From: Desulfitobacterium metallireducens DSM 15288
Lineage (GTDB): Bacteria > Bacillota > Desulfitobacteriia > Desulfitobacteriales > Desulfitobacteriaceae
Assembly (NCBI RefSeq): GCF_000231405.2
Contig: NZ_CP007032.1
Coordinates: 1,488,001 to 1,552,000 of the forward strand
Direction of reading: 5' to 3'
Length of the DNA stretch: 64,000 bases
The translations under genes and the position numbers were made by a program. The notes below the pieces were generated by a model. It had not been told where the DNA came from. It saw only the letters and a program-made list of their open reading frames with translations, and searched no databases. Shown here piece by piece: positions 1-64,000 of this stretch (the stretch's first letter is position 1; each line of letters starts with the position of its first letter).

Positions 1-1
1 C

Positions 2-1267
2 CTAGAGTGGACACTTGCATTGGGTGAAAAATTAGGATTTGCAGTTCATAATTTTGAGGGCTATGCGGGACATATTGAAATGGGAGAAGGAAAACTCCTA
101 GGAATTCTAGGTCATTTAGATGTCGTTCCTGCAGGAGATGGGTGGTCTGCACCTCCTTTTAGCGGTCAAATTGGGGATGAAAGAATTTACGGTAGGGGAG
201 CTACTGATGACAAGGGGCCAAGCTTGGCAGCTTTATTTGCGATGAAAGCAATTAAGAATGCAGGACTTCCTTTAACTAAACGGGTCCGTCTGATTCTAGG
301 GACGGATGAAGAATCGGGTTGGGCAGATATGGATTACTACAAGCAGCATTCAGATCTTCCCGAAATAGGATTTGCACCTGATGCTGAATTTCCTCTTATT
401 CATGCTGAAAAAGGGATTCTCCATCTTGAATTATCAAAGGAATATGATCAATTACCCCATGTGCTTCTGGTTCAAGGCGGCGAACGCGCTAATGTAGTTC
501 CTGACCTTTGTCGAGTCACTCTAAAAGATTTGAATTTTCAAGAAGTTACAACTCAATTAAATGACTTTAATTTTCCAGAAGGGGTAACCGCGCATATCGA
601 GTCTCATTCAAATGCCTCGCCGCTTCAGATTGTATTCCAGGGGGCTGGAGCACATGGAAGTATGCCACAAAACGGAAAAAATGCTGTACTTTATGCCTTG
701 CGCTTTTTAGAAACATTGCCCTTAAACTATGAAGAACTACATCTCATTAACTGGTTGAATCAATATCCGGGAACAGGTTTTGGCGGGGAAGGCTTTGGCA
801 TCACTTTAAGTGATGAACCTTCGGGTAAACTTTCCTTAAACTTAGGAATTATGAATTTGACCTCAGATAAAATCTCCTTTGTCATCGATATTCGCTATCC
901 AGTAACTTTTAAAGAGGCGGACGTGCTTAAACCCATAAAACAAATTGCTTCAGCTAAAGGTTTTATAATAAGAATCGACGAGAATCAGAACCCACATTAT
1001 GTTCCTAAAGATAGCCCCATCGTAACCGCATTGTTAAGCGCATATACCAATGTGACGGGTAACGAAGGTGAGGCCTTCGCCATCGGTGGAGGAACTTATG
1101 CCAAGGTAATGCCTCAAGGGGTTGCCTTCGGTCCAACATTACCTGGGGAACCCGAAATTATCCATTGCCCAGATGAATATATCACGATTGATAATTTGAT
1201 CTTAACGACGAAAGTCTATGCACAGGCTATTTTAAACCTTGCTTTAGATCCAAATTATCGCGACTAA
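2..1267 (+). CDS. M20 family dipeptidase (PepV/Sapep-like), 5' truncated
   Basis: This is a zinc aminoacyl-dipeptidase of the M20 family, expected to act in the cytoplasm on dipeptides. The reading frame is open to the window edge, so the N-terminus is missing; PepV proteins are usually about 460-470 residues and about 420 are visible. The metal-binding motifs are present: GHLDVVPAGDGW near the visible N-terminus, GRGATDDKGP, GTDEESGW with the general-base Glu pair, and a C-terminal block with GGGTYAKVMP and the late His in EPEIIHCPDEY. The TTG at position 20 is an internal codon, not a start, because codons upstream (LEWTLA) continue the family sequence. It lies upstream of three M42 peptidases on the same strand, which together make a peptide-degradation block. 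Confidence 0.85.
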   Translation, partial: LEWTLALGEKLGFAVHNFEGYAGHIEMGEGKLLGILGHLDVVPAGDGWSAPPFSGQIGDERIYGRGATDDKGPSLAALFAMKAIKNAGLPLTKRVRLILGTDEESGWADMDYYKQHSDLPEIGFAPDAEFPLIHAEKGILHLELSKEYDQLPHVLLVQGGERANVVPDLCRVTLKDLNFQEVTTQLNDFNFPEGVTAHIESHSNASPLQIVFQGAGAHGSMPQNGKNAVLYALRFLETLPLNYEELHLINWLNQYPGTGFGGEGFGITLSDEPSGKLSLNLGIMNLTSDKISFVIDIRYPVTFKEADVLKPIKQIASAKGFIIRIDENQNPHYVPKDSPIVTALLSAYTNVTGNEGEAFAIGGGTYAKVMPQGVAFGPTLPGEPEIIHCPDEYITIDNLILTTKVYAQAILNLALDPNYRD

Positions 1268-1306
1268 CTAAAAAACTTATTTCCTTTTATGAATGAAACG
1301 CATTTC

Positions 1307-1334
1307 GCCCTTTTATAAATAAATATAGAAGGGC
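1307..1334 (+). terminator. weak hairpin after the M20 gene
   Basis: GCCCTT (1307-1312) can pair with AAGGGC (1329-1334) around a 16-base AT-rich loop. The run that follows is only loosely T-rich, so this may be a weak terminator between the M20 gene and the M42 genes, or nothing. Confidence 0.25.
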
Positions 1335-1391
1335 TATCTTATATATCTATTTATAATGATTAGTATTCTGTTTCTTAGGAAGGTGAAGACC

Positions 1392-2453
1392 GTGGAAAAT
1401 GAACGTGTTCAACATGCCAAGGAATTTTTAAAGAAACTATCAGAACATCATGGCGTTTCCGGATATGAACGCACAATCGCTCCTCTTGTTATTCAAGAAT
1501 TTCAGACCATTGCTGAGGAGGTTCAAATCGATCGTTTCGGGAATATTTATGCTCACAAAAACGGAGAAGTGGGGCGTTATAAAATAATGCTCGCAGCACA
1601 TATGGATGAAATTGGTTTAATGGTCAAAAAAATTGATCCTCGAGGCTTTTTGCGGTTTACCACAGTTGGGGGAGTAGATCAACGAACTCTTCTTTCTCAG
1701 GAAGTTATCATTCATGGCCGTCAACCCATCCCCGGAGTTATTGGTGCTATGCCTCCTCATCTAGTACGTGAAGATGGTGACAAGGCAGTAAAAATTGAAG
1801 ATATGGGAATTGATGTTGGACTTTCTTTTGTGGAAATCCAAAAAATGGTCCAAATTGGAGATGTTATTACGCTCAAACGGACTCCTCTTGAACTGCTTGG
1901 GGGACTTCGTGCCGGAAAATCCTTAGATGATAGGGCCGGGGTAGTTGTCATGCAGATCTGTCTTCAGGAGCTTGACCGTTTACATCATGCACACGATGTT
2001 ATAGCTGTAACTACGACCCAGGAGGAGGTAGGTCTTCGTGGGGCTTTAACCAGTGCCTATACTTTAAATCCAGACCTTGCTATCGCTATCGACGTAACCC
2101 ATGCAGCAACTCCTGATACGAAGGGGCAGGTTAGTATTGAATTAGGAAAAGGGCCAGCAATCGCTCTCGGTCCCAATATTCACCCTCTCGTCTACGCAAG
2201 CTTAACTGAGGTCGCTCAAAATGAGCGCATTCCTTTTCAAATAGAACCCGTTGCAGGGATGACCGGAACGGACGCGTGGGCGATTCAGGTCGCTCAAGCT
2301 GGCATCCCCACAGGGTTACTCTCTATTCCCCTCAGGTATATGCATACTTCTGTTGAAACTCTAGATATGCAAGATGTCATCAATTCTGGGCTTTTGCTCG
2401 CCCATTTCATTGCTAGCTTGCCGGAGGACTTGGAGGGAAGTTTATGTTATTAA
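1392..2453 (+). CDS. M42 family metallopeptidase, first of three
   Basis: This is a cobalt/zinc aminopeptidase of the M42 (FrvX/CelM/tetrahedral aminopeptidase) family, of about 353 residues, the usual length. The metal and catalytic motifs are visible: AAHMDE (His near residue 70), GKSLDDRAG, TQEEVGLRGA with the catalytic Glu pair, AIDVTHA, and a late YMHTSVE His. I chose the GTG at 1392 because AGGAAGGTG lies 5-10 bases upstream; the earlier in-frame ATG at 1356 has no ribosome binding site. The 3' end overlaps the next M42 gene by 10 bases, which implies translational coupling. M42 enzymes assemble as dodecameric tetrahedra and trim peptides after proteasome or protease action. The family call is secure; the substrate is not known. 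Confidence 0.88.
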   Translation: MENERVQHAKEFLKKLSEHHGVSGYERTIAPLVIQEFQTIAEEVQIDRFGNIYAHKNGEVGRYKIMLAAHMDEIGLMVKKIDPRGFLRFTTVGGVDQRTLLSQEVIIHGRQPIPGVIGAMPPHLVREDGDKAVKIEDMGIDVGLSFVEIQKMVQIGDVITLKRTPLELLGGLRAGKSLDDRAGVVVMQICLQELDRLHHAHDVIAVTTTQEEVGLRGALTSAYTLNPDLAIAIDVTHAATPDTKGQVSIELGKGPAIALGPNIHPLVYASLTEVAQNERIPFQIEPVAGMTGTDAWAIQVAQAGIPTGLLSIPLRYMHTSVETLDMQDVINSGLLLAHFIASLPEDLEGSLCY

Positions 2454-3460
2454 AGAAACTAAGCGAATTACAGGGGACGTCAGGGGCTGAAAAGGAAGTC
2501 CGTGACCTATTACGAGAAGAAATCACTGCTTGGGTGGATTCAATTTCTGTTGATAAAATCGGAAATCTTATTGCCACAAAACAGGGTTCAGAGAATACCC
2601 CTAAAATTCTCCTGGCAGCGCATATGGATGAAGTTGCACTTATGATCACGGAAATTACGACAGATGGATTTTTAAAATTTCGTCCTGTTGGTGGGATCGA
2701 TCCTCGGGTTCTTGTTTCCAAACCTATAAAAGTTTCAGGAATAAACGGGATTATAGGGGCTAAGGCTATTCATCTTCAAAAGGTTCAGGAACGTCAGAAA
2801 GCGCTTAAACTTGAACAACTCTACATTGATATTGGGGCCAAATCAAAAGAAGAAGCTAGCAAGCATGTGAACTTAGGAGATTATGCTTACTTTACGACAG
2901 AGTTTGAAGCTATAGGTCAAGGCTTTTTTAAGGGGAAGGCCTTTGATGATCGCGTAGGATGTTATGTGCTCACTGAAATTTTGAAAAGAAAATTCGATCT
3001 GAATTTAGTAGCTGCTTTTACCGTTCAGGAAGAGGTCGGTTTGCGGGGGGCGAAAGTAGCTGCTTATCATGTTCAGCCAGACTTGGCAATTGTCGTAGAA
3101 GGAACAATTTCGGCAGATATGGCTCATATTGAAGAAGAGGAATGGGTTACGGAGCTCGGTAAAGGTCCAGCTCTTTCTATTCAGGACCAGACTACGCTAT
3201 ATAATCCAGAACTGATACGGAAAATCGTGGATATCGCTCAAAAAAGAGGAATCCCGTTTCAATTTCGACGGGGAACGAGCGGGAGTAATGATGCGGGTAA
3301 GATTCATTCAAGCAGGGCAGGTATACCAACGCTATCGATCAATGTTCCTTGCCGGTATATTCATTCAACAGTATCGTTAGTTAAGCAAGAAGATATTGAC
3401 CATACGATACAACTTTTAGAAGAGATTCTTAAAGCCATTCCAAATGATTTTAAATTTTAG
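2444..3460 (+). CDS. M42 family metallopeptidase, second of three
   Basis: This 338-residue M42 aminopeptidase paralogue starts at an ATG preceded by GGAGGG inside the end of the first M42 gene. Motifs seen are AAHMDEVALM (His about residue 60), KAFDDRVG, VQEEVGLRGA and a YIHSTVS His near the C-terminus. The fourth ligand position reads VVEGT rather than the IDVT/VDVT of its neighbours, so the metal ligand is Glu instead of Asp; both are known in the family. The sequence is clearly divergent from both neighbours, so this is an old duplication. It is probably co-transcribed with the flanking M42 genes and might form mixed particles with them (inference). Confidence 0.86.
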   Translation: MLLKKLSELQGTSGAEKEVRDLLREEITAWVDSISVDKIGNLIATKQGSENTPKILLAAHMDEVALMITEITTDGFLKFRPVGGIDPRVLVSKPIKVSGINGIIGAKAIHLQKVQERQKALKLEQLYIDIGAKSKEEASKHVNLGDYAYFTTEFEAIGQGFFKGKAFDDRVGCYVLTEILKRKFDLNLVAAFTVQEEVGLRGAKVAAYHVQPDLAIVVEGTISADMAHIEEEEWVTELGKGPALSIQDQTTLYNPELIRKIVDIAQKRGIPFQFRRGTSGSNDAGKIHSSRAGIPTLSINVPCRYIHSTVSLVKQEDIDHTIQLLEEILKAIPNDFKF

Positions 3461-3482
3461 TCGATTAAAGGAGGACTAGAAA

Positions 3483-4493
3483 ATGTCTAATGAACAAGAT
3501 AAGTTAGACTATTCCTTATTAGAGCGTCTAACTCAAATTTATGCTCCTTCTGGGGTGGAAAAAGCAATTGCCGAACAAATCTCGGAGGTTATTCGCCCTT
3601 ATTGTGATACACTTGCTCAGGATAGACTAGGTAACCTCATTGCGGTCCGCAAGGGGAGCGGAAAAAAGATCATGGTGGCTGCCCATATGGATGAAATCGG
3701 GGTCATGGTTACGCATATCAATGAAAGAGGATTTTTACGATTCACAACTGTTGGTGGAGTTCATGTTGACGAATTGCCACACCGCAGAGTTCGATTCCAA
3801 AATGGCCGAACGGGTGTCATTGGTGTGGAGAAATTAGAGAAGCCTTCCGACTTAAAACTCTCTAAACTTTATCTCGATATTGGTGCAGCGAACCAAGAAG
3901 AAGCGGCTAAAATTGTCCGCATCGGAGATAGTGCAGTATTCATTGGAGAATTTGTACACAATGGTTCGCGTATCGTTTCAAAAGCCTTAGATAATCGCGT
4001 GGGTTGCTTTGTTGCAATTGAAGCACTAAAGCGGGTTCAGTCGGAACATGAAATCTCTATTGCTTTTACGGTTCAGGAAGAAGTGGGGCTTAGAGGGGCA
4101 CAAACTGCGGCCTATGCGCTTGAATCTGATGTTGCAATTGCAGTTGATGTAACGCTAACCGGAGATACGCCTAAAGCCCATCCTATGGAAGTTAAGCTGG
4201 GGAGTGGTGTCGCGATTAAAGTTTTTGATCGCTCCATGATCACTCCTCCAAAAGTCAAACAGTGGATGGCTGATACAGCTGAAAAGCAGCAAATTCCTTA
4301 CCAATGGGAAGTCCTCGAATTTGGAGGTACAGATTCAGGAGCCATTCACCTGACGAAAGGTGGAATTCCAGCGGGAGTACTCTCTGTTCCAACGCGATAC
4401 GTTCATAGTCCATCCGAAATGATTGATACCGAGGATGTTGAAGCAGCGGTTAACCTCCTCGTAGCTCTGCTTGAAGGTCTTGTTCCTTTCTAA
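3483..4493 (+). CDS. M42 family metallopeptidase, third of three
   Basis: This 336-residue M42 aminopeptidase has a strong AAAGGAGG site just before its ATG, 22 bases after the previous stop. It carries AAHMDEIGVMV, KALDNRVG (Asn in the position that is Asp in the two upstream copies), VQEEVGLRGA, AVDVT and a YVHSPSE His. The DD to DN change follows the metal-bridging Asp, so the ligand itself is kept. It closes the peptidase block; the next feature is a tRNA with its own promoter. Confidence 0.87.
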   Translation: MSNEQDKLDYSLLERLTQIYAPSGVEKAIAEQISEVIRPYCDTLAQDRLGNLIAVRKGSGKKIMVAAHMDEIGVMVTHINERGFLRFTTVGGVHVDELPHRRVRFQNGRTGVIGVEKLEKPSDLKLSKLYLDIGAANQEEAAKIVRIGDSAVFIGEFVHNGSRIVSKALDNRVGCFVAIEALKRVQSEHEISIAFTVQEEVGLRGAQTAAYALESDVAIAVDVTLTGDTPKAHPMEVKLGSGVAIKVFDRSMITPPKVKQWMADTAEKQQIPYQWEVLEFGGTDSGAIHLTKGGIPAGVLSVPTRYVHSPSEMIDTEDVEAAVNLLVALLEGLVPF

Positions 4494-4525
4494 TTTATCT
4501 ATTAATATTTTCTTGTCGAAAAGTC

Positions 4526-4554
4526 TTGTATTTTAATATTGATAGATATATAAT
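4526..4554 (+). promoter_or_regulatory. sigma-A type promoter of tRNA-Lys
   Basis: A -35 box TTGTAT (4526-4531) and a perfect -10 box TATAAT (4549-4554) are separated by 17 bases. Transcription should begin near 4561, about 13 bases before the tRNA. Confidence 0.7.
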
Positions 4555-4573
4555 AAATGAGTCGTTTCGATAC

Positions 4574-4649
4574 GCGCCACTAGCTCAGCTGGTAGAGCAT
4601 CCGACTCTTAATCGGCAGGTCCAGGGTCCGAATCCCTGGTGGCGCACCA
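4574..4649 (+). tRNA. tRNA-Lys(CTT)
   Basis: A complete 76-base cloverleaf is visible. The acceptor stem is GCGCCAC/GTGGCGC, the D-arm has TAGCTCAGCTGGTAGAGC, the anticodon loop is CTCTTAA with anticodon CTT, the T-arm is CAGGG-TCCGAAT-CCCTG, the discriminator is A and the terminal CCA is encoded. It sits alone between its promoter and a strong terminator. Confidence 0.95.
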
Positions 4650-4664
4650 TAATAAGTTTTAAGC

Positions 4665-4695
4665 GCAAGTGTCTTATCTAAGATACTTGCTTTTT
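4665..4695 (+). terminator. rho-independent terminator after tRNA-Lys
   Basis: GCAAGTGTCTTA (4665-4676) pairs with TAAGATACTTGC (4679-4690), with one G-U pair, followed by TTTTT. Confidence 0.8.
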
Positions 4696-4805
4696 ATATT
4701 GCTTTGTAAATTGTGACATAGACCACAGATAACTTACACTTTCTTTGATAGACTGAGTTTAATTATTGTTCGTTCGTTAGAATATGTGAGTTTGGAGGTT
4801 AGAGA

Positions 4806-5423
4806 ATGGCGAAATTACCTAGTTATATTTTGGACCATTGCCGCGATCATTGCCCTAAGGCTACTAAAGATTGGACCGGATTTTATACACAACTTGAAAA
4901 AGAGATCCAGGAACTTAACCTAAAAGCAACGCTTGAGGAACGTTTTCAATCCTTCCAATTCCACCATATCCCTAAAATTGCTTTGGCAGGATGTCCCAAT
5001 GGATGTTCGCGACCTCAAATAAAAGATATCGGAGTAACAGGCTTCATGACTCCTCAACTTTCTGGAAATGATTGTTCAGAATGCCAAACTTGCATCTCTG
5101 TTTGTCAGGAAAATGCGATTTCGTGGTCTGAGGATGGGATTGCTATTGACACTCAAGAGTGTATATCTTGTGGCGAATGTATTCGTAGTTGCCCGACTGA
5201 AAGAATCAGTGCTAAAGAATCAGGATGGTTACTTAGTTTAGGAGGCCGCTTAGGCCGGCATCCTCAATTTGCTAAAAACGTAGGGCAGGTCAGAACAGGG
5301 CAAGAGGCTAAGAAGTGGATTTTGAGTATACTCCAAGATTATTGTAATCAGGGGTTAACCGAAGAAAGGCTGAGTCATTATCTCGAGCGTAATAAATGGG
5401 TTTATGAACCCAGTCGTTCATGA
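4806..5423 (+). CDS. sulfite/nitrite reductase-like 4Fe-4S protein
   Basis: This 205-residue protein combines part of a sirohaem sulfite/nitrite reductase fold with a ferredoxin insert. The block AGCPNGCSRPQ (about residues 61-71) matches the second half of the sirohaem-[4Fe-4S] signature (C-x3-C). It is followed by two ferredoxin clusters, CSECQTCISVC and CISCGECIRSC. The usual first C-x5-C half is not evident; only CRDHC near residue 12 lies upstream, so sirohaem binding is uncertain. The order resembles small AsrC-type or F420-independent sulfite reductase-like proteins of anaerobes. The ATG follows a TTGGAGG site. The 3' end overlaps the convergent Crp/Fnr gene by 22 bases. The likely role is electron transfer or reduction of an oxyanion; the substrate is unknown. 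Confidence 0.7.
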   Translation: MAKLPSYILDHCRDHCPKATKDWTGFYTQLEKEIQELNLKATLEERFQSFQFHHIPKIALAGCPNGCSRPQIKDIGVTGFMTPQLSGNDCSECQTCISVCQENAISWSEDGIAIDTQECISCGECIRSCPTERISAKESGWLLSLGGRLGRHPQFAKNVGQVRTGQEAKKWILSILQDYCNQGLTEERLSHYLERNKWVYEPSRS

Positions 5424-6103
5424 ACCCATTCCCTTAATTTTTCCTTATTTAATATCTTGATTTTCTTTCGTTCGACTTCGATGATCTCTAATTCTTTAAG
5501 TTCGCCTAAGATTCGGCTTACAGATTCGCGAGCTAAGCTGCACATGCCAGCTAATTCAGTTGTCGAGAGTGGAATTGTGATCAAAATGCCATCTCCCACA
5601 GGCTGACCATGGGCATGAGACAAGGCAAATAATTTTGCGCCAAGACGTGATCGCGCATCGCCAAGGGCCACGTTTTTAATCTGGCGATAAGCACGTCTTA
5701 AATCTAAAGCCATACTTTGATAAAAAGGCATCAGGGCTTGAGGGTTTTCATTAAGGTAACGTAATAAGATCGTTCGATCAAGGACCAGTACTTCAGAATT
5801 TTCTACAGCTAAAGCGGCATACGGATAAGTCTTCCCATCAAGAGCGACTTCGGGAAAGAAATTTGGAGCCTGAATAACTCTAAAGATTTTCTCTGTAAAT
5901 TCACTCATTAATAATAATTCAACTCTGCCCTTCAATAGAAGAAAGAAGGTGTTCGCTTCTTCCCCAGAAAAAAACAGATACTGTTTAGATGAATAATGCC
6001 GAACACGACTATGCAATTGACAGAGTTCCCAGAAGGTTAAAGGAAGTTGATCCCAGGGAGAACTTTGAGAAAATCGTTCTAAATCATCCTTATTTTTCAT
6101 CAT
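5402..6103 (-). CDS. Crp/Fnr family transcriptional regulator
   Basis: This is a roughly 233-residue regulator with an N-terminal cyclic-nucleotide-like beta-barrel (FFSGEEANTFFLLLKGRVELLL) and a C-terminal winged helix (STTELAGMCSLARESVSRIL). No FNR-type N-terminal Cys cluster is seen, so oxygen sensing through Fe-S is unlikely; the ligand is unknown. The start is one of two adjacent ATGs (6103 or 6100) downstream of AAAGGAG; the longer open frame to 6172 has no better site. It is divergent from the riboswitch/MoeA-like gene and convergent with the sulfite reductase-like protein, so it may regulate either (inference). The tail overlap with its convergent neighbour could couple their expression. 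Confidence 0.85.
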   Translation of the reverse strand: MMKNKDDLERFSQSSPWDQLPLTFWELCQLHSRVRHYSSKQYLFFSGEEANTFFLLLKGRVELLLMSEFTEKIFRVIQAPNFFPEVALDGKTYPYAALAVENSEVLVLDRTILLRYLNENPQALMPFYQSMALDLRRAYRQIKNVALGDARSRLGAKLFALSHAHGQPVGDGILITIPLSTTELAGMCSLARESVSRILGELKELEIIEVERKKIKILNKEKLREWVHERLGS

Positions 6104-6200
6104 GGAGATCTTTTTTACTCCTTTAAGATTAGATTTGTTTATTCTATTATTATCATACCATTCTAGCATCAATAAGCCTAAAATTTTATAAAAATTATGC

Positions 6201-6206
6201 TATAAT
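6201..6206 (+). promoter_or_regulatory. -10 box upstream of the candidate riboswitch
   Basis: TATAAT at 6201-6206 would start RNA near 6213, exactly where the conserved leader begins. No convincing -35 box lies at the expected distance, so an activator such as the divergent Crp/Fnr protein may be needed (inference). Confidence 0.5.
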
Positions 6207-6212
6207 AATTGT

Positions 6213-6303
6213 ACCGAGCCTAGAGACCTACAGAGTTTCCATGGTCCTAGGCCGTTTCAGGATTCCTGAAACCGGGGTATATCTAGAAATGGATAGGCCT
6301 TCC
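6213..6303 (+). ncRNA. candidate molybdenum/tungsten cofactor (Moco/Tuco) riboswitch
   Basis: The leader of the MoeA-like gene is a dense RNA fold. An outer helix GCCTA (6218-6222) can pair with TAGGC (6294-6298). A hairpin GTTTCAGG-ATT-CCTGAAAC (6254-6272) is perfect. A second hairpin TATCTA-GAAA-TGGATA (6280-6295) is capped by a GNRA tetraloop. The single-strand blocks ACCGAGCC, TTTCCATGGTCC and GGCCTTCC agree with my memory of the Moco RNA motif, and that class is found before molybdopterin genes. The ribosome binding site AAAAGGAGG follows within about 10 bases, so control at translation is plausible. Whether it is the Mo or W subtype cannot be decided by eye. Confidence 0.62.
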
Positions 6304-6326
6304 AAATGAAAAGGAGGATTTAGAGC

Positions 6327-7349
6327 ATGGAGAAAATCCGTGTTGAGGATGCAGTTGGAGCTGTACTCATGCATGATATGACACAAATTATTCCTGGACA
6401 AAGTAAAGGTCCCCGATTTCGCAAGGGGCATATTGTGAAGGAAGAAGACATTCCTGTACTTCTAAGTATGGGTAAAGAGCATATTTATGTTTGGAATCAG
6501 GCTAAAGGGCTTATCCATGAAGATGAAGCAGCTGAGCGTTTAGCAAAAGCGGTAGCAGGTCCTGGACTTACCTTTAGTGAAACCAAGGAAGGAAAAGTCA
6601 ATCTTCTTGCTGAATATGATGGCTTACTTTATGCTTCAGAAGAGGGTATTTTAGCCCTTAATTCGATCGAAAATGTTGTTCTGGCAACACTTCATAATCA
6701 TCGTCCTGTGAAAAAGGGCGAAAAAATTGCGGGTACACGGGTTGTGCCGCTCATGGTTGAAGGTGAAGTTGTTTTGGAAGCTGAACGTATAGCCCATGAG
6801 TTTTCAGAACCGATTCTCCAAATCCGCGCTTTGCGGTCTCATAAGATAGGGATCGTGACGACCGGAAGTGAAGTCTATCATGGACGGATTGAGGATAAGT
6901 TTGGTCCGGTTCTGCGTAAGAAAGCGGAGAAGTTGGGTTCTGTTATTATCGAGCAAAGCTTTGCTGATGACGATGTGTCCATGATCCAAGCTAAGATCCG
7001 GGAGCTCATTGGTCAGGGGGCAGAAATGATTTTTGTAACGGGTGGTATGTCTGTTGATCCTGATGACCTTACTCCGACAGCTATTCGGAGTATGGGGGCT
7101 GACTTGGTTACCTATGGCGCTCCAGTATTACCTGGAGCGATGTTCCTACTCTCGTATCTAGATGGGATTCCAGTTATGGGGTTACCGGGTTGCGTGATGT
7201 ATTCACGGACGACAGTTTTTGATTTAGTCGTAACTCGGCTTCTAGCAGGTGAAAAATTAACTCGACAAGATATTGTTAAATATGGGCATGGTGGATTATG
7301 TTTAGAATGTCCAGAATGCACCTATCCTCATTGCCCCTTCGGAAAATAA
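6327..7349 (+). CDS. MoeA/MogA-like molybdopterin-binding protein
   Basis: This 340-residue protein is a shortened MoeA-like molybdopterin-binding protein. The MoCF domain occupies about residues 170-310, with VTTGSEVYHGR, MIFVTGGMSVDPDDLTP and a Gly-Leu-Pro-Gly segment near GLPGCVMYS. Canonical MoeA is about 400 residues and inserts metal into adenylylated molybdopterin; this shorter form lacks part of that architecture. The C-terminus ends in a four-Cys tail (Cys 325, 328, 331, 336; spacing C-x2-C-x2-C-x4-C), suggesting a metal or Fe-S site. Its candidate riboswitch fits a role in Mo- or W-cofactor handling, possibly for the AOR gene at 49.7-51.4 kb. The ATG has a strong AAAAGGAGG site. Confidence 0.78.
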   Translation: MEKIRVEDAVGAVLMHDMTQIIPGQSKGPRFRKGHIVKEEDIPVLLSMGKEHIYVWNQAKGLIHEDEAAERLAKAVAGPGLTFSETKEGKVNLLAEYDGLLYASEEGILALNSIENVVLATLHNHRPVKKGEKIAGTRVVPLMVEGEVVLEAERIAHEFSEPILQIRALRSHKIGIVTTGSEVYHGRIEDKFGPVLRKKAEKLGSVIIEQSFADDDVSMIQAKIRELIGQGAEMIFVTGGMSVDPDDLTPTAIRSMGADLVTYGAPVLPGAMFLLSYLDGIPVMGLPGCVMYSRTTVFDLVVTRLLAGEKLTRQDIVKYGHGGLCLECPECTYPHCPFGK

Positions 7350-7359
7350 TATGGATATG

Positions 7360-7390
7360 AAACAAAGAGACCTTCTGGGTCTCTTTGTTT
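7360..7390. terminator. bidirectional terminator
   Basis: AAACAAAGAGACC (7360-7372) and GGTCTCTTTGTTT (7378-7390) form a 13-bp stem with a 5-base loop and T/A-rich flanks. It serves both the MoeA-like gene and the convergent VWA gene. Confidence 0.85.
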
Positions 7391-7392
7391 AT

Positions 7393-8748
7393 CTAGAAGA
7401 TCCTTCTGCTTACGAGCTGAAGATCTTTAATCGTTCGGCATCTGAAAACACCAGTACAATAAGGCAAGTATTCTTTTAGAATATTATCTGATGAGTACCA
7501 ATCCTTTTTATCAAGAGGATTCAGCCAATAGACCCGCTTTACTTTTTTGTTAATTTCTTGCAGATATTCAACTTGAGAAGGACAATAATTATTTCGCCCA
7601 TCACCAAGGATCAAGACTGTTGCCTGTGAAGAGATTAGAGGTAACCAATCGTTTTGAAACTCTGAAAGTACTTTCCCGTAATCGGAATATCCTGAGGAGT
7701 TACGATGACTCCAGGCTTGGGCCGAGTCCAAAGTATTGAAACCTTCCTCATGGGTAATATCCCAAAGGGAATCAATGAAAAGAAAAAGCCTGGTTTTACG
7801 AAAACGCAACTTGAGGTGAGAGATTAAGAAAAGTAAGAATTTGGAGTAGGGGAGAACTGAGTTGGAAATATCACAAAGAACAACAAGTTCTGGTCTCTGT
7901 GGAACACGCGCTTGGTAGCTCAAACGAAAAATAGTCCCGTTCCCTTGTACAAGTTCCTGTATAGCTCGATGGATACTGATTTCTCCGTGTCTTGAGGACT
8001 TCTTCCTGAACCCTGGCCGTTGTGCTAAGCGTTTGCCAAGGATTTTGAGGGCCTGCTGGACCGTGCTTTTTTCTTCTTGGTTAAAAGATTCTAGGGGCCT
8101 GTATAGCCAATGCTCGGCTTTTAGAAGCTCCCACTGATTTTCCTTTTTGATTCGGTTCCATAGTATTTGTTGACGAATTTTTTTGTGAAATTCAGATTTT
8201 AAGGTGATAAATTGCTGTAATTCATCTTCAGCAATTTCACCTTTTTGGTAAGACAATTCTTTTAAATTAAGGACCTGATGTAGGCCCATCTGACCTAATA
8301 CCCACTGAATTTGATCTTCAGTTCCTAATACTTCGATTTCTTGAGGCATAAGCTGAAGGTAGGTTTGAAGGCTCTGGGGAGATGTAAGCTCACTTTTAAA
8401 ACTAGAGGGGTTTGGAAAGACACTGACCCCTCCAAAACCTCGTCCTAGACCTTGACCACCGGGTGCAATTGGCACTTCTAAGGGAATATTTGCTTCTTCA
8501 TTTGGTTCAGGGTTGCCATAGGAATCCAGTAGCAGCATGGACCAAATAGTGTCGAAAAGCGGATTCTCGTGGGAGGAATGAACAAAATTGGCTTTCAACA
8601 TTGTTTTTAGATCAAGTTCAGGAAATTGGGTTAAGCAAAATGAAACATTTTCAAGATCAGCAAGCGATATTGAAAATTCAGCCTGCCTCAGAGCATAGAT
8701 CAATTGAAGAAGAGACCACCCGTTGAGTTGTTTCTCCTTTGAATTCAT
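7393..8748 (-). CDS. VWA domain protein, CoxE-like
   Basis: This 451-residue protein has a C-terminal von Willebrand A domain of the CoxE type. The MIDAS motif is present as CDISNSV (D-x-S-x-S), followed by LFLFIDSLWDIT and the late LILGDGRNN segment. The N-terminal half is helical and glutamine/lysine-rich, with no enzyme motif I recognise. Its start overlaps the stop of the upstream MoxR ATPase by 4 bases (ATGA). Such MoxR-VWA pairs act as chaperones that insert metal or mature large complexes; CoxD/CoxE do this for CO dehydrogenase. No CO dehydrogenase is seen here, so the client is unknown. Confidence 0.82.
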   Translation of the reverse strand: MNSKEKQLNGWSLLQLIYALRQAEFSISLADLENVSFCLTQFPELDLKTMLKANFVHSSHENPLFDTIWSMLLLDSYGNPEPNEEANIPLEVPIAPGGQGLGRGFGGVSVFPNPSSFKSELTSPQSLQTYLQLMPQEIEVLGTEDQIQWVLGQMGLHQVLNLKELSYQKGEIAEDELQQFITLKSEFHKKIRQQILWNRIKKENQWELLKAEHWLYRPLESFNQEEKSTVQQALKILGKRLAQRPGFRKKSSRHGEISIHRAIQELVQGNGTIFRLSYQARVPQRPELVVLCDISNSVLPYSKFLLFLISHLKLRFRKTRLFLFIDSLWDITHEEGFNTLDSAQAWSHRNSSGYSDYGKVLSEFQNDWLPLISSQATVLILGDGRNNYCPSQVEYLQEINKKVKRVYWLNPLDKKDWYSSDNILKEYLPYCTGVFRCRTIKDLQLVSRRIF

Positions 8749-9641
8749 GAGTTTTGCCCCGAATGTTCTTTTCTCTGAACTTCTTCAGCTTGCCAGATTT
8801 TTAGACGATCTTCTAATTTTTTTAAGTCACCAGGGTATTTAAGAAGGAGGTTCAGCGCACCGGATAGCTGATCCAAGTCTATTCGCTCTTGCTTAAGAAT
8901 CTGTAAGGCTTGAACAAAGTCGATACTTTCGGATACACTTGGCAATTTGCGTAAGGGAAGTTTACGGACTTTCGCTACAAACTGACAAACATCTTCAATC
9001 AGTTTTGATCCTATCTTGGGATTTTTACGTTCAAGAATCATGATTTCCCTTAATATAGAAGGATAGTCGAGTTCAAGGTGCACGCACCGTCTTCGTAGTG
9101 CGTCACTCAATTCCCGGGTATTATTGCTTGTTAAAATGACGATTGGACGCGTTGTAGCGTAAAAAGTTCCTCGCTCTGGAATTGTCACTTGAAATTCGCC
9201 TAAGAGTTCGAGTAAAAAGCTTTCAAATTCTTCATCACTCTTATCCAATTCGTCAATAAGTAATACGACAGGTTTTGGAGATAAGATCGCTTTAAGCAAG
9301 GGACGGGCCAATATAAATTCCTCACTATAGAGATCAAATTTAACATCATTCCAGCTCGAATCTTTACTTTGTAAGCGTAAGAGCTGTTTGGGATAATTCC
9401 AATCATAAAGCGCTTTTTGAGCATCAAGCCCTTCATAACATTGTAATCGAATTAAAGGACGGTTACAGGCCCTGGCTAAAGCTATAGCGAGTTGAGTTTT
9501 TCCAACTCCTGCTGGCCCTTCAATAAGACAGGGCTTGTCCAAAGCGAGAGCTAAAAATAAGGTCGTCCCTTTTTGCTCGTCCAGGATATAGTCTTGCTCT
9601 TCTAAGGACCGGATTAATTCCGTAGGTGAATTCAGCCTCAT
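8745..9641 (-). CDS. MoxR family AAA+ ATPase (CoxD-like)
   Basis: This 298-residue AAA+ ATPase has Walker A GPAGVGKT (about residues 41-48), Walker B VVLLIDELDKSD, sensor 1 ILTSNNTREL and an arginine-rich DALRRRCVHLEL segment. These are typical of the MoxR family. The ATG is preceded by AAGGAGGTT. It is the first gene of a two-gene operon with the CoxE-like VWA protein. The pair is expected to use ATP to remodel a metalloenzyme or membrane complex. Neighbours on both sides are metal-cofactor genes (MoeA-like, NifX-like), which suggests but does not prove a metallocofactor client. Confidence 0.87.
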   Translation of the reverse strand: MRLNSPTELIRSLEEQDYILDEQKGTTLFLALALDKPCLIEGPAGVGKTQLAIALARACNRPLIRLQCYEGLDAQKALYDWNYPKQLLRLQSKDSSWNDVKFDLYSEEFILARPLLKAILSPKPVVLLIDELDKSDEEFESFLLELLGEFQVTIPERGTFYATTRPIVILTSNNTRELSDALRRRCVHLELDYPSILREIMILERKNPKIGSKLIEDVCQFVAKVRKLPLRKLPSVSESIDFVQALQILKQERIDLDQLSGALNLLLKYPGDLKKLEDRLKIWQAEEVQRKEHSGQNS

Positions 9642-9680
9642 TGCGAGAACCTCCTTTTTTTAGTTAAAGCGAAAGGCTAT

Positions 9681-9709
9681 TTGACACTCCTTAACTCATC
9701 GATTATATT
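9681..9709 (+). promoter_or_regulatory. sigma-A promoter of the NifX-like gene
   Basis: TTGACA (9681-9686) and TATATT (9704-9709) are 17 bases apart. A short palindrome CCCCTAGGGG lies at 9724-9733 just after the expected start site and could be an operator. Confidence 0.7.
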
Positions 9710-9766
9710 TATGGTGTGGACACCCCCTAGGGGTAGAGCTTTTGAATGTGAAAGGAGCGAATAAAT

Positions 9767-10141
9767 ATGGCGAAGAAAATAGCGATACCGACTGAAGGAG
9801 AGATTGTCAATGGTCACTTTGGTCGCAGCCAAGCATTCACAGTCTTTGAAATTGGAGATGGTCAGGTTCTTAAGCAAGAATTAATGGATACTCAAGGTTT
9901 CGAGCATCAACACGCCGGAATTGCACAACTCTTAAAATCAAAAGGGGTTGAGACAGTCATTTGTGGCGGAATTGGACCAGGAGCGATTCAAGGGTTGGAA
10001 AGTAATGGCTTAGAAGTCCTAAGAGGAGCGAGTGGATCGATTCGAGATGTTGCAGAGTCCTACGCTAAAGGAACCTTCAAAGGGACAGATGCTGTCTGTG
10101 ACCATTCTCACGGCCATGACCATGACCATCATCAACACTAA
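9767..10141 (+). CDS. NifX/NifB-type dinitrogenase Fe-Mo cofactor domain protein with His tail
   Basis: This 124-residue protein has the NifX/NafY-type fold: a conserved NGHFGRSQAFTVFEI start, an HQHAGIAQLLKSKGVETVICGGIGPGA core, and a Ser/Gly-rich RGASGSIRDV end. It differs in having a C-terminal His/Asp-rich tail (SHGHDHDHHQH), which probably binds a metal. The family carries Fe-S or Fe-Mo cofactor precursors, but many members occur in organisms or loci without nitrogenase, as here. The ATG follows GAAAGGAG. It is monocistronic or co-transcribed with the small gene 89 bases downstream. Confidence 0.83.
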   Translation: MAKKIAIPTEGEIVNGHFGRSQAFTVFEIGDGQVLKQELMDTQGFEHQHAGIAQLLKSKGVETVICGGIGPGAIQGLESNGLEVLRGASGSIRDVAESYAKGTFKGTDAVCDHSHGHDHDHHQH

Positions 10142-10230
10142 ACTAATATTTAGGTATAAGGGATTCCGTTTTTACAAAAAATAGATTGTGGTTTCTTTAA
10201 ATTTAAGATCCGTGAAAGGATGGATGTGGA

Positions 10231-10353
10231 ATGGGAGCTCATAAAAAAGTCTCACGTGCCAAATCCCCAATTAGTGTGAGAGACCCTCATTACACGGAGT
10301 TTGATGTCCAAAAGGGTCGCGTTACCTTTAAAGGAAAAAAACGACCAGAGTAA
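10231..10353 (+). CDS. small basic protein of unknown function (40 aa)
   Basis: An ATG with AAAGGA about 10 bases upstream opens a 40-codon frame ending in TAA. The protein is basic (MGAHKKVSRAKSP at the start, KGKKRPE at the end) with no Cys and no membrane segment. It sits between the NifX-like gene and a strong terminator. I do not recognise it. The good ribosome site and terminator position make it a plausible real gene. Confidence 0.5.
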   Translation: MGAHKKVSRAKSPISVRDPHYTEFDVQKGRVTFKGKKRPE

Positions 10354-10411
10354 GGTAGTTGATTTTCAAAAGGAACGCAAAATTCAAAATTTAAGGAAAT
10401 CCCATTTGATT

Positions 10412-10444
10412 AAAAAGAGGGTGCGCTTGACGCACCCTCTTTTT
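10412..10444. terminator. bidirectional terminator
   Basis: AAAAAGAGGGTGCG (10412-10425) pairs with CGCACCCTCTTTTT (10431-10444) around a 5-base loop. It separates the NifX-like unit from the convergent zinc-ribbon gene. Confidence 0.9.
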
Positions 10445-10468
10445 AACTCTAGAAGTTAATCCTAACGC

Positions 10469-10759
10469 TTAAAATCCTCTTAATCTTTGATAGCAGTCCC
10501 GGCAATAAACGGCTTTATCCCCTGAGGGACGGAAAGGAACTTGGGTCTCAGCCCCGCAATCGCTACAAATAGCCGGAAACATTTCACGTCGAGGCCGTTC
10601 AGCTCCTGCAACACGTTGGCGTCGAGACGCACGACAAGCCGGACAGCGCGTGGGCTCATTTTCAAATCCTTTTTCTGCGAAAAATTCTTGTTCACCAATG
10701 GAGAAAATGAATTCGTTACCACAGTCCCGGCAAACCAATACTTTGTCTTCAAATGCCAT
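10469..10759 (-). CDS. zinc-ribbon domain protein
   Basis: This 96-residue protein contains two zinc-ribbon modules. The first has CRDCGNEF followed by CPACRASRRQR, a widespread probable zinc-ribbon; the second has CSDCGAETQVPF and YCRDCYQRLR, of the CxxC-CxxC type. Spacing within each pair is C-x2-C. The start ATG has a strong GGAAGGAGG site. These small proteins probably bind nucleic acid or act as metal-binding adaptors; no specific function is known. It is a single-gene unit ending in the shared terminator. Confidence 0.8.
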   Translation of the reverse strand: MAFEDKVLVCRDCGNEFIFSIGEQEFFAEKGFENEPTRCPACRASRRQRVAGAERPRREMFPAICSDCGAETQVPFRPSGDKAVYCRDCYQRLRGF

Positions 10760-11022
10760 AAGAAACTACCTCCTTCCACGCATGAATCGCGCCTCCTGAG
10801 TGGAAGTAGTAGCACAAATCACCTGGTTTTGGTCCAACGTGTCCGATAAACTAACTTACACATCTAAGGCTCTAATTAATTATACTTGAAAATTCAGAAA
10901 TATTACAGTCCCATGATAAGGAAGAAAAGGATTTATTTAATTGAATTGTCCGCTAACACCCTTTAAATAGTATTTGCATAATTATAATCTTGCAAAGGAA
11001 TTATTTGAAAGGAGTATTGTAT

Positions 11023-12168
11023 ATGACTGAAAAAGCAAAGATTAGAAAGATGTTTCCCGGTGGAATTACTTATCAAGGTTTTTACTCCTTCTATAATTAT
11101 ATGATCGAGCGAGATGCCCGTCATATCTTCGTTATCAAGGGCGGTCCAGGAGTGGGTAAGTCAACCTTCATGAAGAAAATTGCTCAATCAATGTTCGAGG
11201 CAGGCTATGAAATTGAATATCATTGTTGCTCTTCGGATAATAATTCAATTGATGGTTTAGTGATTCCAGAACTGAACATAGCTCTTCTTGATGGAACGGC
11301 ACCGCATATCGTTGATCCCAAAACTCCAGGTGCTGTCGATGAAATTATTAATCTTGGCGAGTATTGGAATGAAGCAAAGATGCTTGAATCAAAGGCTGAA
11401 ATAATGGCCTGTAATCTTCAAGTAAGCCGTTATTTCCAAGCTGCTTATTATTCTTTAAAAGACGCTAAGAACGCAATGGACGAGTGGGAATTTTATATTG
11501 AACCCTATCAAAACTGGGATGATATCAACAAAATGTACTTAAAAACTGAGAAGAACATCTTTAAAAATTCACCTCCAGGGAATGGAAAAGCACGCCACTT
11601 ATTTGCCTGGGCACATACTCCTCAAGGAAAATGTCAATATATTGACTCTCTGCTTAGTGGAATGCAGACTCTGTATACCTTAAAAGGGCAACCGGGTACA
11701 GGCAAATCGACCTTTTTATCCCGTATCTCCAATCGTGCTTCAATGCTGGGATTAAGTGTGGAGTATTTTCATAGTACGCTCGATCCCGAAAAATTAGATC
11801 TAATCCTTCTTCCAGAAATAAAAGTAGGTCTTGTTATCGATGCAGATCCTTATTCATATACCCCTGATTTTAAATGTACTGTGATAGAGTTAGATTTTGA
11901 TAAAAGTTTAGATCAGATTTTACTACAAAACTATAAATCTGAGTTAACTTCTTGTAGTGAACGTGTAAACACTAGTTTGGAACGGGCTTTAGCGAATTCA
12001 AAGAAGGCAAAAATGAGCCATGATCAAATGGAAACATACTATATTCCTGCGATGGATTTCCAAGCTATTGAAGATAAGCGGGTAGAAACGTTACAAAGAA
12101 TCCTCAATATGGCTGAGGAACATTCTATCGCGGTTACAACAAATTTATCCCCAACTCCTAAAATTTAG
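11023..12168 (+). CDS. P-loop ATPase with two Walker A motifs (PRK06851-like)
   Basis: This protein of about 381 residues has two P-loops, GGPGVGKS near residue 40 and GQPGTGKS near residue 225, so it looks like a duplicated ATPase. The N-terminal segment has MFPGGITYQGFYSFYNYM and a conserved Cys pair region (YHCCSSDNNSIDGLV). I recall this family as an uncharacterised Firmicutes ATPase. I chose the ATG at 11023 because GAAAGGAG stands 8 bases upstream; the frame is open further back to 10990 but without a ribosome site. A TATAAT at 10983-10988 is a likely -10 box. The gene stands alone and ends in a terminator. Substrate and partners are unknown. Confidence 0.75.
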   Translation: MTEKAKIRKMFPGGITYQGFYSFYNYMIERDARHIFVIKGGPGVGKSTFMKKIAQSMFEAGYEIEYHCCSSDNNSIDGLVIPELNIALLDGTAPHIVDPKTPGAVDEIINLGEYWNEAKMLESKAEIMACNLQVSRYFQAAYYSLKDAKNAMDEWEFYIEPYQNWDDINKMYLKTEKNIFKNSPPGNGKARHLFAWAHTPQGKCQYIDSLLSGMQTLYTLKGQPGTGKSTFLSRISNRASMLGLSVEYFHSTLDPEKLDLILLPEIKVGLVIDADPYSYTPDFKCTVIELDFDKSLDQILLQNYKSELTSCSERVNTSLERALANSKKAKMSHDQMETYYIPAMDFQAIEDKRVETLQRILNMAEEHSIAVTTNLSPTPKI

Positions 12169-12186
12169 ATCCGCAATGATGCATCA

Positions 12187-12220
12187 ACAAAAAATGCAAA
12201 GTACGCTTTGCATTTTTTGT
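12187..12220. terminator. terminator after the two-P-loop ATPase
   Basis: ACAAAAAATGCAAAG (12187-12201) pairs with CTTTGCATTTTTTGT (12206-12220) around TACG. Confidence 0.8.
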
Positions 12221-12315
12221 ATCTCCCTTGGAAAGTTTATTATAGAAGTTTGAATTAAAGTTTTGGATATATTAAGAAGATGAAATAATTTATCTGAATA
12301 AAAGGAGGCAGTTCT

Positions 12316-13326
12316 ATGTCTACACGTGTAGCGATTAATGGGTTTGGCCGGATAGGCAGATTATCTTTACGAGCGGCCCTCGAAAGCAAAGCCTCACTTG
12401 AAATTGTAGCTGTTAATGACTTAGGAAGTCCAGATTTATTAGGACATCTTTTTAAATATGATTCCATACATGGAATTCTGCCCTATGAAGTCGAGGTAAA
12501 TGAGAATATAATGAAAGTAGATGGACGCTCTATTCAGCTGTTCGCCGAAAAGAATCCGGAAAGTTTACCTTGGAAAGACCTCGGTGTGGATATCGTAATT
12601 GAATCCACTGGCCATTTCATTGAGCGCGATAAAGCAGCACTTCATTTACAAGCAGGGGCGAAAAAAGTGGTTATTTCTGCACCTGGTAAAAATGAAGATA
12701 TCACGATTGTCATGGGAGTTAATGAGGATCAATATAATCCCAGTCAACATCATATCCTTTCCAATGCTTCTTGTACCACAAACTGTTTGGCTCCCGTCGC
12801 TAAAGTTTTACTTGAAGAGTTTGGGATCGAACAGGGGATGATGACCACAACTCATTCTGTGACTAACGATCAACGTATCTTGGATCTAGAGCATAAAGAT
12901 TGGCGGAGAGCACGAGCTGCTTTCCAATCCATGATTCCTACAAGTACCGGTGCGGCCAAAGCTGTTGCCCTTGTTTTACCTGAATTAAAAGGAAAATTAA
13001 CGGGATTAGCAGTACGTGTTCCAACTCCGAATGTCTCTATCGTTGACTTTGTTGCTAACTTAACGAAACCGACGACTAAAGAAGAGGTTAACGCTAAATT
13101 GAAGGAAGCAGCGGAAGGAAAGCTTAAAGGAATTTTGGCTTATACGGATTTACCTCTTGTCTCACATGATTTTAATGGGGATCCACATAGCTCAACGGTT
13201 GATGGCCTTTCGACGATGATGCTTGGAGACCGGATGCTTAAAGTTCTTGTCTGGTATGATAATGAATGGGGATATTCAAACCGAGTAGTTGATCTCGTCT
13301 GCTATATTGCAAATAAGGGTTTGTAA
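12316..13326 (+). CDS. gap: glyceraldehyde-3-phosphate dehydrogenase
   Basis: This 336-residue protein is the phosphorylating type I GAPDH of glycolysis, which converts glyceraldehyde 3-phosphate to 1,3-bisphosphoglycerate with NAD. It has the NAD-binding start INGFGRIGR, the active-site SNASCTTNC (catalytic Cys about residue 153), and the C-terminal [15 protein letters not shown]. The ATG has AAAGGAGG. It is followed 36 bases later by pyruvate kinase on the same strand with no terminator between, so the two are probably an operon. The usual partners pgk, tpi, gpm and eno are not here. Confidence 0.95.
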
Positions 13327-13362
13327 GCTATAAGCTATAAAGTAAAAACAAGGGGAGATAAG

Positions 13363-15099
13363 ATGAGAAGAACAAAAATCGTTTGTACAATCGGTCCAGC
13401 TAGTGAAACGCCGGAGAAGGTTAAAAACCTTCTTCAGGCGGGAATGAATGTTGCACGTCTAAACTTTTCGCATGGGACTCATGAGGAACATGGCCAACGC
13501 TTACGCGTTTTAAAAGATGAAGCTAAAAAATTAGGAAAACATCTCGGGATATTATTAGACACAAAAGGCCCGGAGATTCGAACAGGAATGGTCCCACAAA
13601 CAGGTATTGAATTAATAAAAGGAGCCTCTTTTATTCTCGATACAGATATAGATAACTTAGGTTCTTTAGAAAGAGTGGGAATTACTTATACTGACCTATG
13701 GCAAGAAGTTAATCCCGGAACGCATATCCTTCTCGATGATGGTTTGATTGATTTAGAGGTTGAATCTGTCCATAATGGAAAGATTTACACTCGTATTTGC
13801 AACGAAGGTCTTCTAAAATCAAGAAAGGGAGTTAATGTTCCAGGTGTTCCGATTCTGCTTCCCGCTGTCACTGAGAAGGACATTAGTGATATCCGCTTTG
13901 GGATTGACCAAGGGATTGATTTTATCGCTGCTTCCTTTACCCGAAAAGCATCAGATATTATTGCCGTTCGAAAAATTGTTGAAGAAGCAAAAGCAAATGT
14001 TAAACTCATTGCAAAAATAGAGAGCCGTGAGGGTCTGAACAACCTTGATTCTATCCTAGAAGTTGCGGATGGACTGATGGTTGCAAGGGGAGACCTAGGA
14101 GTAGAGATACCGGTGGAAGAAGTGCCTATCGCCCAAAAAGAGATGATTCGTAAATGTCATCTCTTAGGAAAACCGGTCATCGTTGCAACACAAATGTTGG
14201 ATTCCATGATCCGAAATCCTCGTCCAACGCGAGCTGAAGCCAGTGATGTTGCCAATGCAATTTTAGATGGAACGGATGCTATCATGCTATCAGGGGAAAC
14301 GGCTGCGGGACAGTACCCGGTTGAAGCTGTCGTCATGATGGATAAAATAGCTCACCATACTGAAACACGCTATTTTGATGAGCAGACATCACGTCATCCT
14401 CAGTTGAACGTGGCAGAAGCGATTAGTTATGCAAGTTATACGATCGCCCATGATTTAGATGCTCCAGCTATTTTGACGCCCACCCACTCAGGTTTGACTG
14501 CCCGTATGATTTCTAAATATCGCCCTAAATCGTTAATCATTGCCGCTACACCCTTTGAAACTGTAGCTCGGCAACTTACCTTGCATTGGGGCGTTATTTC
14601 CTTAATTATTCCTGAAAGTGCTGGCACTGATCAACTTTTATCCAATGCGGTTAACGAAGCTTTATCCCATAACTTGCTTAAAACAGGTGACATTGTTGTG
14701 ATTACAGCCGGGGTACCCGTCGGTAAAGTGGGAACAACTAATATGATCAAGGTCCAAGTGATTGGTAATGCAGTTGTTAAAGGGACAGGAATTGGTCGCA
14801 AATCCGCTTTGGGTCCGGCTCGTCTAATCGTCGATCCCAAGACTACACCTTTCGAAGATGGCGATATTCTCGTCTCTCGGTTTACCGATGCAGAATATAT
14901 CTCTTTGATCTCTCGAGCGGGGGCTTTAGTTATTGAAGAAGGTGGCTTAACGTCGCACGCTTCGATAGCCGCGCTTAATTACGGCATCCCTGCAATCGTT
15001 GGCGTCAAGGGTGTAATGGATAAATTCAAGGACGGGCAGCTTCTTACCGTAGATGCGCTTAGCGGAGTGATCTACGAAGGAACAGTAACGATTTTATAG
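13363..15099 (+). CDS. pyk: pyruvate kinase with PEP-utiliser C-terminal domain
   Basis: This 578-residue protein makes pyruvate and ATP from phosphoenolpyruvate. The N-terminal MRRTKIVCTIGPAS, the metal/substrate block TKGPEIRTG, and the active-site segment IAKIESREGL are all present. After about residue 475 comes an extra domain with the phospho-His motif GGLTSHASIAALNYGIPAIVG, as in Bacillus and other Firmicutes pyruvate kinases. The ATG follows GGGGAG. It is the last gene of a gap-pyk pair and ends in a strong terminator. Confidence 0.95.
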   Translation: MRRTKIVCTIGPASETPEKVKNLLQAGMNVARLNFSHGTHEEHGQRLRVLKDEAKKLGKHLGILLDTKGPEIRTGMVPQTGIELIKGASFILDTDIDNLGSLERVGITYTDLWQEVNPGTHILLDDGLIDLEVESVHNGKIYTRICNEGLLKSRKGVNVPGVPILLPAVTEKDISDIRFGIDQGIDFIAASFTRKASDIIAVRKIVEEAKANVKLIAKIESREGLNNLDSILEVADGLMVARGDLGVEIPVEEVPIAQKEMIRKCHLLGKPVIVATQMLDSMIRNPRPTRAEASDVANAILDGTDAIMLSGETAAGQYPVEAVVMMDKIAHHTETRYFDEQTSRHPQLNVAEAISYASYTIAHDLDAPAILTPTHSGLTARMISKYRPKSLIIAATPFETVARQLTLHWGVISLIIPESAGTDQLLSNAVNEALSHNLLKTGDIVVITAGVPVGKVGTTNMIKVQVIGNAVVKGTGIGRKSALGPARLIVDPKTTPFEDGDILVSRFTDAEYISLISRAGALVIEEGGLTSHASIAALNYGIPAIVGVKGVMDKFKDGQLLTVDALSGVIYEGTVTIL

Positions 15100-15114
15100 A
15101 GGCTAGGGACAGAG

Positions 15115-15158
15115 AAAGAGGCAGAAACCAGAATAAATATTTCTGGTACTGCCTCTTT
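15115..15158. terminator. terminator after pyk
   Basis: AAAGAGGCAG (15115-15124) pairs with CTGCCTCTTT (15149-15158), with an inner CCAGAA/TTCTGG helix. It serves pyk and probably the convergent small gene. Confidence 0.85.
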
Positions 15159-15162
15159 TATA

Positions 15163-15384
15163 TTAAAGTTTATTGGAAAGATCATCGACCAAATCTTGGT
15201 CAATTGTACTTTGTTCTCGCTCATTTAGAATTTCAATCAGCCCTGCATCGCTAAGCTCACTTGCGACTTCGAACAAGGAATCTTTTCTAGCTTGCGGCAA
15301 CTTATTCACAAATCGGTTAATCTTCACAGGGGGTACAAGGTTCCGAAACTTGACTCCACCATATTTCATAATACGTTCAGGCAA
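15163..15384 (-). CDS. small protein of unknown function (73 aa)
   Basis: A TTG start at 15384 has AAGGAGGGG about 7 bases upstream. The 73-residue product is charged and predicted helical, with MPERIMKYGGVKFRNLVPP at the start and an acidic C-terminal half. No Cys, signal peptide or membrane segment is present. I do not recognise a family. It lies between two terminators and is therefore its own transcription unit. Confidence 0.55.
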   Translation of the reverse strand: MPERIMKYGGVKFRNLVPPVKINRFVNKLPQARKDSLFEVASELSDAGLIEILNEREQSTIDQDLVDDLSNKL

Positions 15385-15462
15385 AAAATCCCCTCCTTAA
15401 TACTCTACCACCCGGATCGTTAAATCTTCCGTAAAAATAGTATGCTTTACTTTTTGAAATTC

Positions 15463-15514
15463 ATACAAAAAAGAGGTCTATTTCCTTAAAGTAAAATAAA
15501 CCTCTTTTTTGTAT
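15463..15514. terminator. bidirectional terminator
   Basis: A stem from ATACAAAAAAGAGGT onward (from 15463) pairs with a matching arm ending ACCTCTTTTTTGTAT-like at 15514, with TATTT/AAATA extending the inner part. It terminates the DUF896 gene on the minus strand. Confidence 0.8.
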
Positions 15515-15541
15515 AATTTAATGCGCTCTAATATATCAATG

Positions 15542-15715
15542 CTATGAATTAGTACCTTTGACTTGACCTAATGTTGCATGAACTTGCCCACGAATAAAAC
15601 CTAAATATTCTTGGCGAAGTGCTTCCTGCTCTTCGCGCTCCCATTCTTCAAGTCCCACACTTCTTTGTTTACGGGATAACTCATTAATTCTCTCGATAAG
15701 GGTATTTATCTCCAC
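15542..15715 (-). CDS. DUF896 (YnzC-like) small protein
   Basis: A GTG start at 15715, with AAAAGGAG upstream, opens a 57-residue protein. Its core is IERINELSRKQRSVGLEEW followed by QEALRQEYLGFIRGQV, which matches the DUF896/YnzC family. In B. subtilis YnzC lies beside lexA/yneA and is an SOS-operon member; here lexA is 23 kb away. The family is small, helical and of unknown function. It has its own promoter, divergent from the thioesterase gene. Confidence 0.82.
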   Translation of the reverse strand: MEINTLIERINELSRKQRSVGLEEWEREEQEALRQEYLGFIRGQVHATLGQVKGTNS

Positions 15716-15757
15716 ACTATTAGCTCCTTTTCATATAATAATAATTTCATTTATTAT

Positions 15758-15786
15758 ATTATAACGATCACTAGTATGAATCTCAA
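15758..15786 (-). promoter_or_regulatory. promoter of the DUF896 gene
   Basis: On the minus strand TTGAGA (15781-15786) and TATAAT (15758-15763) are 17 bases apart. Confidence 0.65.
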
Positions 15787-15787
15787 G

Positions 15788-15816
15788 TTGGTCTGAAAGT
15801 ACGGGAATGATATAAT
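15788..15816 (+). promoter_or_regulatory. promoter of the thioesterase gene
   Basis: TTGGTC (15788-15793) and TATAAT (15811-15816) are 17 bases apart. Its -35 box is adjacent to that of the divergent DUF896 promoter, so the two could compete or share a regulator. Confidence 0.65.
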
Positions 15817-15844
15817 AGTCTTTATTGAGTGAGGAGGGATAATC

Positions 15845-16264
15845 TTGTCTTTATTTTCAGAGACTAAATTAAGAGTGCGTTATGCGGAAACAGATCAAAT
15901 GGGTATCGTTTATCACTCTAACTATTTGATTTGGTTTGAGGTTGGAAGGACAGAACTTTTCCGTAATTTGGGATTACCTTATACAGTTTTTGAAGAGCAA
16001 GGTCTGTCGCTAGCTGTTGTCGAGGCTTCTTGTCGGTATCGACAGCCTGCAAAATATGATGATGAACTCGTAGTCTATACACGCTTGGAAAAATTTACTT
16101 CGCGAATTATTAAGTTTTCTTACCAAGTCATGATGGAGGATATTCTTTTAACCGATGGAAAGACATCCCACGTTTTCCTTAACAAAGAAGGCAGGGTGGC
16201 TGATGTTCGAAAGTATCGAGTATGGAAAGAGGTCGCTACAAAAATTCCATCTTTAAAAATCTAG
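15845..16264 (+). CDS. acyl-CoA thioesterase (4HBT/YbgC-like)
   Basis: This 139-residue hot-dog fold protein belongs to the 4-hydroxybenzoyl-CoA thioesterase/YbgC family. The conserved block RVRYAETDQMGIVYHSNYL contains the active-site Asp in the D-x-M-G-I-V-x-H-x-N-Y motif. The TTG start is preceded by GAGGAGGG. It hydrolyses acyl-CoA or acyl-ACP thioesters; chain-length preference is unknown. It stands as a single gene with its own promoter. Confidence 0.85.
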   Translation: MSLFSETKLRVRYAETDQMGIVYHSNYLIWFEVGRTELFRNLGLPYTVFEEQGLSLAVVEASCRYRQPAKYDDELVVYTRLEKFTSRIIKFSYQVMMEDILLTDGKTSHVFLNKEGRVADVRKYRVWKEVATKIPSLKI

Positions 16265-16300
16265 TTTTTTAATTCATCTTGAACTAAATATGTTCCCATG

Positions 16301-16320
16301 GTATTATGTATACATAATAC
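16301..16320. promoter_or_regulatory. perfect 20-bp palindrome, probable operator
   Basis: GTATTATGTATACATAATAC at 16301-16320 is a perfect inverted repeat. It overlaps a possible -10 box (TATTAT, 16302-16307) with a -35 TTGAAC at 16279-16284 and a 17-base spacer. It therefore sits where a repressor would bind to control the 40-residue gene downstream. Confidence 0.6.
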
Positions 16321-16336
16321 AGAAGGGGGTGTTCCG

Positions 16337-16459
16337 ATGTATCTTGTCACTTGGATCGAGGGTGAAGAAGTGAATTACAGGCTAGTAAGAAAGCAAGAAC
16401 TCACCAAACTCATGACTGCCATCGGACAACACGTTATTGTTCAGAAGTTAGCATCTTAA
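16337..16459 (+). CDS. small protein of unknown function (40 aa)
   Basis: The ATG at 16337 has AGAAGGGGG upstream and opens a 40-codon frame. The product begins MYLVTWIEGEEVNYRLVRK and continues with a helix-like QELTKLMTAIG; there are no Cys residues or membrane segments. It is bracketed by a palindromic operator-like promoter and a terminator, which supports a real single-gene unit. I do not recognise the family. Confidence 0.6.
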   Translation: MYLVTWIEGEEVNYRLVRKQELTKLMTAIGQHVIVQKLAS

Positions 16460-16490
16460 TCTTGATAGAGATAATGTTTTATGACTCATT

Positions 16491-16518
16491 GAGCTCACTT
16501 TAACAGTGGGCTCTTTTT
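16491..16518 (+). terminator. terminator after the small gene
   Basis: GAGCTCAC (16491-16498) pairs with GTGGGCTC (16506-16513), with one G-U pair, followed by TTTTT. Confidence 0.75.
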
Positions 16519-16576
16519 GCACTTTTTAATATTTTAATCTCAGTTTTAATTCCAGGTCTAAAAGATTAAGAAAGTA

Positions 16577-16666
16577 ATGATTGATGAGCAGGGAAAGACG
16601 GTAAATATACCGAATAAGTACGGATACCTTCAGCAATTTTTCGAAAGAACAATTCACTCTCATTAA
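16577..16666 (+). CDS. possible leader peptide upstream of degV (29 aa)
   Basis: A 30-codon frame from an ATG ends at a TAA placed 12 bases before the degV ATG, overlapping the degV ribosome site AAGGAGG. The start has only a weak purine run (AAGAAAG). It could be a coupled leader peptide or chance. Confidence 0.25.
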   Translation: MIDEQGKTVNIPNKYGYLQQFFERTIHSH

Positions 16667-16677
16667 GGAGGACTAAG

Positions 16678-17529
16678 ATGTCTTTTGTTGTTGTCGTTGA
16701 CAGTTCCGCTGATATTCTCCCAAAGGTTGCACAAGAAGAAGGAATTGTTGTAATTCCTATGCCTGTAAATATTGATGGACAAACCTTTCTCGAAGGAGTT
16801 GATATTTTTCCCGAAATCTTTTATTCTCAATTTGGATCTTTTCAAGAATTACCTAAAACGTCCCAACCTAATCCTGGAACACTTAAGGAAAAATATGAAG
16901 AAATCATAGCTAACGGGCATGAAGTTGTGGCAATTCATCTTTCATCGGGATTGAGTTCGACCTATTCAACTGCCTTGATGGTTCGGGATATGTGTACTGC
17001 TCCAGAAAAAATCCATGTTATTGACAGCTTAGGAGCTACCTTCGGTTATGGTTTACTGGCAATACAGGTAAATCATTATCTCAAAACCTCTCCTACATGG
17101 GAAGAAGCTGAACCCCGTATTGTTGAGCTAAGAAATCAAATGCGTTATATCTTCACCTTAGATACGCTCGAATATTTAGTGAAAGGGGGCCGTGTGAGTA
17201 AAACGGCTGGCTTTCTCGGTGGAATTCTTGATGTAAAGCCTGTTTTAGAAATTACACCTGATGGACGATTAGAACCTTTTGCTAAAGTTCGTTCTCATAA
17301 AGCTGCTTTACGCAAACTGATAGAGGTTATGCTTAAAGAAATTGATCATCCCGAAGAGCAAATTATAGGAATTTCTCATTCCAATTGTTTAGATGAAACT
17401 CAAGCTTTTGCTGAAGAAATCCGTAAACAAGTCAATGTCAAAGATATCATGATTAGTAACATCGGCTGTGTTGTTGGAAGTCATACTGGCCCTGGTGCCG
17501 TTGCGTTATTTTACAAGCGAGCTCTTTAA
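16678..17529 (+). CDS. DegV family fatty-acid-binding protein
   Basis: This 283-residue protein is a DegV/FakB homologue that binds a fatty acid, in known cases for phosphorylation by FakA. It starts VVVVDSSADILP, has the nucleotide-free Ser-rich binding loop LSSGLSSTYSTA at about residues 85-96, and ends with IGCVVGSHTGPGAVALFY, which is typical. The length is normal and the start has TTAAGGAGG. No fakA is visible in this window. Confidence 0.9.
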   Translation: MSFVVVVDSSADILPKVAQEEGIVVIPMPVNIDGQTFLEGVDIFPEIFYSQFGSFQELPKTSQPNPGTLKEKYEEIIANGHEVVAIHLSSGLSSTYSTALMVRDMCTAPEKIHVIDSLGATFGYGLLAIQVNHYLKTSPTWEEAEPRIVELRNQMRYIFTLDTLEYLVKGGRVSKTAGFLGGILDVKPVLEITPDGRLEPFAKVRSHKAALRKLIEVMLKEIDHPEEQIIGISHSNCLDETQAFAEEIRKQVNVKDIMISNIGCVVGSHTGPGAVALFYKRAL

Positions 17530-17606
17530 TAGTATTTAACTTTATTTCAATCTTTTACTTCAATTTAACACTACTTTTTAACACTACTTTACTAGGAGGA
17601 ACAGTT

Positions 17607-18851
17607 TTGAGAATCATCACGGCGCTAGTCTGCTTCATCTTTATCTTGCTCAATAGTGTTCCTCCTGTATATGCTCTGTCGAGTTCCAATCCTCCAGAAA
17701 TTCATGGAGAAGGAGCTTATCTGATTGATGTTCAATCCGGGCAGACGTTATATAGTAAAAATGGAGATGGATTTTTCGCTCCTGCAAGTACTACCAAGAT
17801 TATGACTGGATTGTTAGCAATCGAAGAAGGGAATCTTGATGATGTCGTTACTCTAAGCTCTACCATGCTCGATTACAAGACCGTTTATGGCACGCGGATC
17901 TATCTTGAACCGGGAGAGAAAATGCCTCTGCGAGATCTTCTTTATGCTTTATTGCTTAACTCTGCAAATGATGCTGCAGTAGGCATTGCTGAACATATCG
18001 GGGGGAGTCTTCCTCAATTTGTGTTCATGATGAATGAAAAAGCGAAGGAGCTAGGGCTAAAAAATACGACCTTTAAAAATCCCAGCGGGCTGACGAACGA
18101 GGGACATGTAACAACTCCTCATGATCTTGCTCGCATCGCACAAGCTGCTTATGCTAACCCGATATTCCGAAATTATGTACAGACGCAACGGCATACTATC
18201 ACCCGGTCCAAATCGGATGTACCCACTGAAATGATTAACGAGAACAAACTCTTAGGACAAAATCCCTATATCAATGGGATGAAAACGGGTTATACAGAAG
18301 TTGCAAAAAATTGTTTAGTGGCTTCCGCTTCGAAGGATGGGCGAGACCTTATCGCAGTTATCCTTAAATCACAAGGCCGCGAGATTTATACAGATATGGA
18401 AAATCTCCTCAACTATGGTTTCTCTCAATTTCAGACTACGGTTTATAAACCTGCAGGAAGTGCTATTACACAGACAACAATTGGAACAGATGAAATCAAT
18501 CTTGTCTTGTCGAAACCTATTTATACTACGGAAAAAATGGGGGAGCCCAGCTCAAAGTTAACACTTAAAATCATTCCTGCAGCGACGAATTTAACAGAAG
18601 TTGAGCAAGGACAAACGTTAGGAACTGTCGAAGTCTGGGAGGGTAACGAAAAACTCGAAAATGTTCCACTCACATCAGACAGGAGTGTCAAACACAAATT
18701 AAGTCTTCACAATAGCTCACCATGGGCCGCTTTTTTTCTTCTCGTAATAATGTTGGGTATAATTTTATTTTATGCTCAGACGAAGAGAAGTTCTGCCCAC
18801 CGATTTCAGCGAACACGTAAAAAAAAGAAGAAAACTCAGGTCAGTAAATGA
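17607..18851 (+). CDS. D-alanyl-D-alanine carboxypeptidase (S11, DacF/DacB-like)
   Basis: This 414-residue penicillin-binding protein trims the terminal D-Ala of peptidoglycan stem peptides. It has a signal peptide (residues about 1-24, ending VYALS), the SxxK motif in APASTTKIMTGL, SxN as NSANDAAVG, and KTG in MKTGYTE. A C-terminal PBP5-like domain is followed by a transmembrane segment (AAFFLLVIMLGIILFY) and a very basic tail, unusual in that DacF/DacA normally end in an amphipathic helix. The TTG start has AGGAGGAAC; an imperfect tandem repeat of TTAACACTACTTT lies just before it. It may be a sporulation carboxypeptidase, but the sequence does not settle that. Confidence 0.87.
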   Translation: MRIITALVCFIFILLNSVPPVYALSSSNPPEIHGEGAYLIDVQSGQTLYSKNGDGFFAPASTTKIMTGLLAIEEGNLDDVVTLSSTMLDYKTVYGTRIYLEPGEKMPLRDLLYALLLNSANDAAVGIAEHIGGSLPQFVFMMNEKAKELGLKNTTFKNPSGLTNEGHVTTPHDLARIAQAAYANPIFRNYVQTQRHTITRSKSDVPTEMINENKLLGQNPYINGMKTGYTEVAKNCLVASASKDGRDLIAVILKSQGREIYTDMENLLNYGFSQFQTTVYKPAGSAITQTTIGTDEINLVLSKPIYTTEKMGEPSSKLTLKIIPAATNLTEVEQGQTLGTVEVWEGNEKLENVPLTSDRSVKHKLSLHNSSPWAAFFLLVIMLGIILFYAQTKRSSAHRFQRTRKKKKKTQVSK

Positions 18852-18882
18852 GACAATCTGATTTTTTTAAATCTTAAAAAAT

Positions 18883-18911
18883 AAAGAGGAATCGGAGTTC
18901 CGATTCCTTTC
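18883..18911. terminator. terminator after the carboxypeptidase
   Basis: AGGAATCGGA (18887-18896) pairs with the arm CCGATTCCT (18900-18908), flanked by A and T runs. Confidence 0.75.
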
Positions 18912-18948
18912 TCAAAATAACCTAAAAGGGTGGACTAAACTATTCGCT

Positions 18949-19110
18949 TTACTTGCTGAGCTCAAAGGTTCCACAATCAGTCGCTTCTGTCGTTCGAACC
19001 TCTGCATGATGTTTTGTGACTTGAATTTGACCCGCAGTGCAAATTTTCGCGGATTCATTGTATTTGCACTCAACCACATTGCAAAGAACTTCAGGATTGG
19101 TATTAGGCAT
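18949..19110 (-). CDS. DUF1540 small Cys protein
   Basis: A 53-residue protein starts at an ATG preceded by AAGGAGGTGA. It contains the DUF1540 pattern: CNVVECKYNESAKICTAGQI, then a final Cys in ATDCGTFEL (C-x4-C-x8-C and a later Cys). These small proteins are common in spore-forming Clostridia, often in two copies, and probably bind a metal. It lies convergent with the carboxypeptidase and ends at the same terminator. Confidence 0.8.
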   Translation of the reverse strand: MPNTNPEVLCNVVECKYNESAKICTAGQIQVTKHHAEVRTTEATDCGTFELSK

Positions 19111-19236
19111 TCATATCACCTCCTTGTTTAAGAATAACCCAAACGTAAGGAGGTTATGTAAGCACTTGCCAAACCCTTTATCATTCGTCATAATTATACA
19201 TGAATCCACAATTAGGTCAGGAGTTGAACAATAGGA

Positions 19237-20589
19237 ATGTCCATGAATCATCAAGATAAAAAAGTCGTTACCTTAGCCTATGGGTGTCAAATGTCTGAGC
19301 GGGATGCTGACACTTTAACCGCAATATCTGCTCAAGAGGGATATATACGTTCCAATGATTTAGAAAATGCAGATCTAATTATAATTAATACGTGTTGCGT
19401 CCGTGAAAGCGCTGAAAATAAGATCCTTGGTAAAATTGGGGAGATGAAAAAACTCAAAGAAAAAAATCCCCACTTGAAAATTGCAGTTTCTGGGTGCATG
19501 GTTCAACAACCAGGTGCTTTAGAACGGTTACAACATCGGGCTCCTCATGTTGATATTTGGGCAGGAACTCATAATCTTCCTGAATTTGGTCGCCTCATCC
19601 AGCAAGCTGAGGAAAATCAAAAAGTAGCCGAAGTGTGGGATGAACCCGGACCAGCCTTGGAAGCCACTCCATTGGCTGAAAAAGGGAAGTTGAAAGCCAG
19701 TGTCAATATCAGTTATGGCTGTAACAATTTTTGCACGTATTGTATTGTTCCCCATGTTCGGGGAAGAGAGCGGAGCAGAAAACCTGAAGATATTCTCTGC
19801 GAAGTTCAAGAACTTGTAGAATCGGGTTGTAAAGAAATCACGTTACTAGGGCAAAATGTTAATTCGTATGGACATGATTTAGATATTTCTTATGATTTTG
19901 CCGATTTACTTAAACAAGTTGACAAGATACCCGGTTTGCTTCGTGTCCGTTTTTTAACGTCTCACCCCAAGGATTTATCCGATAAACTGATTGGAGCCGT
20001 TGCTGCAGGGGAACATCTCTGTGAACACTTTCATCTTCCTATTCAGTCTGGAAGTAATGAAATTCTCAAACGAATGAACCGCAAGTATACACGGGAATAC
20101 TATTTAAATCGGATCGAAAAGATCCGAGAGATTATTCCAGAGGCTAGTATCACTACAGATGTTATTGTTGGGTTTCCAGGGGAGACAGAGGGAGATTTTG
20201 AACAAACATTAGATATTATAGATACGGTCCGCTTCAGTCAGGCCTTCACCTTTATGTACTCCAAGCGTTCGGGTACACCTGCTGCAGTGATGCCAGACCA
20301 AATCCCTCTTGATGTAAAGAAACGTCGACTACAGCTTCTTATGGATCATCAGAATGATCAAAGCTTGGAATGGCGCAAAGGAATGCTGGGTAAAATCTAT
20401 GAAGTTTTAGTCGAAGGGCCGAGTAAATCAAATCCTGATCGGTTAACGGGACGTACTCCGGGAAACGAACTTGTAGTTTTTTCTGGTGATCTTGAACTTA
20501 AAGGTTCTCTTGTTAAGGTACGTATGCTAGAAGCGCGATCCTGGACGCTTTTAGGCGAGATTGTCACTTCACTAGCAGGAATTTCTTAA
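19237..20589 (+). CDS. miaB: tRNA-2-methylthio-N6-dimethylallyladenosine synthase
   Basis: This 450-residue radical-SAM methylthiotransferase adds a methylthio group at C2 of i6A37. It has the N-terminal UPF0004 Cys (GCQMSERD, TCCVRESAENK, SGCMVQQ) for the auxiliary cluster, the radical-SAM CxxxCxxC in CNNFCTYC near residue 164, and a TRAM domain at the C-terminus. It could be the paralogue MtaB, but the NTCCVRESAENK block and length favour MiaB. The ATG at 19237 is reached by AGGAG 13 bases away; an alternative ATG at 19243 is possible. It heads the block miaB-ylbF-mutS also seen around ymcB-ymcA-mutS in Bacillus. Confidence 0.93.
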   Translation: MSMNHQDKKVVTLAYGCQMSERDADTLTAISAQEGYIRSNDLENADLIIINTCCVRESAENKILGKIGEMKKLKEKNPHLKIAVSGCMVQQPGALERLQHRAPHVDIWAGTHNLPEFGRLIQQAEENQKVAEVWDEPGPALEATPLAEKGKLKASVNISYGCNNFCTYCIVPHVRGRERSRKPEDILCEVQELVESGCKEITLLGQNVNSYGHDLDISYDFADLLKQVDKIPGLLRVRFLTSHPKDLSDKLIGAVAAGEHLCEHFHLPIQSGSNEILKRMNRKYTREYYLNRIEKIREIIPEASITTDVIVGFPGETEGDFEQTLDIIDTVRFSQAFTFMYSKRSGTPAAVMPDQIPLDVKKRRLQLLMDHQNDQSLEWRKGMLGKIYEVLVEGPSKSNPDRLTGRTPGNELVVFSGDLELKGSLVKVRMLEARSWTLLGEIVTSLAGIS

Positions 20590-20622
20590 TTAGTGTAGAA
20601 TGAATTTAATGGAGGTGTTTTA

Positions 20623-21036
20623 ATGACAGCGGATATCTTAGAAAAAGCTGAAGTTCTAGCAGCAGCAATTGCGCAAAGTGCTGAGCTCAATGAACTAAGA
20701 ACAAGCGAAGAAGCAATGCTTGCCGATGAGCAAGCCCAAAAAATTATTGAGGAATTCAATCAAGAACAACAACGTGTATTTACTCTTCAGTCGGAGGGTA
20801 AAGAGCTCTCGGAAGAGGACAAAAAGGGAATTGATGAGATGGAGCAGAACGTTGCGAGTCATCCTTTAATTGCTGTCTATTTGCAAGCACAAGACCGTTT
20901 TACGCAGTTGTTGGATAGCGTAAATTCCGTCTTAGCGAGCGCTATTGCTTCAGTCCAAGATAATGGTTCAAGTTGTTCTTCATGCGGGTCAGGATGCGGC
21001 GATAATCAAGGCGGGTGTGGCTGCGGTGGCTGTTAA
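20623..21036 (+). CDS. YlbF/YmcA family protein with Cys-Gly-rich tail
   Basis: This 137-residue helical protein belongs to the YlbF/YmcA (com_ylbF) family, with the core ADEQAQKIIEEFNQEQQR. In Bacillus, YlbF, YmcA and YaaT form a complex that carries Fe-S clusters and steers RNase Y. Its place between miaB and mutS matches ymcA. The last 22 residues are Cys/Gly-rich (SSCSSCGSGCGDN and then GGCGCGGC), with six Cys, longer than I expect for the Bacillus proteins. The ATG has GGAGGTG. A terminator follows. Confidence 0.83.
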   Translation: MTADILEKAEVLAAAIAQSAELNELRTSEEAMLADEQAQKIIEEFNQEQQRVFTLQSEGKELSEEDKKGIDEMEQNVASHPLIAVYLQAQDRFTQLLDSVNSVLASAIASVQDNGSSCSSCGSGCGDNQGGCGCGGC

Positions 21037-21095
21037 AGCCCTACTCTAAGGTGGAGTTCATTTCAATACCTTAAGCCATGACATGAAGAGAAGAG

Positions 21096-21123
21096 AAGGG
21101 AAGAGTTTAACGCTCTTCCCTTT
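21096..21123 (+). terminator. terminator between ylbF-like gene and mutS
   Basis: AAGGGAAGAG (21096-21105) pairs with CTCTTCCCTT (21113-21122) around a 7-base loop; the following T-run is short. Confidence 0.6.
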
Positions 21124-21194
21124 AGAATATTTCCGTAGTTTTTTACTCCTTCTATTTTTCATCGAATATTTAGATGCCTTGGAGGATATAACAG

Positions 21195-23744
21195 ATGACA
21201 ACTCCAATGATGGTTCAATATAAATCTATAAAAGCACAAGTCCCTGATGCCATTCTCTTTTTTCGCCTTGGGGACTTTTATGAAATGTTTGGGGAAGATG
21301 CCCTAACAGCTGCCCCCATTTTGGAAATTGCCTTAACAGGGCGAGAAACGGGTGGAGGAGAGCGTACACCAATGTGTGGCGTACCCTATCATGCAGTTGA
21401 AAATTACCTGAACAAGCTTGTTTCGACGGGTTATAAAGTCGCAATTTGTGAGCAAGTTGAGGATCCCCAAACTGCGAAAGGAATAGTCCGCCGAGAAATT
21501 ATCCGAATTATTTCACCCGGAACCGTAACTGAATCCATCGCGGAGAGAATGAATAATTATTTAGCCTCGATCTTTCACGAAACCAATTGGGGATTAGCAT
21601 TTCTAGATGTCTCTACTGGGGAATTCACGATTTTCGAGAATGCTTCTTTAGATATCGTTCTTACGGAATTATCGAGGATCAATCCGTCGGAACTTGTTCT
21701 CCCTCCAGAGCTAGTTCGTTTAAAACACTGGCGGGGATACTTTATCACAACTCGGGACCGAAAATCCTTTACTCAAACGGATATAATTGAAGAACAATTT
21801 AAGAAGCAACACGCCCTCTTCGAAGAGTCTCCAGCTGCTGCCAAGGCGGCTAATGCCCTCTGGAATTATCTTGAGGAGACTCTGCCAGGGAGTGAACTTA
21901 CGCATATACTTGAGATACAGACTTATCATCCTGACCAGTGGATGATTCTTGATCAGTGGACTCGTCGTAATCTCGAGCTTACCGAACCACTTCGTGGGCA
22001 AGGGAAAAAGGGAACGCTCCTTTCAGTCCTTGATTTCACAAAAACAGCTTTTGGAGGGCGGTTGTTAAGGCGTTGGATCGAGCAACCGTTGCTCTCAAAA
22101 CAAGAAATTGAACACCGTTTGAATATAATTTCTGATTTAACCGAGGATAGTTTTTTACGCGGAGATTTAGCACAATTTCTGACGGGTATTTATGACCTCG
22201 AACGTTTGATGGGTAAAGTCTCTTTTGGAACAGCGCATGCTCGCGATCTTTTGGCATTGAAGCAGACTTTATCAACTTTACCTAAAATACGCTCATCTCT
22301 ATTTGCGAGCCATTCAGAATCTCTCAAAAATTATCTTGCCCATTTGACTGGTTTGGATGAATTAGGCGAAGAGCTTGAGAATGCTCTCAATATTGAAGCT
22401 CCGCTTTCCTTAAAAGAAGGAAATCTACTTAAAGACGGTTATTCGCCTGAGATCGATCAACTCAGAGGAACGTCCTCTGGTGGAAAAGACTGGGTCGCTC
22501 AACTGGAGGCTCAAGAAAAAGAACGGACAGGAATTCGTTCTTTAAAAGTGGGTTACAATAAGGTTTTTGGCTATTATATCGAAGTTACCCATGCCAACGC
22601 TCAACTTGTACCTCCTGAGTACATCCGTAAACAAACGTTAGCGAATGCAGAACGTTTTATCACTCCTGAATTAAAGGAATATGAACAGAAAATTCTAGGA
22701 GCTGAGGATAAACTTATTCAGTTGGAATACCAACTCTTTTTAGAAATTCGTGAGACTGTAAGGAGACATATTCCTCAAATTATGGATGCTGCGCATGCTC
22801 TTGCAGAAATTGATGTCTTTGTTAGCTTAGCTGAAGTAGCTATCCGCCATCACTATGTTCGCCCCGAGATTACACAAGGGGGAAAGATCCAGATCCTTGA
22901 GGGTCGCCATCCTGTTGTTGAAAATATGCTTGAGAATGGTACTTTCGTTCCTAACGATACCCTTCTCTCGCGTTCTAAGCATCTTGCCTTAATCACTGGA
23001 CCGAATATGGCTGGAAAGTCCACTTATATGCGACAGGTTGCTTTGATTGTACTGATGGCCCAAATCGGAAGTTACATCCCTGCTGAAAAAGCCAGTATCT
23101 CGATTGTCGATCATATTTTTACGCGGGTCGGCGCTTCAGATGATTTAGCCTCTGGACAGAGTACGTTTATGGTCGAGATGCGAGAGGTGGCGTACATTCT
23201 TCATCATGTTACAGAACATAGTCTGGTCATTTTGGACGAGGTAGGTAGGGGAACCGCAACTTTTGACGGTTTAAGTATTGCCTGGGCTGTTACGGAGTAT
23301 CTCGCCGATCAAAAGGTTAAACCCAAAACCCTTTTTGCCACTCATTATCATGAATTGACATCTTTAGAAGAGAGCTTACCCGGGATTTTTAATTTACATG
23401 TTGGTGTACGCGAACATGGGGAAGATATCATTTTTCTTCATAAAATTATTTCTGGTCGAGCCGATCGAAGCTATGGTATTCAAGTTGCCAAGCTAGCCGG
23501 ACTTCCTGCACCTCTCCTGCAAAGGGCAAGAATAATTTTGGAGGAGCTTGAAGCCTCCTCTACGCTTAAAGAAAAGTCTTTCCGTCCAGAAGCTGCAACA
23601 CAGCTTGCTTTATTTGAAGCTCCAGCACTTCACCCTTTGCTTCGCGAAATCGTCGAGATCAATGTGGATGATTTATCACCTCGTCAAGCTCAGGAATATC
23701 TCTATGATTTACGCGAACGAATTAAGGCCTTAGAAACTTTGTAA
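21195..23744 (+). CDS. mutS: DNA mismatch repair protein MutS
   Basis: This 849-residue mismatch sensor has the F-x-E mismatch wedge in LGDFYEMF (Phe28, Glu30), the Walker A GPNMAGKST near residue 602, and the DEVGRGTATFDGLSIAWA signature. It also has the helical clamp and the C-terminal beta-clamp/dimer region. The TTGGAGG site precedes the ATG. It starts the gene run mutS-hydantoinase-HDAC-mutL-methyltransferase-miaA with spacings from 28 bases to overlaps, so mismatch repair is co-transcribed with two metabolic-looking genes. Confidence 0.97.
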   Translation: MTTPMMVQYKSIKAQVPDAILFFRLGDFYEMFGEDALTAAPILEIALTGRETGGGERTPMCGVPYHAVENYLNKLVSTGYKVAICEQVEDPQTAKGIVRREIIRIISPGTVTESIAERMNNYLASIFHETNWGLAFLDVSTGEFTIFENASLDIVLTELSRINPSELVLPPELVRLKHWRGYFITTRDRKSFTQTDIIEEQFKKQHALFEESPAAAKAANALWNYLEETLPGSELTHILEIQTYHPDQWMILDQWTRRNLELTEPLRGQGKKGTLLSVLDFTKTAFGGRLLRRWIEQPLLSKQEIEHRLNIISDLTEDSFLRGDLAQFLTGIYDLERLMGKVSFGTAHARDLLALKQTLSTLPKIRSSLFASHSESLKNYLAHLTGLDELGEELENALNIEAPLSLKEGNLLKDGYSPEIDQLRGTSSGGKDWVAQLEAQEKERTGIRSLKVGYNKVFGYYIEVTHANAQLVPPEYIRKQTLANAERFITPELKEYEQKILGAEDKLIQLEYQLFLEIRETVRRHIPQIMDAAHALAEIDVFVSLAEVAIRHHYVRPEITQGGKIQILEGRHPVVENMLENGTFVPNDTLLSRSKHLALITGPNMAGKSTYMRQVALIVLMAQIGSYIPAEKASISIVDHIFTRVGASDDLASGQSTFMVEMREVAYILHHVTEHSLVILDEVGRGTATFDGLSIAWAVTEYLADQKVKPKTLFATHYHELTSLEESLPGIFNLHVGVREHGEDIIFLHKIISGRADRSYGIQVAKLAGLPAPLLQRARIILEELEASSTLKEKSFRPEAATQLALFEAPALHPLLREIVEINVDDLSPRQAQEYLYDLRERIKALETL

Positions 23745-23772
23745 GCTTAATCAAGGATTGGAGGAATTCTTA

Positions 23773-25446
23773 GTGCACCCAAAAGAAATCCAAGTCGGCA
23801 TCGATGTGGGGGGGACTTTTACAGACGCAGTTCTTATAGAAGAAAATGTGATTTTTGAAAAAGCCAAAGTTGCCACTCAAGCGGATAATGTGTTGGGTAC
23901 TGTTCTTCAAGCCCTTGAAGCCTTGAAAATTTACCATAAGCCAGTTACACGAATTACAGTAAGTACTACTTTGATCACGAATGCCATACTTCAACAAAGG
24001 CTTCCTCAAGTTGACCTCTTACTCTTTCCGGGTTCTGGTATGAGCCTTAATGCATTCACTTGGCCAGTCACCTATCAGGTGTTGAAAGGAGAACTTGATT
24101 ATCGAGGTCGAGAGATTTCTCCCCCCGATGACCTCGAATGGCGTCGGCTTCTTAATCGATATCAAGAATCTCCGAAGTCGAAAGTGGCCATTGTAGGGAA
24201 ATTCTCACACCGTAATGATCTGCATGAGCATAATTTAGCCCTTTTTCTTCACAAACATTGCCCAAATCTTGAAATGAGTTTAGGACATGAGTGGGGGCAA
24301 ACTAATTTCTACCGTCGAAGCCTTTCGACTTATCTTAACTTAGCATGTGCTGAGATTTATCAAACATTTGCTCAACAATTACAGCAAGCCGTAGAGCAAA
24401 AAGGTTGCTCGGCACAGATTAACGTGTTAAAGGCGGATGGAGGAATCGTACCCCTCCAAAAACTTCGTCCAGTTGAATCGATCTTCTCTGGTCCGGCTGC
24501 CAGCGTATTAGGTTCTTTAGCTCAATCTGAACCAGGTCAATCTTTCGTGGTTGTTGATATTGGTGGAACGACGACGGATATTGGGCTTATCTTGTCAGGT
24601 GAGCCCCTCCTGAGTGCGCATGGGGCACAAATTGGTGCTTTCTCAACTTTAGTGCGTACCTTAGCGGTCCGTTCAATTCCTTACGGAGGAGACTCAGCTA
24701 TCCTTCCAGAAGCAGATGACTTTAAGATTGCTCCCTATAGACTCGGCCCAGCCTACTGCTTAGGGGGGCCTACGCCGACCCCGACTGATGCCATGCGTTA
24801 TCTTAATTTAATTCCCTATGGAGATCGTTCTAAAGCGGAACAAGGGTTGCTCCAACTTCTGCCCGAAAAAGATCGAGACTCCTTACACCTTCAGCAACTT
24901 TCAGAAAATATCCTTATGCGTTTAGCTGATAGTATTTCACAAGCTGTTGAAAGCTTAAACAAGGAATGGAAGAGGGAACCTGCCTATAAGGTATGGGAGG
25001 TTTTGCATCCTCATGATGATAAAAATTTTCATATTTGGGTGAGCGGTGGCGGAGCTCCGGGACTCGCGAAGGCATTAAGCAGGTGCTTACATATCCCGGT
25101 AAAGATTGGAGATTATCCTGAAGTTTCGAATGCGATAGGAGCAGCTTTAGCGCGTTCAACTTTCTCCTGCACACTCCATTTGGATACTTTTATGAATCGG
25201 TATCGAATCGAAGAAACGGGTCTTCAAGGAGAGTGGTTAGGGTCTCGCAAACCGCATAAAGAAGTTGAAGGATTTTTACAGGAGATTGCTGAAAAAATTG
25301 CCTTTGATCAAGGGATTCACCTGAAAGAGGTTCAAATTCAGCCCTTTGATTTTTTTCCGATCGTTAAAGGCTACCAAACTGTAGGCCAAATCATTCGTGG
25401 TTCACTTATCGTTCCGCCAGGAGTTCGAGGGAGGCTTGTACCATGA
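23773..25446 (+). CDS. hydantoinase/oxoprolinase family protein
   Basis: This protein of about 557 residues resembles hydantoinase A/N-methylhydantoinase ATPase domains. It has an ASKHA-type N-terminus VGIDVGGTFTDAVLI, the mid-block FVVVDIGGTTTDIGLI, and the HIWVSGGGAPGLAKAL segment for the nucleotide. The GTG at 23773 was chosen because TTGGAGGAA lies 8 bases upstream; the upstream TTG would overlap that site. It is 28 bases after mutS and overlaps the HDAC-like gene by 4 bases. No HyuB-type subunit follows, so a classical hydantoinase is doubtful; the substrate is unknown. Confidence 0.8.
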   Translation: MHPKEIQVGIDVGGTFTDAVLIEENVIFEKAKVATQADNVLGTVLQALEALKIYHKPVTRITVSTTLITNAILQQRLPQVDLLLFPGSGMSLNAFTWPVTYQVLKGELDYRGREISPPDDLEWRRLLNRYQESPKSKVAIVGKFSHRNDLHEHNLALFLHKHCPNLEMSLGHEWGQTNFYRRSLSTYLNLACAEIYQTFAQQLQQAVEQKGCSAQINVLKADGGIVPLQKLRPVESIFSGPAASVLGSLAQSEPGQSFVVVDIGGTTTDIGLILSGEPLLSAHGAQIGAFSTLVRTLAVRSIPYGGDSAILPEADDFKIAPYRLGPAYCLGGPTPTPTDAMRYLNLIPYGDRSKAEQGLLQLLPEKDRDSLHLQQLSENILMRLADSISQAVESLNKEWKREPAYKVWEVLHPHDDKNFHIWVSGGGAPGLAKALSRCLHIPVKIGDYPEVSNAIGAALARSTFSCTLHLDTFMNRYRIEETGLQGEWLGSRKPHKEVEGFLQEIAEKIAFDQGIHLKEVQIQPFDFFPIVKGYQTVGQIIRGSLIVPPGVRGRLVP

Positions 25447-26768
25447 AGCGCAGTGGAATCGTTTTCTTCCCGGCCTTTGACTGGTCTTTAGGGGACACCC
25501 ATCCTGAACGGGAGGAACGCTTACTCTATACCCAAGAACAGTTTTTTGAGGAAGGAGTCATGGAACTTCCACAGGTTAAACAATACGCACCTGGACTCGT
25601 ATCCTTGCATGAGGTTCTCAGAACCCAAGCTCTTTTTCCTAATTCGAAACAACATGACCTCGCTGCTCATTTAATAGCAGCTGGAAGTGCAATTGTCTTA
25701 GGAGATGCCTGGGCTCAACACGAAATTCGGAATGGCTTCGCTTTGGTTAGACCTCCTGGACACCATTCTGGAGCTACAGTACTTGGAAACAGGGGGTTCT
25801 GCACACTTAATAATGAAGCGATACTTATCAATCACTTAAGAACAAAATATGGAATCAAGAAAATCGCGATTGTTGATACGGATGTCCATCATGGCGACGG
25901 AACACAAGATATTTTCAACCATGATCCCAATGTTCTTTTTATTTCCCTCCATCAAGACGGACGGACTCTTTATCCGGGAAGTGGATTCACCCACGAAAAA
26001 GGCGGTCCTAATGCCAGGGATACAACCCTGAATATCCCTTTACCCCCAGGTACAGGAGATGAGGGAATTCATTACGTCCTTGAAGATTGGGTGTTACCCC
26101 TCTTGAATGAATTTCAACCGGATCTCATCATCAATTCTGCTGGGCAAGACAATCATTTTACCGATCCGCTCGCCTCCATGAATGTAACAGCTCGTGGGTA
26201 TGGGAAAATAACTGAACTTATCCAACCTGATCTTGCTGTTTTAGAGGGAGGATATTCTATTGAAACTGCACTTCCCTATGTTAATTTAGCGATCTTCCTA
26301 GCTTTAACTGGTGAGGATTACAGCCATGTTGAAGAACCTCAAAAACCGCAACGACCGCTTCTTAATTTTCAGGAGTTAAAACGTTATGTTAAAGAATTAA
26401 AGGTGAATAACAAACAAGCAAATCCGCAATGGACAATTCGTGACGAAAAAACTTTACCTGGTGGGAAATGGGCCTATATTCCGCACTCCGTTTATTATGA
26501 TACGGAAGGAATTCAAGAAATCCGACAGGATCGAGTCCGGATTTGTGAAGAGTGCGGAGGTACGGTTTTAATTGAAAGCCAGAACGCCGCAACCGGAGAA
26601 AGATTTGCCCTGATTCGAATTCCTTTTAATGCTTGTACTACATGTCGACAAGCTGGAGAAGATCTATGGGGTGATTTCAGGGGTCGTAAAATGAGCGTTC
26701 TTCTGCAGAATCAATTTCAGGATTCGATCCAGTTTTGGGAAAATTACGAGGGGGTAAGAAATCTTTGA
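25443..26768 (+). CDS. histone deacetylase-like amidohydrolase with C-terminal zinc-ribbon
   Basis: This 441-residue protein belongs to the arginase/deacetylase superfamily (HDAC, AcuC, acetylpolyamine amidohydrolase). The zinc site is visible: VRPPGHHSGATVLG, DTDVHHGDGTQD, and the late NSAGQDNHFTDPLA. The last 130 residues are extra and hold two CxxC pairs (RICEECGG and NACTTCRQ), a zinc-ribbon-like end not present in AcuC. It overlaps the hydantoinase gene by 4 bases and mutL by 4. It probably removes an acetyl or acyl group from a small molecule or a protein lysine; the target is unknown. Confidence 0.83.
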   Translation: MKRSGIVFFPAFDWSLGDTHPEREERLLYTQEQFFEEGVMELPQVKQYAPGLVSLHEVLRTQALFPNSKQHDLAAHLIAAGSAIVLGDAWAQHEIRNGFALVRPPGHHSGATVLGNRGFCTLNNEAILINHLRTKYGIKKIAIVDTDVHHGDGTQDIFNHDPNVLFISLHQDGRTLYPGSGFTHEKGGPNARDTTLNIPLPPGTGDEGIHYVLEDWVLPLLNEFQPDLIINSAGQDNHFTDPLASMNVTARGYGKITELIQPDLAVLEGGYSIETALPYVNLAIFLALTGEDYSHVEEPQKPQRPLLNFQELKRYVKELKVNNKQANPQWTIRDEKTLPGGKWAYIPHSVYYDTEGIQEIRQDRVRICEECGGTVLIESQNAATGERFALIRIPFNACTTCRQAGEDLWGDFRGRKMSVLLQNQFQDSIQFWENYEGVRNL

Positions 26769-28666
26769 TTTCTAAAATTCAAGTTCTTGATCCACAATCC
26801 GCAAATCAAATTGCTGCAGGAGAGGTTGTTGAACGACCCGTATCCGTCGTCAAGGAACTTGTAGAAAATTCGTTGGACGCTGGAGCTAAACAGATCGAGA
26901 TTACGATCGAAGGAAATGGCGTTCCCCTAATTCGGGTTCGTGATGACGGAAGCGGAATTTCTCCTGAAGATTTGCCTCAAGCGGTGTTGCGTCATGCGAC
27001 GAGCAAGATTAGACGAATTGAAGATTTGAATGAGCTTCAGACGCTAGGCTTTAGAGGAGAGGCACTCCCAAGTATTGCTTCAGTATCTCGCATGGACATT
27101 ACTTCACGCCAAACAGATAGCGTTCTCGGCATGAATTTAAAACTTATTGGGGGAGAACGGTGTGAGCTTCAGGAAATGGGGTGTCCTCCAGGTACGACCA
27201 TAACTGTCGAGGATTTATTCTTTAATACCCCAGCTCGCCGTAAATTTCTTAAAACGCAAAATACAGAATTTGGACTTATCTCTGATACACTGGGGCGCTT
27301 AGCATTAGCTCGTCCTGATGTTTCATTTACCTTAAAACACCCGAAACAAGTTGTCTTTCAAACTCCTGGAAGAGGAAAGCTGCTTGAGAGCATCGGTGTA
27401 ATTTATGGGCAAAAATTAGCCCGGCAACTCATTCCTTTGTCTTGTTCCTATAAGGAATGGACTCTTGAAGGATATATCAGCCCTCCGGATTTGGTTCGCT
27501 CTACACGTCAGGAAGAAATATTTATTGTCAACGGACGGATTATCCGCTCAAAACTTCTGAGCAGAGCTATTTCTGAAGGGTATCATACGCTTATTCCGAA
27601 TCGACTCTTTCCAATTATTGTTATACAACTTACGCTTCCTCCCCATGAGTATGATGTTAACGTTCATCCGACCAAAATGGAAATACGTTTTCAAAATGAG
27701 AAAGCTCTTGCGCAGTTTATCTCAGAACAGGTACGCAAGACCCTTCTGGATAGCCGCCCCGTAGCTCCGTTCGAGCGATTATCAACTAAGCCAGCATCAC
27801 CATCACTTGGCACGCAACAGGTTACTAGCAATTTTTCTGATTTTTCAACGGCGCGTTCCACCCAATCTAAGTTGTTTTTTCCTTCATTGACTCGCCCCGA
27901 GCTTTTACAGACACAAACACAGCTCGATCATAAAGAACCCTTTACTCCAAAAGTGCAAGAAGAGCCACATATATTCAAGACGCAACCCTATGAAACTCGG
28001 GAGAGCTTTGGTACTCAGGAAAGTAATGAGACTCAGAGAAACTTGAATAATTGTATGACTACTTTAATAACCGATCAAGTTCATCCTTTATTGACGCTTC
28101 GACCGCTAGGTCAGATTTTAGGGACCTATATCCTCGCTTCAAATGATGAATCTCTTGTGATTATGGATCAACATGCTGCTCACGAGAGAATTAATTATGA
28201 ACGTATACTCAAGGAGCATCAACATAATCCTGGAGCAAGTCAAACTCTGCTCATTCCAACTTCTATTGATTTTTCCCCGATTGAAGAACAAGCCTTACTT
28301 GAAAACTTACCTCATTTAACCAATATGGGCTTTATCCTGGAACACTTTGGAGGAAGAACATATTTAATCCGCGGTGTACCTGCTTATAGCGGTCCTTATT
28401 CTGGGGAAGAGCTATTAAGACAGTTTCTTGAAGAAGTGGTTTTCAAGCAAAATCAACCTGCTTTTGATGAACTTCTGAGGGAATGGATTTATATGCTGGC
28501 CTGTAAGGAATCGATCAAAGCAAAGGAAAAACTGTCGCTTCTAGAAATGCAAGAACTCCTTGTTCAACTCAGCAAAACCGAAAACCCATACACCTGTCCT
28601 CATGGTCGCCCGACGATAATCAAGCTTACCCGAAGTGATTTAGAAAAACGATTTTATCGCATCTAA
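26765..28666 (+). CDS. mutL: DNA mismatch repair protein MutL (endonuclease type)
   Basis: This protein of about 633 residues has the GHKL ATPase N-terminus (ENSLDAGAKQIE, RDDGSGI, GFRGEALPSIASV) and a C-terminal domain with the nicking endonuclease motif DQHAAHERINYE. It also has the zinc-site pieces MLACKESIKAKEK and CPHGRPTI. These mark it as an endonuclease MutL, as in Bacillus, consistent with absence of MutH. I chose the TTG at 26765, which overlaps the HDAC stop (TTGA) and has GAGGGGG upstream. The linker (about residues 340-450) is Gln/Thr-rich and poorly conserved, as usual. Confidence 0.95.
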   Translation: MISKIQVLDPQSANQIAAGEVVERPVSVVKELVENSLDAGAKQIEITIEGNGVPLIRVRDDGSGISPEDLPQAVLRHATSKIRRIEDLNELQTLGFRGEALPSIASVSRMDITSRQTDSVLGMNLKLIGGERCELQEMGCPPGTTITVEDLFFNTPARRKFLKTQNTEFGLISDTLGRLALARPDVSFTLKHPKQVVFQTPGRGKLLESIGVIYGQKLARQLIPLSCSYKEWTLEGYISPPDLVRSTRQEEIFIVNGRIIRSKLLSRAISEGYHTLIPNRLFPIIVIQLTLPPHEYDVNVHPTKMEIRFQNEKALAQFISEQVRKTLLDSRPVAPFERLSTKPASPSLGTQQVTSNFSDFSTARSTQSKLFFPSLTRPELLQTQTQLDHKEPFTPKVQEEPHIFKTQPYETRESFGTQESNETQRNLNNCMTTLITDQVHPLLTLRPLGQILGTYILASNDESLVIMDQHAAHERINYERILKEHQHNPGASQTLLIPTSIDFSPIEEQALLENLPHLTNMGFILEHFGGRTYLIRGVPAYSGPYSGEELLRQFLEEVVFKQNQPAFDELLREWIYMLACKESIKAKEKLSLLEMQELLVQLSKTENPYTCPHGRPTIIKLTRSDLEKRFYRI

Positions 28667-28694
28667 TAAGAATTGTGGATTTGGAGTGCACTTT

Positions 28695-29516
28695 TTGAAT
28701 AAAATTCCTGTTTCAATTAAATTAACCCATCCCAACGACCCTATTTTACAAGCAAAAATGAGGTGGTTTATGGATCAACCGGGTTGCTCTTTTCAAACCG
28801 GCGAACCTGATTTACTCCCAATTTTACACCTGACTCGTAAGGGAATATTTCTGGATGATGGTCAGAATCGCCTGAGCTTTCATCCGAACCTAGCCATAAT
28901 CCGAATTTTGCAGGGCCTTCGTGGAGAGCAGGATCGTTTTCTTGTTGCCACTAACGTGAAGCCAGGCCAGACTTTGATCGATGCAACTTTGGGGATGGGT
29001 GCAGATGCATTAGTTGCGGCTTGGAAAGTAGGGGAAAGTGGAAAGGTTATTGCTTTTGAACACTCACCACTTCTTGCAGCACTAATGAAAGAAGGACTCC
29101 TTAGTTTAAAGGATAAACAATTGCCTAGGATAATGAATTCCCTCAAGCTTAACGCCTGGAAGGAGCTCATCCTCGCCTCGCAACGAATTGAAGTCATATG
29201 GGGAGATCATCAAAAACTCCTTACTGAACTGCCAGAGTCTTCGGTTGATGTCGTCTATTTTGACCCGATGTTTCGGCGTACCCGCGAAAAGTCCTCTTCA
29301 ATTCAACCGTTACATCGGTACTCTGATCATCGACCCTTGCAACAGGAGGCTGTACAGGAGGCCTACCGTGTTGCATGCTCGCGCATAGTTCTTAAAGAAC
29401 GTAAAGGCAGTTCAGAATTTGTGCGCTTAGGGTTCCAGGTGTTTAATGGAGGACGTTACAGCCAAGTTGATTATGGAATTATCAATTGTTGTTCAACCAA
29501 GGAGGAAACATTTTGA
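28695..29516 (+). CDS. RsmJ-like SAM-dependent methyltransferase
   Basis: This protein of about 273 residues has a class I methyltransferase fold. The SAM loop is DATLGMGADALVAAWKVG, the second acidic motif is AFEHSPLLAAL, and a DPMF motif follows in VVYFDPMFRR, which recalls RsmJ (16S rRNA G1516). The TTG start was chosen because GGAG lies 8 bases before it; a GTG at 28686 overlaps that site. The stop overlaps the miaA start (TTGA). The family fits RNA modification, but the true target is inference. Confidence 0.75.
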   Translation: MNKIPVSIKLTHPNDPILQAKMRWFMDQPGCSFQTGEPDLLPILHLTRKGIFLDDGQNRLSFHPNLAIIRILQGLRGEQDRFLVATNVKPGQTLIDATLGMGADALVAAWKVGESGKVIAFEHSPLLAALMKEGLLSLKDKQLPRIMNSLKLNAWKELILASQRIEVIWGDHQKLLTELPESSVDVVYFDPMFRRTREKSSSIQPLHRYSDHRPLQQEAVQEAYRVACSRIVLKERKGSSEFVRLGFQVFNGGRYSQVDYGIINCCSTKEETF

Positions 29517-30457
29517 AGCCCCTAATTATTATTGTTGGCCCGACGGCGGTAGGAAAAACAGCATTAGGTGTAAGTCTGGCTAAGAGTCTTGATGGAGAGA
29601 TCATTTCGGGTGATTCTATTCAGGTCTACAAAAGACTCAATATCGGTTCAGCAAAACCTACTCGGGAAGAACAACAAAATATTCCGCATTTTCTTTTGGA
29701 TATTCTGGACCCGACTGAACCATTTACGGTTGCCCAGTTCCAGAAGATGGCCTTAGCACAAATTCAAGAGATTCAAAGCAGAGGGAAAGTTCCCCTTATT
29801 GTCGGAGGGACGGGCCTTTACATTCGTTCTTTGCTGGATCCCTTTGATTTCAGTGAAAATAGCTCGTCAGAAATTCGAGAGGGCTGGGCTAATTTTCTTG
29901 AGAAGGAGGGCAAGGAAAAGCTTCATCAGGCACTTATCGAAGTTGATCCAGTTAGCGCAGTGCGCCTGCACCCAAATGATACACGACGTATTATTCGGGC
30001 CTTGGAAGTTAATGACCTCACAGGAAAACCTTTTTCTGAGCAACGGGGAAGCCTTGATTATGAATATCCGTCCTTAGACCCATCAATTCTGTATATAGGG
30101 TTAACCGCTCCTCGTGAAGTGATTTATGATCGCGTCAATCGCCGGTGTGAAGAAATGATGCAAGAAGGTCTGCTCAAAGAAACCTTGGATTTACTTAAGG
30201 ACGGATATGATCGTCGACTAAAACCTCTCCAAAGTATAGGGTATCGTCATGCGATCTGGGCCTTAAAGGGAAAAGTGACTTCTTCAGAAATGTTGCGTCT
30301 TTTCCAACGAGATACTCGACATTTTGCTAAACGCCAATTAACATGGTTTAAACGGGATCCTCGAATTCAATGGTATGATACTCAAAAGCATAACTTATCT
30401 ATTCTTTCAGATGAGATCAGCAAGACTTGCAGAGGACTTGAAAGTCGTGTAAAATAA
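29513..30457 (+). CDS. miaA: tRNA dimethylallyltransferase
   Basis: This 314-residue enzyme adds the dimethylallyl group to A37 of tRNAs, making the substrate of MiaB, whose gene is about 9 kb upstream. The P-loop GPTAVGKTALG, the SGDSIQVYKRLNIGSAKP block and VGGTGLYIRSLLD are diagnostic. The TTG at 29513 has AAGGAGGAA 7 bases upstream and overlaps the previous stop by 4 bases. It is followed by hfq, the classical order. Confidence 0.96.
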   Translation: MKPLIIIVGPTAVGKTALGVSLAKSLDGEIISGDSIQVYKRLNIGSAKPTREEQQNIPHFLLDILDPTEPFTVAQFQKMALAQIQEIQSRGKVPLIVGGTGLYIRSLLDPFDFSENSSSEIREGWANFLEKEGKEKLHQALIEVDPVSAVRLHPNDTRRIIRALEVNDLTGKPFSEQRGSLDYEYPSLDPSILYIGLTAPREVIYDRVNRRCEEMMQEGLLKETLDLLKDGYDRRLKPLQSIGYRHAIWALKGKVTSSEMLRLFQRDTRHFAKRQLTWFKRDPRIQWYDTQKHNLSILSDEISKTCRGLESRVK

Positions 30458-30497
30458 ACAGATAGAAATAGAAATAGCTGGTGATGGAGGGAAATAA

Positions 30498-30752
30498 ATG
30501 ATTAAGTCGCCCATCAATTTACAAGATACTTTTTTAAATCAGGCAAGAAAAGAAAACATGCCCGTCATAATTTATTTGGTTAATGGATTTCAACTGAAGG
30601 GAATTGTGCGAGGCTTTGACAACTATGTTGTTGTTTTGGACTTCGAAGGGAAACAGCAGATGATCTATAAACATGCTATTTCTACTGTTATGCCTATGCG
30701 ACCAATTAACTTAGTTGCTGCAGCGAATGTTGCAACAGAAGAGCAGAACTAA
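30498..30752 (+). CDS. hfq: RNA chaperone Hfq
   Basis: This 84-residue Sm-fold RNA chaperone has the Sm1 block [19 protein letters not shown] and the Sm2 YKHAIS motif near residues 57-62. The length is normal for Firmicutes Hfq. The ATG has ATGGAGGG. It lies directly behind miaA and is terminated by a strong hairpin. Confidence 0.97.
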
Positions 30753-30778
30753 AATAAATAGTAAAAATTTTAAATAAC

Positions 30779-30804
30779 AAAAAAGCCTGTTTCCAGGCTT
30801 TTTT
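30779..30804 (+). terminator. terminator after hfq
   Basis: AAAAAAGCCTG (30779-30789) pairs with CAGGCTTTTTT (30794-30804) around TTTC. Confidence 0.9.
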
Positions 30805-30939
30805 ACTTAGTTAAGCTCGACGGATGTCGGGTTTTTCTTTTTCTAGAGAATAAAAGAACTACTAATAATGAAAAATAGGAATGAATCCAAGAAATTTAAT
30901 GAGAGTTAGAGAAAATCTACAAAATATATGCTTAAATAA

Positions 30940-30968
30940 TTGTAGGAATTACAATATCGTGGTAAAAT
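30940..30968 (+). promoter_or_regulatory. promoter of typA
   Basis: TTGTAG (30940-30945) and TAAAAT (30963-30968) are 17 bases apart. A small dyad TTGTAGGAATTACAA overlaps the -35 box and could bind a regulator. Confidence 0.5.
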
Positions 30969-31007
30969 AAAGTTTAGTGTTAAAAACCAAAAAGGGAGTT
31001 TTTATTT

Positions 31008-32840
31008 GTGATTGAAACGGCTAACTTACGCAATATTGCTATTATTGCCCACGTAGACCATGGTAAAACGACATTAGTTGATGCAATGCTCAGACAGAGT
31101 GGTACTTTTCGCTCTAATCAACAAGTGATGGAGCGCGTTATGGATTCTAACGATCTCGAAAGAGAAAGAGGAATTACAATTCTTTCCAAGAACACTTCTG
31201 TTCATTGGCAGGACACAAAAATAAATATTGTAGATACACCAGGCCATGCTGACTTCGGCGGAGAAGTTGAACGGGTTTTAAAAATGGTCAATGGGGTTTT
31301 GCTTATCGTCGATTCTTACGAAGGTCCAATGCCTCAGACCCGTTTCGTTCTAAAAAAGGCCTTAGAACTGAAACTCGTGCCCATTGTAGTTATTAACAAA
31401 ATTGATCGGTCAGATGCTCGCCCTGCTGAAGTATTAGACGAAATCCTGGAGCTTTTCATGGAGTTAGGAGCAGATGATGATCAACTCGATTTCCCGGTTG
31501 TCTATGCTTCCGCACGTCAAGGGATTGCAGGCCTTGAACCCGATCAACTCACTGACAACCTGGCTCCTCTCTTTTCCCTGATTTTAGAGCATATTCCTGC
31601 TCCAGTTGTCGATATAGAAGCCCCTTTACAACTCTTGGTTACGACTTTGGACAATGATGATTATGTTGGAAAAATCGTTGTAGGGCGACTGATCCGTGGA
31701 ACGGTTCATCAAGGCGAACAGGTTGTCTTAATGAAACGAGAAGGGGTTATCGAAAAGAACAAGATTGGTAAAGTTTACGTCTATGAAGGGCTTAAACGTG
31801 TGGAGGTCGATGAAGCACCAGCAGGTGAGATTGTCGCTTTGACAGGCTTAACCAGTGCCAACATTGGAGAAACAGTGGCTGATGCAAATGAACCGGAAGC
31901 ACTTGATGTGATTGAAGTGGACGAGCCTACGCTCACCATGAACTTCATGGTTAACAACAGCCCTTTTGCTGGTAGAGAAGGAACTTATGTGACTTCACGT
32001 AAGATTAGGGAAAGATTATACAAAGAAATCGAAACAAACGTGAGCTTAAATGTAGAAGATACAGATTCTGCAGATGTTTTTCGCGTTTCAGGAAGAGGAG
32101 AGCTTCATCTTTCTATCTTGATTGAAAATATGCGTCGCGAAGGCTATGAACTCCAAGTGTCGAAACCTGAGGTCATTATTAAGGTCATCGATGGAGTAAA
32201 ATGTGAACCGATTGAATACCTGACCTGCGATATTGCCGAAAACGCGATGGGTTCTATTATGGAACTATTAGGACAACGCAAAGCAGAAATGGTGAATATG
32301 ACCAATATTTCAACCACTCAGATTCGCTTAGAGTTTAGAATTCCAGCACGGGGTTTGATTGGTTTCAGGGGTGACTTTTTGACGCAAACGCGCGGCGAAG
32401 GAATAATGAGTCATGTCTTCTATAGCTATGAACCCTATAAAGGGGATATCCCTGGTCGAAGTCGCGGCGTGTTAATCGCTTTTGAAGATGGAGAAGCTAC
32501 AGGATACGGCCTCAATATTGCCCAAGAACGAGGAGTCACGTTTATCGAACCAGGCACTCAAGTTTATGAGGGAATGATCGTCGGTGAAAACAGCCGAGAT
32601 CAAGATATTGAAGTCAATGTAGCTAAGAAAAAACATGTGACTAATATGCGTTCAAGTAACTCGGAAGAAGCTTTACATTTAGAAAGTCCACGACTTTACA
32701 GCCTCGAACAAGCTCTGGAATATATCGATGATGATGAACTTGTTGAAATTACTCCAAAAAGTATTCGTTTGCGTAAAAGATATCTGGATCATTCATCTCG
32801 TGTTCGCTACGCAAAGAACAAAGCTTCGATGTCAAACTAA
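31008..32840 (+). CDS. typA: ribosome-associated GTPase TypA/BipA
   Basis: This 610-residue translational GTPase resembles EF-G. It has G1 AHVDHGKTTL, G2 RERGITI, G3 DTPGHADFGGE and G4 NKIDRSDA. It lacks domain IV of EF-G and has the BipA C-terminal domain (about residues 480-600, with PRSRGVLIAFEDGEATGY nearby). It is needed for growth at low temperature or under stress and acts on 50S assembly. The GTG start has AAAGGGAG. Confidence 0.96.
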   Translation: MIETANLRNIAIIAHVDHGKTTLVDAMLRQSGTFRSNQQVMERVMDSNDLERERGITILSKNTSVHWQDTKINIVDTPGHADFGGEVERVLKMVNGVLLIVDSYEGPMPQTRFVLKKALELKLVPIVVINKIDRSDARPAEVLDEILELFMELGADDDQLDFPVVYASARQGIAGLEPDQLTDNLAPLFSLILEHIPAPVVDIEAPLQLLVTTLDNDDYVGKIVVGRLIRGTVHQGEQVVLMKREGVIEKNKIGKVYVYEGLKRVEVDEAPAGEIVALTGLTSANIGETVADANEPEALDVIEVDEPTLTMNFMVNNSPFAGREGTYVTSRKIRERLYKEIETNVSLNVEDTDSADVFRVSGRGELHLSILIENMRREGYELQVSKPEVIIKVIDGVKCEPIEYLTCDIAENAMGSIMELLGQRKAEMVNMTNISTTQIRLEFRIPARGLIGFRGDFLTQTRGEGIMSHVFYSYEPYKGDIPGRSRGVLIAFEDGEATGYGLNIAQERGVTFIEPGTQVYEGMIVGENSRDQDIEVNVAKKKHVTNMRSSNSEEALHLESPRLYSLEQALEYIDDDELVEITPKSIRLRKRYLDHSSRVRYAKNKASMSN

Positions 32841-32926
32841 TAGAGTTGACTGATTTTACTTCTTTTTAGGACACCTTTTCAGACTTATTGCGTATAGTAA
32901 TAAGGATGGGGAGGTGCTTCCTACAT

Positions 32927-33904
32927 ATGCCGATTCGTATTACATTCCGACCGGATGATCATTTGCCTCCGGTGGTACATTCTCCTAAGCCAAAAGTTGC
33001 CCTTGAAAGTCAAAGCGAGCCTACAGTACAAAATTCAAAGTTTCGAAAAACCATATCTAATTCTACGGACAAGGATAAAGTTGAAGAAATCCTCTCAGAG
33101 CTAGATGCCCTGATTGGGTTACGAAAGGTTAAAGAGTTAGTTCGTGAACTGCAGGCCTATGTTGAAATACAAAGACGGCGGACACGGGAAAAGCTCCTTG
33201 CTGAGTCCTTAGTACTGCATATGATTTTTCGAGGAAATCCTGGTACGGGGAAAACGACTGTTGCTCGACTCATTGGCCGACTTTTTAAGGAAATGGAAGT
33301 CCTGCAAAAGGGCCACATTATTGAATGTGAGCGCGCGGATCTCGTTGGCGAGTACATCGGGCATACTGCACAAAAGACACGTGAACAGGTGAAGAAGGCT
33401 TTAGGCGGAGTTTTGTTCATCGATGAAGCCTACTCTCTTGCAAGAGGTGGGGAAAAAGATTTTGGAAAAGAAGCCATTGATACTTTAGTCAAATCGATGG
33501 AAGATCATAAAAACGAATTTATCTTGATTTTAGCGGGTTACCGTCATGAGATGGATTGGTTTTTACAGACTAACCCAGGACTTCGTTCTCGTTTCCCAAT
33601 TTATATTGATTTTCCGGATTATACATTGGATGAGCTTCTGGCTATCGGTGAAACGATGCTCAAAGATCGTCAATATGAATTCAGTTTTGAAACGAGAGAA
33701 GCATTTCGCTTTATGCTTCAAGGACTCTTAAATTCTCATCCCTACGCTGGAAATGCGCGATTGGTTCGAAATATGGCTGAGAGAGCCATCCGTAAACAGG
33801 CAGTTCGCTTATATCAGAAACCCAACTCAACTCGTGAGGAACTTATGCAGATTCTACCTATAGATCTCGCCATCGATGAAAATAATGCTCGGAATTCTTC
33901 ATAA
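32927..33904 (+). CDS. spoVK: stage V sporulation protein K, AAA+ ATPase
   Basis: This protein of about 325 residues is a CbbX/SpoVK-type AAA+ ATPase. It has the arm ELDALIGLRKVKELVREL, Walker A GNPGTGKTT, Walker B GGVLFIDEAYSL and sensor ILAGYRHEMDWFL. SpoVK acts in the mother cell during spore maturation. The ATG at 32927 was chosen over the upstream open frame because GGGGAGG precedes it. The next genes are hflX and ynbB, the same order as in B. subtilis. Confidence 0.9.
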   Translation: MPIRITFRPDDHLPPVVHSPKPKVALESQSEPTVQNSKFRKTISNSTDKDKVEEILSELDALIGLRKVKELVRELQAYVEIQRRRTREKLLAESLVLHMIFRGNPGTGKTTVARLIGRLFKEMEVLQKGHIIECERADLVGEYIGHTAQKTREQVKKALGGVLFIDEAYSLARGGEKDFGKEAIDTLVKSMEDHKNEFILILAGYRHEMDWFLQTNPGLRSRFPIYIDFPDYTLDELLAIGETMLKDRQYEFSFETREAFRFMLQGLLNSHPYAGNARLVRNMAERAIRKQAVRLYQKPNSTREELMQILPIDLAIDENNARNSS

Positions 33905-33915
33905 ACTCTAAGTGC

Positions 33916-33967
33916 AACCAGCGGCTTTCACTCTCCCTAAGGCTCGGCGAAAGTCTGGTTTTCTTTA
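33916..33967 (+). terminator. probable terminator after spoVK
   Basis: AACCAG (33916-33921) pairs with CTGGTT (33955-33960) and CTTTC (33925-33929) with GAAAG (33949-33953), followed by TTTCTTT. The inner loop is large. Confidence 0.55.
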
Positions 33968-34008
33968 TCTTAATTGATGGCTAATTGCCGCTAAGATGGA
34001 GGTAAGGT

Positions 34009-35613
34009 ATGGATATCTTCGGAGATCTATCCGGAATACGGTTAACACAACTCGAAGAATTGAAAACGCTGTCTTCGCTCCGAACTGAACGTCCGGAGCT
34101 TATCCATGTCGATTTGCTTGATGGACTAAGTATTTTAACGGATAAGTGGAATAAGGAAATTGCCTTGTATATTAATCGCACGGGGCGAGTTAATGGCATA
34201 GCTGTAGGACATCATGCATCAGTTAAACTTCCTTCGGTACGAGTAAGGGAAGCCACCCATACACGATGTATTCATACTCATCCAGGGGGGAATTTTCAAT
34301 TAAGTTCTGTTGACCTTAGCGCTCTTGAATCTCTCTCCCTTGAAAGTATGACAAGTATTGGAATCCTCAATGGAAAAATCACGGGCGCTGAGCTCGCTTG
34401 TTTAACCGAGGATGGGACAATTCTCACTTCGAACTTCTCGCCTCAAGAGCTTGAAAGGCTTGACTATGATGAATTTCTCTCAGAGAATCGTACTCGTCAA
34501 ACCCCGATAACCCGTGCTCTTCCTGAGGAAGAACGGGCGTATCTTGTTTCAGTTGAAAATGAAGAACTAGCTCAAGAAATATTAACTGAATTAGCGGAAC
34601 TCGCTCGCACTGCAGGAGTTAAAGTTGTGGGACAATTGTTGCAACCCAAGCGTTACGGTAGTTCTGTTAGTTATCTCGGCAAAGGAAAACTCGAGACATT
34701 AAATCAACAACTCCAAAATACACATGCAAATGTTCTCATTTGTGATGATGAGTTAACTCCTGCCCAACTTCGAAATCTTGAAGAATATACCGGAATTAAA
34801 GTCTTGGATCGCACGGGACTTATCCTAGATATATTTGCACAGCGTGCTAAGTCTCGGGAAGGAAAACTGCAAGTTGAATTAGCACAACTCCAATATCTCT
34901 TACCTCGCTTGACAGGTCAAGGTCGATCACTCTCTCGTTTAGGTGGAGGGATAGGAACGAGAGGTCCTGGTGAATCCAAATTAGAGATGGATAAACGGCG
35001 AGTCCGTCAACGAATTTATATTCTCGAACAGGACTTAAAGGAGATTCGTAAACACAGATTGACACAGCGGCAACAACGCATTCGTAGCGGGCTTCAACTT
35101 GTTGCGCTAGTAGGATATACAAACGCTGGAAAAACAACATTTTTACAAAAAGCAATGGAACAAACTCGGGCTAAAGGTGAGTCACTTTCTGGAGAGAACA
35201 AGCTTTTTGCAACCTTGGATCCGACAGTACGTTCGCTTCAAATTGGCACATACCGTCAAATTCTGATGAGTGATACTGTTGGTTTCATTCAGAAACTCCC
35301 GCCTAAGTTACTAAACGCGTTCTTGGCGACTCTAGAGGAAGTTCAAAATGCGGATTTGTTGGTTCACGTTTTAGATGCAAGTCATGCTCGAGCTTTAGAA
35401 CAGGCTGATACAGTTCATGAAATATTGAAAGAATTAGATTGCGCTGATAAACCCACGATTACCGTCTTAAATAAAACGGATCAAGTTGAACAGATTTCTG
35501 ATCTTAATCGTTTAGCGCAGCAACTACCACACCCTGTATCACTTTCTCTGAAACAAGGAGATTCACTTGTTCCTGTCTGGAAAATGATTGAGGAACTTTT
35601 GCCTGAGAATTAA
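34009..35613 (+). CDS. hflX: ribosome-associated GTPase HflX with N-terminal JAMM-like domain
   Basis: This 534-residue protein is HflX, a GTPase that splits or rescues stalled ribosomes. The core (about residues 175-530) has the HflX domain and G1 GYTNAGKTTF, G3 DTVGFIQKLP and G4 NKTD. The first 170 residues are an added domain not found in E. coli HflX (426 aa). It contains HTHPGGNFQLSSVD, which fits the JAMM metallopeptidase pattern H-x-H-x7-S-x2-D, about 35 residues after a candidate catalytic Glu in KEIALYINRTGRV. This layout resembles the JAB domain of RadC. Family knowledge says some Firmicutes HflX proteins are long at the N-terminus. GGAGGTAAGG precedes the ATG. Confidence 0.92.
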   Translation: MDIFGDLSGIRLTQLEELKTLSSLRTERPELIHVDLLDGLSILTDKWNKEIALYINRTGRVNGIAVGHHASVKLPSVRVREATHTRCIHTHPGGNFQLSSVDLSALESLSLESMTSIGILNGKITGAELACLTEDGTILTSNFSPQELERLDYDEFLSENRTRQTPITRALPEEERAYLVSVENEELAQEILTELAELARTAGVKVVGQLLQPKRYGSSVSYLGKGKLETLNQQLQNTHANVLICDDELTPAQLRNLEEYTGIKVLDRTGLILDIFAQRAKSREGKLQVELAQLQYLLPRLTGQGRSLSRLGGGIGTRGPGESKLEMDKRRVRQRIYILEQDLKEIRKHRLTQRQQRIRSGLQLVALVGYTNAGKTTFLQKAMEQTRAKGESLSGENKLFATLDPTVRSLQIGTYRQILMSDTVGFIQKLPPKLLNAFLATLEEVQNADLLVHVLDASHARALEQADTVHEILKELDCADKPTITVLNKTDQVEQISDLNRLAQQLPHPVSLSLKQGDSLVPVWKMIEELLPEN

Positions 35614-35648
35614 CTGACATGAAAAATAGATGACTAGGAGGCTCAACA

Positions 35649-36920
35649 TTGGAATTATGGGAAGAACTGCCTAGCTTGATTTCTAGGGCAATAGAACAGG
35701 CAGAAGCAGTCGTTCAAACACGATTACCTGACCTCAATGTAATCACGGAACATAATCACGCCAAAGTACTCAATGCCTTTCAAACTGAAAAGGTAACAGG
35801 TTATCATCTCTCTGGTACAACCGGTTATGGTCTGGGAGATACGGGACGTGAGGTTTTAGATAGGGTAGTGGCGCGTATTTTAGGAACTGAGGCAGCTTTG
35901 GTTCGAGGACAGTTCGTTTCAGGTACGCATGCGATTGCTACCGCGTTATTTGGGGTCCTTCGTCCTGGAGATCATTTTATTTCCATGAGTGGAGATCCTT
36001 ATGATACACTTGAAGAAGTTATTGGAATTCGCGAAACAGGGCAGGGGAGCTTAAAGGAATTTGGCGTTAGTTTTGATGCAATCCCGCTCAGCTCAGAAGG
36101 GGAAATTCAGTATAATTTACTTAAAGATGCTCTGAAGCCGAAAACGAAAATGCTGATTGTCCAGCGTTCCAGGGGATATGCTTGGCGGAATTCGATAGGA
36201 ATCGAAAAAATTTCTGAATTAGTGCATTTCGTTCGGGAAAACTATCCTCAGCTTCTTATTTTCGTCGATAATTGTTATGGGGAGTTGGTCGAGAAACTTG
36301 AACCAGGAGATATCGATGTCGATTTGATGGCTGGTTCACTGATTAAAAACCTAGGAGGAACTCTCGCCCCGACCGGAGGATACATTGCAGGGAAAAAGAA
36401 GTGGGTGGACCTTGCTGCACAACGACTCACGGCTCCGGGAATTGGTGGAGAAGTCGGCGCTACGCTTGAATGGCAACGTCTCTTTTTCCAAGGACTGTTT
36501 TTAAGCCCATTGACTGTAAGTGAAGCTGTACGTGGGGCAGTATTTTCCTCTGCCTTCTGGAAAGCTCTGGGATTTGAGGTCAGTCCATTACCGGAAGAAC
36601 CTCGAACGGATTTAATTCAAGCAGTTAAGTTGGGATCACGGGATCGAATGATTGGTTTCTGTCAAGGACTTCAGAAAGGATCTCCTCTCGACAGTTATGT
36701 TTTACCGATCCCTGCAGGCATGCCAGGGTATGAAGATGAAGTGATCATGGCGGGAGGAACCTTTATTCAAGGTGCAACGAGTGAATTTTCAGCCGATGGT
36801 CCGCTCAGAGAACCTTTTATTGTCTACCAACAGGGTGGGATGTCGTATCAGTATGTTAAGTTTGGTAATATTTTAGCAGCCTTAAATCTTTACGAGAAAG
36901 ATTTACTAAACGGGAGGTGA
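35649..36920 (+). CDS. ynbB: YnbB-like PLP-dependent methionine gamma-lyase family protein
   Basis: This 423-residue fold-type I PLP enzyme belongs to the aluminium-resistance/methionine gamma-lyase-related family called YnbB in Bacillus. The cofactor Lys is in AGSLIKNLGGTLAPTGGY, and DNCYGELVE supplies the Asp. The TTG start has AGGAGG. It follows hflX and precedes signal peptidase I with no terminator, which suggests one transcript hflX-ynbB-lepB. The reaction is unproven. Confidence 0.88.
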   Translation: MELWEELPSLISRAIEQAEAVVQTRLPDLNVITEHNHAKVLNAFQTEKVTGYHLSGTTGYGLGDTGREVLDRVVARILGTEAALVRGQFVSGTHAIATALFGVLRPGDHFISMSGDPYDTLEEVIGIRETGQGSLKEFGVSFDAIPLSSEGEIQYNLLKDALKPKTKMLIVQRSRGYAWRNSIGIEKISELVHFVRENYPQLLIFVDNCYGELVEKLEPGDIDVDLMAGSLIKNLGGTLAPTGGYIAGKKKWVDLAAQRLTAPGIGGEVGATLEWQRLFFQGLFLSPLTVSEAVRGAVFSSAFWKALGFEVSPLPEEPRTDLIQAVKLGSRDRMIGFCQGLQKGSPLDSYVLPIPAGMPGYEDEVIMAGGTFIQGATSEFSADGPLREPFIVYQQGGMSYQYVKFGNILAALNLYEKDLLNGR

Positions 36921-36925
36921 TTTAT

Positions 36926-37483
36926 GTGAGTCATGAACAAGACCTTGAAAAACCTGAAAAAAGTATGGCACGTTATATTTTTGAGCTTGTAGAGATTGTC
37001 CTTGTTGCCTTTGCTTTATCCTGGCTCATCCGGACCTTTGTCATTGAAGCCCGCATTATTCCTACAGGCTCTATGCTACCCACAATCCAGCTTCAAGATC
37101 GCGTCATTGTTGACAAATTTTTCTTCAAGAATTTTGGCGAACTTCAGCCTGGGGATATTATTGTTTTTCATCCTCCCGCAAGCGCCCATTCTTCAGATGA
37201 TTTTATCAAACGGTTGATCGCCATGCCTGGGGATAAAGTTGAGATTAAAAATCATGATACTTATGTTAATGGACAAAAACTTATTGAACCGTATCTTAAT
37301 GAACACCCTAAGGAAGATTTCGGTCCGATCGTTGTTCCAGAAAATTCCTTGTTTGTCATGGGAGATAACCGTAATAATAGTGCTGATTCAAGAGAATGGG
37401 GCTTTTTACCTGCACAAAACGTTACAGGTAGGACTTTATTTCGTTACTGGCCGCTTAACCACTTTGGACCTTTAGCTCGTTAG
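36926..37483 (+). CDS. lepB: signal peptidase I
   Basis: This protein of about 185 residues cleaves signal peptides at the membrane. It has one N-terminal transmembrane segment (VLVAFALSWLIRTFVI), the catalytic Ser in PTGSMLPTIQ, the Lys in IKRLIAMPGDKVEI, and the C-terminal GDNRNNSADSREWG block. The GTG at 36926 was chosen because GGGAGG lies 8 bases upstream. It begins 5 bases after the ynbB stop. It is the short Gram-positive SipS type. Confidence 0.93.
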   Translation: MSHEQDLEKPEKSMARYIFELVEIVLVAFALSWLIRTFVIEARIIPTGSMLPTIQLQDRVIVDKFFFKNFGELQPGDIIVFHPPASAHSSDDFIKRLIAMPGDKVEIKNHDTYVNGQKLIEPYLNEHPKEDFGPIVVPENSLFVMGDNRNNSADSREWGFLPAQNVTGRTLFRYWPLNHFGPLAR

Positions 37484-37558
37484 TTGAGGACACGTAGTGT
37501 ATAGTTCTGCATATATTGAAATTAGAATTTAATACTTCGGAAGAGGGGGGTACATAAG

Positions 37559-38653
37559 ATGAGCAAAATGAAGTCGATAATGGTACTATTCGGAGGACAG
37601 TCTGGAGAACACGAGGTTTCTCTGGAGTCTGCCCAATCGGTCTTAAATGCGCTGGATCGTACCCGTTATGAGGTGCAAACTATTGGTATATCGAAGGGGG
37701 GAAAATGGTTCTGGGGAGTAGAACCAAAGGATTGGAAAACTTCTGATGTTGTTTCTAACGATAATCCCCAGGTTACATTAGTTCATGACCCTTCAGATCC
37801 ACGTTTCGTTGCTCTTGACGGAAAAGAGCTTCCCAACCAAGGAAAATTCGATATAATCTTTCCGGTTCTTCATGGACCTTTTGGCGAGGATGGTACAATT
37901 CAAGGGCTATTTGAAATGTCTAATGTACCGTATGTTGGCTCAGGAGTGCTTGGTGCCTCTTTAGGAATGGATAAAGATCGGATGAAAGCTGTATTTGCTG
38001 AGGCAGGTTTGCCAATGGCTCGTACTTTTACGTTGTTGCGTACTCAGTATAATGATGATTCTGATCAAATTCTTAACCGTATCGAATTAGAAATCGGTTA
38101 TCCCTGTTTTATTAAACCGGCGAATCTCGGATCGAGTGTCGGAATTTCAAAAGCATATAATCGAGAAGACTTAAGAAAATCGATTGAATTGGCTGCCTTA
38201 TATGATCGAAAGCTTGTTATTGAAGAAAATATCAATGGACGTGAAATTGAGGTTAGCGTCTTAGGCAATGAATCTCCTCAAGCTTCTGTTCCTGGAGAAA
38301 TCCTGCCAGCAAACGACTTTTATGATTATGAAGCTAAGTATCATGACACTAGTTCACGTTTGCTTATTCCAGCCCCGCTTGAGACTGAAACTATGAATAA
38401 ACTTCAAAAAATGGCAGTTAAAGCATTCCAGGCTGTGGAAGCATCTGGCCTAAGTAGAGTCGACTTCTTCCTCACTTCAGATCAGAAGATTTACGTCAAT
38501 GAAATCAATACAATGCCAGGTTTTACTCAGATTTCGATGTATCCCAAACTATGGGAGGCTTCAGGGATCCCTTATTTGGAACTTATCGACCGTTTAATTT
38601 CTTTGGGTTTAGAACGTTTTAAGGATCTTCGCAACCGTAGAATTTCACGTTAG
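37559..38653 (+). CDS. ddl: D-alanine--D-alanine ligase
   Basis: This 364-residue ATP-grasp enzyme joins two D-alanines for peptidoglycan. It has the FGGQSGEHEVSLESA start, the ATP-grasp Lys/Glu blocks (FIKPANLGSSVGISK), the omega-loop YDYEAKYHD and the metal-site NEINTMPGFT. The omega-loop has the D-Ala-D-Ala type Tyr and not the vancomycin-resistance type. GAGGGGG precedes the ATG. It ends in a strong terminator shared with lexA. Confidence 0.95.
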   Translation: MSKMKSIMVLFGGQSGEHEVSLESAQSVLNALDRTRYEVQTIGISKGGKWFWGVEPKDWKTSDVVSNDNPQVTLVHDPSDPRFVALDGKELPNQGKFDIIFPVLHGPFGEDGTIQGLFEMSNVPYVGSGVLGASLGMDKDRMKAVFAEAGLPMARTFTLLRTQYNDDSDQILNRIELEIGYPCFIKPANLGSSVGISKAYNREDLRKSIELAALYDRKLVIEENINGREIEVSVLGNESPQASVPGEILPANDFYDYEAKYHDTSSRLLIPAPLETETMNKLQKMAVKAFQAVEASGLSRVDFFLTSDQKIYVNEINTMPGFTQISMYPKLWEASGIPYLELIDRLISLGLERFKDLRNRRISR

Positions 38654-38672
38654 CACTGTAATGAAAGTATAA

Positions 38673-38710
38673 AAAAGGAAGTGAGTTTATGAAGAAACTC
38701 ACTTCCTTTT
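38673..38710. terminator. bidirectional terminator between ddl and lexA
   Basis: AAAAGGAAGTGAGTTT (38673-38688) pairs perfectly with AAACTCACTTCCTTTT (38695-38710), a 16-bp stem. Confidence 0.95.
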
Positions 38711-38732
38711 AATTTATTAATAATTTCGTGGT

Positions 38733-39347
38733 TTAATGAAGAAAACGAAAGACCCCAATGACTTTGCCTAAGATCGTTACATCTTGTGAATAAATAGGTT
38801 CCATTAACGAGTTTTCAGGTTGTAAACGAATCAATGTTTTCTCACGGTAAAAACGTTTGACCGTTGCTTCATCCCCAATCATTGCAACGACGATTTCTCC
38901 ATTACTAGCTGTACTTTGTTGTCTGACCAAGATAAGATCCCCATTGAGGATTCCAGCATTAATCATGCTTTCCCCACGGACTTTTAATAAGAACACTTTA
39001 TCATCATTGACGAAGTCCAACGGTAGGGGAAAGGTATCCTCAATATTTTCTTGTGCTAAAATAGGTTGGCCCGCCGTAACTCGTCCAACGATTGGAACGT
39101 GGACCACTTTCTTTTCAACGACATCATTCGCACTTTCCAAAACTTCTATAGCTCTTGGCTTGATGGGATCGCGACGGATATAACCTTTATCTTCTAAAGT
39201 TTGTAGATGCCCATGCACGGTAGAACTGGACATTAAACCAACTGCATCTCCTATTTCACGAACCGAGGGGGGATATCCTTTCACTCTAATTTCTTGCTTA
39301 ATAAATTTGAGTATCGCGTTTTGACGTTGAGATAAATCAGGATACAC
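38733..39347 (-). CDS. lexA: SOS repressor LexA
   Basis: This 204-residue repressor has the winged helix ([23 protein letters not shown]), the autocleavage site Ala-Gly in RVTAGQPI, and the Ser/Lys dyad (GESMINAG and EATVKRFY). The GTG at 39347 has GGGAGGTAAT upstream; the longer open frame would start inside that site. A perfect SOS box overlaps its promoter (39403-39416), which indicates autoregulation. The gene is divergent from an M23 peptidase. Confidence 0.97.
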
Positions 39348-39376
39348 AGTATTACCTCCCACAATTTCTTATGAAC

Positions 39377-39405
39377 ATTTTACCATTTGAGATAGCAAAG
39401 TGCAA
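39377..39405 (-). promoter_or_regulatory. lexA promoter
   Basis: On the minus strand TTGCAC (39400-39405) and TAAAAT (39377-39382) are 17 bases apart. The -35 box overlaps the SOS box. Confidence 0.65.
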
Positions 39406-39416
39406 ACAAATGTTCG
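39403..39416. promoter_or_regulatory. LexA binding site (SOS box)
   Basis: The minus strand reads CGAACATTTGTTTG, which fits the Gram-positive consensus CGAAC-N4-GTTYG at every fixed position. It overlaps the lexA -35 box and lies about 60 bases upstream of the divergent M23 gene. Confidence 0.85.
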
Positions 39417-39475
39417 TAATAAAATTAAATTCTTCCCATATCATTTAAGTATAATGTGCTTAAGGTGGGATGATC

Positions 39476-40282
39476 TTGAGAAAAATTATAAACTCCGTTT
39501 CTCGCACTTTTGTTCTTGCCCTACAAATTCTCTTAATCTTAAGTATGGGATGGATATCCTGGAAATTACTTAATGAGACCCCAGCTATTTCACCTCATGC
39601 ATTTCCATATTTAACAAGTATTGCTTCAGAAATTATACTCGATAGTCAAAATGAAGGCAAAAATCTTTCTAAAACAGGATGGGCAGATCTTTTAGCTGTA
39701 CAATCAACACTTTCGAAACAAGATGCTTCTCCGATTGTTCAGCAATTGAAGCATGGAATTGCCTTCGGTAAAATCAATTGGAAATCTGCGGCTCTTTCTC
39801 AACAGTTGATCCATGATGTGAAGGCGAGAAGAACACTTTTGATTAAATATCCTTTATTTGAACCGCAGCGTTATGCCTTTCCGGTTCAGGGAAAACCTTG
39901 GTATGAAGATAGTTGGGGTGCAGATCGAGAGGGTGGAATACGTAAACATGAGGGAACAGATCTCTTTGCCAAGGAAGGAACCCCTCTATTTAGCGTGAGT
40001 TCTGGCAAAATCGAAAAATTGGGCTGGAATCGCCTGGGAGGAGAACGAGTGGGAATCCGAGGAGAAGACGGTAATTATTACTACTACGCTCATCTTAAAC
40101 AAATTGAACCCTCATTGAAGATCGGTCAATCTATTCTAAAGGGCGATCCTATCGGAACGATGGGGCACACTGGAGATGCATTAACTACTCCAGATCACTT
40201 ACACTTCGGAATTCAAATTCCGGATGGAACTTGGATTAACCCATACCCGTTCTTAGCTGTTTGGGAACATTATCCAACCTAA
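39476..40282 (+). CDS. membrane-anchored M23 (LytM) peptidase
   Basis: This protein of about 268 residues has an N-terminal transmembrane segment (about residues 10-28) and a C-terminal LytM domain. The zinc motifs are HEGTDLFAKEG (H-x3-D) and DHLHFGI (H-x-H), so it should be an active peptidoglycan endopeptidase facing outside. The TTG at 39476 was chosen because AGGTGGG lies upstream at normal distance; an ATG at 39470 is the alternative. It is divergent from lexA, across the SOS box, so it might be SOS-controlled (inference). Confidence 0.83.
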   Translation: MRKIINSVSRTFVLALQILLILSMGWISWKLLNETPAISPHAFPYLTSIASEIILDSQNEGKNLSKTGWADLLAVQSTLSKQDASPIVQQLKHGIAFGKINWKSAALSQQLIHDVKARRTLLIKYPLFEPQRYAFPVQGKPWYEDSWGADREGGIRKHEGTDLFAKEGTPLFSVSSGKIEKLGWNRLGGERVGIRGEDGNYYYYAHLKQIEPSLKIGQSILKGDPIGTMGHTGDALTTPDHLHFGIQIPDGTWINPYPFLAVWEHYPT

Positions 40283-40312
40283 TCCTATTGAATTCAATAC
40301 TTGCCGAATAGC

Positions 40313-40328
40313 TAATAATTAATTATTA
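40313..40328. promoter_or_regulatory. palindrome in a promoter region
   Basis: TAATAATTAATTATTA is a perfect 16-bp palindrome, overlapping a possible -10 box TATTAT (40324-40329) with TTGCCG at 40301-40306. It could be an operator, but such AT palindromes can arise by chance. Confidence 0.3.
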
Positions 40329-40364
40329 TATAAGGGTTGATAAGGAAGGATCGAAAGGAACATT

Positions 40365-41315
40365 ATGAAACGTAAAAAGATTATTCTCATGAGTTTAATA
40401 TGGGTTATAGCTTTTATTATAAATACACTTTCTTTGACTTATCCTTCTCGATCGATCTCTGCAACTCAACCTACTGTATACCAATCTACTGTGAAACAAT
40501 CGAATGAGGACAAAAGTCTTAATACCCCAAGTTATTATCTTATCAATGCCCAAAATCAGGATATACTCCTCGCACAAAATGAGACGCTACAGCGTGCCCC
40601 GGCCAGCACGGTAAAACTGCTGACCGGTCTAGTAGCTATGCAAACCCTTCATGAAGAAGATGTTGTAACGCTAGGAAACGAGGTAGTGATTGAAAATTCT
40701 ACTTTGGGCTTGAAACCAGGCGATACCCTCCTTGTTAAAGATTTGTTAACTGCACTATATTTGCCAAGTTCGAACGATGCTGCAGTTGCCTTAGCTGTTG
40801 CAGCGAAAGGGTCACTTCCTGCCTTTGTTGAGGCAATGAATCAATATGCACTCCAATTGGGCTGCAATAGTTCACGTTTTCAGACTCCAAATGGATTACC
40901 CGCACTTGATCAATATTCTACGGCCCAAGACCTCTCTAAAATTGCGATCGATTTTATACACAATAAAACGTTGATGCAATATGTGGAGAAGGAAGAGGGA
41001 AAGGTAGAGTGGACAGGCTCTAACGGACTTAAAAAGAGTATTATTGTCAATAATACAAATGAATTTCTTGGCTTATATCCTGGAGTGCAAGGATTAAAAA
41101 CAGGAACGACCACTGAGGCGGGTCAGTGCCTTGTCACATATATCACAAGGATGGACGGAGATTTAATCCTTGTTTTATTAGGAAGTGAAAATCGCTATAA
41201 AGATACCCAAAATCTCTTAGATCGAGGGATTTCAACTTTACGAACGCAAGCAGCATTACGGAATATAGGAAGTAGCCCTGAATCAATGATTCAAACACCA
41301 GGTTTTTTTCAATAG
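40365..41315 (+). CDS. D-alanyl-D-alanine carboxypeptidase (S11 family)
   Basis: This 316-residue penicillin-binding protein is the second S11 carboxypeptidase of the window. It has a signal peptide/anchor (about residues 5-25), SxxK in APASTVKLLTGL, SxN as SSNDAAVA and KTG in LKTGTTTEAGQ. It is about 100 residues shorter than the first and lacks a clear C-terminal membrane helix. The ATG has GAAAGGAAC. It trims stem peptides outside the membrane. It follows the M23 peptidase gene but appears to have its own promoter. Confidence 0.88.
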   Translation: MKRKKIILMSLIWVIAFIINTLSLTYPSRSISATQPTVYQSTVKQSNEDKSLNTPSYYLINAQNQDILLAQNETLQRAPASTVKLLTGLVAMQTLHEEDVVTLGNEVVIENSTLGLKPGDTLLVKDLLTALYLPSSNDAAVALAVAAKGSLPAFVEAMNQYALQLGCNSSRFQTPNGLPALDQYSTAQDLSKIAIDFIHNKTLMQYVEKEEGKVEWTGSNGLKKSIIVNNTNEFLGLYPGVQGLKTGTTTEAGQCLVTYITRMDGDLILVLLGSENRYKDTQNLLDRGISTLRTQAALRNIGSSPESMIQTPGFFQ

Positions 41316-41373
41316 TAAACATTAAAACATTAATTATATTAATTGTATAAAACTAAGATGGAGTGTAGATAAA

Positions 41374-41604
41374 ATGCAAAAATATGGTGAGCCATGCGTT
41401 TTAGAAGATCGTTTATGTATTGAATGCGGAGAATGTGATCTTTGCGAATTAGACCCTGAGAAGATTTGTGATAATTGTTGTAAGTGTATTGATTCCGAAG
41501 CAGATTTTCGAGCCATTGAAATTGAAGACATTCTTTTAAATACTGAGGATGTGAAGCCGACTCTAAAGAAGACTTCACAGTCTTTGCACATTAAGAAAAG
41601 ATAA
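41374..41604 (+). CDS. small Cys-rich metal-binding protein
   Basis: This 76-residue protein has ten Cys in the first 40 residues: C8, then LCIECGECDLCE with C-x2-C-x2-C-x2-C, then KICDNCCKCI. The dense CxxC pattern suggests an Fe-S or zinc cluster, but it does not match the classic 4Fe-4S ferredoxin CxxCxxCxxxCP. The C-terminal half is charged and Cys-free. Upstream of the ATG I see only weak purines (GATGGAG). It ends in a terminator and lies about 60 bases before the dif-like site. Confidence 0.65.
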   Translation: MQKYGEPCVLEDRLCIECGECDLCELDPEKICDNCCKCIDSEADFRAIEIEDILLNTEDVKPTLKKTSQSLHIKKR

Positions 41605-41608
41605 GTTA

Positions 41609-41652
41609 AAAACAGATCTTGCCATATCATAGAGAGAAGGTAAGATCTGTTT
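41609..41652 (+). terminator. terminator after the Cys-rich gene
   Basis: AAACAGATCTTGCC (from 41609) pairs with GGTAAGATCTGTTT (to 41652), with one G-U pair, followed by ATATTTTTTATTTT. Confidence 0.8.
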
Positions 41653-41666
41653 ATATTTTTTATTTT

Positions 41667-41694
41667 GAGTCCTATAATGAATATTATGTAAAGT
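41667..41694. other. dif: dif-like chromosome dimer resolution site
   Basis: The 28-base segment reads with left arm GAGTCCTATAA, centre TGAATA and right arm TTATGTAAAGT. Compared with the Firmicutes dif (left ACTTCCTATAA, centre TATATA, right TTATGTAAACT) I count 22 of 28 identities, and 10 of 11 in the XerD arm. Support from context: gene orientation switches from mainly + to mainly - across this region, and a Xer-like recombinase lies 3.4 kb downstream (0.7 kb if the IS is removed). Confidence 0.72.
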
Positions 41695-41989
41695 AGAACA
41701 CATTATACGGCAGAGGGGTATACATATTTTTAGCCTGATTGGTGGATTTCTAGGCATTCATTCTAGGTTAAACTAGCGTGTTCTTAAGCTCTTGAATATT
41801 ACGGTTTTAGAGAGCCACTATTCCAGATGTCACTGAGCCATCTCTCTGGAAAAAATGATCCACTGCTCCGGACAGAGAGCCACCCGAATTTCCTTGAGTT
41901 TGTGGAGAGTGTGGGCAAGTTCTTTTGAGAAAGACCCAAAAGGGCTTGTCCTCACTCTCCACAGCTCTCTAAACTAGAGTAAGGTTTTG

Positions 41990-42733
41990 TTATTCCTGTA
42001 TTCCTTTGCGTTTACGCATGGAATCTTGGCCATCGATCAAGATTGTATAGGAATCATGAACAATTCTGTCCAAGATGGCATCAGCTAAAGTATCCTCACC
42101 AATTTTGCCATGCCATCCGGCGGGTGAAAATTGAGAACTGAAAATGGTTGATCCCTTTTTGTGTCTCGCTTCCACGATTTCTAAAAGATCACGTGCTTCA
42201 CTATTACCCAGTGGAACGAGTAACCATTCATCTAGAATGAGCAGACTGACTTGCTTGTATTGCTTCATTACTTTTTTGTAGATACCTTCTCCTCGTGCTA
42301 CTGCCAGTTCATTCAGTAAATCGGGAAGCCGAATATACTTCACTGTATAGAAGTTGCGGCAGGCGGCAATACCGAAGGCACAGCTGAGATAGGTTTTTCC
42401 TGCGCCGGAAGCACCAAGGATAATGATGTTGTGTTTTTCTTGGATGTAAGTACATGTTGATAACCGAGCGATTTGTGCTTTGTCCAATTTCCTATCCGCA
42501 TGATATTCAATATCCTCAATGCACGCTTGATTAAAGTAAAGATCGGCTTTGCGGATGAGGCGAGTGAGTTTATTGTTCTTACGCCTTGCCCATTCCGTGT
42601 CCACCATGAGCCCGAATCGTTCTTCAAAATTTAATGCGGTATAGGATGGATCTTGAAGTTGTTGGCGAAATGATTCTGCCATAGCAGTGAGTCGCATTTC
42701 ATTAAGCTTGCCGATTGTTGTTTCGTTAACCAT
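41990..42733 (-). CDS. istB: IS21-family helper ATPase IstB
   Basis: This 247-residue DnaA/DnaC-type ATPase loads the transposase on target DNA. Walker A is GASGAGKTYLS and Walker B is VSLLILDEWLLVP, where the DEWLL part is characteristic. It is the second gene of the IS21 operon; its ATG overlaps the istA stop (TAATG). It is full length, so the element could be active. Confidence 0.94.
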   Translation of the reverse strand: MVNETTIGKLNEMRLTAMAESFRQQLQDPSYTALNFEERFGLMVDTEWARRKNNKLTRLIRKADLYFNQACIEDIEYHADRKLDKAQIARLSTCTYIQEKHNIIILGASGAGKTYLSCAFGIAACRNFYTVKYIRLPDLLNELAVARGEGIYKKVMKQYKQVSLLILDEWLLVPLGNSEARDLLEIVEARHKKGSTIFSSQFSPAGWHGKIGEDTLADAILDRIVHDSYTILIDGQDSMRKRKGIQE

Positions 42734-44274
42734 TATGAATTCCTCCTGTAGTAGTCTGCGCCTCGGGTAAAACCAAAGCTGTTAGAGGATTTCTCAGGGT
42801 TAACCGGCTCTTCCTTGACGATTTTGTCTTGTCCCGTTTTGATGATGGTCTGAATGCTTTTGTAGCTGGGGTTGGGTGTGTAGGAGAGTGCTTTTTCACA
42901 GGCTGCTTCTAAGCGACTAACCGAGTATTTATCTGCTAGTTTGAGTAAACCCATACAGCTTTTGTAGCCTTGTTGTTCTATACGGTGAGAAGACAAGATT
43001 GCCTTCACTACCACGGCGGTATGTTTACCAACGTTTTCTGCCCAAGATACGAAGCGTTCGCCATTCCATGCTGTATACTTTTGATGGTCTTCCAGCATAT
43101 GTTCCGTAACTGTGCTGTATTGTCCGGGACGACCATGCAAGCGAGGATGGGAACATATCCGGTGATTATTAAAAAACACTTCAACTACATAACGGGTGAT
43201 TCGGACATCGACTTTGTGTTTGATGTATTCATAAGGGACGCTGTAATGCATTTTCTCTACAGTAACATGATAGTTAAATTGGACGGTGGCAACCTTCCAA
43301 ACTGCTAATTCATAGGGTACTGCGGGAAGAGGTAGTAACAGGGCTTTCTCTTCTTCTCGAAATACGCTCTGACGGCTTCCCGTTTTCTTCTGAAACGGTT
43401 TACTGTTGAAGGCCTCCAGTTTCTCTCGTATCGCCAGGTTAAGTTCTGGAAGAGAAAAGAATTGTTGACGACGGAGAGCCGCAACGATCCAGGTGGAAAT
43501 GGTGCCAACCGTCCCTTCAACACTGGGTTTATCCTTGGGCTTTCTTACCCGAGCAGGAATAACAGCGGTCCCATAGTGCTCGGCCATTTCGTGATAAGAC
43601 TTGTTGATTATAGGCGTATACCATGAGGAGCGTTCCACACCGGTCTTCAGATTATCCGGTACAAGAATCCGTGTAACGCCTCCAAAATACTTGTAGGCAT
43701 TGACATGAGCTGTAATCCAGGATTCTTGGCCTTGATTCAGAAAAGCTTCCACATAAGCATATTGACTGTACGGTAGAACAGCTACAAATATGTAGGCAGC
43801 AATGCTCTCTCCTGTATCCGTATCCACGAGGCTTGCCGTTTGGCCTGCCCAGTCGACCTCCATTTGTTCGCCAGGCTTTCGTCCGATATGCATGGTCGCT
43901 TTGGTCTTCGCCACATACTGCTGATAATGGTAGCAAAACTGAGTATACATGAGGGGAATCTCATTGCTGAGTCTGCAGGATTCGCAGTATTCATTCCAAA
44001 GCAGACTGAGCGTTACTCCGCTTTTCGCCATTTCTTTATGAATGTACTCATTATCCGGGCGCTTTCGGGTAGGAGGTAATGTGGATTCAGGATAGAAAAG
44101 CTTGTGCAATTCACCATTCGTCCGATCTGGGTTTAACGGCCAAGTAATATTAAGCTCGTTGGATCGTTTCACCACCTTGGCAACAGTGTTGCGTGAGCAT
44201 TCGCAGCTCACTGCGATGCTGCGTTGACTGATTCCTTGGCTAATTAGCCGAAGAATCTCTCGATAATTGGTCAT
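42733..44274 (-). CDS. istA: IS21-family transposase IstA
   Basis: This 513-residue DDE transposase has an N-terminal helix-turn-helix (ILRLISQGISQRSIAVSCEC). The catalytic acids are visible in MEVDWAGQTASL, LVPDNLKTGV and KPSVEGTVGTI. It has a normal length and no stop. Its ATG has GGAGGTCATC upstream. Translation is coupled to istB. Confidence 0.94.
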   Translation of the reverse strand: MTNYREILRLISQGISQRSIAVSCECSRNTVAKVVKRSNELNITWPLNPDRTNGELHKLFYPESTLPPTRKRPDNEYIHKEMAKSGVTLSLLWNEYCESCRLSNEIPLMYTQFCYHYQQYVAKTKATMHIGRKPGEQMEVDWAGQTASLVDTDTGESIAAYIFVAVLPYSQYAYVEAFLNQGQESWITAHVNAYKYFGGVTRILVPDNLKTGVERSSWYTPIINKSYHEMAEHYGTAVIPARVRKPKDKPSVEGTVGTISTWIVAALRRQQFFSLPELNLAIREKLEAFNSKPFQKKTGSRQSVFREEEKALLLPLPAVPYELAVWKVATVQFNYHVTVEKMHYSVPYEYIKHKVDVRITRYVVEVFFNNHRICSHPRLHGRPGQYSTVTEHMLEDHQKYTAWNGERFVSWAENVGKHTAVVVKAILSSHRIEQQGYKSCMGLLKLADKYSVSRLEAACEKALSYTPNPSYKSIQTIIKTGQDKIVKEEPVNPEKSSNSFGFTRGADYYRRNS

Positions 44275-44445
44275 TTGATGACCTCCTATGAATGTATTTA
44301 CACTCCTCTCTCGGGTGTATAACTACATTCTAATAAGAAGTTTCATCAAGTGGCTCACAATCCGGAAGGGTGGCTCTAAAAATCCGGAGCTGTGGCTCTC
44401 ACAGTCCGGAAGCATGGCTCATTTTGCTCCGTAATATTCAGCTCT

Positions 44446-45080
44446 AGGTACTAATATTCTCGTTATAACTAAAACTTTACAATCTGAATATCAAATTATT
44501 TTAAATCTATAAGATTATTCTTCTGACAAAACGCTATAATACTTACCCTTTAAAAGCCTTTGTAAGGATTATAAAATATTAGTCGGTATAATCCATCTAA
44601 TTGTTAAATTGGATTAGTGTTTGATATAAGCCTTTCAAGATTGAGCCTCTAGGAGCCTCTCTGAGGCTTTAGAATTATACGGCTGGTATGATTCATCCAA
44701 CACTGAAATCATGAACGCATATAGCTAAAGTTATTTTCGATATTTATTGCTAAGAGTTCTATAATTATTTTGTTTTAAATTAAACACCAGAAGCCTTTAT
44801 AAGGCATAAAATCTATAACATTATTCAACTATACAATAATTTGTTAGCTACTGAACTTAATGAATATGTTGTATTTAATGATTGGTTATTGTTTACGTAT
44901 TTAAATAACAAATTGTATAGATTATATTTTACGGGCAAAGTTTTACTCGTTTTAGCTAAGTCCCACTTGAAGCAACTCTGCGCTAAATATCCTTTTAATA
45001 CATACTTGAGTAAAAGAATTTTATCTTATATAATAGCATTGCATTAAATGTTCGGAATTTTTGGCTTAAAGGAGAATTTT
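44446..45080. other. AT-rich gap with three hairpin-like units
   Basis: No convincing gene lies here. A 68-codon frame at 44841-45047 has no ribosome site and odd composition. Three related AT-rich units are visible: about 44554-44600 (AGCCTTTGTAAGG), 44653-44699 (GAGCCTCTCTGAGGC) and 44790-44830 (AGCCTTTATAAGGC). The first two share a second block like GGTATAATCCATC / GGTATGATTCATC. They may be degenerate repeats or old insertion debris. Confidence 0.4.
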
Positions 45081-46064
45081 ATGACTGACATTTCGAGGCT
45101 TCCTCTACCCTCTTACACACGTTCCTACATTAACCATTTAGGAGTTATCAATAAATCTCCCAATACTCAAAAAGCTTATGCCCAGGAACTCCATCTTTTC
45201 TTTAATTTCTTATGCCAATACATATCGGATTTTCCCTCCTCCCCCACTTCGTTGACCCTCGATCATATTAATCAAATCCAACATAATGATATTGAGGCCT
45301 ATTTATGTTGGGCACTAACGAATAGAAACAATGGTGTTCGTGCATTAGCCCGGAAACAGGCTGTAATACGTTCTTTCTATCATTACTTATTAAGAGAGGA
45401 CTTAGTTTCTAAGGATATCACCCTGAAACTAATACCAATTCATTTAGGTCAAAAAGCACCTAAAGCCCTTGAACCTGAACAAATTGCTGATTTAGTTGAC
45501 ATTCTTGAAACTGGTTCTGGTTTAAGTAAAGGCCAATTAAAATATCATACTTATACGGAAAAAAGAGATTTTGCGATTTTTATAACCTTTATTGGAACAG
45601 GGCTACGCCTGACTGAATTATATAGTTTAAATTTACAAAATATTGATTTTAATAAGGGTTGTTTTTTCGTTACACGCAAAGGCAATAAAGAAACCAACAT
45701 TTACTTTAACTCTGAAGTCGCTACTGCTATACAAGATTACATTAAAAACGAACGTCAACGTTATCTAGTAAAGGAGTCTGATGCTCTTTTTCTTTCAATT
45801 CAGGGAAATCGTATGAGTAAACGGGCTATTCAGGATCTCATTAAAAAGTACATGACCATTCTAAAAAAACAAGGGCATAATACCGAAGGCTTTAGTGCCC
45901 ATAAATTACGTTCGACCTTTGCTACCCTTCTCCTTCGTGAAACAGATAATCTCGCTATTGTACAGGATGCTCTTGGTCATGCTGACCCAAGGACAACTCG
46001 TATATACGCCAAGGTCCTTGATGAACAGTTAAAACGAGCTGCTGATTATATTAAGTTTAGATAG
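45081..46064 (+). CDS. Xer-like tyrosine recombinase
   Basis: This protein of about 327 residues is a tyrosine site-specific recombinase. The SAM-like N-terminal domain begins near LPSYTRSYINHLG. The catalytic residues are present: Arg in GTGLRLTELYSL, Lys in VTRKGNKET, HxxR in AHKLRSTFATLL, His in ALGHADPRTTRIY and Tyr in the same block (nucleophile). I chose the ATG at 45081 because AAAGGAG lies upstream; the open frame starts at 45048. No phage genes, excisionase or tRNA attachment site are near it, so chromosome dimer resolution at the nearby dif-like site is more likely than phage integration. It could also be a XerS-like single recombinase. Confidence 0.85.
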   Translation: MTDISRLPLPSYTRSYINHLGVINKSPNTQKAYAQELHLFFNFLCQYISDFPSSPTSLTLDHINQIQHNDIEAYLCWALTNRNNGVRALARKQAVIRSFYHYLLREDLVSKDITLKLIPIHLGQKAPKALEPEQIADLVDILETGSGLSKGQLKYHTYTEKRDFAIFITFIGTGLRLTELYSLNLQNIDFNKGCFFVTRKGNKETNIYFNSEVATAIQDYIKNERQRYLVKESDALFLSIQGNRMSKRAIQDLIKKYMTILKKQGHNTEGFSAHKLRSTFATLLLRETDNLAIVQDALGHADPRTTRIYAKVLDEQLKRAADYIKFR

Positions 46065-46283
46065 TCAAGTTCGAGCCTATTATATAACGTTCCCTGAATT
46101 CCTGAAGTGTCTTGTACATGCATTTTTACACGGTTTCTGTAATTCATGGTTAAAAATGAAGTTGGACGCGAAGTCGCCATAGAGGGTGACTCCTTAAATT
46201 TAGGCTCTGTCACAACTATTAGTTGATATTTGTATACTTCGAGTTTATTCAATCTGATGAATTAGAACGGTTGAGCTTTATCT

Positions 46284-46676
46284 TTATTTTTGAGAATTAT
46301 TCTCTGCCATACGCTTTCTTTCTCTGCGCTTTTTAACTTCGAGCTTTTTGGTCAGAGAAGCTTCCGAGGCGAGATAAGATTTTTTTACCCATTGAATCAG
46401 TTTTTTACGGCTTTCCAAAACATCTGCCGGAACCTCATAGTATGGCATGACCATCGGTTTGTCTTCGAAAGGTTTAAAGGGTGACATACCCGCCTTTATA
46501 TAGTCTTCAACATTCTCTGGCCCGACCTTGAAATACAAGTTGTCGTCATTTATCAGTGCAAAAATAAGGGAATCATAGTAGATTGCAACCGCACCAAACA
46601 TGCGGCGTGTACTTAACAACTCCAAATCTCGTAACTGATCTAGTACAAAAAGCTTGAAACCTTCGCTAACAGACAT
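46284..46676 (-). CDS. TfoX N-terminal domain protein
   Basis: This 130-residue protein matches the TfoX_N/Sxy-type domain with RRMFGAVAIYYDSLIFALI, DNLYFKVG and MPYYEVPADVLE. These small proteins have uncertain roles; in Proteobacteria TfoX relates to competence. The last 25 residues are very basic (KKLEVKKRRERKRM), so nucleic-acid contact is plausible. No good ribosome site stands out upstream; the start is the ATG at 46676. Confidence 0.78.
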   Translation of the reverse strand: MSVSEGFKLFVLDQLRDLELLSTRRMFGAVAIYYDSLIFALINDDNLYFKVGPENVEDYIKAGMSPFKPFEDKPMVMPYYEVPADVLESRKKLIQWVKKSYLASEASLTKKLEVKKRRERKRMAENNSQK

Positions 46677-46929
46677 TAAACCATAACCTCAACACGAATT
46701 TTATGATAAAAATTGCACAATAAATAAAGACAATGATAATCGTACTTTTTAGTGTACCATTATTTATAGCATTGTTTTAGTTTAAAACTGAGAAAAATCC
46801 TCAAAAATCAACCATATGTTATGACAGAGCCTAAATTTAATTAAGCCACAAATGCTAATTATCATAATATGGATTAGCGGAAGTTCATTTTCTTGGATTT
46901 CACTATAACGAATAAGAATAATTAGCAGC

Positions 46930-47250
46930 TTAAGCCAACGCTAAATTCTCATAAACAATGCTAACCTTCAAATATTCTTTGTTTTTTTGCTTAATTTCAT
47001 CGATCATCTTGTCCATGGTTTTGACTTCAAAAATACCTTTTTGTTTCCAAGCTAAGAAGTATAGCTTTAACGATTAGCCTTCATCTTCACGCCACAGGAT
47101 TATTCAGTCAGAAACATTATACGATGTATTATCTGACAGATAAGTCTCAAATTTTAATAGTATTTTTTTATTACTTTAAGAGCTCATCTTCATTTGTGTT
47201 TTCTTAAACACAATCACTGCGTTTTCATAGTTGGCTTCGGTGTATGCCAT
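46930..47250 (-). pseudogene. decayed hsdR-like (type I restriction) remnant
   Basis: An ATG at 47250 with AGAGG upstream opens MAYTEANYENAVIVF, which matches the usual start of type I restriction R subunits, but the frame stops at 47176 after 24 codons. A second open piece on the same strand (46930-47072) reads LKLYFLAWKQKGIFEVKTM and continues to a stop at 46930; I cannot identify it by motif, and it may be another part of the same gene. Intact HsdR is about 1000 residues, so most is lost. Confidence applies to the N-terminal match. Confidence 0.45.
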
Positions 47251-47282
47251 AGGACAACCTCTTTAACACTAAATCTTATCCG

Positions 47283-47465
47283 TTACAAAATATGGGCGTA
47301 ATATCCGTCTTTGGTATGAGAAAACATAACTTTTGAGGGAAACAAGTTCTCTCCCATATTGGCAAATCCGACTAAAGTCATAGCCCAGTCTGCTAACTCT
47401 GTTGGAAGCCTATAGCACTTGTTTCGCTTGCTTCCGCTATCGTTACTAATGGAATCATCTCTCTG
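47283..47465 (-). pseudogene. fragment of an unidentified gene
   Basis: A frame of about 60 codons on the minus strand ends at a TAA (47283-47285) and is cut upstream by a TAG (47466-47468). It contains LPTELADWAMTLVGFANM and SHTKDGYYAHIL, which looks like real coding sequence but not a family I know. It lies directly upstream of the hsdR-like remnant on the same strand. Confidence 0.35.
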
Positions 47466-47684
47466 CTAAAACCGACTGCCAAAACGTCACAGACAAGCCG
47501 ACCGTTTTTGAATTCAAGCAACGGTTGCTTATCAGCAATTTAGCGTCTGTATGAATTTTGCAGTCTCTAAGTTTAAACTTCAATTATTGTGGGAGTTATC
47601 CTCTTATTTATCAAATTTTCATTAAAAAATGGATACACCTTCCCCTACCCCAAATTTGTATATTCGTATTAAATTGCCTAACCC

Positions 47685-48146
47685 CTAGGAGCTGCTAAAA
47701 ACAAATTCAGCTTTAAACTTCAGCAAATATAACCCTTTTAATAAAAGCCTTACCATTTCTCGTTGAGTTGTAAAATGGTTTCTCAATCGTCTAAGTAAAA
47801 ACAATTGTATAATATTCGATGCGATGAATATCAAATAGAGCACAGCTTCTACTGCCTTTCCTCCATGCACAAAGCAATGCTCTAAGCCACATTCACATTT
47901 CAAGTTATTAAAAATTGAGTTCTCAATATCCCAACGCGCCCTGATTATTTTAAACAATGTCTTAAGCGCCATGTCCTTACATGTGGTTACAATCATAATC
48001 TGCGTTCGCTACTTGTTCTTATGTTTCATTGCGAATTTTACAAAACGCAAGGGTTTCCCCACGTTGTTCATTGAGAAAATTGACTCGTAAACCTCAACTT
48101 TCTCATATCCCTTTTCGCACTCCCAAACCTCTACTGCCTCCGTCAT
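47685..48146 (-). pseudogene. transposase fragment with in-frame stop
   Basis: The minus-strand frame encodes a transposase C-terminal region: RARWDIENSIFNNLKCECG is a DDE-type E-region, followed by a hydrophobic segment ending LFLLRRLR. Upstream the same frame continues (MTEAVEVWECEKGYEKVEV and then SMNNVGKPLRF) but is broken by a TAG at 48009-48011. The N-terminal catalytic part is missing. This is a dead IS remnant, perhaps IS4- or IS1634-like. Confidence 0.65.
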
Positions 48147-48807
48147 ATTTATCGTTTTTCTTGCTAAAATCAATGGTTTGACTGTGGTAGAAGCTAAAGT
48201 GCTGCCATGCGGACTCTGTACTGGACGACCAGACGTTTGCTGAGGTCTACCGGACGGCTGAAACTAAAAACTGCTGGGGCTGTTGCCGTATCCGCTTTGA
48301 TGAGGATACGCTGTTTTTTCGCTACCTCGCGTGGGTATCCAACTTAAGGGTTAAAGTATGGTGGATACTATTTACTGAGCATTAAACATGCCCATAGATT
48401 TTTGTTTGAAGGAATTGCCTGGAGCACGGGATCTGTTCTTGAAAAAACTTGCGACAAGCTTAAGGATTTAAAGTTATCCAACCACTTCCTAGAAACGAGA
48501 CGAGATATTGATACGTAGGAAGACTTAATGATGTTTTATCGAAGAACCTTGACGCGTGAGTCTAGTAAAGAATATCGAAGTTATCGTTTTATCGAAAGGT
48601 ATTATAAAGGAAAGAACGTCTTGTCATAAACATGCTTAAAAAATTCCTTCATTATTATAAACACTACTCGTTTCTTTTTTGCACCGACTTGTTTTGCACC
48701 ATGATGGTCTCCCTGATTGATAATGTAGGATAAATAAAGAAATGCTGCATGGGAAACACTATTCTTCGGTAGGAATTATCTTCGCCTAAGAAAGGATGTA
48801 TGTTTCC
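48147..48807. other. degenerate region with small coding scraps
   Basis: No intact gene is seen. On the plus strand a piece near 48205-48381 reads DDQTFAEVYRTAETKN before a stop. Another ORF at 48531-48629 (MFYRRTLTRESSKEYRSYR) resembles a transposase N-terminus, but this is only a guess. The segment is a scrapyard of old insertions. Confidence 0.4.
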
Positions 48808-49116
48808 ATGCTTAAAGAGATAGAATCTGGTAAACTGCCTGTCGTTTTAAATAGTCCAACCCCTTTTGCCCTTGAATTTGGTACTAACGGATGTTCTGAA
48901 TGTAGTCGTTTGAGTTCAACTGTCGAGCAAGTTGCCGATACACTAAAGTCTATAGTAGAGGTTTATTACGTTGATGTGGATAAGGTTCCGGAAATTAAGG
49001 ATGAGTTTCAAGTTGAGAAGCTACCGACTATCATTCTGTTTAAGGATGGTAAACCCCAAGACACGCTAGTTGGCTATCATCAGGAACGTGAAATACACGA
49101 TTTTCTAAACCAATAA
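48808..49116 (+). CDS. thioredoxin family protein
   Basis: This protein of about 102 residues has a thioredoxin fold. The active site is GTNGCSECSRL, that is C-x2-C with Ser-Glu instead of the usual Gly-Pro. The cis-Pro is in VEKLPTIILFKDG. The atypical active site suggests a different redox potential or partner. The ATG at 48808 is favoured because AAAGGA lies upstream; an in-frame ATG at 48796 would overlap it. It is convergent with the MoaD genes across a terminator. Confidence 0.8.
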   Translation: MLKEIESGKLPVVLNSPTPFALEFGTNGCSECSRLSSTVEQVADTLKSIVEVYYVDVDKVPEIKDEFQVEKLPTIILFKDGKPQDTLVGYHQEREIHDFLNQ

Positions 49117-49147
49117 AAATGTGAGGTTATCAAGCCTTCCTATACAT

Positions 49148-49187
49148 AAAGAAAAACCATACTGAGATTAAGTATGGTTTTTTCTTT
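49148..49187. terminator. bidirectional terminator
   Basis: AAAGAAAAACCATACT (49148-49163) pairs with AGTATGGTTTTTTCTTT (49171-49187), apart from one extra T. It serves the thioredoxin-like gene and the AOR-MoaD operon. Confidence 0.85.
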
Positions 49188-49197
49188 GCCATTTGAT

Positions 49198-49422
49198 TTA
49201 CATACCACCTACTGGAGGCGAAAAAGCAACAGTATCACCATTTTGGAGGACCTGCTCGAATTCTACATTATTACTGTTAACGAGACATATAGCTACTTTA
49301 TCCAGCGGCAGATTATGTTTCTTAATGACATCAATCACTCGGCTATTTTCCTCAAGATGAGTTATTTGTTGCTCAAATCGACCTTCACGCAGATCCCCGA
49401 AAAGTTTTACATTCACATCCAT
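49198..49422 (-). CDS. MoaD/ThiS family sulfur carrier, ends in Gly-Gly-Met
   Basis: This 74-residue beta-grasp protein matches MoaD/ThiS, with the C-terminal FSPPVGG block. MoaD supplies the sulfur for molybdopterin through a C-terminal Gly-Gly thiocarboxylate. Here one Met follows the pair (…PPVGGM), which would have to be removed before activation. It is the third gene of the AOR operon. A clear ribosome site is not obvious (the region upstream is AAGGGG-like). Confidence 0.82.
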   Translation of the reverse strand: MDVNVKLFGDLREGRFEQQITHLEENSRVIDVIKKHNLPLDKVAICLVNSNNVEFEQVLQNGDTVAFSPPVGGM

Positions 49423-49453
49423 TTGGCTTAACCACCCCTTGTAAAAAAATTTC

Positions 49454-49678
49454 TTAACCTCCTCCTACTGGAGGAAAAATTGAAAATGTATCACCCTCTT
49501 TAAGCGTTTGTTCAGGCTGAACATTTCGACCGTTAACGAGACAAATTGAGACTTCCTCCCGGGGTATAGCATATTGGATGATTATATCAATAATCCGATA
49601 AGTATCTTGAACTACAATCTTCTGTTCTTTAAACCGTCCGTCCCGCAAAGTGGCAAACAGCTTTATAGTAATCTTCAT
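49454..49678 (-). CDS. MoaD/ThiS family sulfur carrier, ends in Gly-Gly-Gly
   Basis: This 74-residue beta-grasp paralogue is about half identical to the next gene downstream by eye (shared LVNxxNVxxEQ and FxPPVGG). It ends GGG, so it too may carry one residue beyond the usual Gly-Gly, or the last Gly may be part of the active end. The ATG overlaps the stop of the AOR gene by one base. Two MoaD-type genes behind a tungsten enzyme suggest a dedicated pterin supply. Confidence 0.85.
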   Translation of the reverse strand: MKITIKLFATLRDGRFKEQKIVVQDTYRIIDIIIQYAIPREEVSICLVNGRNVQPEQTLKEGDTFSIFPPVGGG

Positions 49679-51402
49679 TAAAACGTGTAAACCTGATCAA
49701 GCTCCTCACCCGTAAAATCCCAAATCGCGTTATGAGGAGGTATAGGTTCGCTAAAGAATTCCGGTAACCGGTCATCCTTTTTGCTGAATCCTGCAGCTTT
49801 GTTGAAGGTTCGTTCAGTTTTAAGTACAGTTTTACCGAGTTCGAACCAATCATCTACTGACCAGTTTGTACCATATTGAGCGTTGATCATGTCGACTAGA
49901 GCGTGAGAGACAGGTTCGTAGTCCAAGATAGCAAACGCAGTAAAGATACAAAGGCCAGCGCTATCGATGGCAGCGGTGGAAATTTGCATGTTTCTGGAAA
50001 GTTCAATCTGACCGTCTTTAGACAACGGGTCGACGTAACCGCCTACTTTCAGTATATTCGATGCAATGGTATACCCGGAGGTATGGTCGGCTCCCATGGG
50101 GTTCGTAGCGTAAGTCACGCCGATACCCTTGACAGACCTTGGGTCATAAGCCGTCATCGTTTGATGTTTAACCGTGGGTATACGAGTTACTCCATAGGCT
50201 CGTCCCGTAGAATCGGCTCCGTTACCCAGGATTCGACCTAAGGGCGTGCCTTCCTTAATCTCATCTTTCAATAATTTAAGGATCCCGTGACCATCTCCCC
50301 AGGGGAGCACTCCCGCTTCCATTGCAACCATCATGGTTCCAGCGGTTTCAATCGTATCAATCCCGATATCATCGCAAATATTATCCACATGCGCGATAAT
50401 ATCCAAATCGTCTACCAGACAGCCGGCCCCAAACCCCCAAATCGTTTCATACTCGAAACCTGAGGTAAGATATCTGCCATCTTTATCATTATAGGTTTGA
50501 GAACAACGGATGACACAACCTACATGACAGCCATGAGTGGAATCTCCCTTTCTGCTCATGATCGTATCATACATGGTCTCGCCGCAAATCTTTTCAGCTC
50601 CATCGAATTGTCCCAGGCGGAAGTTCTTCGTAGGAAGCCCACCCGCCTCATTGAGAATATTGACCAAGACGTCGGTGCCGTATTTGGGCAGGGCATTACC
50701 ACTCACGGGGTGGCTCAATAATCCCTTGTTAAAAATCTGAGCTGCATTCTTAAATTTCTCTTTATCGAGAATGTTAATTCCTGTTCCGTCGTTATCGTCA
50801 AGTGTAATGAACTTTATCCGTTTTGACCCCATTACAGCTCCGAGTCCACCACGTCCTGCGCTACGAATATGGCCTTTGGGGTCTTTGATTGAAATATTGG
50901 CCGCTACCATTTTGTATTCCCCGGCTTGTCCAATAGTCATCACCCCGGTATTTTCTCCATACCGTGAGGTTAACGTATGAAGGACTTCATAGTTGCCTTT
51001 ACCGAGTAGCTCAGTTTCTTCTTTGATTTCCACGCCATCTTTGTGGACATGAAGACAGTACCATTTATCTCCTTCTGGGATGCCCTCCACAATTAGGGCT
51101 TTAACCCCGAGTTTAGCCAGTCTTTGGGCAGCAGTTCCTCCAGCGTTACTCTCTTTAATACCGCCTGTTAACGGACTCTTGGATCCGACTGACAAGCGGC
51201 CTGAGTTTGCTGCCATTGTTCCAGCAAGCAATCCCGGCGCAAAGACCAATTTGTTTCTGCTGCCAAGCGGATGACAGGTTGGTTCGACTTCTTTTGCGAT
51301 GATGGCCGAGGTTAAACCTCTACCACCTAGCACTTTCCACTCTTTAGGGACTTCCTCTGCGACAAAGGAAAGATCCGACATATTGACACGATAGAGTTTC
51401 AC
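49678..51402 (-). CDS. aor: aldehyde ferredoxin oxidoreductase (tungsten type)
   Basis: This protein of about 574 residues oxidises aldehydes or reduces carboxylic acids with ferredoxin, using a tungsten-bispterin and one 4Fe-4S cluster. The N-terminal domain has NSGRLSVGSKSPLTGG. The cluster Cys are in GCHVGCVIRC (C-x3-C-x3-C) and the fourth in SAGLCIFTAF. The GADHTSGY block belongs to the pterin site. The GTG at 51402 was chosen because GGAGG is 8 bases upstream; the TTG at 51417 would overlap it. Two MoaD genes follow directly. The substrate range is unknown. Confidence 0.93.
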   Translation of the reverse strand: MKLYRVNMSDLSFVAEEVPKEWKVLGGRGLTSAIIAKEVEPTCHPLGSRNKLVFAPGLLAGTMAANSGRLSVGSKSPLTGGIKESNAGGTAAQRLAKLGVKALIVEGIPEGDKWYCLHVHKDGVEIKEETELLGKGNYEVLHTLTSRYGENTGVMTIGQAGEYKMVAANISIKDPKGHIRSAGRGGLGAVMGSKRIKFITLDDNDGTGINILDKEKFKNAAQIFNKGLLSHPVSGNALPKYGTDVLVNILNEAGGLPTKNFRLGQFDGAEKICGETMYDTIMSRKGDSTHGCHVGCVIRCSQTYNDKDGRYLTSGFEYETIWGFGAGCLVDDLDIIAHVDNICDDIGIDTIETAGTMMVAMEAGVLPWGDGHGILKLLKDEIKEGTPLGRILGNGADSTGRAYGVTRIPTVKHQTMTAYDPRSVKGIGVTYATNPMGADHTSGYTIASNILKVGGYVDPLSKDGQIELSRNMQISTAAIDSAGLCIFTAFAILDYEPVSHALVDMINAQYGTNWSVDDWFELGKTVLKTERTFNKAAGFSKKDDRLPEFFSEPIPPHNAIWDFTGEELDQVYTF

Positions 51403-51499
51403 CTTGTTACCCTCCAAAACTATTGTTTTATGAATCTCTTCATTCAGAATTTCACATAAGTATATTTTTCCCCATCAAACGTGATTTGATTCAATTATA

Positions 51500-52354
51500 G
51501 GTTCTGGTGCAAATAATACTTTCCACTTTTAACATCGTCAAACCCTGTTAAGATGATTTCAATTTCAACTTAGGGGGTACACTGATAATGGTAAATATCT
51601 TTAAATGGAAACATTTCGAGTCTGAGATAATATTGCTTTGTGTCCGCTGGTATCTAAAGTACCCTTTATCCTACAGAAATCTTACAGAAATGATGGCTGA
51701 ACGTGGCTTATCAATATCTCATACAACTATTCTTCGTTGGGTTCAGCAATATTCACCTATTATAAATAGCAGGATCAGAAAACATCTCAGCCCGACCAAT
51801 GACTCATGGAGAGTCGATGAAACTTATTTAAGATCAAGGGGCAATGGTCTTATTTATACAGAGCTGTTGATTCCGATGGTGCAATAATTGATTTTTGGAT
51901 TTCCGAAAACCGGGATAAAAAGTCAGCAAAGAAGTTCTTTAACAAAGCCCTGAAAGCCGATCATAATCAAATGCCAATAGTAATTACCACGGATAAATAT
52001 TACACTTATGAGGTCCTGATTAATGCGCTTATATATGGCGGTAGACTTTCATGTGATACTCAACATCGGCAAATAAAATATCTAAATAACATCGTTGATC
52101 AAGACCATCGCTTTATTAAGCGAATTGTCAAACCCATGCTAGGGTTTAAAAGTTTCAAGTCTGCATGCTCCACAATTTCCGGTATTGAAACCATGCACAT
52201 GATTCGAAAAAACCAAGCAGGCCGAATGACTCCATTTGAAGAAATGGAGTTTATTCAACGTATCATGAATGTTGAGTAATAACTAAATTTTTAAGAACAG
52301 TTTAGGCATTTATGCCATTTATATTAAATAGTAACTTTTTTTTGCAACAGAGCC
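51500..52354 (+). mobile_element. IS6-family element, defective
   Basis: The 855-bp unit is bounded by GGTTCTGGTGCAAA (51500-51513) and TTTGCAACAGAGCC (52341-52354), imperfect terminal repeats of the IS6/IS240 type. The flanks (CAATTATA left, GGTTTAGT right) do not match, so no 8-bp target duplication remains. The single transposase gene is frameshifted. Confidence 0.8.
51588..52279 (+). pseudogene. IS6-family transposase, frameshifted
   Basis: The first part (51588-51835) encodes FKWKHFESEIILLCVRWYL and WRVDETYLR, and the rest continues in another frame as KGQWSYLYRAVDSDGA, DFWISENRDKKSAKKF and a D-x-E end. The break lies near 51833-51836, where one base appears to be missing between AGA and TCAAG. 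The rest of the DDE core is preserved, so the loss is recent relative to the hsdR-type debris. Confidence 0.85.
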
Positions 52355-52458
52355 GGTTTAGTATAGGAACTTAATTTTCGCCGATGATAGTAAATAGTTT
52401 GCAGTGATATAATTATATAAATAAATTTAATCAACTGATTAGGAAGAGGTACTCAATT

Positions 52459-52920
52459 ATGAACGAGAATCAACTAAAAGATTATACAAAACGTATTGAG
52501 GAGGTCGTAAAAGAATATGAGAGCGTTATAGAGCAACAACTAGATGAGCAATACCAGAGAAGCACCAAGTAATCAGACCGTCTGGCTGACCGGATAGCAG
52601 CTTTTGGTGGTAGTTGGAACTTCGTCATCTTGTTTAGCTGTTTTTTAGCATTGTGGATAATAACAAACACTGTTTTAGTTATAGGTCATTTCGATCCGCC
52701 ACCGTTTATTCTATTAAATCTTGTTCTTTCATTTATTGCTACCTTTAAGGCACCTATTATTATGAAGAGCCAAAATCGACATGCAGCGCATGACAAACAT
52801 GAATCATTGATTGACTTTGCAATTAACTATAAGGCCGAAAAGGAAATTGATGATATGCACAACCATTTGCATGGAATTGAAGAGGATATAGCAAAAATTA
52901 AGGAACTGTTAAATAATTGA
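52459..52920 (+). pseudogene. DUF1003 membrane protein gene with in-frame stop
   Basis: From the ATG at 52459 the frame encodes 37 codons, then TAA at 52570-52572, then resumes in the same frame to 52920. The resumed part has SDRLADRIAAFGGSWNFVI, two transmembrane segments (VILFSCFLALWII and LLNLVLSFIATFKAPII) and a coiled C-terminus ending IKELLNN, which is the DUF1003 pattern. One base change could restore it. The upstream part has a GGAAGAGG site. Either a recent pseudogene or a sequence error. The 3' end overlaps the convergent amidohydrolase by 12 bases. Confidence 0.75.
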
Positions 52921-54234
52921 AAGCCTATAATGATTTCTTATCTCTTGAAGGATATTCTCGATGCTAATTTGGGTAATCCATCTCCCATTCACCATTACTC
53001 CTAATTGTGTTTTCATGTTATGAATATTGTCCAATGGGTTTTGGTCAAGAAGAATAAGATCTGCTCGTTTCCCTTCGGACACTGTTCCAAATTCATCTAA
53101 TTTATTAAGAAATTTCGCAGCATTATAGGTTGCTGTTTTAAGCGCTTGATAAGGCGAAATTCCACATGACACCAAGTTTTCTAATTCTCTGTGGGTTGCA
53201 AAACCTGGGATAATGTAGGGCAGATGTGTATCTGTCCCAAGCAAGAGATTACAATTCGCTTCGTATAGTTTTTGAATCGTCTCCTTTACATAGGGTAAAC
53301 ACTTTTGAGGGTATTTATATCCCTTTTTCTCCCCTTCCCTGTCTCTTTTCCAAGTGAAATACCGCCATAACCAGCGGGCCAAAGGAGGAACTAATTTAAG
53401 TTCGTCCTCTTCTTCAAATTCAATGGATCTTTTGAAACTTTGAATTCTTTGAAACGATATCATTGTGGGGCAGTTCCAAACGTCATGCTCCTTTGTCGTT
53501 CTTATATATTGATCTATCTCATCTTTCTTAATTACCCAATCATCCTTAAATGCATTTATATAGCCCATCAAATGCTCGATCGAACGTTGCCTTAAATTAA
53601 GGGCAGAATTCAATGTAACTTCATCTGGAAGATGGCCGGCAACATCCATTCCAGATTCGTGCGCAATGCGGAGTACATCAGAATATTGTGCTAAAGACAA
53701 GCCGTCGTGAATTTTTATAAAATCATACCCCGCTTGTTTTTCTTTTAAAATAACTCTTCTGATATCATCTTTTGTTTTAAGCTGTTTGCATATCAGTGGA
53801 ATCATGGATGTAGAGCCGCATAACATTGATCCGGCAGTATAAATCTGTGGACCGATGACTTCTTGGTTATTCACCTTGTTTTTCAGCCGGAGATGAAAAT
53901 GATATTTCCCGGCATAAAAAGAACCCATGTTACGAACGGTCGTTATCCCTTTGGAGATGAAGAGAAGCAAATCATTCGAATGAACAATATGAACATGCAT
54001 ATCTGCAAGCCCTGCTATAAGATACTTTCCTTTACTACCGTTAATATAAATAGCTTCCCGAGGGATCGATTCTTCTCCAGCATTAAGGATTTTTTTAATC
54101 ACCCCGTTTTGGATAAAGACATTTTGATGTTTGATAATACCTTCCTGGTCCATAGGAATGATATTAACATCTTTAAATACCATAAGAGATTCAGGTTTAT
54201 TTATTATTATTTTGTCTGGAGAAAGGTAACGCAT
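52909..54234 (-). CDS. amidohydrolase family protein (imidazolonepropionase/prolidase-like)
   Basis: This protein of about 441 residues is a metal-dependent amidohydrolase. The N-terminal beta-sandwich leads to the metal motif LADMHVHIVHS (H-x-H), then KIHDGLS (carbamylated Lys region), a His in VAGHLPDEV, a His in RSIEHLMGY and the Asp in LLGTDTHLPY. It ends with the usual RADLILLDQNPL segment. The likely substrate is a cyclic amide or dipeptide, not known. The ATG at 54234 was favoured because ATGGAG lies 9 bases upstream; an ATG at 54249 is the alternative. Confidence 0.8.
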   Translation of the reverse strand: MRYLSPDKIIINKPESLMVFKDVNIIPMDQEGIIKHQNVFIQNGVIKKILNAGEESIPREAIYINGSKGKYLIAGLADMHVHIVHSNDLLLFISKGITTVRNMGSFYAGKYHFHLRLKNKVNNQEVIGPQIYTAGSMLCGSTSMIPLICKQLKTKDDIRRVILKEKQAGYDFIKIHDGLSLAQYSDVLRIAHESGMDVAGHLPDEVTLNSALNLRQRSIEHLMGYINAFKDDWVIKKDEIDQYIRTTKEHDVWNCPTMISFQRIQSFKRSIEFEEEDELKLVPPLARWLWRYFTWKRDREGEKKGYKYPQKCLPYVKETIQKLYEANCNLLLGTDTHLPYIIPGFATHRELENLVSCGISPYQALKTATYNAAKFLNKLDEFGTVSEGKRADLILLDQNPLDNIHNMKTQLGVMVNGRWITQISIENILQEIRNHYRLSII

Positions 54235-54337
54235 TTTATCACGCTCCATAAGAGGTCTTTATCTAAGAACACAAACCAATCTGGATTATATTATATTCAT
54301 TATTGAGTTAAGATTTGTCTGCGTGATAAAGTGACAG

Positions 54338-54363
54338 AGCTCCTTCCGAAATTGGAAGGAGCT
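54338..54363. terminator. hairpin between tlp and amidohydrolase
   Basis: AGCTCCTTCC (54338-54347) pairs with GGAAGGAGCT (54354-54363), a 10-bp stem. The flanking T-run is short, so termination strength is uncertain. Confidence 0.5.
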
Positions 54364-54404
54364 GCTTGTTATGGCGGAACACAGATCATAAAGCATGGAT
54401 TTTT

Positions 54405-54620
54405 TTACTGTTGAGCTTCGTCTTTCTTTTCGGCTATAAAACTTTTGATACTTTCTTGACGCCGATCATTTTTTGCTTCAATCCTTTGCTTCTCTTCAGT
54501 TGTGATCTCCCTTGCGTGCTCATCCAAGTAATCCTCTGCTTCACGCAAATTAGCTAAAGTATGGTCGATATGTTCTTGTAGATGTGCTTGATTATCCGCA
54601 CGGTTATCAGGTTTAGCCAA
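54405..54620 (-). CDS. tlp: small acid-soluble spore protein Tlp
   Basis: This 71-residue protein matches Tlp, a small acid-soluble protein made in the forespore. Diagnostic stretches are AKPDNRADN at the start, LREAEDYL in the middle, and the C-terminal EAKNDRRQESIKSFIAEK. The TTG at 54620 was chosen because GGAG lies 8 bases upstream; the ATG at 54641 would overlap. A sigma-G-type promoter fits the forespore expression (54652-54681). It confirms that the organism forms spores. Confidence 0.9.
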   Translation of the reverse strand: MAKPDNRADNQAHLQEHIDHTLANLREAEDYLDEHAREITTEEKQRIEAKNDRRQESIKSFIAEKKDEAQQ

Positions 54621-54651
54621 AAGGATCACTCCTATCTTCATTTTCTGTATT

Positions 54652-54681
54652 TAAGATGACCTAAATTCTATGATGTTATAC
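54652..54681 (-). promoter_or_regulatory. sigma-G-like forespore promoter of tlp
   Basis: On the minus strand GTATA (54677-54681) and CATCTTA (54652-54658) are separated by 18 bases. This fits the G-n-A-T-R / CATnnTA sigma-G pattern with its usual spacing. Confidence 0.6.
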
Positions 54682-54892
54682 GGTATAAAAATATCTTAAG
54701 TTACGCTTTGCAAATGAAGTTGAGACTTTACCGACTTACTGTTTTAGTGATGATTTGCAAAATAGTCAAAGACTTACTACAATGACCGACACTTAGATTG
54801 CGTGAATTACCTAAATCTACTAAAATAAGATTGTTATACTGAAATATGAGTCATTTGATCAGAAATAATTAACAAAGTGAGGATTATCGATA

Positions 54893-55489
54893 ATGCCTAC
54901 AAAAAAGCCTAAGTTTTATGCAGTTAAAGTCGGTCGTGAGTCAGGAATCTTTTTGACCTGGGCAGCGTGTAAAAATGCAGTCCATGGGTTTCCTGGTGCG
55001 ATTTATAGAAGCTTCGAATCTGAAAGTGAGGCGCAAGATTGGTTTAACGATAAGCGAAGTGAACTTAGAGTAAACTCCCATCCTGTTGATTACGAAGTCT
55101 ATACAGATGGTAGTTATTTGAGTGGGCAATATTCGTGGGCCTATGCTTTTGTAAAAAATGATGAAGTAATATATGAAGACAGCAGCTCAGGAACAAGCCC
55201 AGAAGCTGCCGTGATGCGAAATGTCGCAGGTGAAATTGCTGCCGTTATCTATGCGGTAAAACGTGCAGCTGATTTAGGTGTAACGATCCGGATTTTTCAT
55301 GATTACGCTGGAATTGCTTTTTGGGTTACAGGTGAATGGAGAGCAAAAAATGAATTTACCCAAAGGTATGCTAAACTAATGAACGAATATCGAGGGGTCT
55401 ATGTCTTCGAAAAAGTAAAAGCCCATACTGGTAACAAATTTAATGAATATGTAGATAAGAAGGCCAAAGCAGCCTTAGGGATAACATAA
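54893..55489 (+). CDS. rnhA: ribonuclease HI with N-terminal viroplasmin domain
   Basis: This 198-residue protein has an N-terminal viroplasmin/RHBD domain (FYAVKVGRESGIFLTWAACK, about residues 8-50), which binds the RNA/DNA hybrid, and a C-terminal RNase H1 domain. The catalytic acids are seen in YTDGSY, AGEIAAV, FHDYAG and NKFNEYVDKKAK. The ATG lies after a weak AAAGTGAGG site. It should remove RNA from RNA-DNA hybrids. It is alone on the + strand among minus genes. Confidence 0.9.
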   Translation: MPTKKPKFYAVKVGRESGIFLTWAACKNAVHGFPGAIYRSFESESEAQDWFNDKRSELRVNSHPVDYEVYTDGSYLSGQYSWAYAFVKNDEVIYEDSSSGTSPEAAVMRNVAGEIAAVIYAVKRAADLGVTIRIFHDYAGIAFWVTGEWRAKNEFTQRYAKLMNEYRGVYVFEKVKAHTGNKFNEYVDKKAKAALGIT

Positions 55490-55518
55490 TAGTACTCTAG
55501 CAGTCAGTGCAATTGAAG

Positions 55519-56046
55519 TTATTTTACATCTTCTATATCGATGCGACTCAAGGCGATATCTAAGGCTTCTTGAACGCTTTGTGCATACTCTAGTTTAATG
55601 CTTTTTCTCTCATCAAGGTAAGTTTCTTCATAAGCGACGGATCTTATTTTTCCCGCCCAGCCGCCAGAAGGTTCAAGAACAACAACCGGTTTGCGATTAA
55701 GATAGGCTGCTGAAAGTTCACCAAGCGTACCATTTCCGCCACCGATCATAATCAGTGCATCAGAAGAATGAACAAGAATTAAACTCCGATAATCAAAGCT
55801 TAATCCGGTCGTAATGGGTATATCAATATAGCTGTTTCCTTTATCCCTCGTATCTCCAGGTAATATTCCGACCACGATTCCGTTCTCTTCTTTCGCACCC
55901 TTAGAAGCATATTCCATGATCCCATTTGTACCACCACTCAGTAATACACATCCTCTTCGTGCGATTTCCTTACCAAGTGCCAAAGCTAATTCTCGAATTT
56001 CCAGGGGGAGTTCACCCGACTGTCCAATAATTCCAATGCGTATCAC
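55519..56046 (-). CDS. TIGR00725 family SLOG-domain protein
   Basis: This protein of about 175 residues has a Rossmann-like SLOG/LOG fold. Key blocks are IGIIGQSGELP, CVLLSGGTNGIMEYASKGA and IMIGGGNGTLGELSAAY. It resembles the LOG phosphoribohydrolase group, which includes cytokinin-activating enzymes, but the exact substrate is unknown. I favour the GTG at 56046, which has AAAGGAAG upstream; the open frame begins at 56064. It overlaps no gene but lies close to the permease upstream, so both may form an operon. Confidence 0.75.
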   Translation of the reverse strand: MIRIGIIGQSGELPLEIRELALALGKEIARRGCVLLSGGTNGIMEYASKGAKEENGIVVGILPGDTRDKGNSYIDIPITTGLSFDYRSLILVHSSDALIMIGGGNGTLGELSAAYLNRKPVVVLEPSGGWAGKIRSVAYEETYLDERKSIKLEYAQSVQEALDIALSRIDIEDVK

Positions 56047-56064
56047 GTATAATCTTCCTTTCAC

Positions 56065-56814
56065 TTAAAAATTAAAGAATAATTTAGCAGACATGGCAAC
56101 TACAGTTACAACTAGGATAATTTGAATCCACTTTTCTCCTTTACTAACCGCAAAGTTACTACCGAGCCATGCCCCAACACCTTGCCCTGAGGCTAAGATT
56201 AAGCCATAAGTCCAGTATACATCTCCGAGCAAGACGTAGGTCGTTAAGGATGTAACCATACAAAGGCCGACAATAAGTACTTTAAAACTGTTCACCTTGA
56301 TTAGCGATATTCCAAACAGAGTACTTGTGAAGGCCATAATGATGAATCCGACCCCAGCCTGAATAAAGCCACTATATAATCCAATTAAGATAAAGCCAAG
56401 GACTCCGATAATCTTTTGCTTCCTTTTTAAATGTTCGTTAACTTCAGAAGCATCCTTCTTCTTTTTGGGTTTAATCGTTAACCAAAGTACAACTAACATA
56501 ATGATTGAAAGAATTTTATTGAATACTGTATCTGGTGTGAATATCGCGAGTCTGGCGCCGATAACTGAACTAATCATTGCTGGAATTCCAAAAAGAAGAC
56601 CTAGGCGCCAATTAAAAAATCCTTTGCGTCTAAAATTCCAGACGGCAACCCCGTTTTGTGCGACTAAAGCTACCCGATTTGTCCCATTCGCCACTGCAGT
56701 CGGTAAGCCTAGAAAAATGAGAATGGGCAAGGTTAATAAGGAGCCGCCCCCTGCTATCGTGTTGAGGAAACCAGCGAATACTCCTACTAGTAAAAGAATG
56801 ATAATTGCTTCCAT
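56065..56814 (-). CDS. TauE/SafE family (TSUP) permease
   Basis: This 249-residue membrane protein has about eight hydrophobic segments and belongs to the TSUP family of anion exporters. The typical GGGSLLTLPILIFLGLPTAVANGTNR block is near the N-terminus and again a GLYSGFIQAGVGF repeat is in the second half. Substrates of the family include sulfite and sulfoacetate. The ATG has AAAAGGAG. It is followed by the TIGR00725 gene. Confidence 0.88.
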   Translation of the reverse strand: MEAIIILLLVGVFAGFLNTIAGGGSLLTLPILIFLGLPTAVANGTNRVALVAQNGVAVWNFRRKGFFNWRLGLLFGIPAMISSVIGARLAIFTPDTVFNKILSIIMLVVLWLTIKPKKKKDASEVNEHLKRKQKIIGVLGFILIGLYSGFIQAGVGFIIMAFTSTLFGISLIKVNSFKVLIVGLCMVTSLTTYVLLGDVYWTYGLILASGQGVGAWLGSNFAVSKGEKWIQIILVVTVVAMSAKLFFNF

Positions 56815-56970
56815 GTTTGTCTCCTTTTATACGTGATTATTACTCGATATTACGCTTTTGATGACTATTATTTGTTTGCCACCAACTATAAGTAGGCGTT
56901 TCCAGTATAACCAGTATATTCTAAACTTTAAAGAAGAAATTAACTAATAAATGAACCAATATATAACAAA

Positions 56971-56997
56971 AGCTCTGCCTTTTTAAAGGACAGAGCT
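56971..56997. terminator. terminator after queF
   Basis: AGCTCTG (56971-56977) pairs with CAGAGCT (56991-56997), with an inner CCTTT/AAAGG helix. Minus-strand transcripts would end in TTTTGTTATAT. Confidence 0.65.
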
Positions 56998-57014
56998 TAG
57001 CAATTTGAGATTGT

Positions 57015-57503
57015 CTAACGATTATCGACATGTTCTAGCTGAATATCGTGATAAAGAAGTCGTTGAGCGGCAAACTTCTCCCACTTTTCACTCTTACCAT
57101 AATTGCAATACGGATCGATACTGATCCCACCCCTGGGCAGAAACTTGCCACAGACTTCAATGTAACGAGGATCCAGTAATTTAATTAAGTCTTTCATGAT
57201 GATATTGACCACATCTTCATGGAAGTCTCCGTTATTTCTGAAGCTTAACAAATAAAGTTTGAGTGACTTACTTTCGACCATCTTGATGTCAGGAATATAG
57301 CTGATATAGATCGTTGCAAAGTCGGGCTGCCCTGTCATAGGGCAAAGTGAAGTAAATTCAGGGCAGTTAAATTTTACCCAATAATCGTTTTCCTGATGCT
57401 TATTGACAAAATACTGAAGTATATCAGGATTGTAGTTGAAACTTAAGTCCACATGATTTCCAAGTAAGGTAACTGTTTCAAGTTCGTTTTTTTGTCGTGA
57501 CAT
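57015..57503 (-). CDS. queF: NADPH-dependent 7-cyano-7-deazaguanine reductase
   Basis: This 162-residue enzyme reduces preQ0 to preQ1 in queuosine synthesis. The catalytic Cys is in [12 protein letters not shown], and the [13 protein letters not shown] helix and the FHED motif follow. It is the short (unimodular) Bacillus type. It follows the cyclophilin gene by 15 bases, so they share a transcript; no preQ1 riboswitch fits in that gap. The other que genes are absent from the window. Confidence 0.94.
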
Positions 57504-57518
57504 TATGTAATTCCTCTC

Positions 57519-58208
57519 TTATTTCTTTATAACTTCAGGCTCACTATAGCTTACCCCAAATGTATCGACTGTTACCGTTTTCATGATTTGACTTTGCAAG
57601 GGTTTATCATTGGCGTCTTTAGGGCTGCTTACAATTTTATCGGCTGTTTCCATACCACTTAACACTTTTCCAAAGGCCGCATATTTACCATCAAGGCTTG
57701 GCGCTGCGGCTACCATGATGAAGAATTGCGATCCGGCTGAATTAGGGGCGTTTGATCTTGCCATCGAGATTACAGATCGTTCGTGCTTTAAGGAATTCTT
57801 AAACCCATTTTCAGTGAATTCTCCTTTTATGTTGTACCCTGGTCCACCCAAACCATTACCCTGCGGGTCTCCTCCTTGAATCATAAATTGAGGTATAACT
57901 CGATGGAAGGTCGTCCCATTATAAAATCCCTTTTGCACTAAGGAAATAAAATTTTTCACTGTATTGGGAGCGACGTCAGGGTAAAGCTCAATTTTGATCT
58001 CTTCCCCACTCTCCATCGTAATCGTAACAACAGGATTCTTCGCATTAGAAGACGCCCCCTCATTTGTAGGTGCCGGTGTATTTGTATTTGGGGCCGTATT
58101 GACGGAATTAGAGGTGTTGGCATTGTTTTGTGTTGAGGAACCACATCCGGTAAGGGTAAATAAGAATAAAGATAAACAGGCGAGTAACACAAATTTAAGT
58201 TTCTTCAA
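57519..58208 (-). CDS. cyclophilin-type peptidyl-prolyl isomerase, lipoprotein
   Basis: This 229-residue protein is an exported cyclophilin. The N-terminus has a lipoprotein signal with lipobox LTGC at about residues 19-22, then a Asn/Pro/Thr-rich linker, then the cyclophilin domain with FHRVIPQFMIQGGDP and NSAGSQFFIM. It catalyses proline isomerisation outside the membrane, likely helping exported proteins fold. The start has AGGAGG. It precedes queF in one unit, although the functions are unrelated. Confidence 0.92.
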   Translation of the reverse strand: MKKLKFVLLACLSLFLFTLTGCGSSTQNNANTSNSVNTAPNTNTPAPTNEGASSNAKNPVVTITMESGEEIKIELYPDVAPNTVKNFISLVQKGFYNGTTFHRVIPQFMIQGGDPQGNGLGGPGYNIKGEFTENGFKNSLKHERSVISMARSNAPNSAGSQFFIMVAAAPSLDGKYAAFGKVLSGMETADKIVSSPKDANDKPLQSQIMKTVTVDTFGVSYSEPEVIKK

Positions 58209-58232
58209 GAAAATTCCTCCTTTTGTTATCTA

Positions 58233-59447
58233 CTATATCCCAAAAAGCATTTTAAAATAAAGCATCCCGATCAGAACGAGAATAATCGTTATCGGAAAGC
58301 CGATTCGCAGATAGTCAAAAAAGCGAATATGAATTCCGTTCTTTTTTGCGAGTTCAACAACGATTAGATTAGCGATTGAGCCTGTTATCGTTAAATTGCC
58401 TGCAAGCGTACTGAAGATGGCTATATTCGCCCACCAAATGGAATTTTGTTCCGGTGGTATCATAAATTTCAAAAGCATCACAGCAGGAACATTGCTCACA
58501 ATATTTGAGAGGATAACAGTTAATATCATGAAAACAGGTAAACTAACCTCCTTCATCGTACCCAAAAGCATGTTCAATAAGCCGCTCTTTTCGACTCCAC
58601 CAACAACCACAAACAAACCAATAAAGATGACCAGAAGATTATAGTCAATTCCGGCGTAGACTTTATTAGGCTTAAGCCTCCGCGTAATGAGAAGAATTGC
58701 TGCACCAAGACTGGCAACTAGAGCAGGATCTAACCCGAACAAAAAACTGAGAATTACGCCCAGTAGAGTAACAATCCCTTTCAATAAAAGAAAGCGAGGT
58801 ATCGGTTTCACTCGGACTGACTCTGAAGGCAATACCAGAGTCTGACTCAGTTCTTTGGTGTAGATCTTCGCTAAAACGATATACGTCAAAAAGAGGCCTA
58901 TAAGCGAGATCGGTAAAGCAAGAAGCAAATACCAAGAAAAAGATAGGTGTGAAAGGCTGCCAATTAAAATATTTTGTGGGTTTCCAATGAGGGTTGCGGC
59001 ACTCCCAATGTTAGAAGCTAGCGCTACAGCAATCAGATACGGTATTGAGGAGAGTTTTGCACGACGAGTTACTGTAATAACGACCGGGGTAAAGAATAAG
59101 CATACGATATCATTGATGAGCAAGGCGGATAATAATCCTGCCATAATAATAACAACGATTAGCAATCCTTTCGGAGTTCTAAGTCGCTTCATGATGTAAT
59201 GACCCAGAAAATCAAATAAACCGATAGCATTCATATATGAGGAAATGAGCATCATAGAAAAAAGTAAAATGATTGTTCGGTAATCCACGGCACTTATTGC
59301 TTCATCAAAGGAAAGTACCCCAGTTGCGATAGTTAATGTTGCCCCAATTATCGCTGCTCCTGCCCGATCGACACGGAAAATCGGACTTTTTCCAAGGGTA
59401 AAAATCACCAGAACAATGCTGAGAAGGGTTGCTGAAATAATCATCAT
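58233..59447 (-). CDS. SLC13/ArsB-like anion permease
   Basis: This protein of about 404 residues is a polytopic membrane protein with about eleven helices. It belongs to the ion transporter superfamily that includes ArsB, citrate and NhaD permeases. Matching blocks are GAAIIGATLTIATGVLSFDEA near the N-terminus and AGNLTITGSIANLIVVELAK near the C-terminus. The substrate cannot be told. The start overlaps or abuts the trkH stop (candidate ATG 59447 or TTG 59456), so it may be part of the trk operon. Confidence 0.78.
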   Translation of the reverse strand: MMIISATLLSIVLVIFTLGKSPIFRVDRAGAAIIGATLTIATGVLSFDEAISAVDYRTIILLFSMMLISSYMNAIGLFDFLGHYIMKRLRTPKGLLIVVIIMAGLLSALLINDIVCLFFTPVVITVTRRAKLSSIPYLIAVALASNIGSAATLIGNPQNILIGSLSHLSFSWYLLLALPISLIGLFLTYIVLAKIYTKELSQTLVLPSESVRVKPIPRFLLLKGIVTLLGVILSFLFGLDPALVASLGAAILLITRRLKPNKVYAGIDYNLLVIFIGLFVVVGGVEKSGLLNMLLGTMKEVSLPVFMILTVILSNIVSNVPAVMLLKFMIPPEQNSIWWANIAIFSTLAGNLTITGSIANLIVVELAKKNGIHIRFFDYLRIGFPITIILVLIGMLYFKMLFGI

Positions 59448-59449
59448 CT

Positions 59450-60907
59450 TTACCAATTCTTCTTCGTTCGCCAGAACTCAGGGCGAAGCAAAATGAGCAA
59501 TGTAAAAAACTCTAAACGCCCCAAAAGCATACAGAATGTCAAGACAGACTTTCCCAAAAGACTGACGTTGGCAAATGTCTTGGTTGGTCCAACTACACCA
59601 AAGCCAGGTCCAACATTGCCTAAGGTGGCAGCTACGGCGCTCATCGCATCAAAGGGCTCAAGTCCTGTACCCGTAATAATCATACTTGCTGCAGCAAAAG
59701 TCACGATATATAGAAAGAAAAAAATGCTGACCATGACGATTGTGTTGGGTTCTATGGCTTTTCCATCAAGCTTGATACTTAAAACAGCTCGGGGATGAAT
59801 TGCTCTTTTCAATTCAGCCCATGTACTTTTGGTGAGAAGTATAATGCGAGAAACTTTTATGCCACCCGAGGTAGAGCCTGAACTTCCACCGATGAACATG
59901 AGAAGAAATAATATAAGCTTTGTTATCGCAGTCCACCGGTCAAAGTCATCTGAGGCAAAGCCTGTCGTAGTTATAATCGAAGCGACCTGGAATAAGGCGT
60001 GACGAAGAGCATAATCGATTGGTTTGCCGCCACTATACCAAAGGCTCCCCGCAATAAGCAATGTCGCTCCAAGAATGATGAGGAGATAAATAGAGAATTC
60101 GTTATTACGGAAGGGCTTGAAGTTTTTTTTGCGCCAGGCCATTAAGTAAATTCCAAAGTTTCCACCGGCAAGTATCATAAAAAAGGTCAAAATCAACTCG
60201 ATGGATAAACTATCATAATACATGACACTTGTGTTTTTAGTTGAAAATCCTCCAGTTGCCATGGTCGCAAACGCATGGTTTATGGCATCAAAGAAGGTCA
60301 TGCCAGCGCCCCAAAGGAGGAAGGTGAGAATGGCCGTAAAGACAGTGTAGATTTTCCAAAGCGCAGTCGCAGTATCTCGTATCCGTGGCTGAATACGCTC
60401 ATTGGTAGGCCCAGGAACTTCTGCATTAAAAAGAGTGACTGCGCCAACCCCTGTTCTAGGAAGTAAGGTAATAAAGAAAACAATAATTCCCATTCCGCCT
60501 ATCCAATGGGTAAGACTTCTCCAAAAAAGAAGTGATTGCGGTAATGCTTCCACATCATTTATGACACTAGCCCCTGTCGTGGTTAACCCAGAGACGGTTT
60601 CAAATACTGCATCTATATAAGTAGGGGCGGCATGAGAAAACCAATACGGCAATGCTCCAAACAGAGAAGTAAGAATCCAGGTTGCTGCAACAATTGCAAA
60701 CCCTTCGCGGGCACCAAATTTCAAATTAGAGAGCTTGCAACGATACACCAGAAAAACTCCAGTTAAACCTGTGATCAAAATAGAAATGATAAAAGCCATT
60801 AAGCTAGATTCGTTGAGAATGAGTGCAATCATTAAAGGAATAAACATAGCAAAAGAATACGCGGATAGGAGTTTTCCGAGTATACCCAGCACAAGTCGAA
60901 TGTTCAT
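59450..60907 (-). CDS. trkH: potassium uptake membrane protein TrkH
   Basis: This 485-residue protein is the TrkH/KtrB-type K+ channel subunit. The four pore loops are visible: TVSGLTTTGAS, ATMATGGFST, ITTTGFASDD and ATLGNVGPG. It has about ten membrane helices. It is 3 bases downstream of trkA, the regulatory subunit, so the two form an operon. Confidence 0.93.
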   Translation of the reverse strand: MNIRLVLGILGKLLSAYSFAMFIPLMIALILNESSLMAFIISILITGLTGVFLVYRCKLSNLKFGAREGFAIVAATWILTSLFGALPYWFSHAAPTYIDAVFETVSGLTTTGASVINDVEALPQSLLFWRSLTHWIGGMGIIVFFITLLPRTGVGAVTLFNAEVPGPTNERIQPRIRDTATALWKIYTVFTAILTFLLWGAGMTFFDAINHAFATMATGGFSTKNTSVMYYDSLSIELILTFFMILAGGNFGIYLMAWRKKNFKPFRNNEFSIYLLIILGATLLIAGSLWYSGGKPIDYALRHALFQVASIITTTGFASDDFDRWTAITKLILFLLMFIGGSSGSTSGGIKVSRIILLTKSTWAELKRAIHPRAVLSIKLDGKAIEPNTIVMVSIFFFLYIVTFAAASMIITGTGLEPFDAMSAVAATLGNVGPGFGVVGPTKTFANVSLLGKSVLTFCMLLGRLEFFTLLILLRPEFWRTKKNW

Positions 60908-60910
60908 TTC

Positions 60911-62263
60911 TTATTTGCTCCCTAGTTTATTTTCGAAGAGCTTAACGACAGTAGGGACAGTATCAGGTAAAGCAAAGACGATGACGCGATCACCAGGTTC
61001 AAGTGAAGTATCTCCATTCGGGATAATTGCTTTTTTGTCTCGAACTATGCATCCAATCAAAGAGTTACGTGGAAGTTTTGCTTCTTTAAGTTTTCGATGT
61101 GCAACAGGGCTAGTGCTAGCCACAATGATTTCCATAGCTTCAGCTTTTGCTCCTTCAAGAAGTGAGATCGAGACAATATCGCTTCGTCTAACTTGTCGCA
61201 AAATGACACCTGCTGTGAGCACGCGTGGCGATAGGACGACATCAACTCCTACTTGTTCCATAAGGGAGGTATAATCCGAGCGACCGACTCTTACAAACGT
61301 TTTTGGAGCACCAAGATGCTTGGCAATGAGCGCGATTAATAAATTAAGCTTATCATCATCAGTCAGACAAATAACAGCATCTGATTCCCCTACTCCCTCT
61401 CCCATAAGTAAATCAATATCTGTTCCTTCACCGCAAAGAACTAGTCCATCATTTAGTATCTCAGCTAATTCCTGACAGCGGTTACGATCTTTATCCACGA
61501 CTTTGACAGAAATTCCTACATTCTCAAGAATTAAAGCTAGGTGGCGACCAATCCTTCCCGCGCCGATGATCATTACTCGTTCAACTTTGGATTTTCGGAC
61601 GGGAAAGTGCATTTCTAATTTTTTAATTGCGGAGTGCTCTCCAACAAAAAAGACACAATCATGGGGTAGAATTATATCATTCCCATTAGGAATGAGCATG
61701 CGATCCTGACGCAGGATTCCGGCGACCAAAACTTGTTGAGGTAAGGTGAGTTGACTCAAAGCAATGTTTGTGAACTTTGAATCGTTCGGGATTTTCACCT
61801 CAAGCATTCTTACCCGTCCATCCGCAAAATCTTCAACATCCAAAGCCGCAGGTGTTAGAAGGATGCGACTGATTTCAAGGGCTGTAACCATCTCAGGATT
61901 AATTGTTAAATCAATGCCTAAGGATTCATTAAATTTGAGTTTATCTTTTTCAGCATATTCCTGATTCCGGACGCGAGCAATCGTACGCTTAATTCCTGCA
62001 TGCTTAGCCGACATACACGCGATCATGTTAACTTCGTCACTATCGGTGACAGCAACCATAAGATCTGCTTTACGAATTTCTGAGTCTAAAAGCATCGCTG
62101 GACTAGCACCATTTCCAGCGATTGTCATCACATCTAAACTGTTCTGGACGATCGCTCGACGCTCATCATTCTTTTCAATCACGATAACTTCGTGATCCTC
62201 CTGAGATAAATATTGAGCCAAGATATAGCCAACCTTGCCCGCTCCTACGATTACGACACGCAC
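60911..62263 (-). CDS. trkA: potassium uptake regulatory protein TrkA
   Basis: This 450-residue protein has two RCK units, each with an NAD-binding Rossmann start (VVIVGAGKVGYILAQ and VMIIGAGRIGRHLAL) and a TrkA_C domain (near residues 145-215 and 380-445). It gates TrkH in response to nucleotides. The start has GGAGG-type purines. It precedes trkH and the permease. The 157-bp gap to trpA holds no clear riboswitch or terminator. Confidence 0.94.
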   Translation of the reverse strand: MRVVIVGAGKVGYILAQYLSQEDHEVIVIEKNDERRAIVQNSLDVMTIAGNGASPAMLLDSEIRKADLMVAVTDSDEVNMIACMSAKHAGIKRTIARVRNQEYAEKDKLKFNESLGIDLTINPEMVTALEISRILLTPAALDVEDFADGRVRMLEVKIPNDSKFTNIALSQLTLPQQVLVAGILRQDRMLIPNGNDIILPHDCVFFVGEHSAIKKLEMHFPVRKSKVERVMIIGAGRIGRHLALILENVGISVKVVDKDRNRCQELAEILNDGLVLCGEGTDIDLLMGEGVGESDAVICLTDDDKLNLLIALIAKHLGAPKTFVRVGRSDYTSLMEQVGVDVVLSPRVLTAGVILRQVRRSDIVSISLLEGAKAEAMEIIVASTSPVAHRKLKEAKLPRNSLIGCIVRDKKAIIPNGDTSLEPGDRVIVFALPDTVPTVVKLFENKLGSK

Positions 62264-62420
62264 CTCAGAACCTCCGTAATAATTACAATAATAATTTCAA
62301 CAAATTATTAAATATCTATTCGTCAAGTTTCTGAGAATTCCTTCCCGTGTAAACCATAATACATCTTTAGCAATTGTTCAAGTAGGACTATTTTCGAAAT
62401 AAATAACTGCAACGACAAAT

Positions 62421-63203
62421 CTAAGAATCGCTTTGCATTACTGCCTTCTTCATCTTACGGACATACTCTGCCACAGGGGCTACACATTTCATGCCATATT
62501 GTTCAACGATTTTTACAATTGCACTTCCTACAATTGCACCATCCGCATACTGTACCATCTTTGCCGCTTGTTCAGGTGTGGAGATGCCAAAACCAATCGC
62601 GCACGGGATATCCTTGATCTCTTTAACTAGTTTAACCATTTCACCCACGTCGGTGCTGATTTCTCGGCGCACGCCTGTGACCCCCATAGAGGATACACAA
62701 TAAACAAAGCCTTCAGCTTCTCTAGCAATTTGACGGATGCGTTCCTTGGAGGTTGGCGCGATCATCGAAATCAATTCAATGCCATATTGAGAGCAAGCCG
62801 GCAAAAGCTCGTCTTTTTCTTCAAAAGGCACATCAGGAACAATTAAAGCGTCAATCCCCGCCTCTTGACAGTTTTCCATAAACTGCTCCGTACCATAAGT
62901 AAAGATGGGGTTCACATAAGTCATGAAAGCCATAGGGACCTTGCACACCTTACGGATGTGATGTACCATGTCAAAAATTTTATCAGTTGTTGTACCGCTT
63001 GCTAGCGCACGTTCGTCCGCACTTTGAATGACGATGCCCTCTGCGATCGGATCAGAAAATGGAATACCCAGTTCGATTAGATCAGCACCCTCTTCTGCCA
63101 TCTTAAGCACTAACTTTTCGGTTATTTCCAGTGAGGGATCTCCTGCTGTGATAAAGGGAATAAAAGCTTTACCGTTGGAAAACGCCTGTTGCAGCTTATT
63201 CAT
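62421..63203 (-). CDS. trpA: tryptophan synthase alpha chain
   Basis: This 260-residue TIM barrel cleaves indole-3-glycerol phosphate. The catalytic acids are visible as [13 protein letters not shown] and [12 protein letters not shown]-like ([11 protein letters not shown]), and the phosphate loop in [10 protein letters not shown]. Its start overlaps the trpB stop by 8 bases, the classical trpB-trpA order. It is the last gene of the operon. Confidence 0.96.
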
Positions 63204-64000
63204 AGATTTGTACCCCCCTGTAACGGGCTATTGCAGCGACATCTTTATCGCCTCTGCCCGATAGATTAACGACCAGGATTTGGTCTTTGCCCATTGTCGG
63301 AGCTAGTTTTCTCGCGTAAGCTACCGCATGGGCACTTTCGATAGCTGGAATAATTCCCTCCATCCGGGAGAGGTATTCGAAGGCCTCAACGGCCTCATCA
63401 TCGGTAACTGGCACATATTCGGCTCTACCGATATCATGCAGATGGGCATGTTCAGGACCAATACCTGGATAGTCAAGTCCAGCTGAAATGGAATAAACGG
63501 GAGCAATCTGACCATACTGATCCTGACAGAAATAAGACTTCATACCATGAAAGATACCTATCGTTCCAGTAGCCATGGTTGCGGCAGTTTTATCGGTGTC
63601 GACGCCCTTTCCTGCAGCTTCACAGCCAACGAGGTGAACATCCGGATCTCCGATAAATTCATAAAATAGTCCCATCGCATTGCTGCCACCCCCAACACAG
63701 GCGAGTAAGGCGTCCGGTAGTCTGCTCTCTTTTTGGAGCATCTGCTCTTTAACTTCGCGTCCAATCACGCTTTGGAAATCACGAACAATCGTCGGAAACG
63801 GGTGGGGTCCCATGACTGAACCGAGCACATAGTGCGTATCTTCCACACGAGCCGTCCATTCACGCATCGTTTCGTTCACTGCATCTTTGAGCGTTTGCGT
63901 GCCACTCGTGACAGAATGCACCTTTGCACCTAGCAGTTCCATGCGGTAAACATTGAGCGCTTGACGATCAATGTCTTCCTTTCCCATATATATCTCACAT
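63196..64000 (-). CDS. trpB: tryptophan synthase beta chain, 5' truncated by window end
   Basis: About 268 residues of the beta subunit are visible, running off the window end; the full protein is about 400. The frame stays open beyond the ATG at 63987 as CEIYMGKED, which is the family sequence, so that ATG is internal. Conserved blocks are [26 protein letters not shown] (phosphate/PLP loop) and [10 protein letters not shown]. The PLP lysine lies outside the window. It makes tryptophan from indole and serine with TrpA. Confidence 0.95.

Follow-up and report, generated by a model that had tools for sequence, protein, structure and literature searches.

The window (that is, the whole 64,000-nucleotide stretch of the Desulfitobacterium metallireducens DSM 15288 genome analysed here) carries the gene order miaA-hfq-typA-spoVK-hflX-ynbB-signal peptidase, which is the classical place of hflX, and its hflX, the single HflX gene of this genome, encodes a protein in which a JAMM/MPN+ domain precedes the HflX core (Table 1). 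Membership of the HflX GTPase family is evident from the equivalog match to TIGR03156 (421.9 bits against a cut-off of 216.75, residues 177–530) and the GTPase motifs GYTNAGKTT, DTVGF and NKTD, and ribosome splitting would be expected of the protein as a member of this family. A start that takes in the JAMM domain is supported by a ribosome-binding sequence, GGAGG, which lies six bases 5' of its ATG. The window protein shares the HflX core and the miaA-hfq-hflX neighbourhood with the HflX proteins of Escherichia coli, Listeria monocytogenes and mycobacteria, but adds the JAMM domain and is without the HflX C-terminal domain; the latter, which follows the GTPase domain, is missing also from same-family relatives of 530–578 amino acids (aa) and apparently present in JAMM-HflX proteins of 595–650 aa. 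Among 80 loci of relatives, the SpoVK-like AAA ATPase lies upstream of JAMM-HflX in 15 and ynbB downstream in 24, and the order miaA-hfq-spoVK-hflX-ynbB, which is kept in distant relatives, is complete in 6. Apart from members of the old hflX locus, the genes that recur as neighbours in these 80 loci are unrelated ones, and neither a substrate or tag system nor a dedicated partner gene is among them.

Table 1 Features of the hflX locus, in window positions
Feature	Position	Strand	Basis
AAA ATPase, SpoVK-like, conserved-locus member upstream of hflX	32888..33904	+	Pfam AAA + AAA_lid_6
Shine–Dalgarno sequence GGAGG, 6 bases 5' of the ATG	33998..34002	+	sequence
hflX gene, 534 aa, JAMM domain + HflX core	34009..35613	+	TIGR03156, 421.9 bits; PRK11058 matched only to 360/426
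Predicted JAMM/MPN+ domain, residues 1–163 (confident part of the model)	34009..34497	+	AlphaFold2 pLDDT 84.3; Foldseek, VIA-align and PDB profile searches
E50, predicted catalytic Glu, at start of strand 50–55	34156..34158	+	invariant in alignments; AlphaFold2 model
Predicted JAMM metal-binding motif H89-T-H91-P...S99-S-V-D102	34273..34314	+	invariant in alignments (P92 nearly so); model strand 86–92, then helix 100–108
Low-confidence linker, about residues 164–176	34498..34536	+	pLDDT under 50
HflX core: ND, middle region and GTPase domain, residues 177–530	34537..35598	+	TIGR03156, GTP-bdg_N, GTP-bdg_M, MMR_HSR1
PLP enzyme (Met_gamma_lyase, YnbB-like), conserved-locus member downstream of hflX	35649..36920	+	Met_gamma_lyase; downstream of JAMM-HflX in 24 of 80 loci

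A preliminary description of this DNA had proposed that the N-terminal region is a JAMM-like domain resembling the JAB domain of RadC, and modelling bears out the fold. AlphaFold2, applied to residues 1–176 together with 78 relatives, gave a model (pLDDT 84.3, pTM 0.80; a single-sequence model of the full protein, with pLDDT 38, was left unused) that runs through helix 34–47, strand 50–55, strand 60–67, helix 79–84, strand 86–92, helix 100–108 and strands 113–120, 123–132 and 138–143, the same order of secondary structure as is known from JAMM domains. Strand 50–55 begins with E50, strand 86–92 ends with HTHP, and S99 and D102 stand at the start of helix 100–108. JAMM/MPN structures fill the best 46 rows of the VIA-align comparison, headed by PfJAMM1 (5ld9; Z 8.3, 112 aligned residues, 3.3 Å) and followed by RadC (Z 7.0), Rpn11, AMSH/Sst2 (6.8), BubCD (6.7), BRCC36, Cap3, CSN5 and Prp8, with the first other fold (cytidine deaminase, Z 5.7) at rank 47; Z values of 7–8 are middling in themselves, and the weight of this result lies in the uniformity of the match list. 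Foldseek returned CSN5 first (E 5.5e-4), and its other matches are likewise JAMM/MPN proteins.

Profile searches of 177,635 PDB sequences placed AMSH-type JAMM enzymes first (E 0.007–0.014, with HTHP...S-x-V-D aligned), and in a second such search these enzymes made up all 14 matches. Within the family, 12 of 22 members matched Prok-JAB at E values up to 1, and among 78 members at E up to 0.01 there were 12 matches to Prok-JAB and 7 to RadC, reaching E 2.6e-4. The window domain alone matched the RadC-like JAB family of Pfam at E 0.15–0.17, under the cut-off (PF04002, 12.4 bits against 22.1); neither Pfam nor NCBIfam gave a match above cut-off for residues 1 to about 163, and none of the 10 members rescanned one by one reached a Pfam cut-off, which may explain why the domain lacks annotation. 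A direct hhalign comparison with RadC was weak (probability 9.8%, P 0.0033), with the two HxH motifs paired. The domain is thus predicted by its model to have the JAB/MPN fold and related by profile to known JAMM families, marginally so for single sequences, and we regard it as almost certain that the N-terminal region of this HflX is a true JAMM domain.

The known systems closest to the domain each differ from it. PfJAMM1 and the archaeal JAMM1-type Ubl isopeptidases, the best structural match, have the same E...HxH...S..D site; however, the PfJAMM1 type is paired with SAMP/Ubl proteins, whereas the present domain (12% identity) is part of an HflX protein and shows no sign of a Ubl partner. 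The deubiquitinases AMSH, AMSH-LP and Sst2, which came first in the PDB profile searches, are ubiquitin-specific enzymes of eukaryotes, unlike the bacterial JAMM-HflX. As for RadC, the similarity of layout suggested in the preliminary description stands (JAB fold, HxHPxG...S..D and weak Pfam matches), but RadC is one of several JAMM families matched and scores lower than PfJAMM1. Judged by its sequence, the domain is not a member of the RadC family, given its score under the PF04002 cut-off and its HTHP (HTHPGG) with LSxVD in place of the signature HNHPSGxPxPSxxD, and the genome encodes a separate true RadC.

Residues 89–102 of HflX read HTHPGGNFQLSSVD, an exact H-x-H-x7-S-x2-D as noticed earlier, which occurs once among the six-frame open reading frames (ORFs) of the window where 0.057 occurrences would be expected from composition. 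The glutamate proposed as its partner in KEIALYINRTG (residues 49–59) is present as E50 and is invariant, although it precedes H89 by 39 residues and not by the roughly 35 first given. In a 22-row alignment, the invariant positions are G5, G9, E50, R57, G59, G67, V72, R86, C87, H89, T90, H91, P92, L98, S99 and D102 and no others, and the JAMM site stands out in that it is complete among so few. The conservation that the preliminary description had called for is likewise found, as 75 of the 86 relatives gathered without regard to the motif retain all five JAMM residues (E50, H89, H91, S99 and D102), a count that leaves out the 70 of 70 intact rows of a 9-row contig scan because the scan patterns themselves contain HTH. 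The 11 degenerate relatives (families f78, f39 and f85) have lost both histidines together and kept R57 and G59, with single-residue counts approximate in this set owing to its automatic alignment; a twelfth degenerate copy (L246), under profile detection, was recognised by eye. These domains sit on otherwise intact HflX proteins (L160, L162–L166, L168–L171, L161 and L246). Such loss of the metal site as a block, while the structural R57 and G59 stay, is as expected for a functional metal site. On this pattern, the region carries a JAMM/MPN+ site kept in orthologues, and a subset of lineages carries a pseudo-JAMM (that is, a putative pseudo-enzyme without both histidines). That the motif arose by chance in an unrelated extension, for which the single-sequence Pfam scores under cut-off could be adduced, is hardly credible, and this reading is in practice refuted by the JAMM fold, the PDB profile matches and the strict conservation of the site.

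Does the site imply catalysis? The domain might instead be a non-catalytic MPN scaffold or ribosome anchor, comparable to the MPN domains of eIF3f/h, Rpn8 and Prp8, that aids splitting or disorders rRNA and in which any metal is structural. Translation and splicing complexes are known to include MPN scaffolds, Prp8 is among the VIA-align matches, and twelve sequences hold the domain without its site. To our knowledge, eIF3f/h, Prp8 and Rpn8 are without a complete metal site, whereas that of JAMM-HflX is complete, and the invariance across Clostridia and Negativicutes of the five catalytic positions, including a Glu and a Ser that would serve catalysis only, is more than a scaffold need keep. 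The mycobacterial HflX extension does act on rRNA helices (PMC12493154); it comprises only 39–58 residues, which disorder H68–H71 (PMC12493154), and the present region, a predicted folded domain of about 160 residues, is too long to be of that short type. We consider a scaffold unlikely, if deserving of some weight. Given the predicted fold and the conserved site, we infer that the domain probably binds metal and is catalytic, and the peptidase- or deubiquitinase-like activity raised in the preliminary description is plausible.

The fusion occurs across Clostridia and Negativicutes, and thus in many anaerobic members of the Bacillota. By protein search, 59 of the 82 genomes of the class have the domain, and by profile search 72 of 398 sampled Bacillota genomes, spread over the phylum; hosts named in a scan of GTDB contigs include Acetivibrio, Pseudobacteroides, Sporomusa, Propionispira, Propionispora, Anaerobacterium and many Clostridia metagenome-assembled genomes. 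HflX is encoded in 67 of the 82 class genomes, among them all 59 that bear the domain (HflX of 530–651 aa) and 8 with only plain HflX (390–496 aa). Four genomes (G012, G015, G018 and G035) have both JAMM-HflX and a second, domain-less HflX, which in G018 is a partial match on a 315-aa frame. Of 179 loci, nearly all carry the domain as part of an HflX ORF; those that do not are truncated contigs and one ORF of 239 aa that is probably RadC. The HflX tree, whose backbone is poorly resolved, requires 10 changes between presence and absence of the domain, at least 3 of them forced by strong branches, and has sister pairs with and without it (L072/L255). A single gain is not demonstrable from this tree, in which gain and loss are indistinguishable; the simplest reading, given the weak backbone, is an ancient domain that was repeatedly lost. 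With some lineages lacking the site (12 sequences) and others the whole domain, it is dispensable for HflX. In one genome (G076:C1:2539224-2541629, partly L050), the JAMM-domain gene appears to be interrupted by an insertion, as the matches to profile residues 2–47 and 40–177 lie on one strand with about 1.86 kb between them.

A further possibility, prompted by the mention in the preliminary description of beta-grasp carriers in the same window, is that the domain trims the residue after Gly-Gly from ThiS/MoaD-type proteins and that HflX merely carries it. Two ThiS-family proteins, which together with an adjoining aldehyde ferredoxin oxidoreductase occupy 49198-51417 (minus strand), do have an extra residue (49454-49678 and 49198-49422, minus strand, ending PPVGGG and PPVGGM), RadC is the only other JAMM found in this genome, and Ubl carriers are processed by JAMM enzymes of other families. 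The distributions of carrier and JAMM-HflX over the 82 class genomes are nearly independent, however (31 with both, 28 with JAMM-HflX only, 7 with a carrier only and 16 with neither; Fisher p 0.09, uncorrected for kinship), and 28 of the 59 genomes with JAMM-HflX have no carrier match. In six genomes without JAMM-HflX that were inspected, the carriers have the same GGG end as elsewhere. In the 80 loci neither a ThiS/MoaD/Ubl carrier nor an E1-like gene recurs beside hflX, contrary to what an Ubl/MoaD-processing JAMM of the QbsD or Mec type would lead one to expect. We did not find support for the link, and carrier processing by this domain seems very improbable. The genome has a third carrier copy at another place (G000:C1:244381), which likewise ends in GGG, and an ending one residue beyond Gly-Gly is recurrent in the class.

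On the basis of these observations, we suggest that JAMM-HflX may be a two-module machine composed of an N-terminal zinc metallohydrolase and a ribosome-splitting GTPase. HflX splits stalled or vacant 70S ribosomes, with ND1 displacing H69 and the helical domain reaching the peptidyl transferase centre (PTC), and the short mycobacterial extension contacts uL16 and H38 and reaches the H69–71 junction (PMC12493154). By analogy with that extension, which is placed at the same end of HflX, and given the short linker, delivery of the JAMM domain to the same interface side of the 50S subunit is likely. HflX-GTP would dock onto a stalled 70S ribosome at the 50S subunit and then split the ribosome, and splitting would bring the JAMM domain to the subunit-interface side, near uL16, H38 and H69–H71. 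In that position, H89, H91 and D102 would hold zinc, E50 would act as general base and S99 would belong to the oxyanion hole, and the domain may hydrolyse a peptide or isopeptide bond of an exposed target (for example, a nascent chain, the tail of a ribosomal protein or a factor bound there). Given the complete predicted site, zinc-dependent hydrolysis of this kind is the most likely activity. Whether it would act on a ribosome-associated protein or peptide we judge to be evenly balanced, and the explanation as a whole, a ribosome-delivered JAMM zinc metallohydrolase, we hold to be slightly better than an even bet.

The bond need not belong to a protein, as a JAMM fold on the split 50S subunit might cut a peptidyl-tRNA ester or a nucleotide or RNA phosphate. 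Because the helical domain of HflX reaches the PTC (PMC12493154), a nearby hydrolase could clear blocked subunits. The JAMM domain, however, is attached at the ND1 side and not at the PTC loop, and nothing found here points to RNA. The substrate of the relative RadC is, as far as we know, unsettled, whereas the characterised JAMM enzymes known to us cleave peptide or isopeptide bonds. We consider a non-protein bond improbable. Returning to the two-module machine, we propose, as a tentative extension with somewhat less than even chances, that a large part of Clostridia and Negativicutes links splitting, by way of the JAMM domain of HflX, to site-specific proteolysis at the interface of the subunits, which would make the protein a ribosome-rescue peptidase that trims, for example, nascent chains, tails or ribosomal protein termini and is a functional analogue of Rpn11 in the proteasome.

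The titles and abstracts of the open-licence literature yielded no report of a fusion of HflX with a JAMM, JAB, MPN or metallopeptidase domain, and HflX is absent from the survey of prokaryotic JAB/Ubl associations by Iyer et al. (2006). A 2025 review of HflX mentions N-terminally extended forms in several Clostridium and Paenibacilli species and leaves the extension unnamed (PMC12493154). The present case is apparently a previously undescribed fusion of two known families. HflX is a conserved factor in ribosome rescue and in the response to antibiotics. A complete predicted metallopeptidase site on such a factor, retained in two Bacillota classes, would imply an as yet unconsidered proteolytic step on split ribosomes; the fusion suggests that the splitting of stalled ribosomes may go together with cleavage of a protein at that place and, if so, bacterial JAMM biology would reach further than Ubl conjugation, RadC and defence. 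A few point mutations in culturable, harmless anaerobes would put the prediction to a direct test.

Minor observations concern other genes. NUDIX, YigZ/IMPACT-like and CoA-binding genes, so named by sequence appearance, follow hflX in 7–9 of the 80 loci (L103, L104, L106, L115, L119 and L157); IMPACT is linked to translation stress in eukaryotes. Elsewhere in the window (13363-15099), a pyruvate kinase has a C-terminal PEP-utilizers mobile domain, which is a known form in Bacillota.
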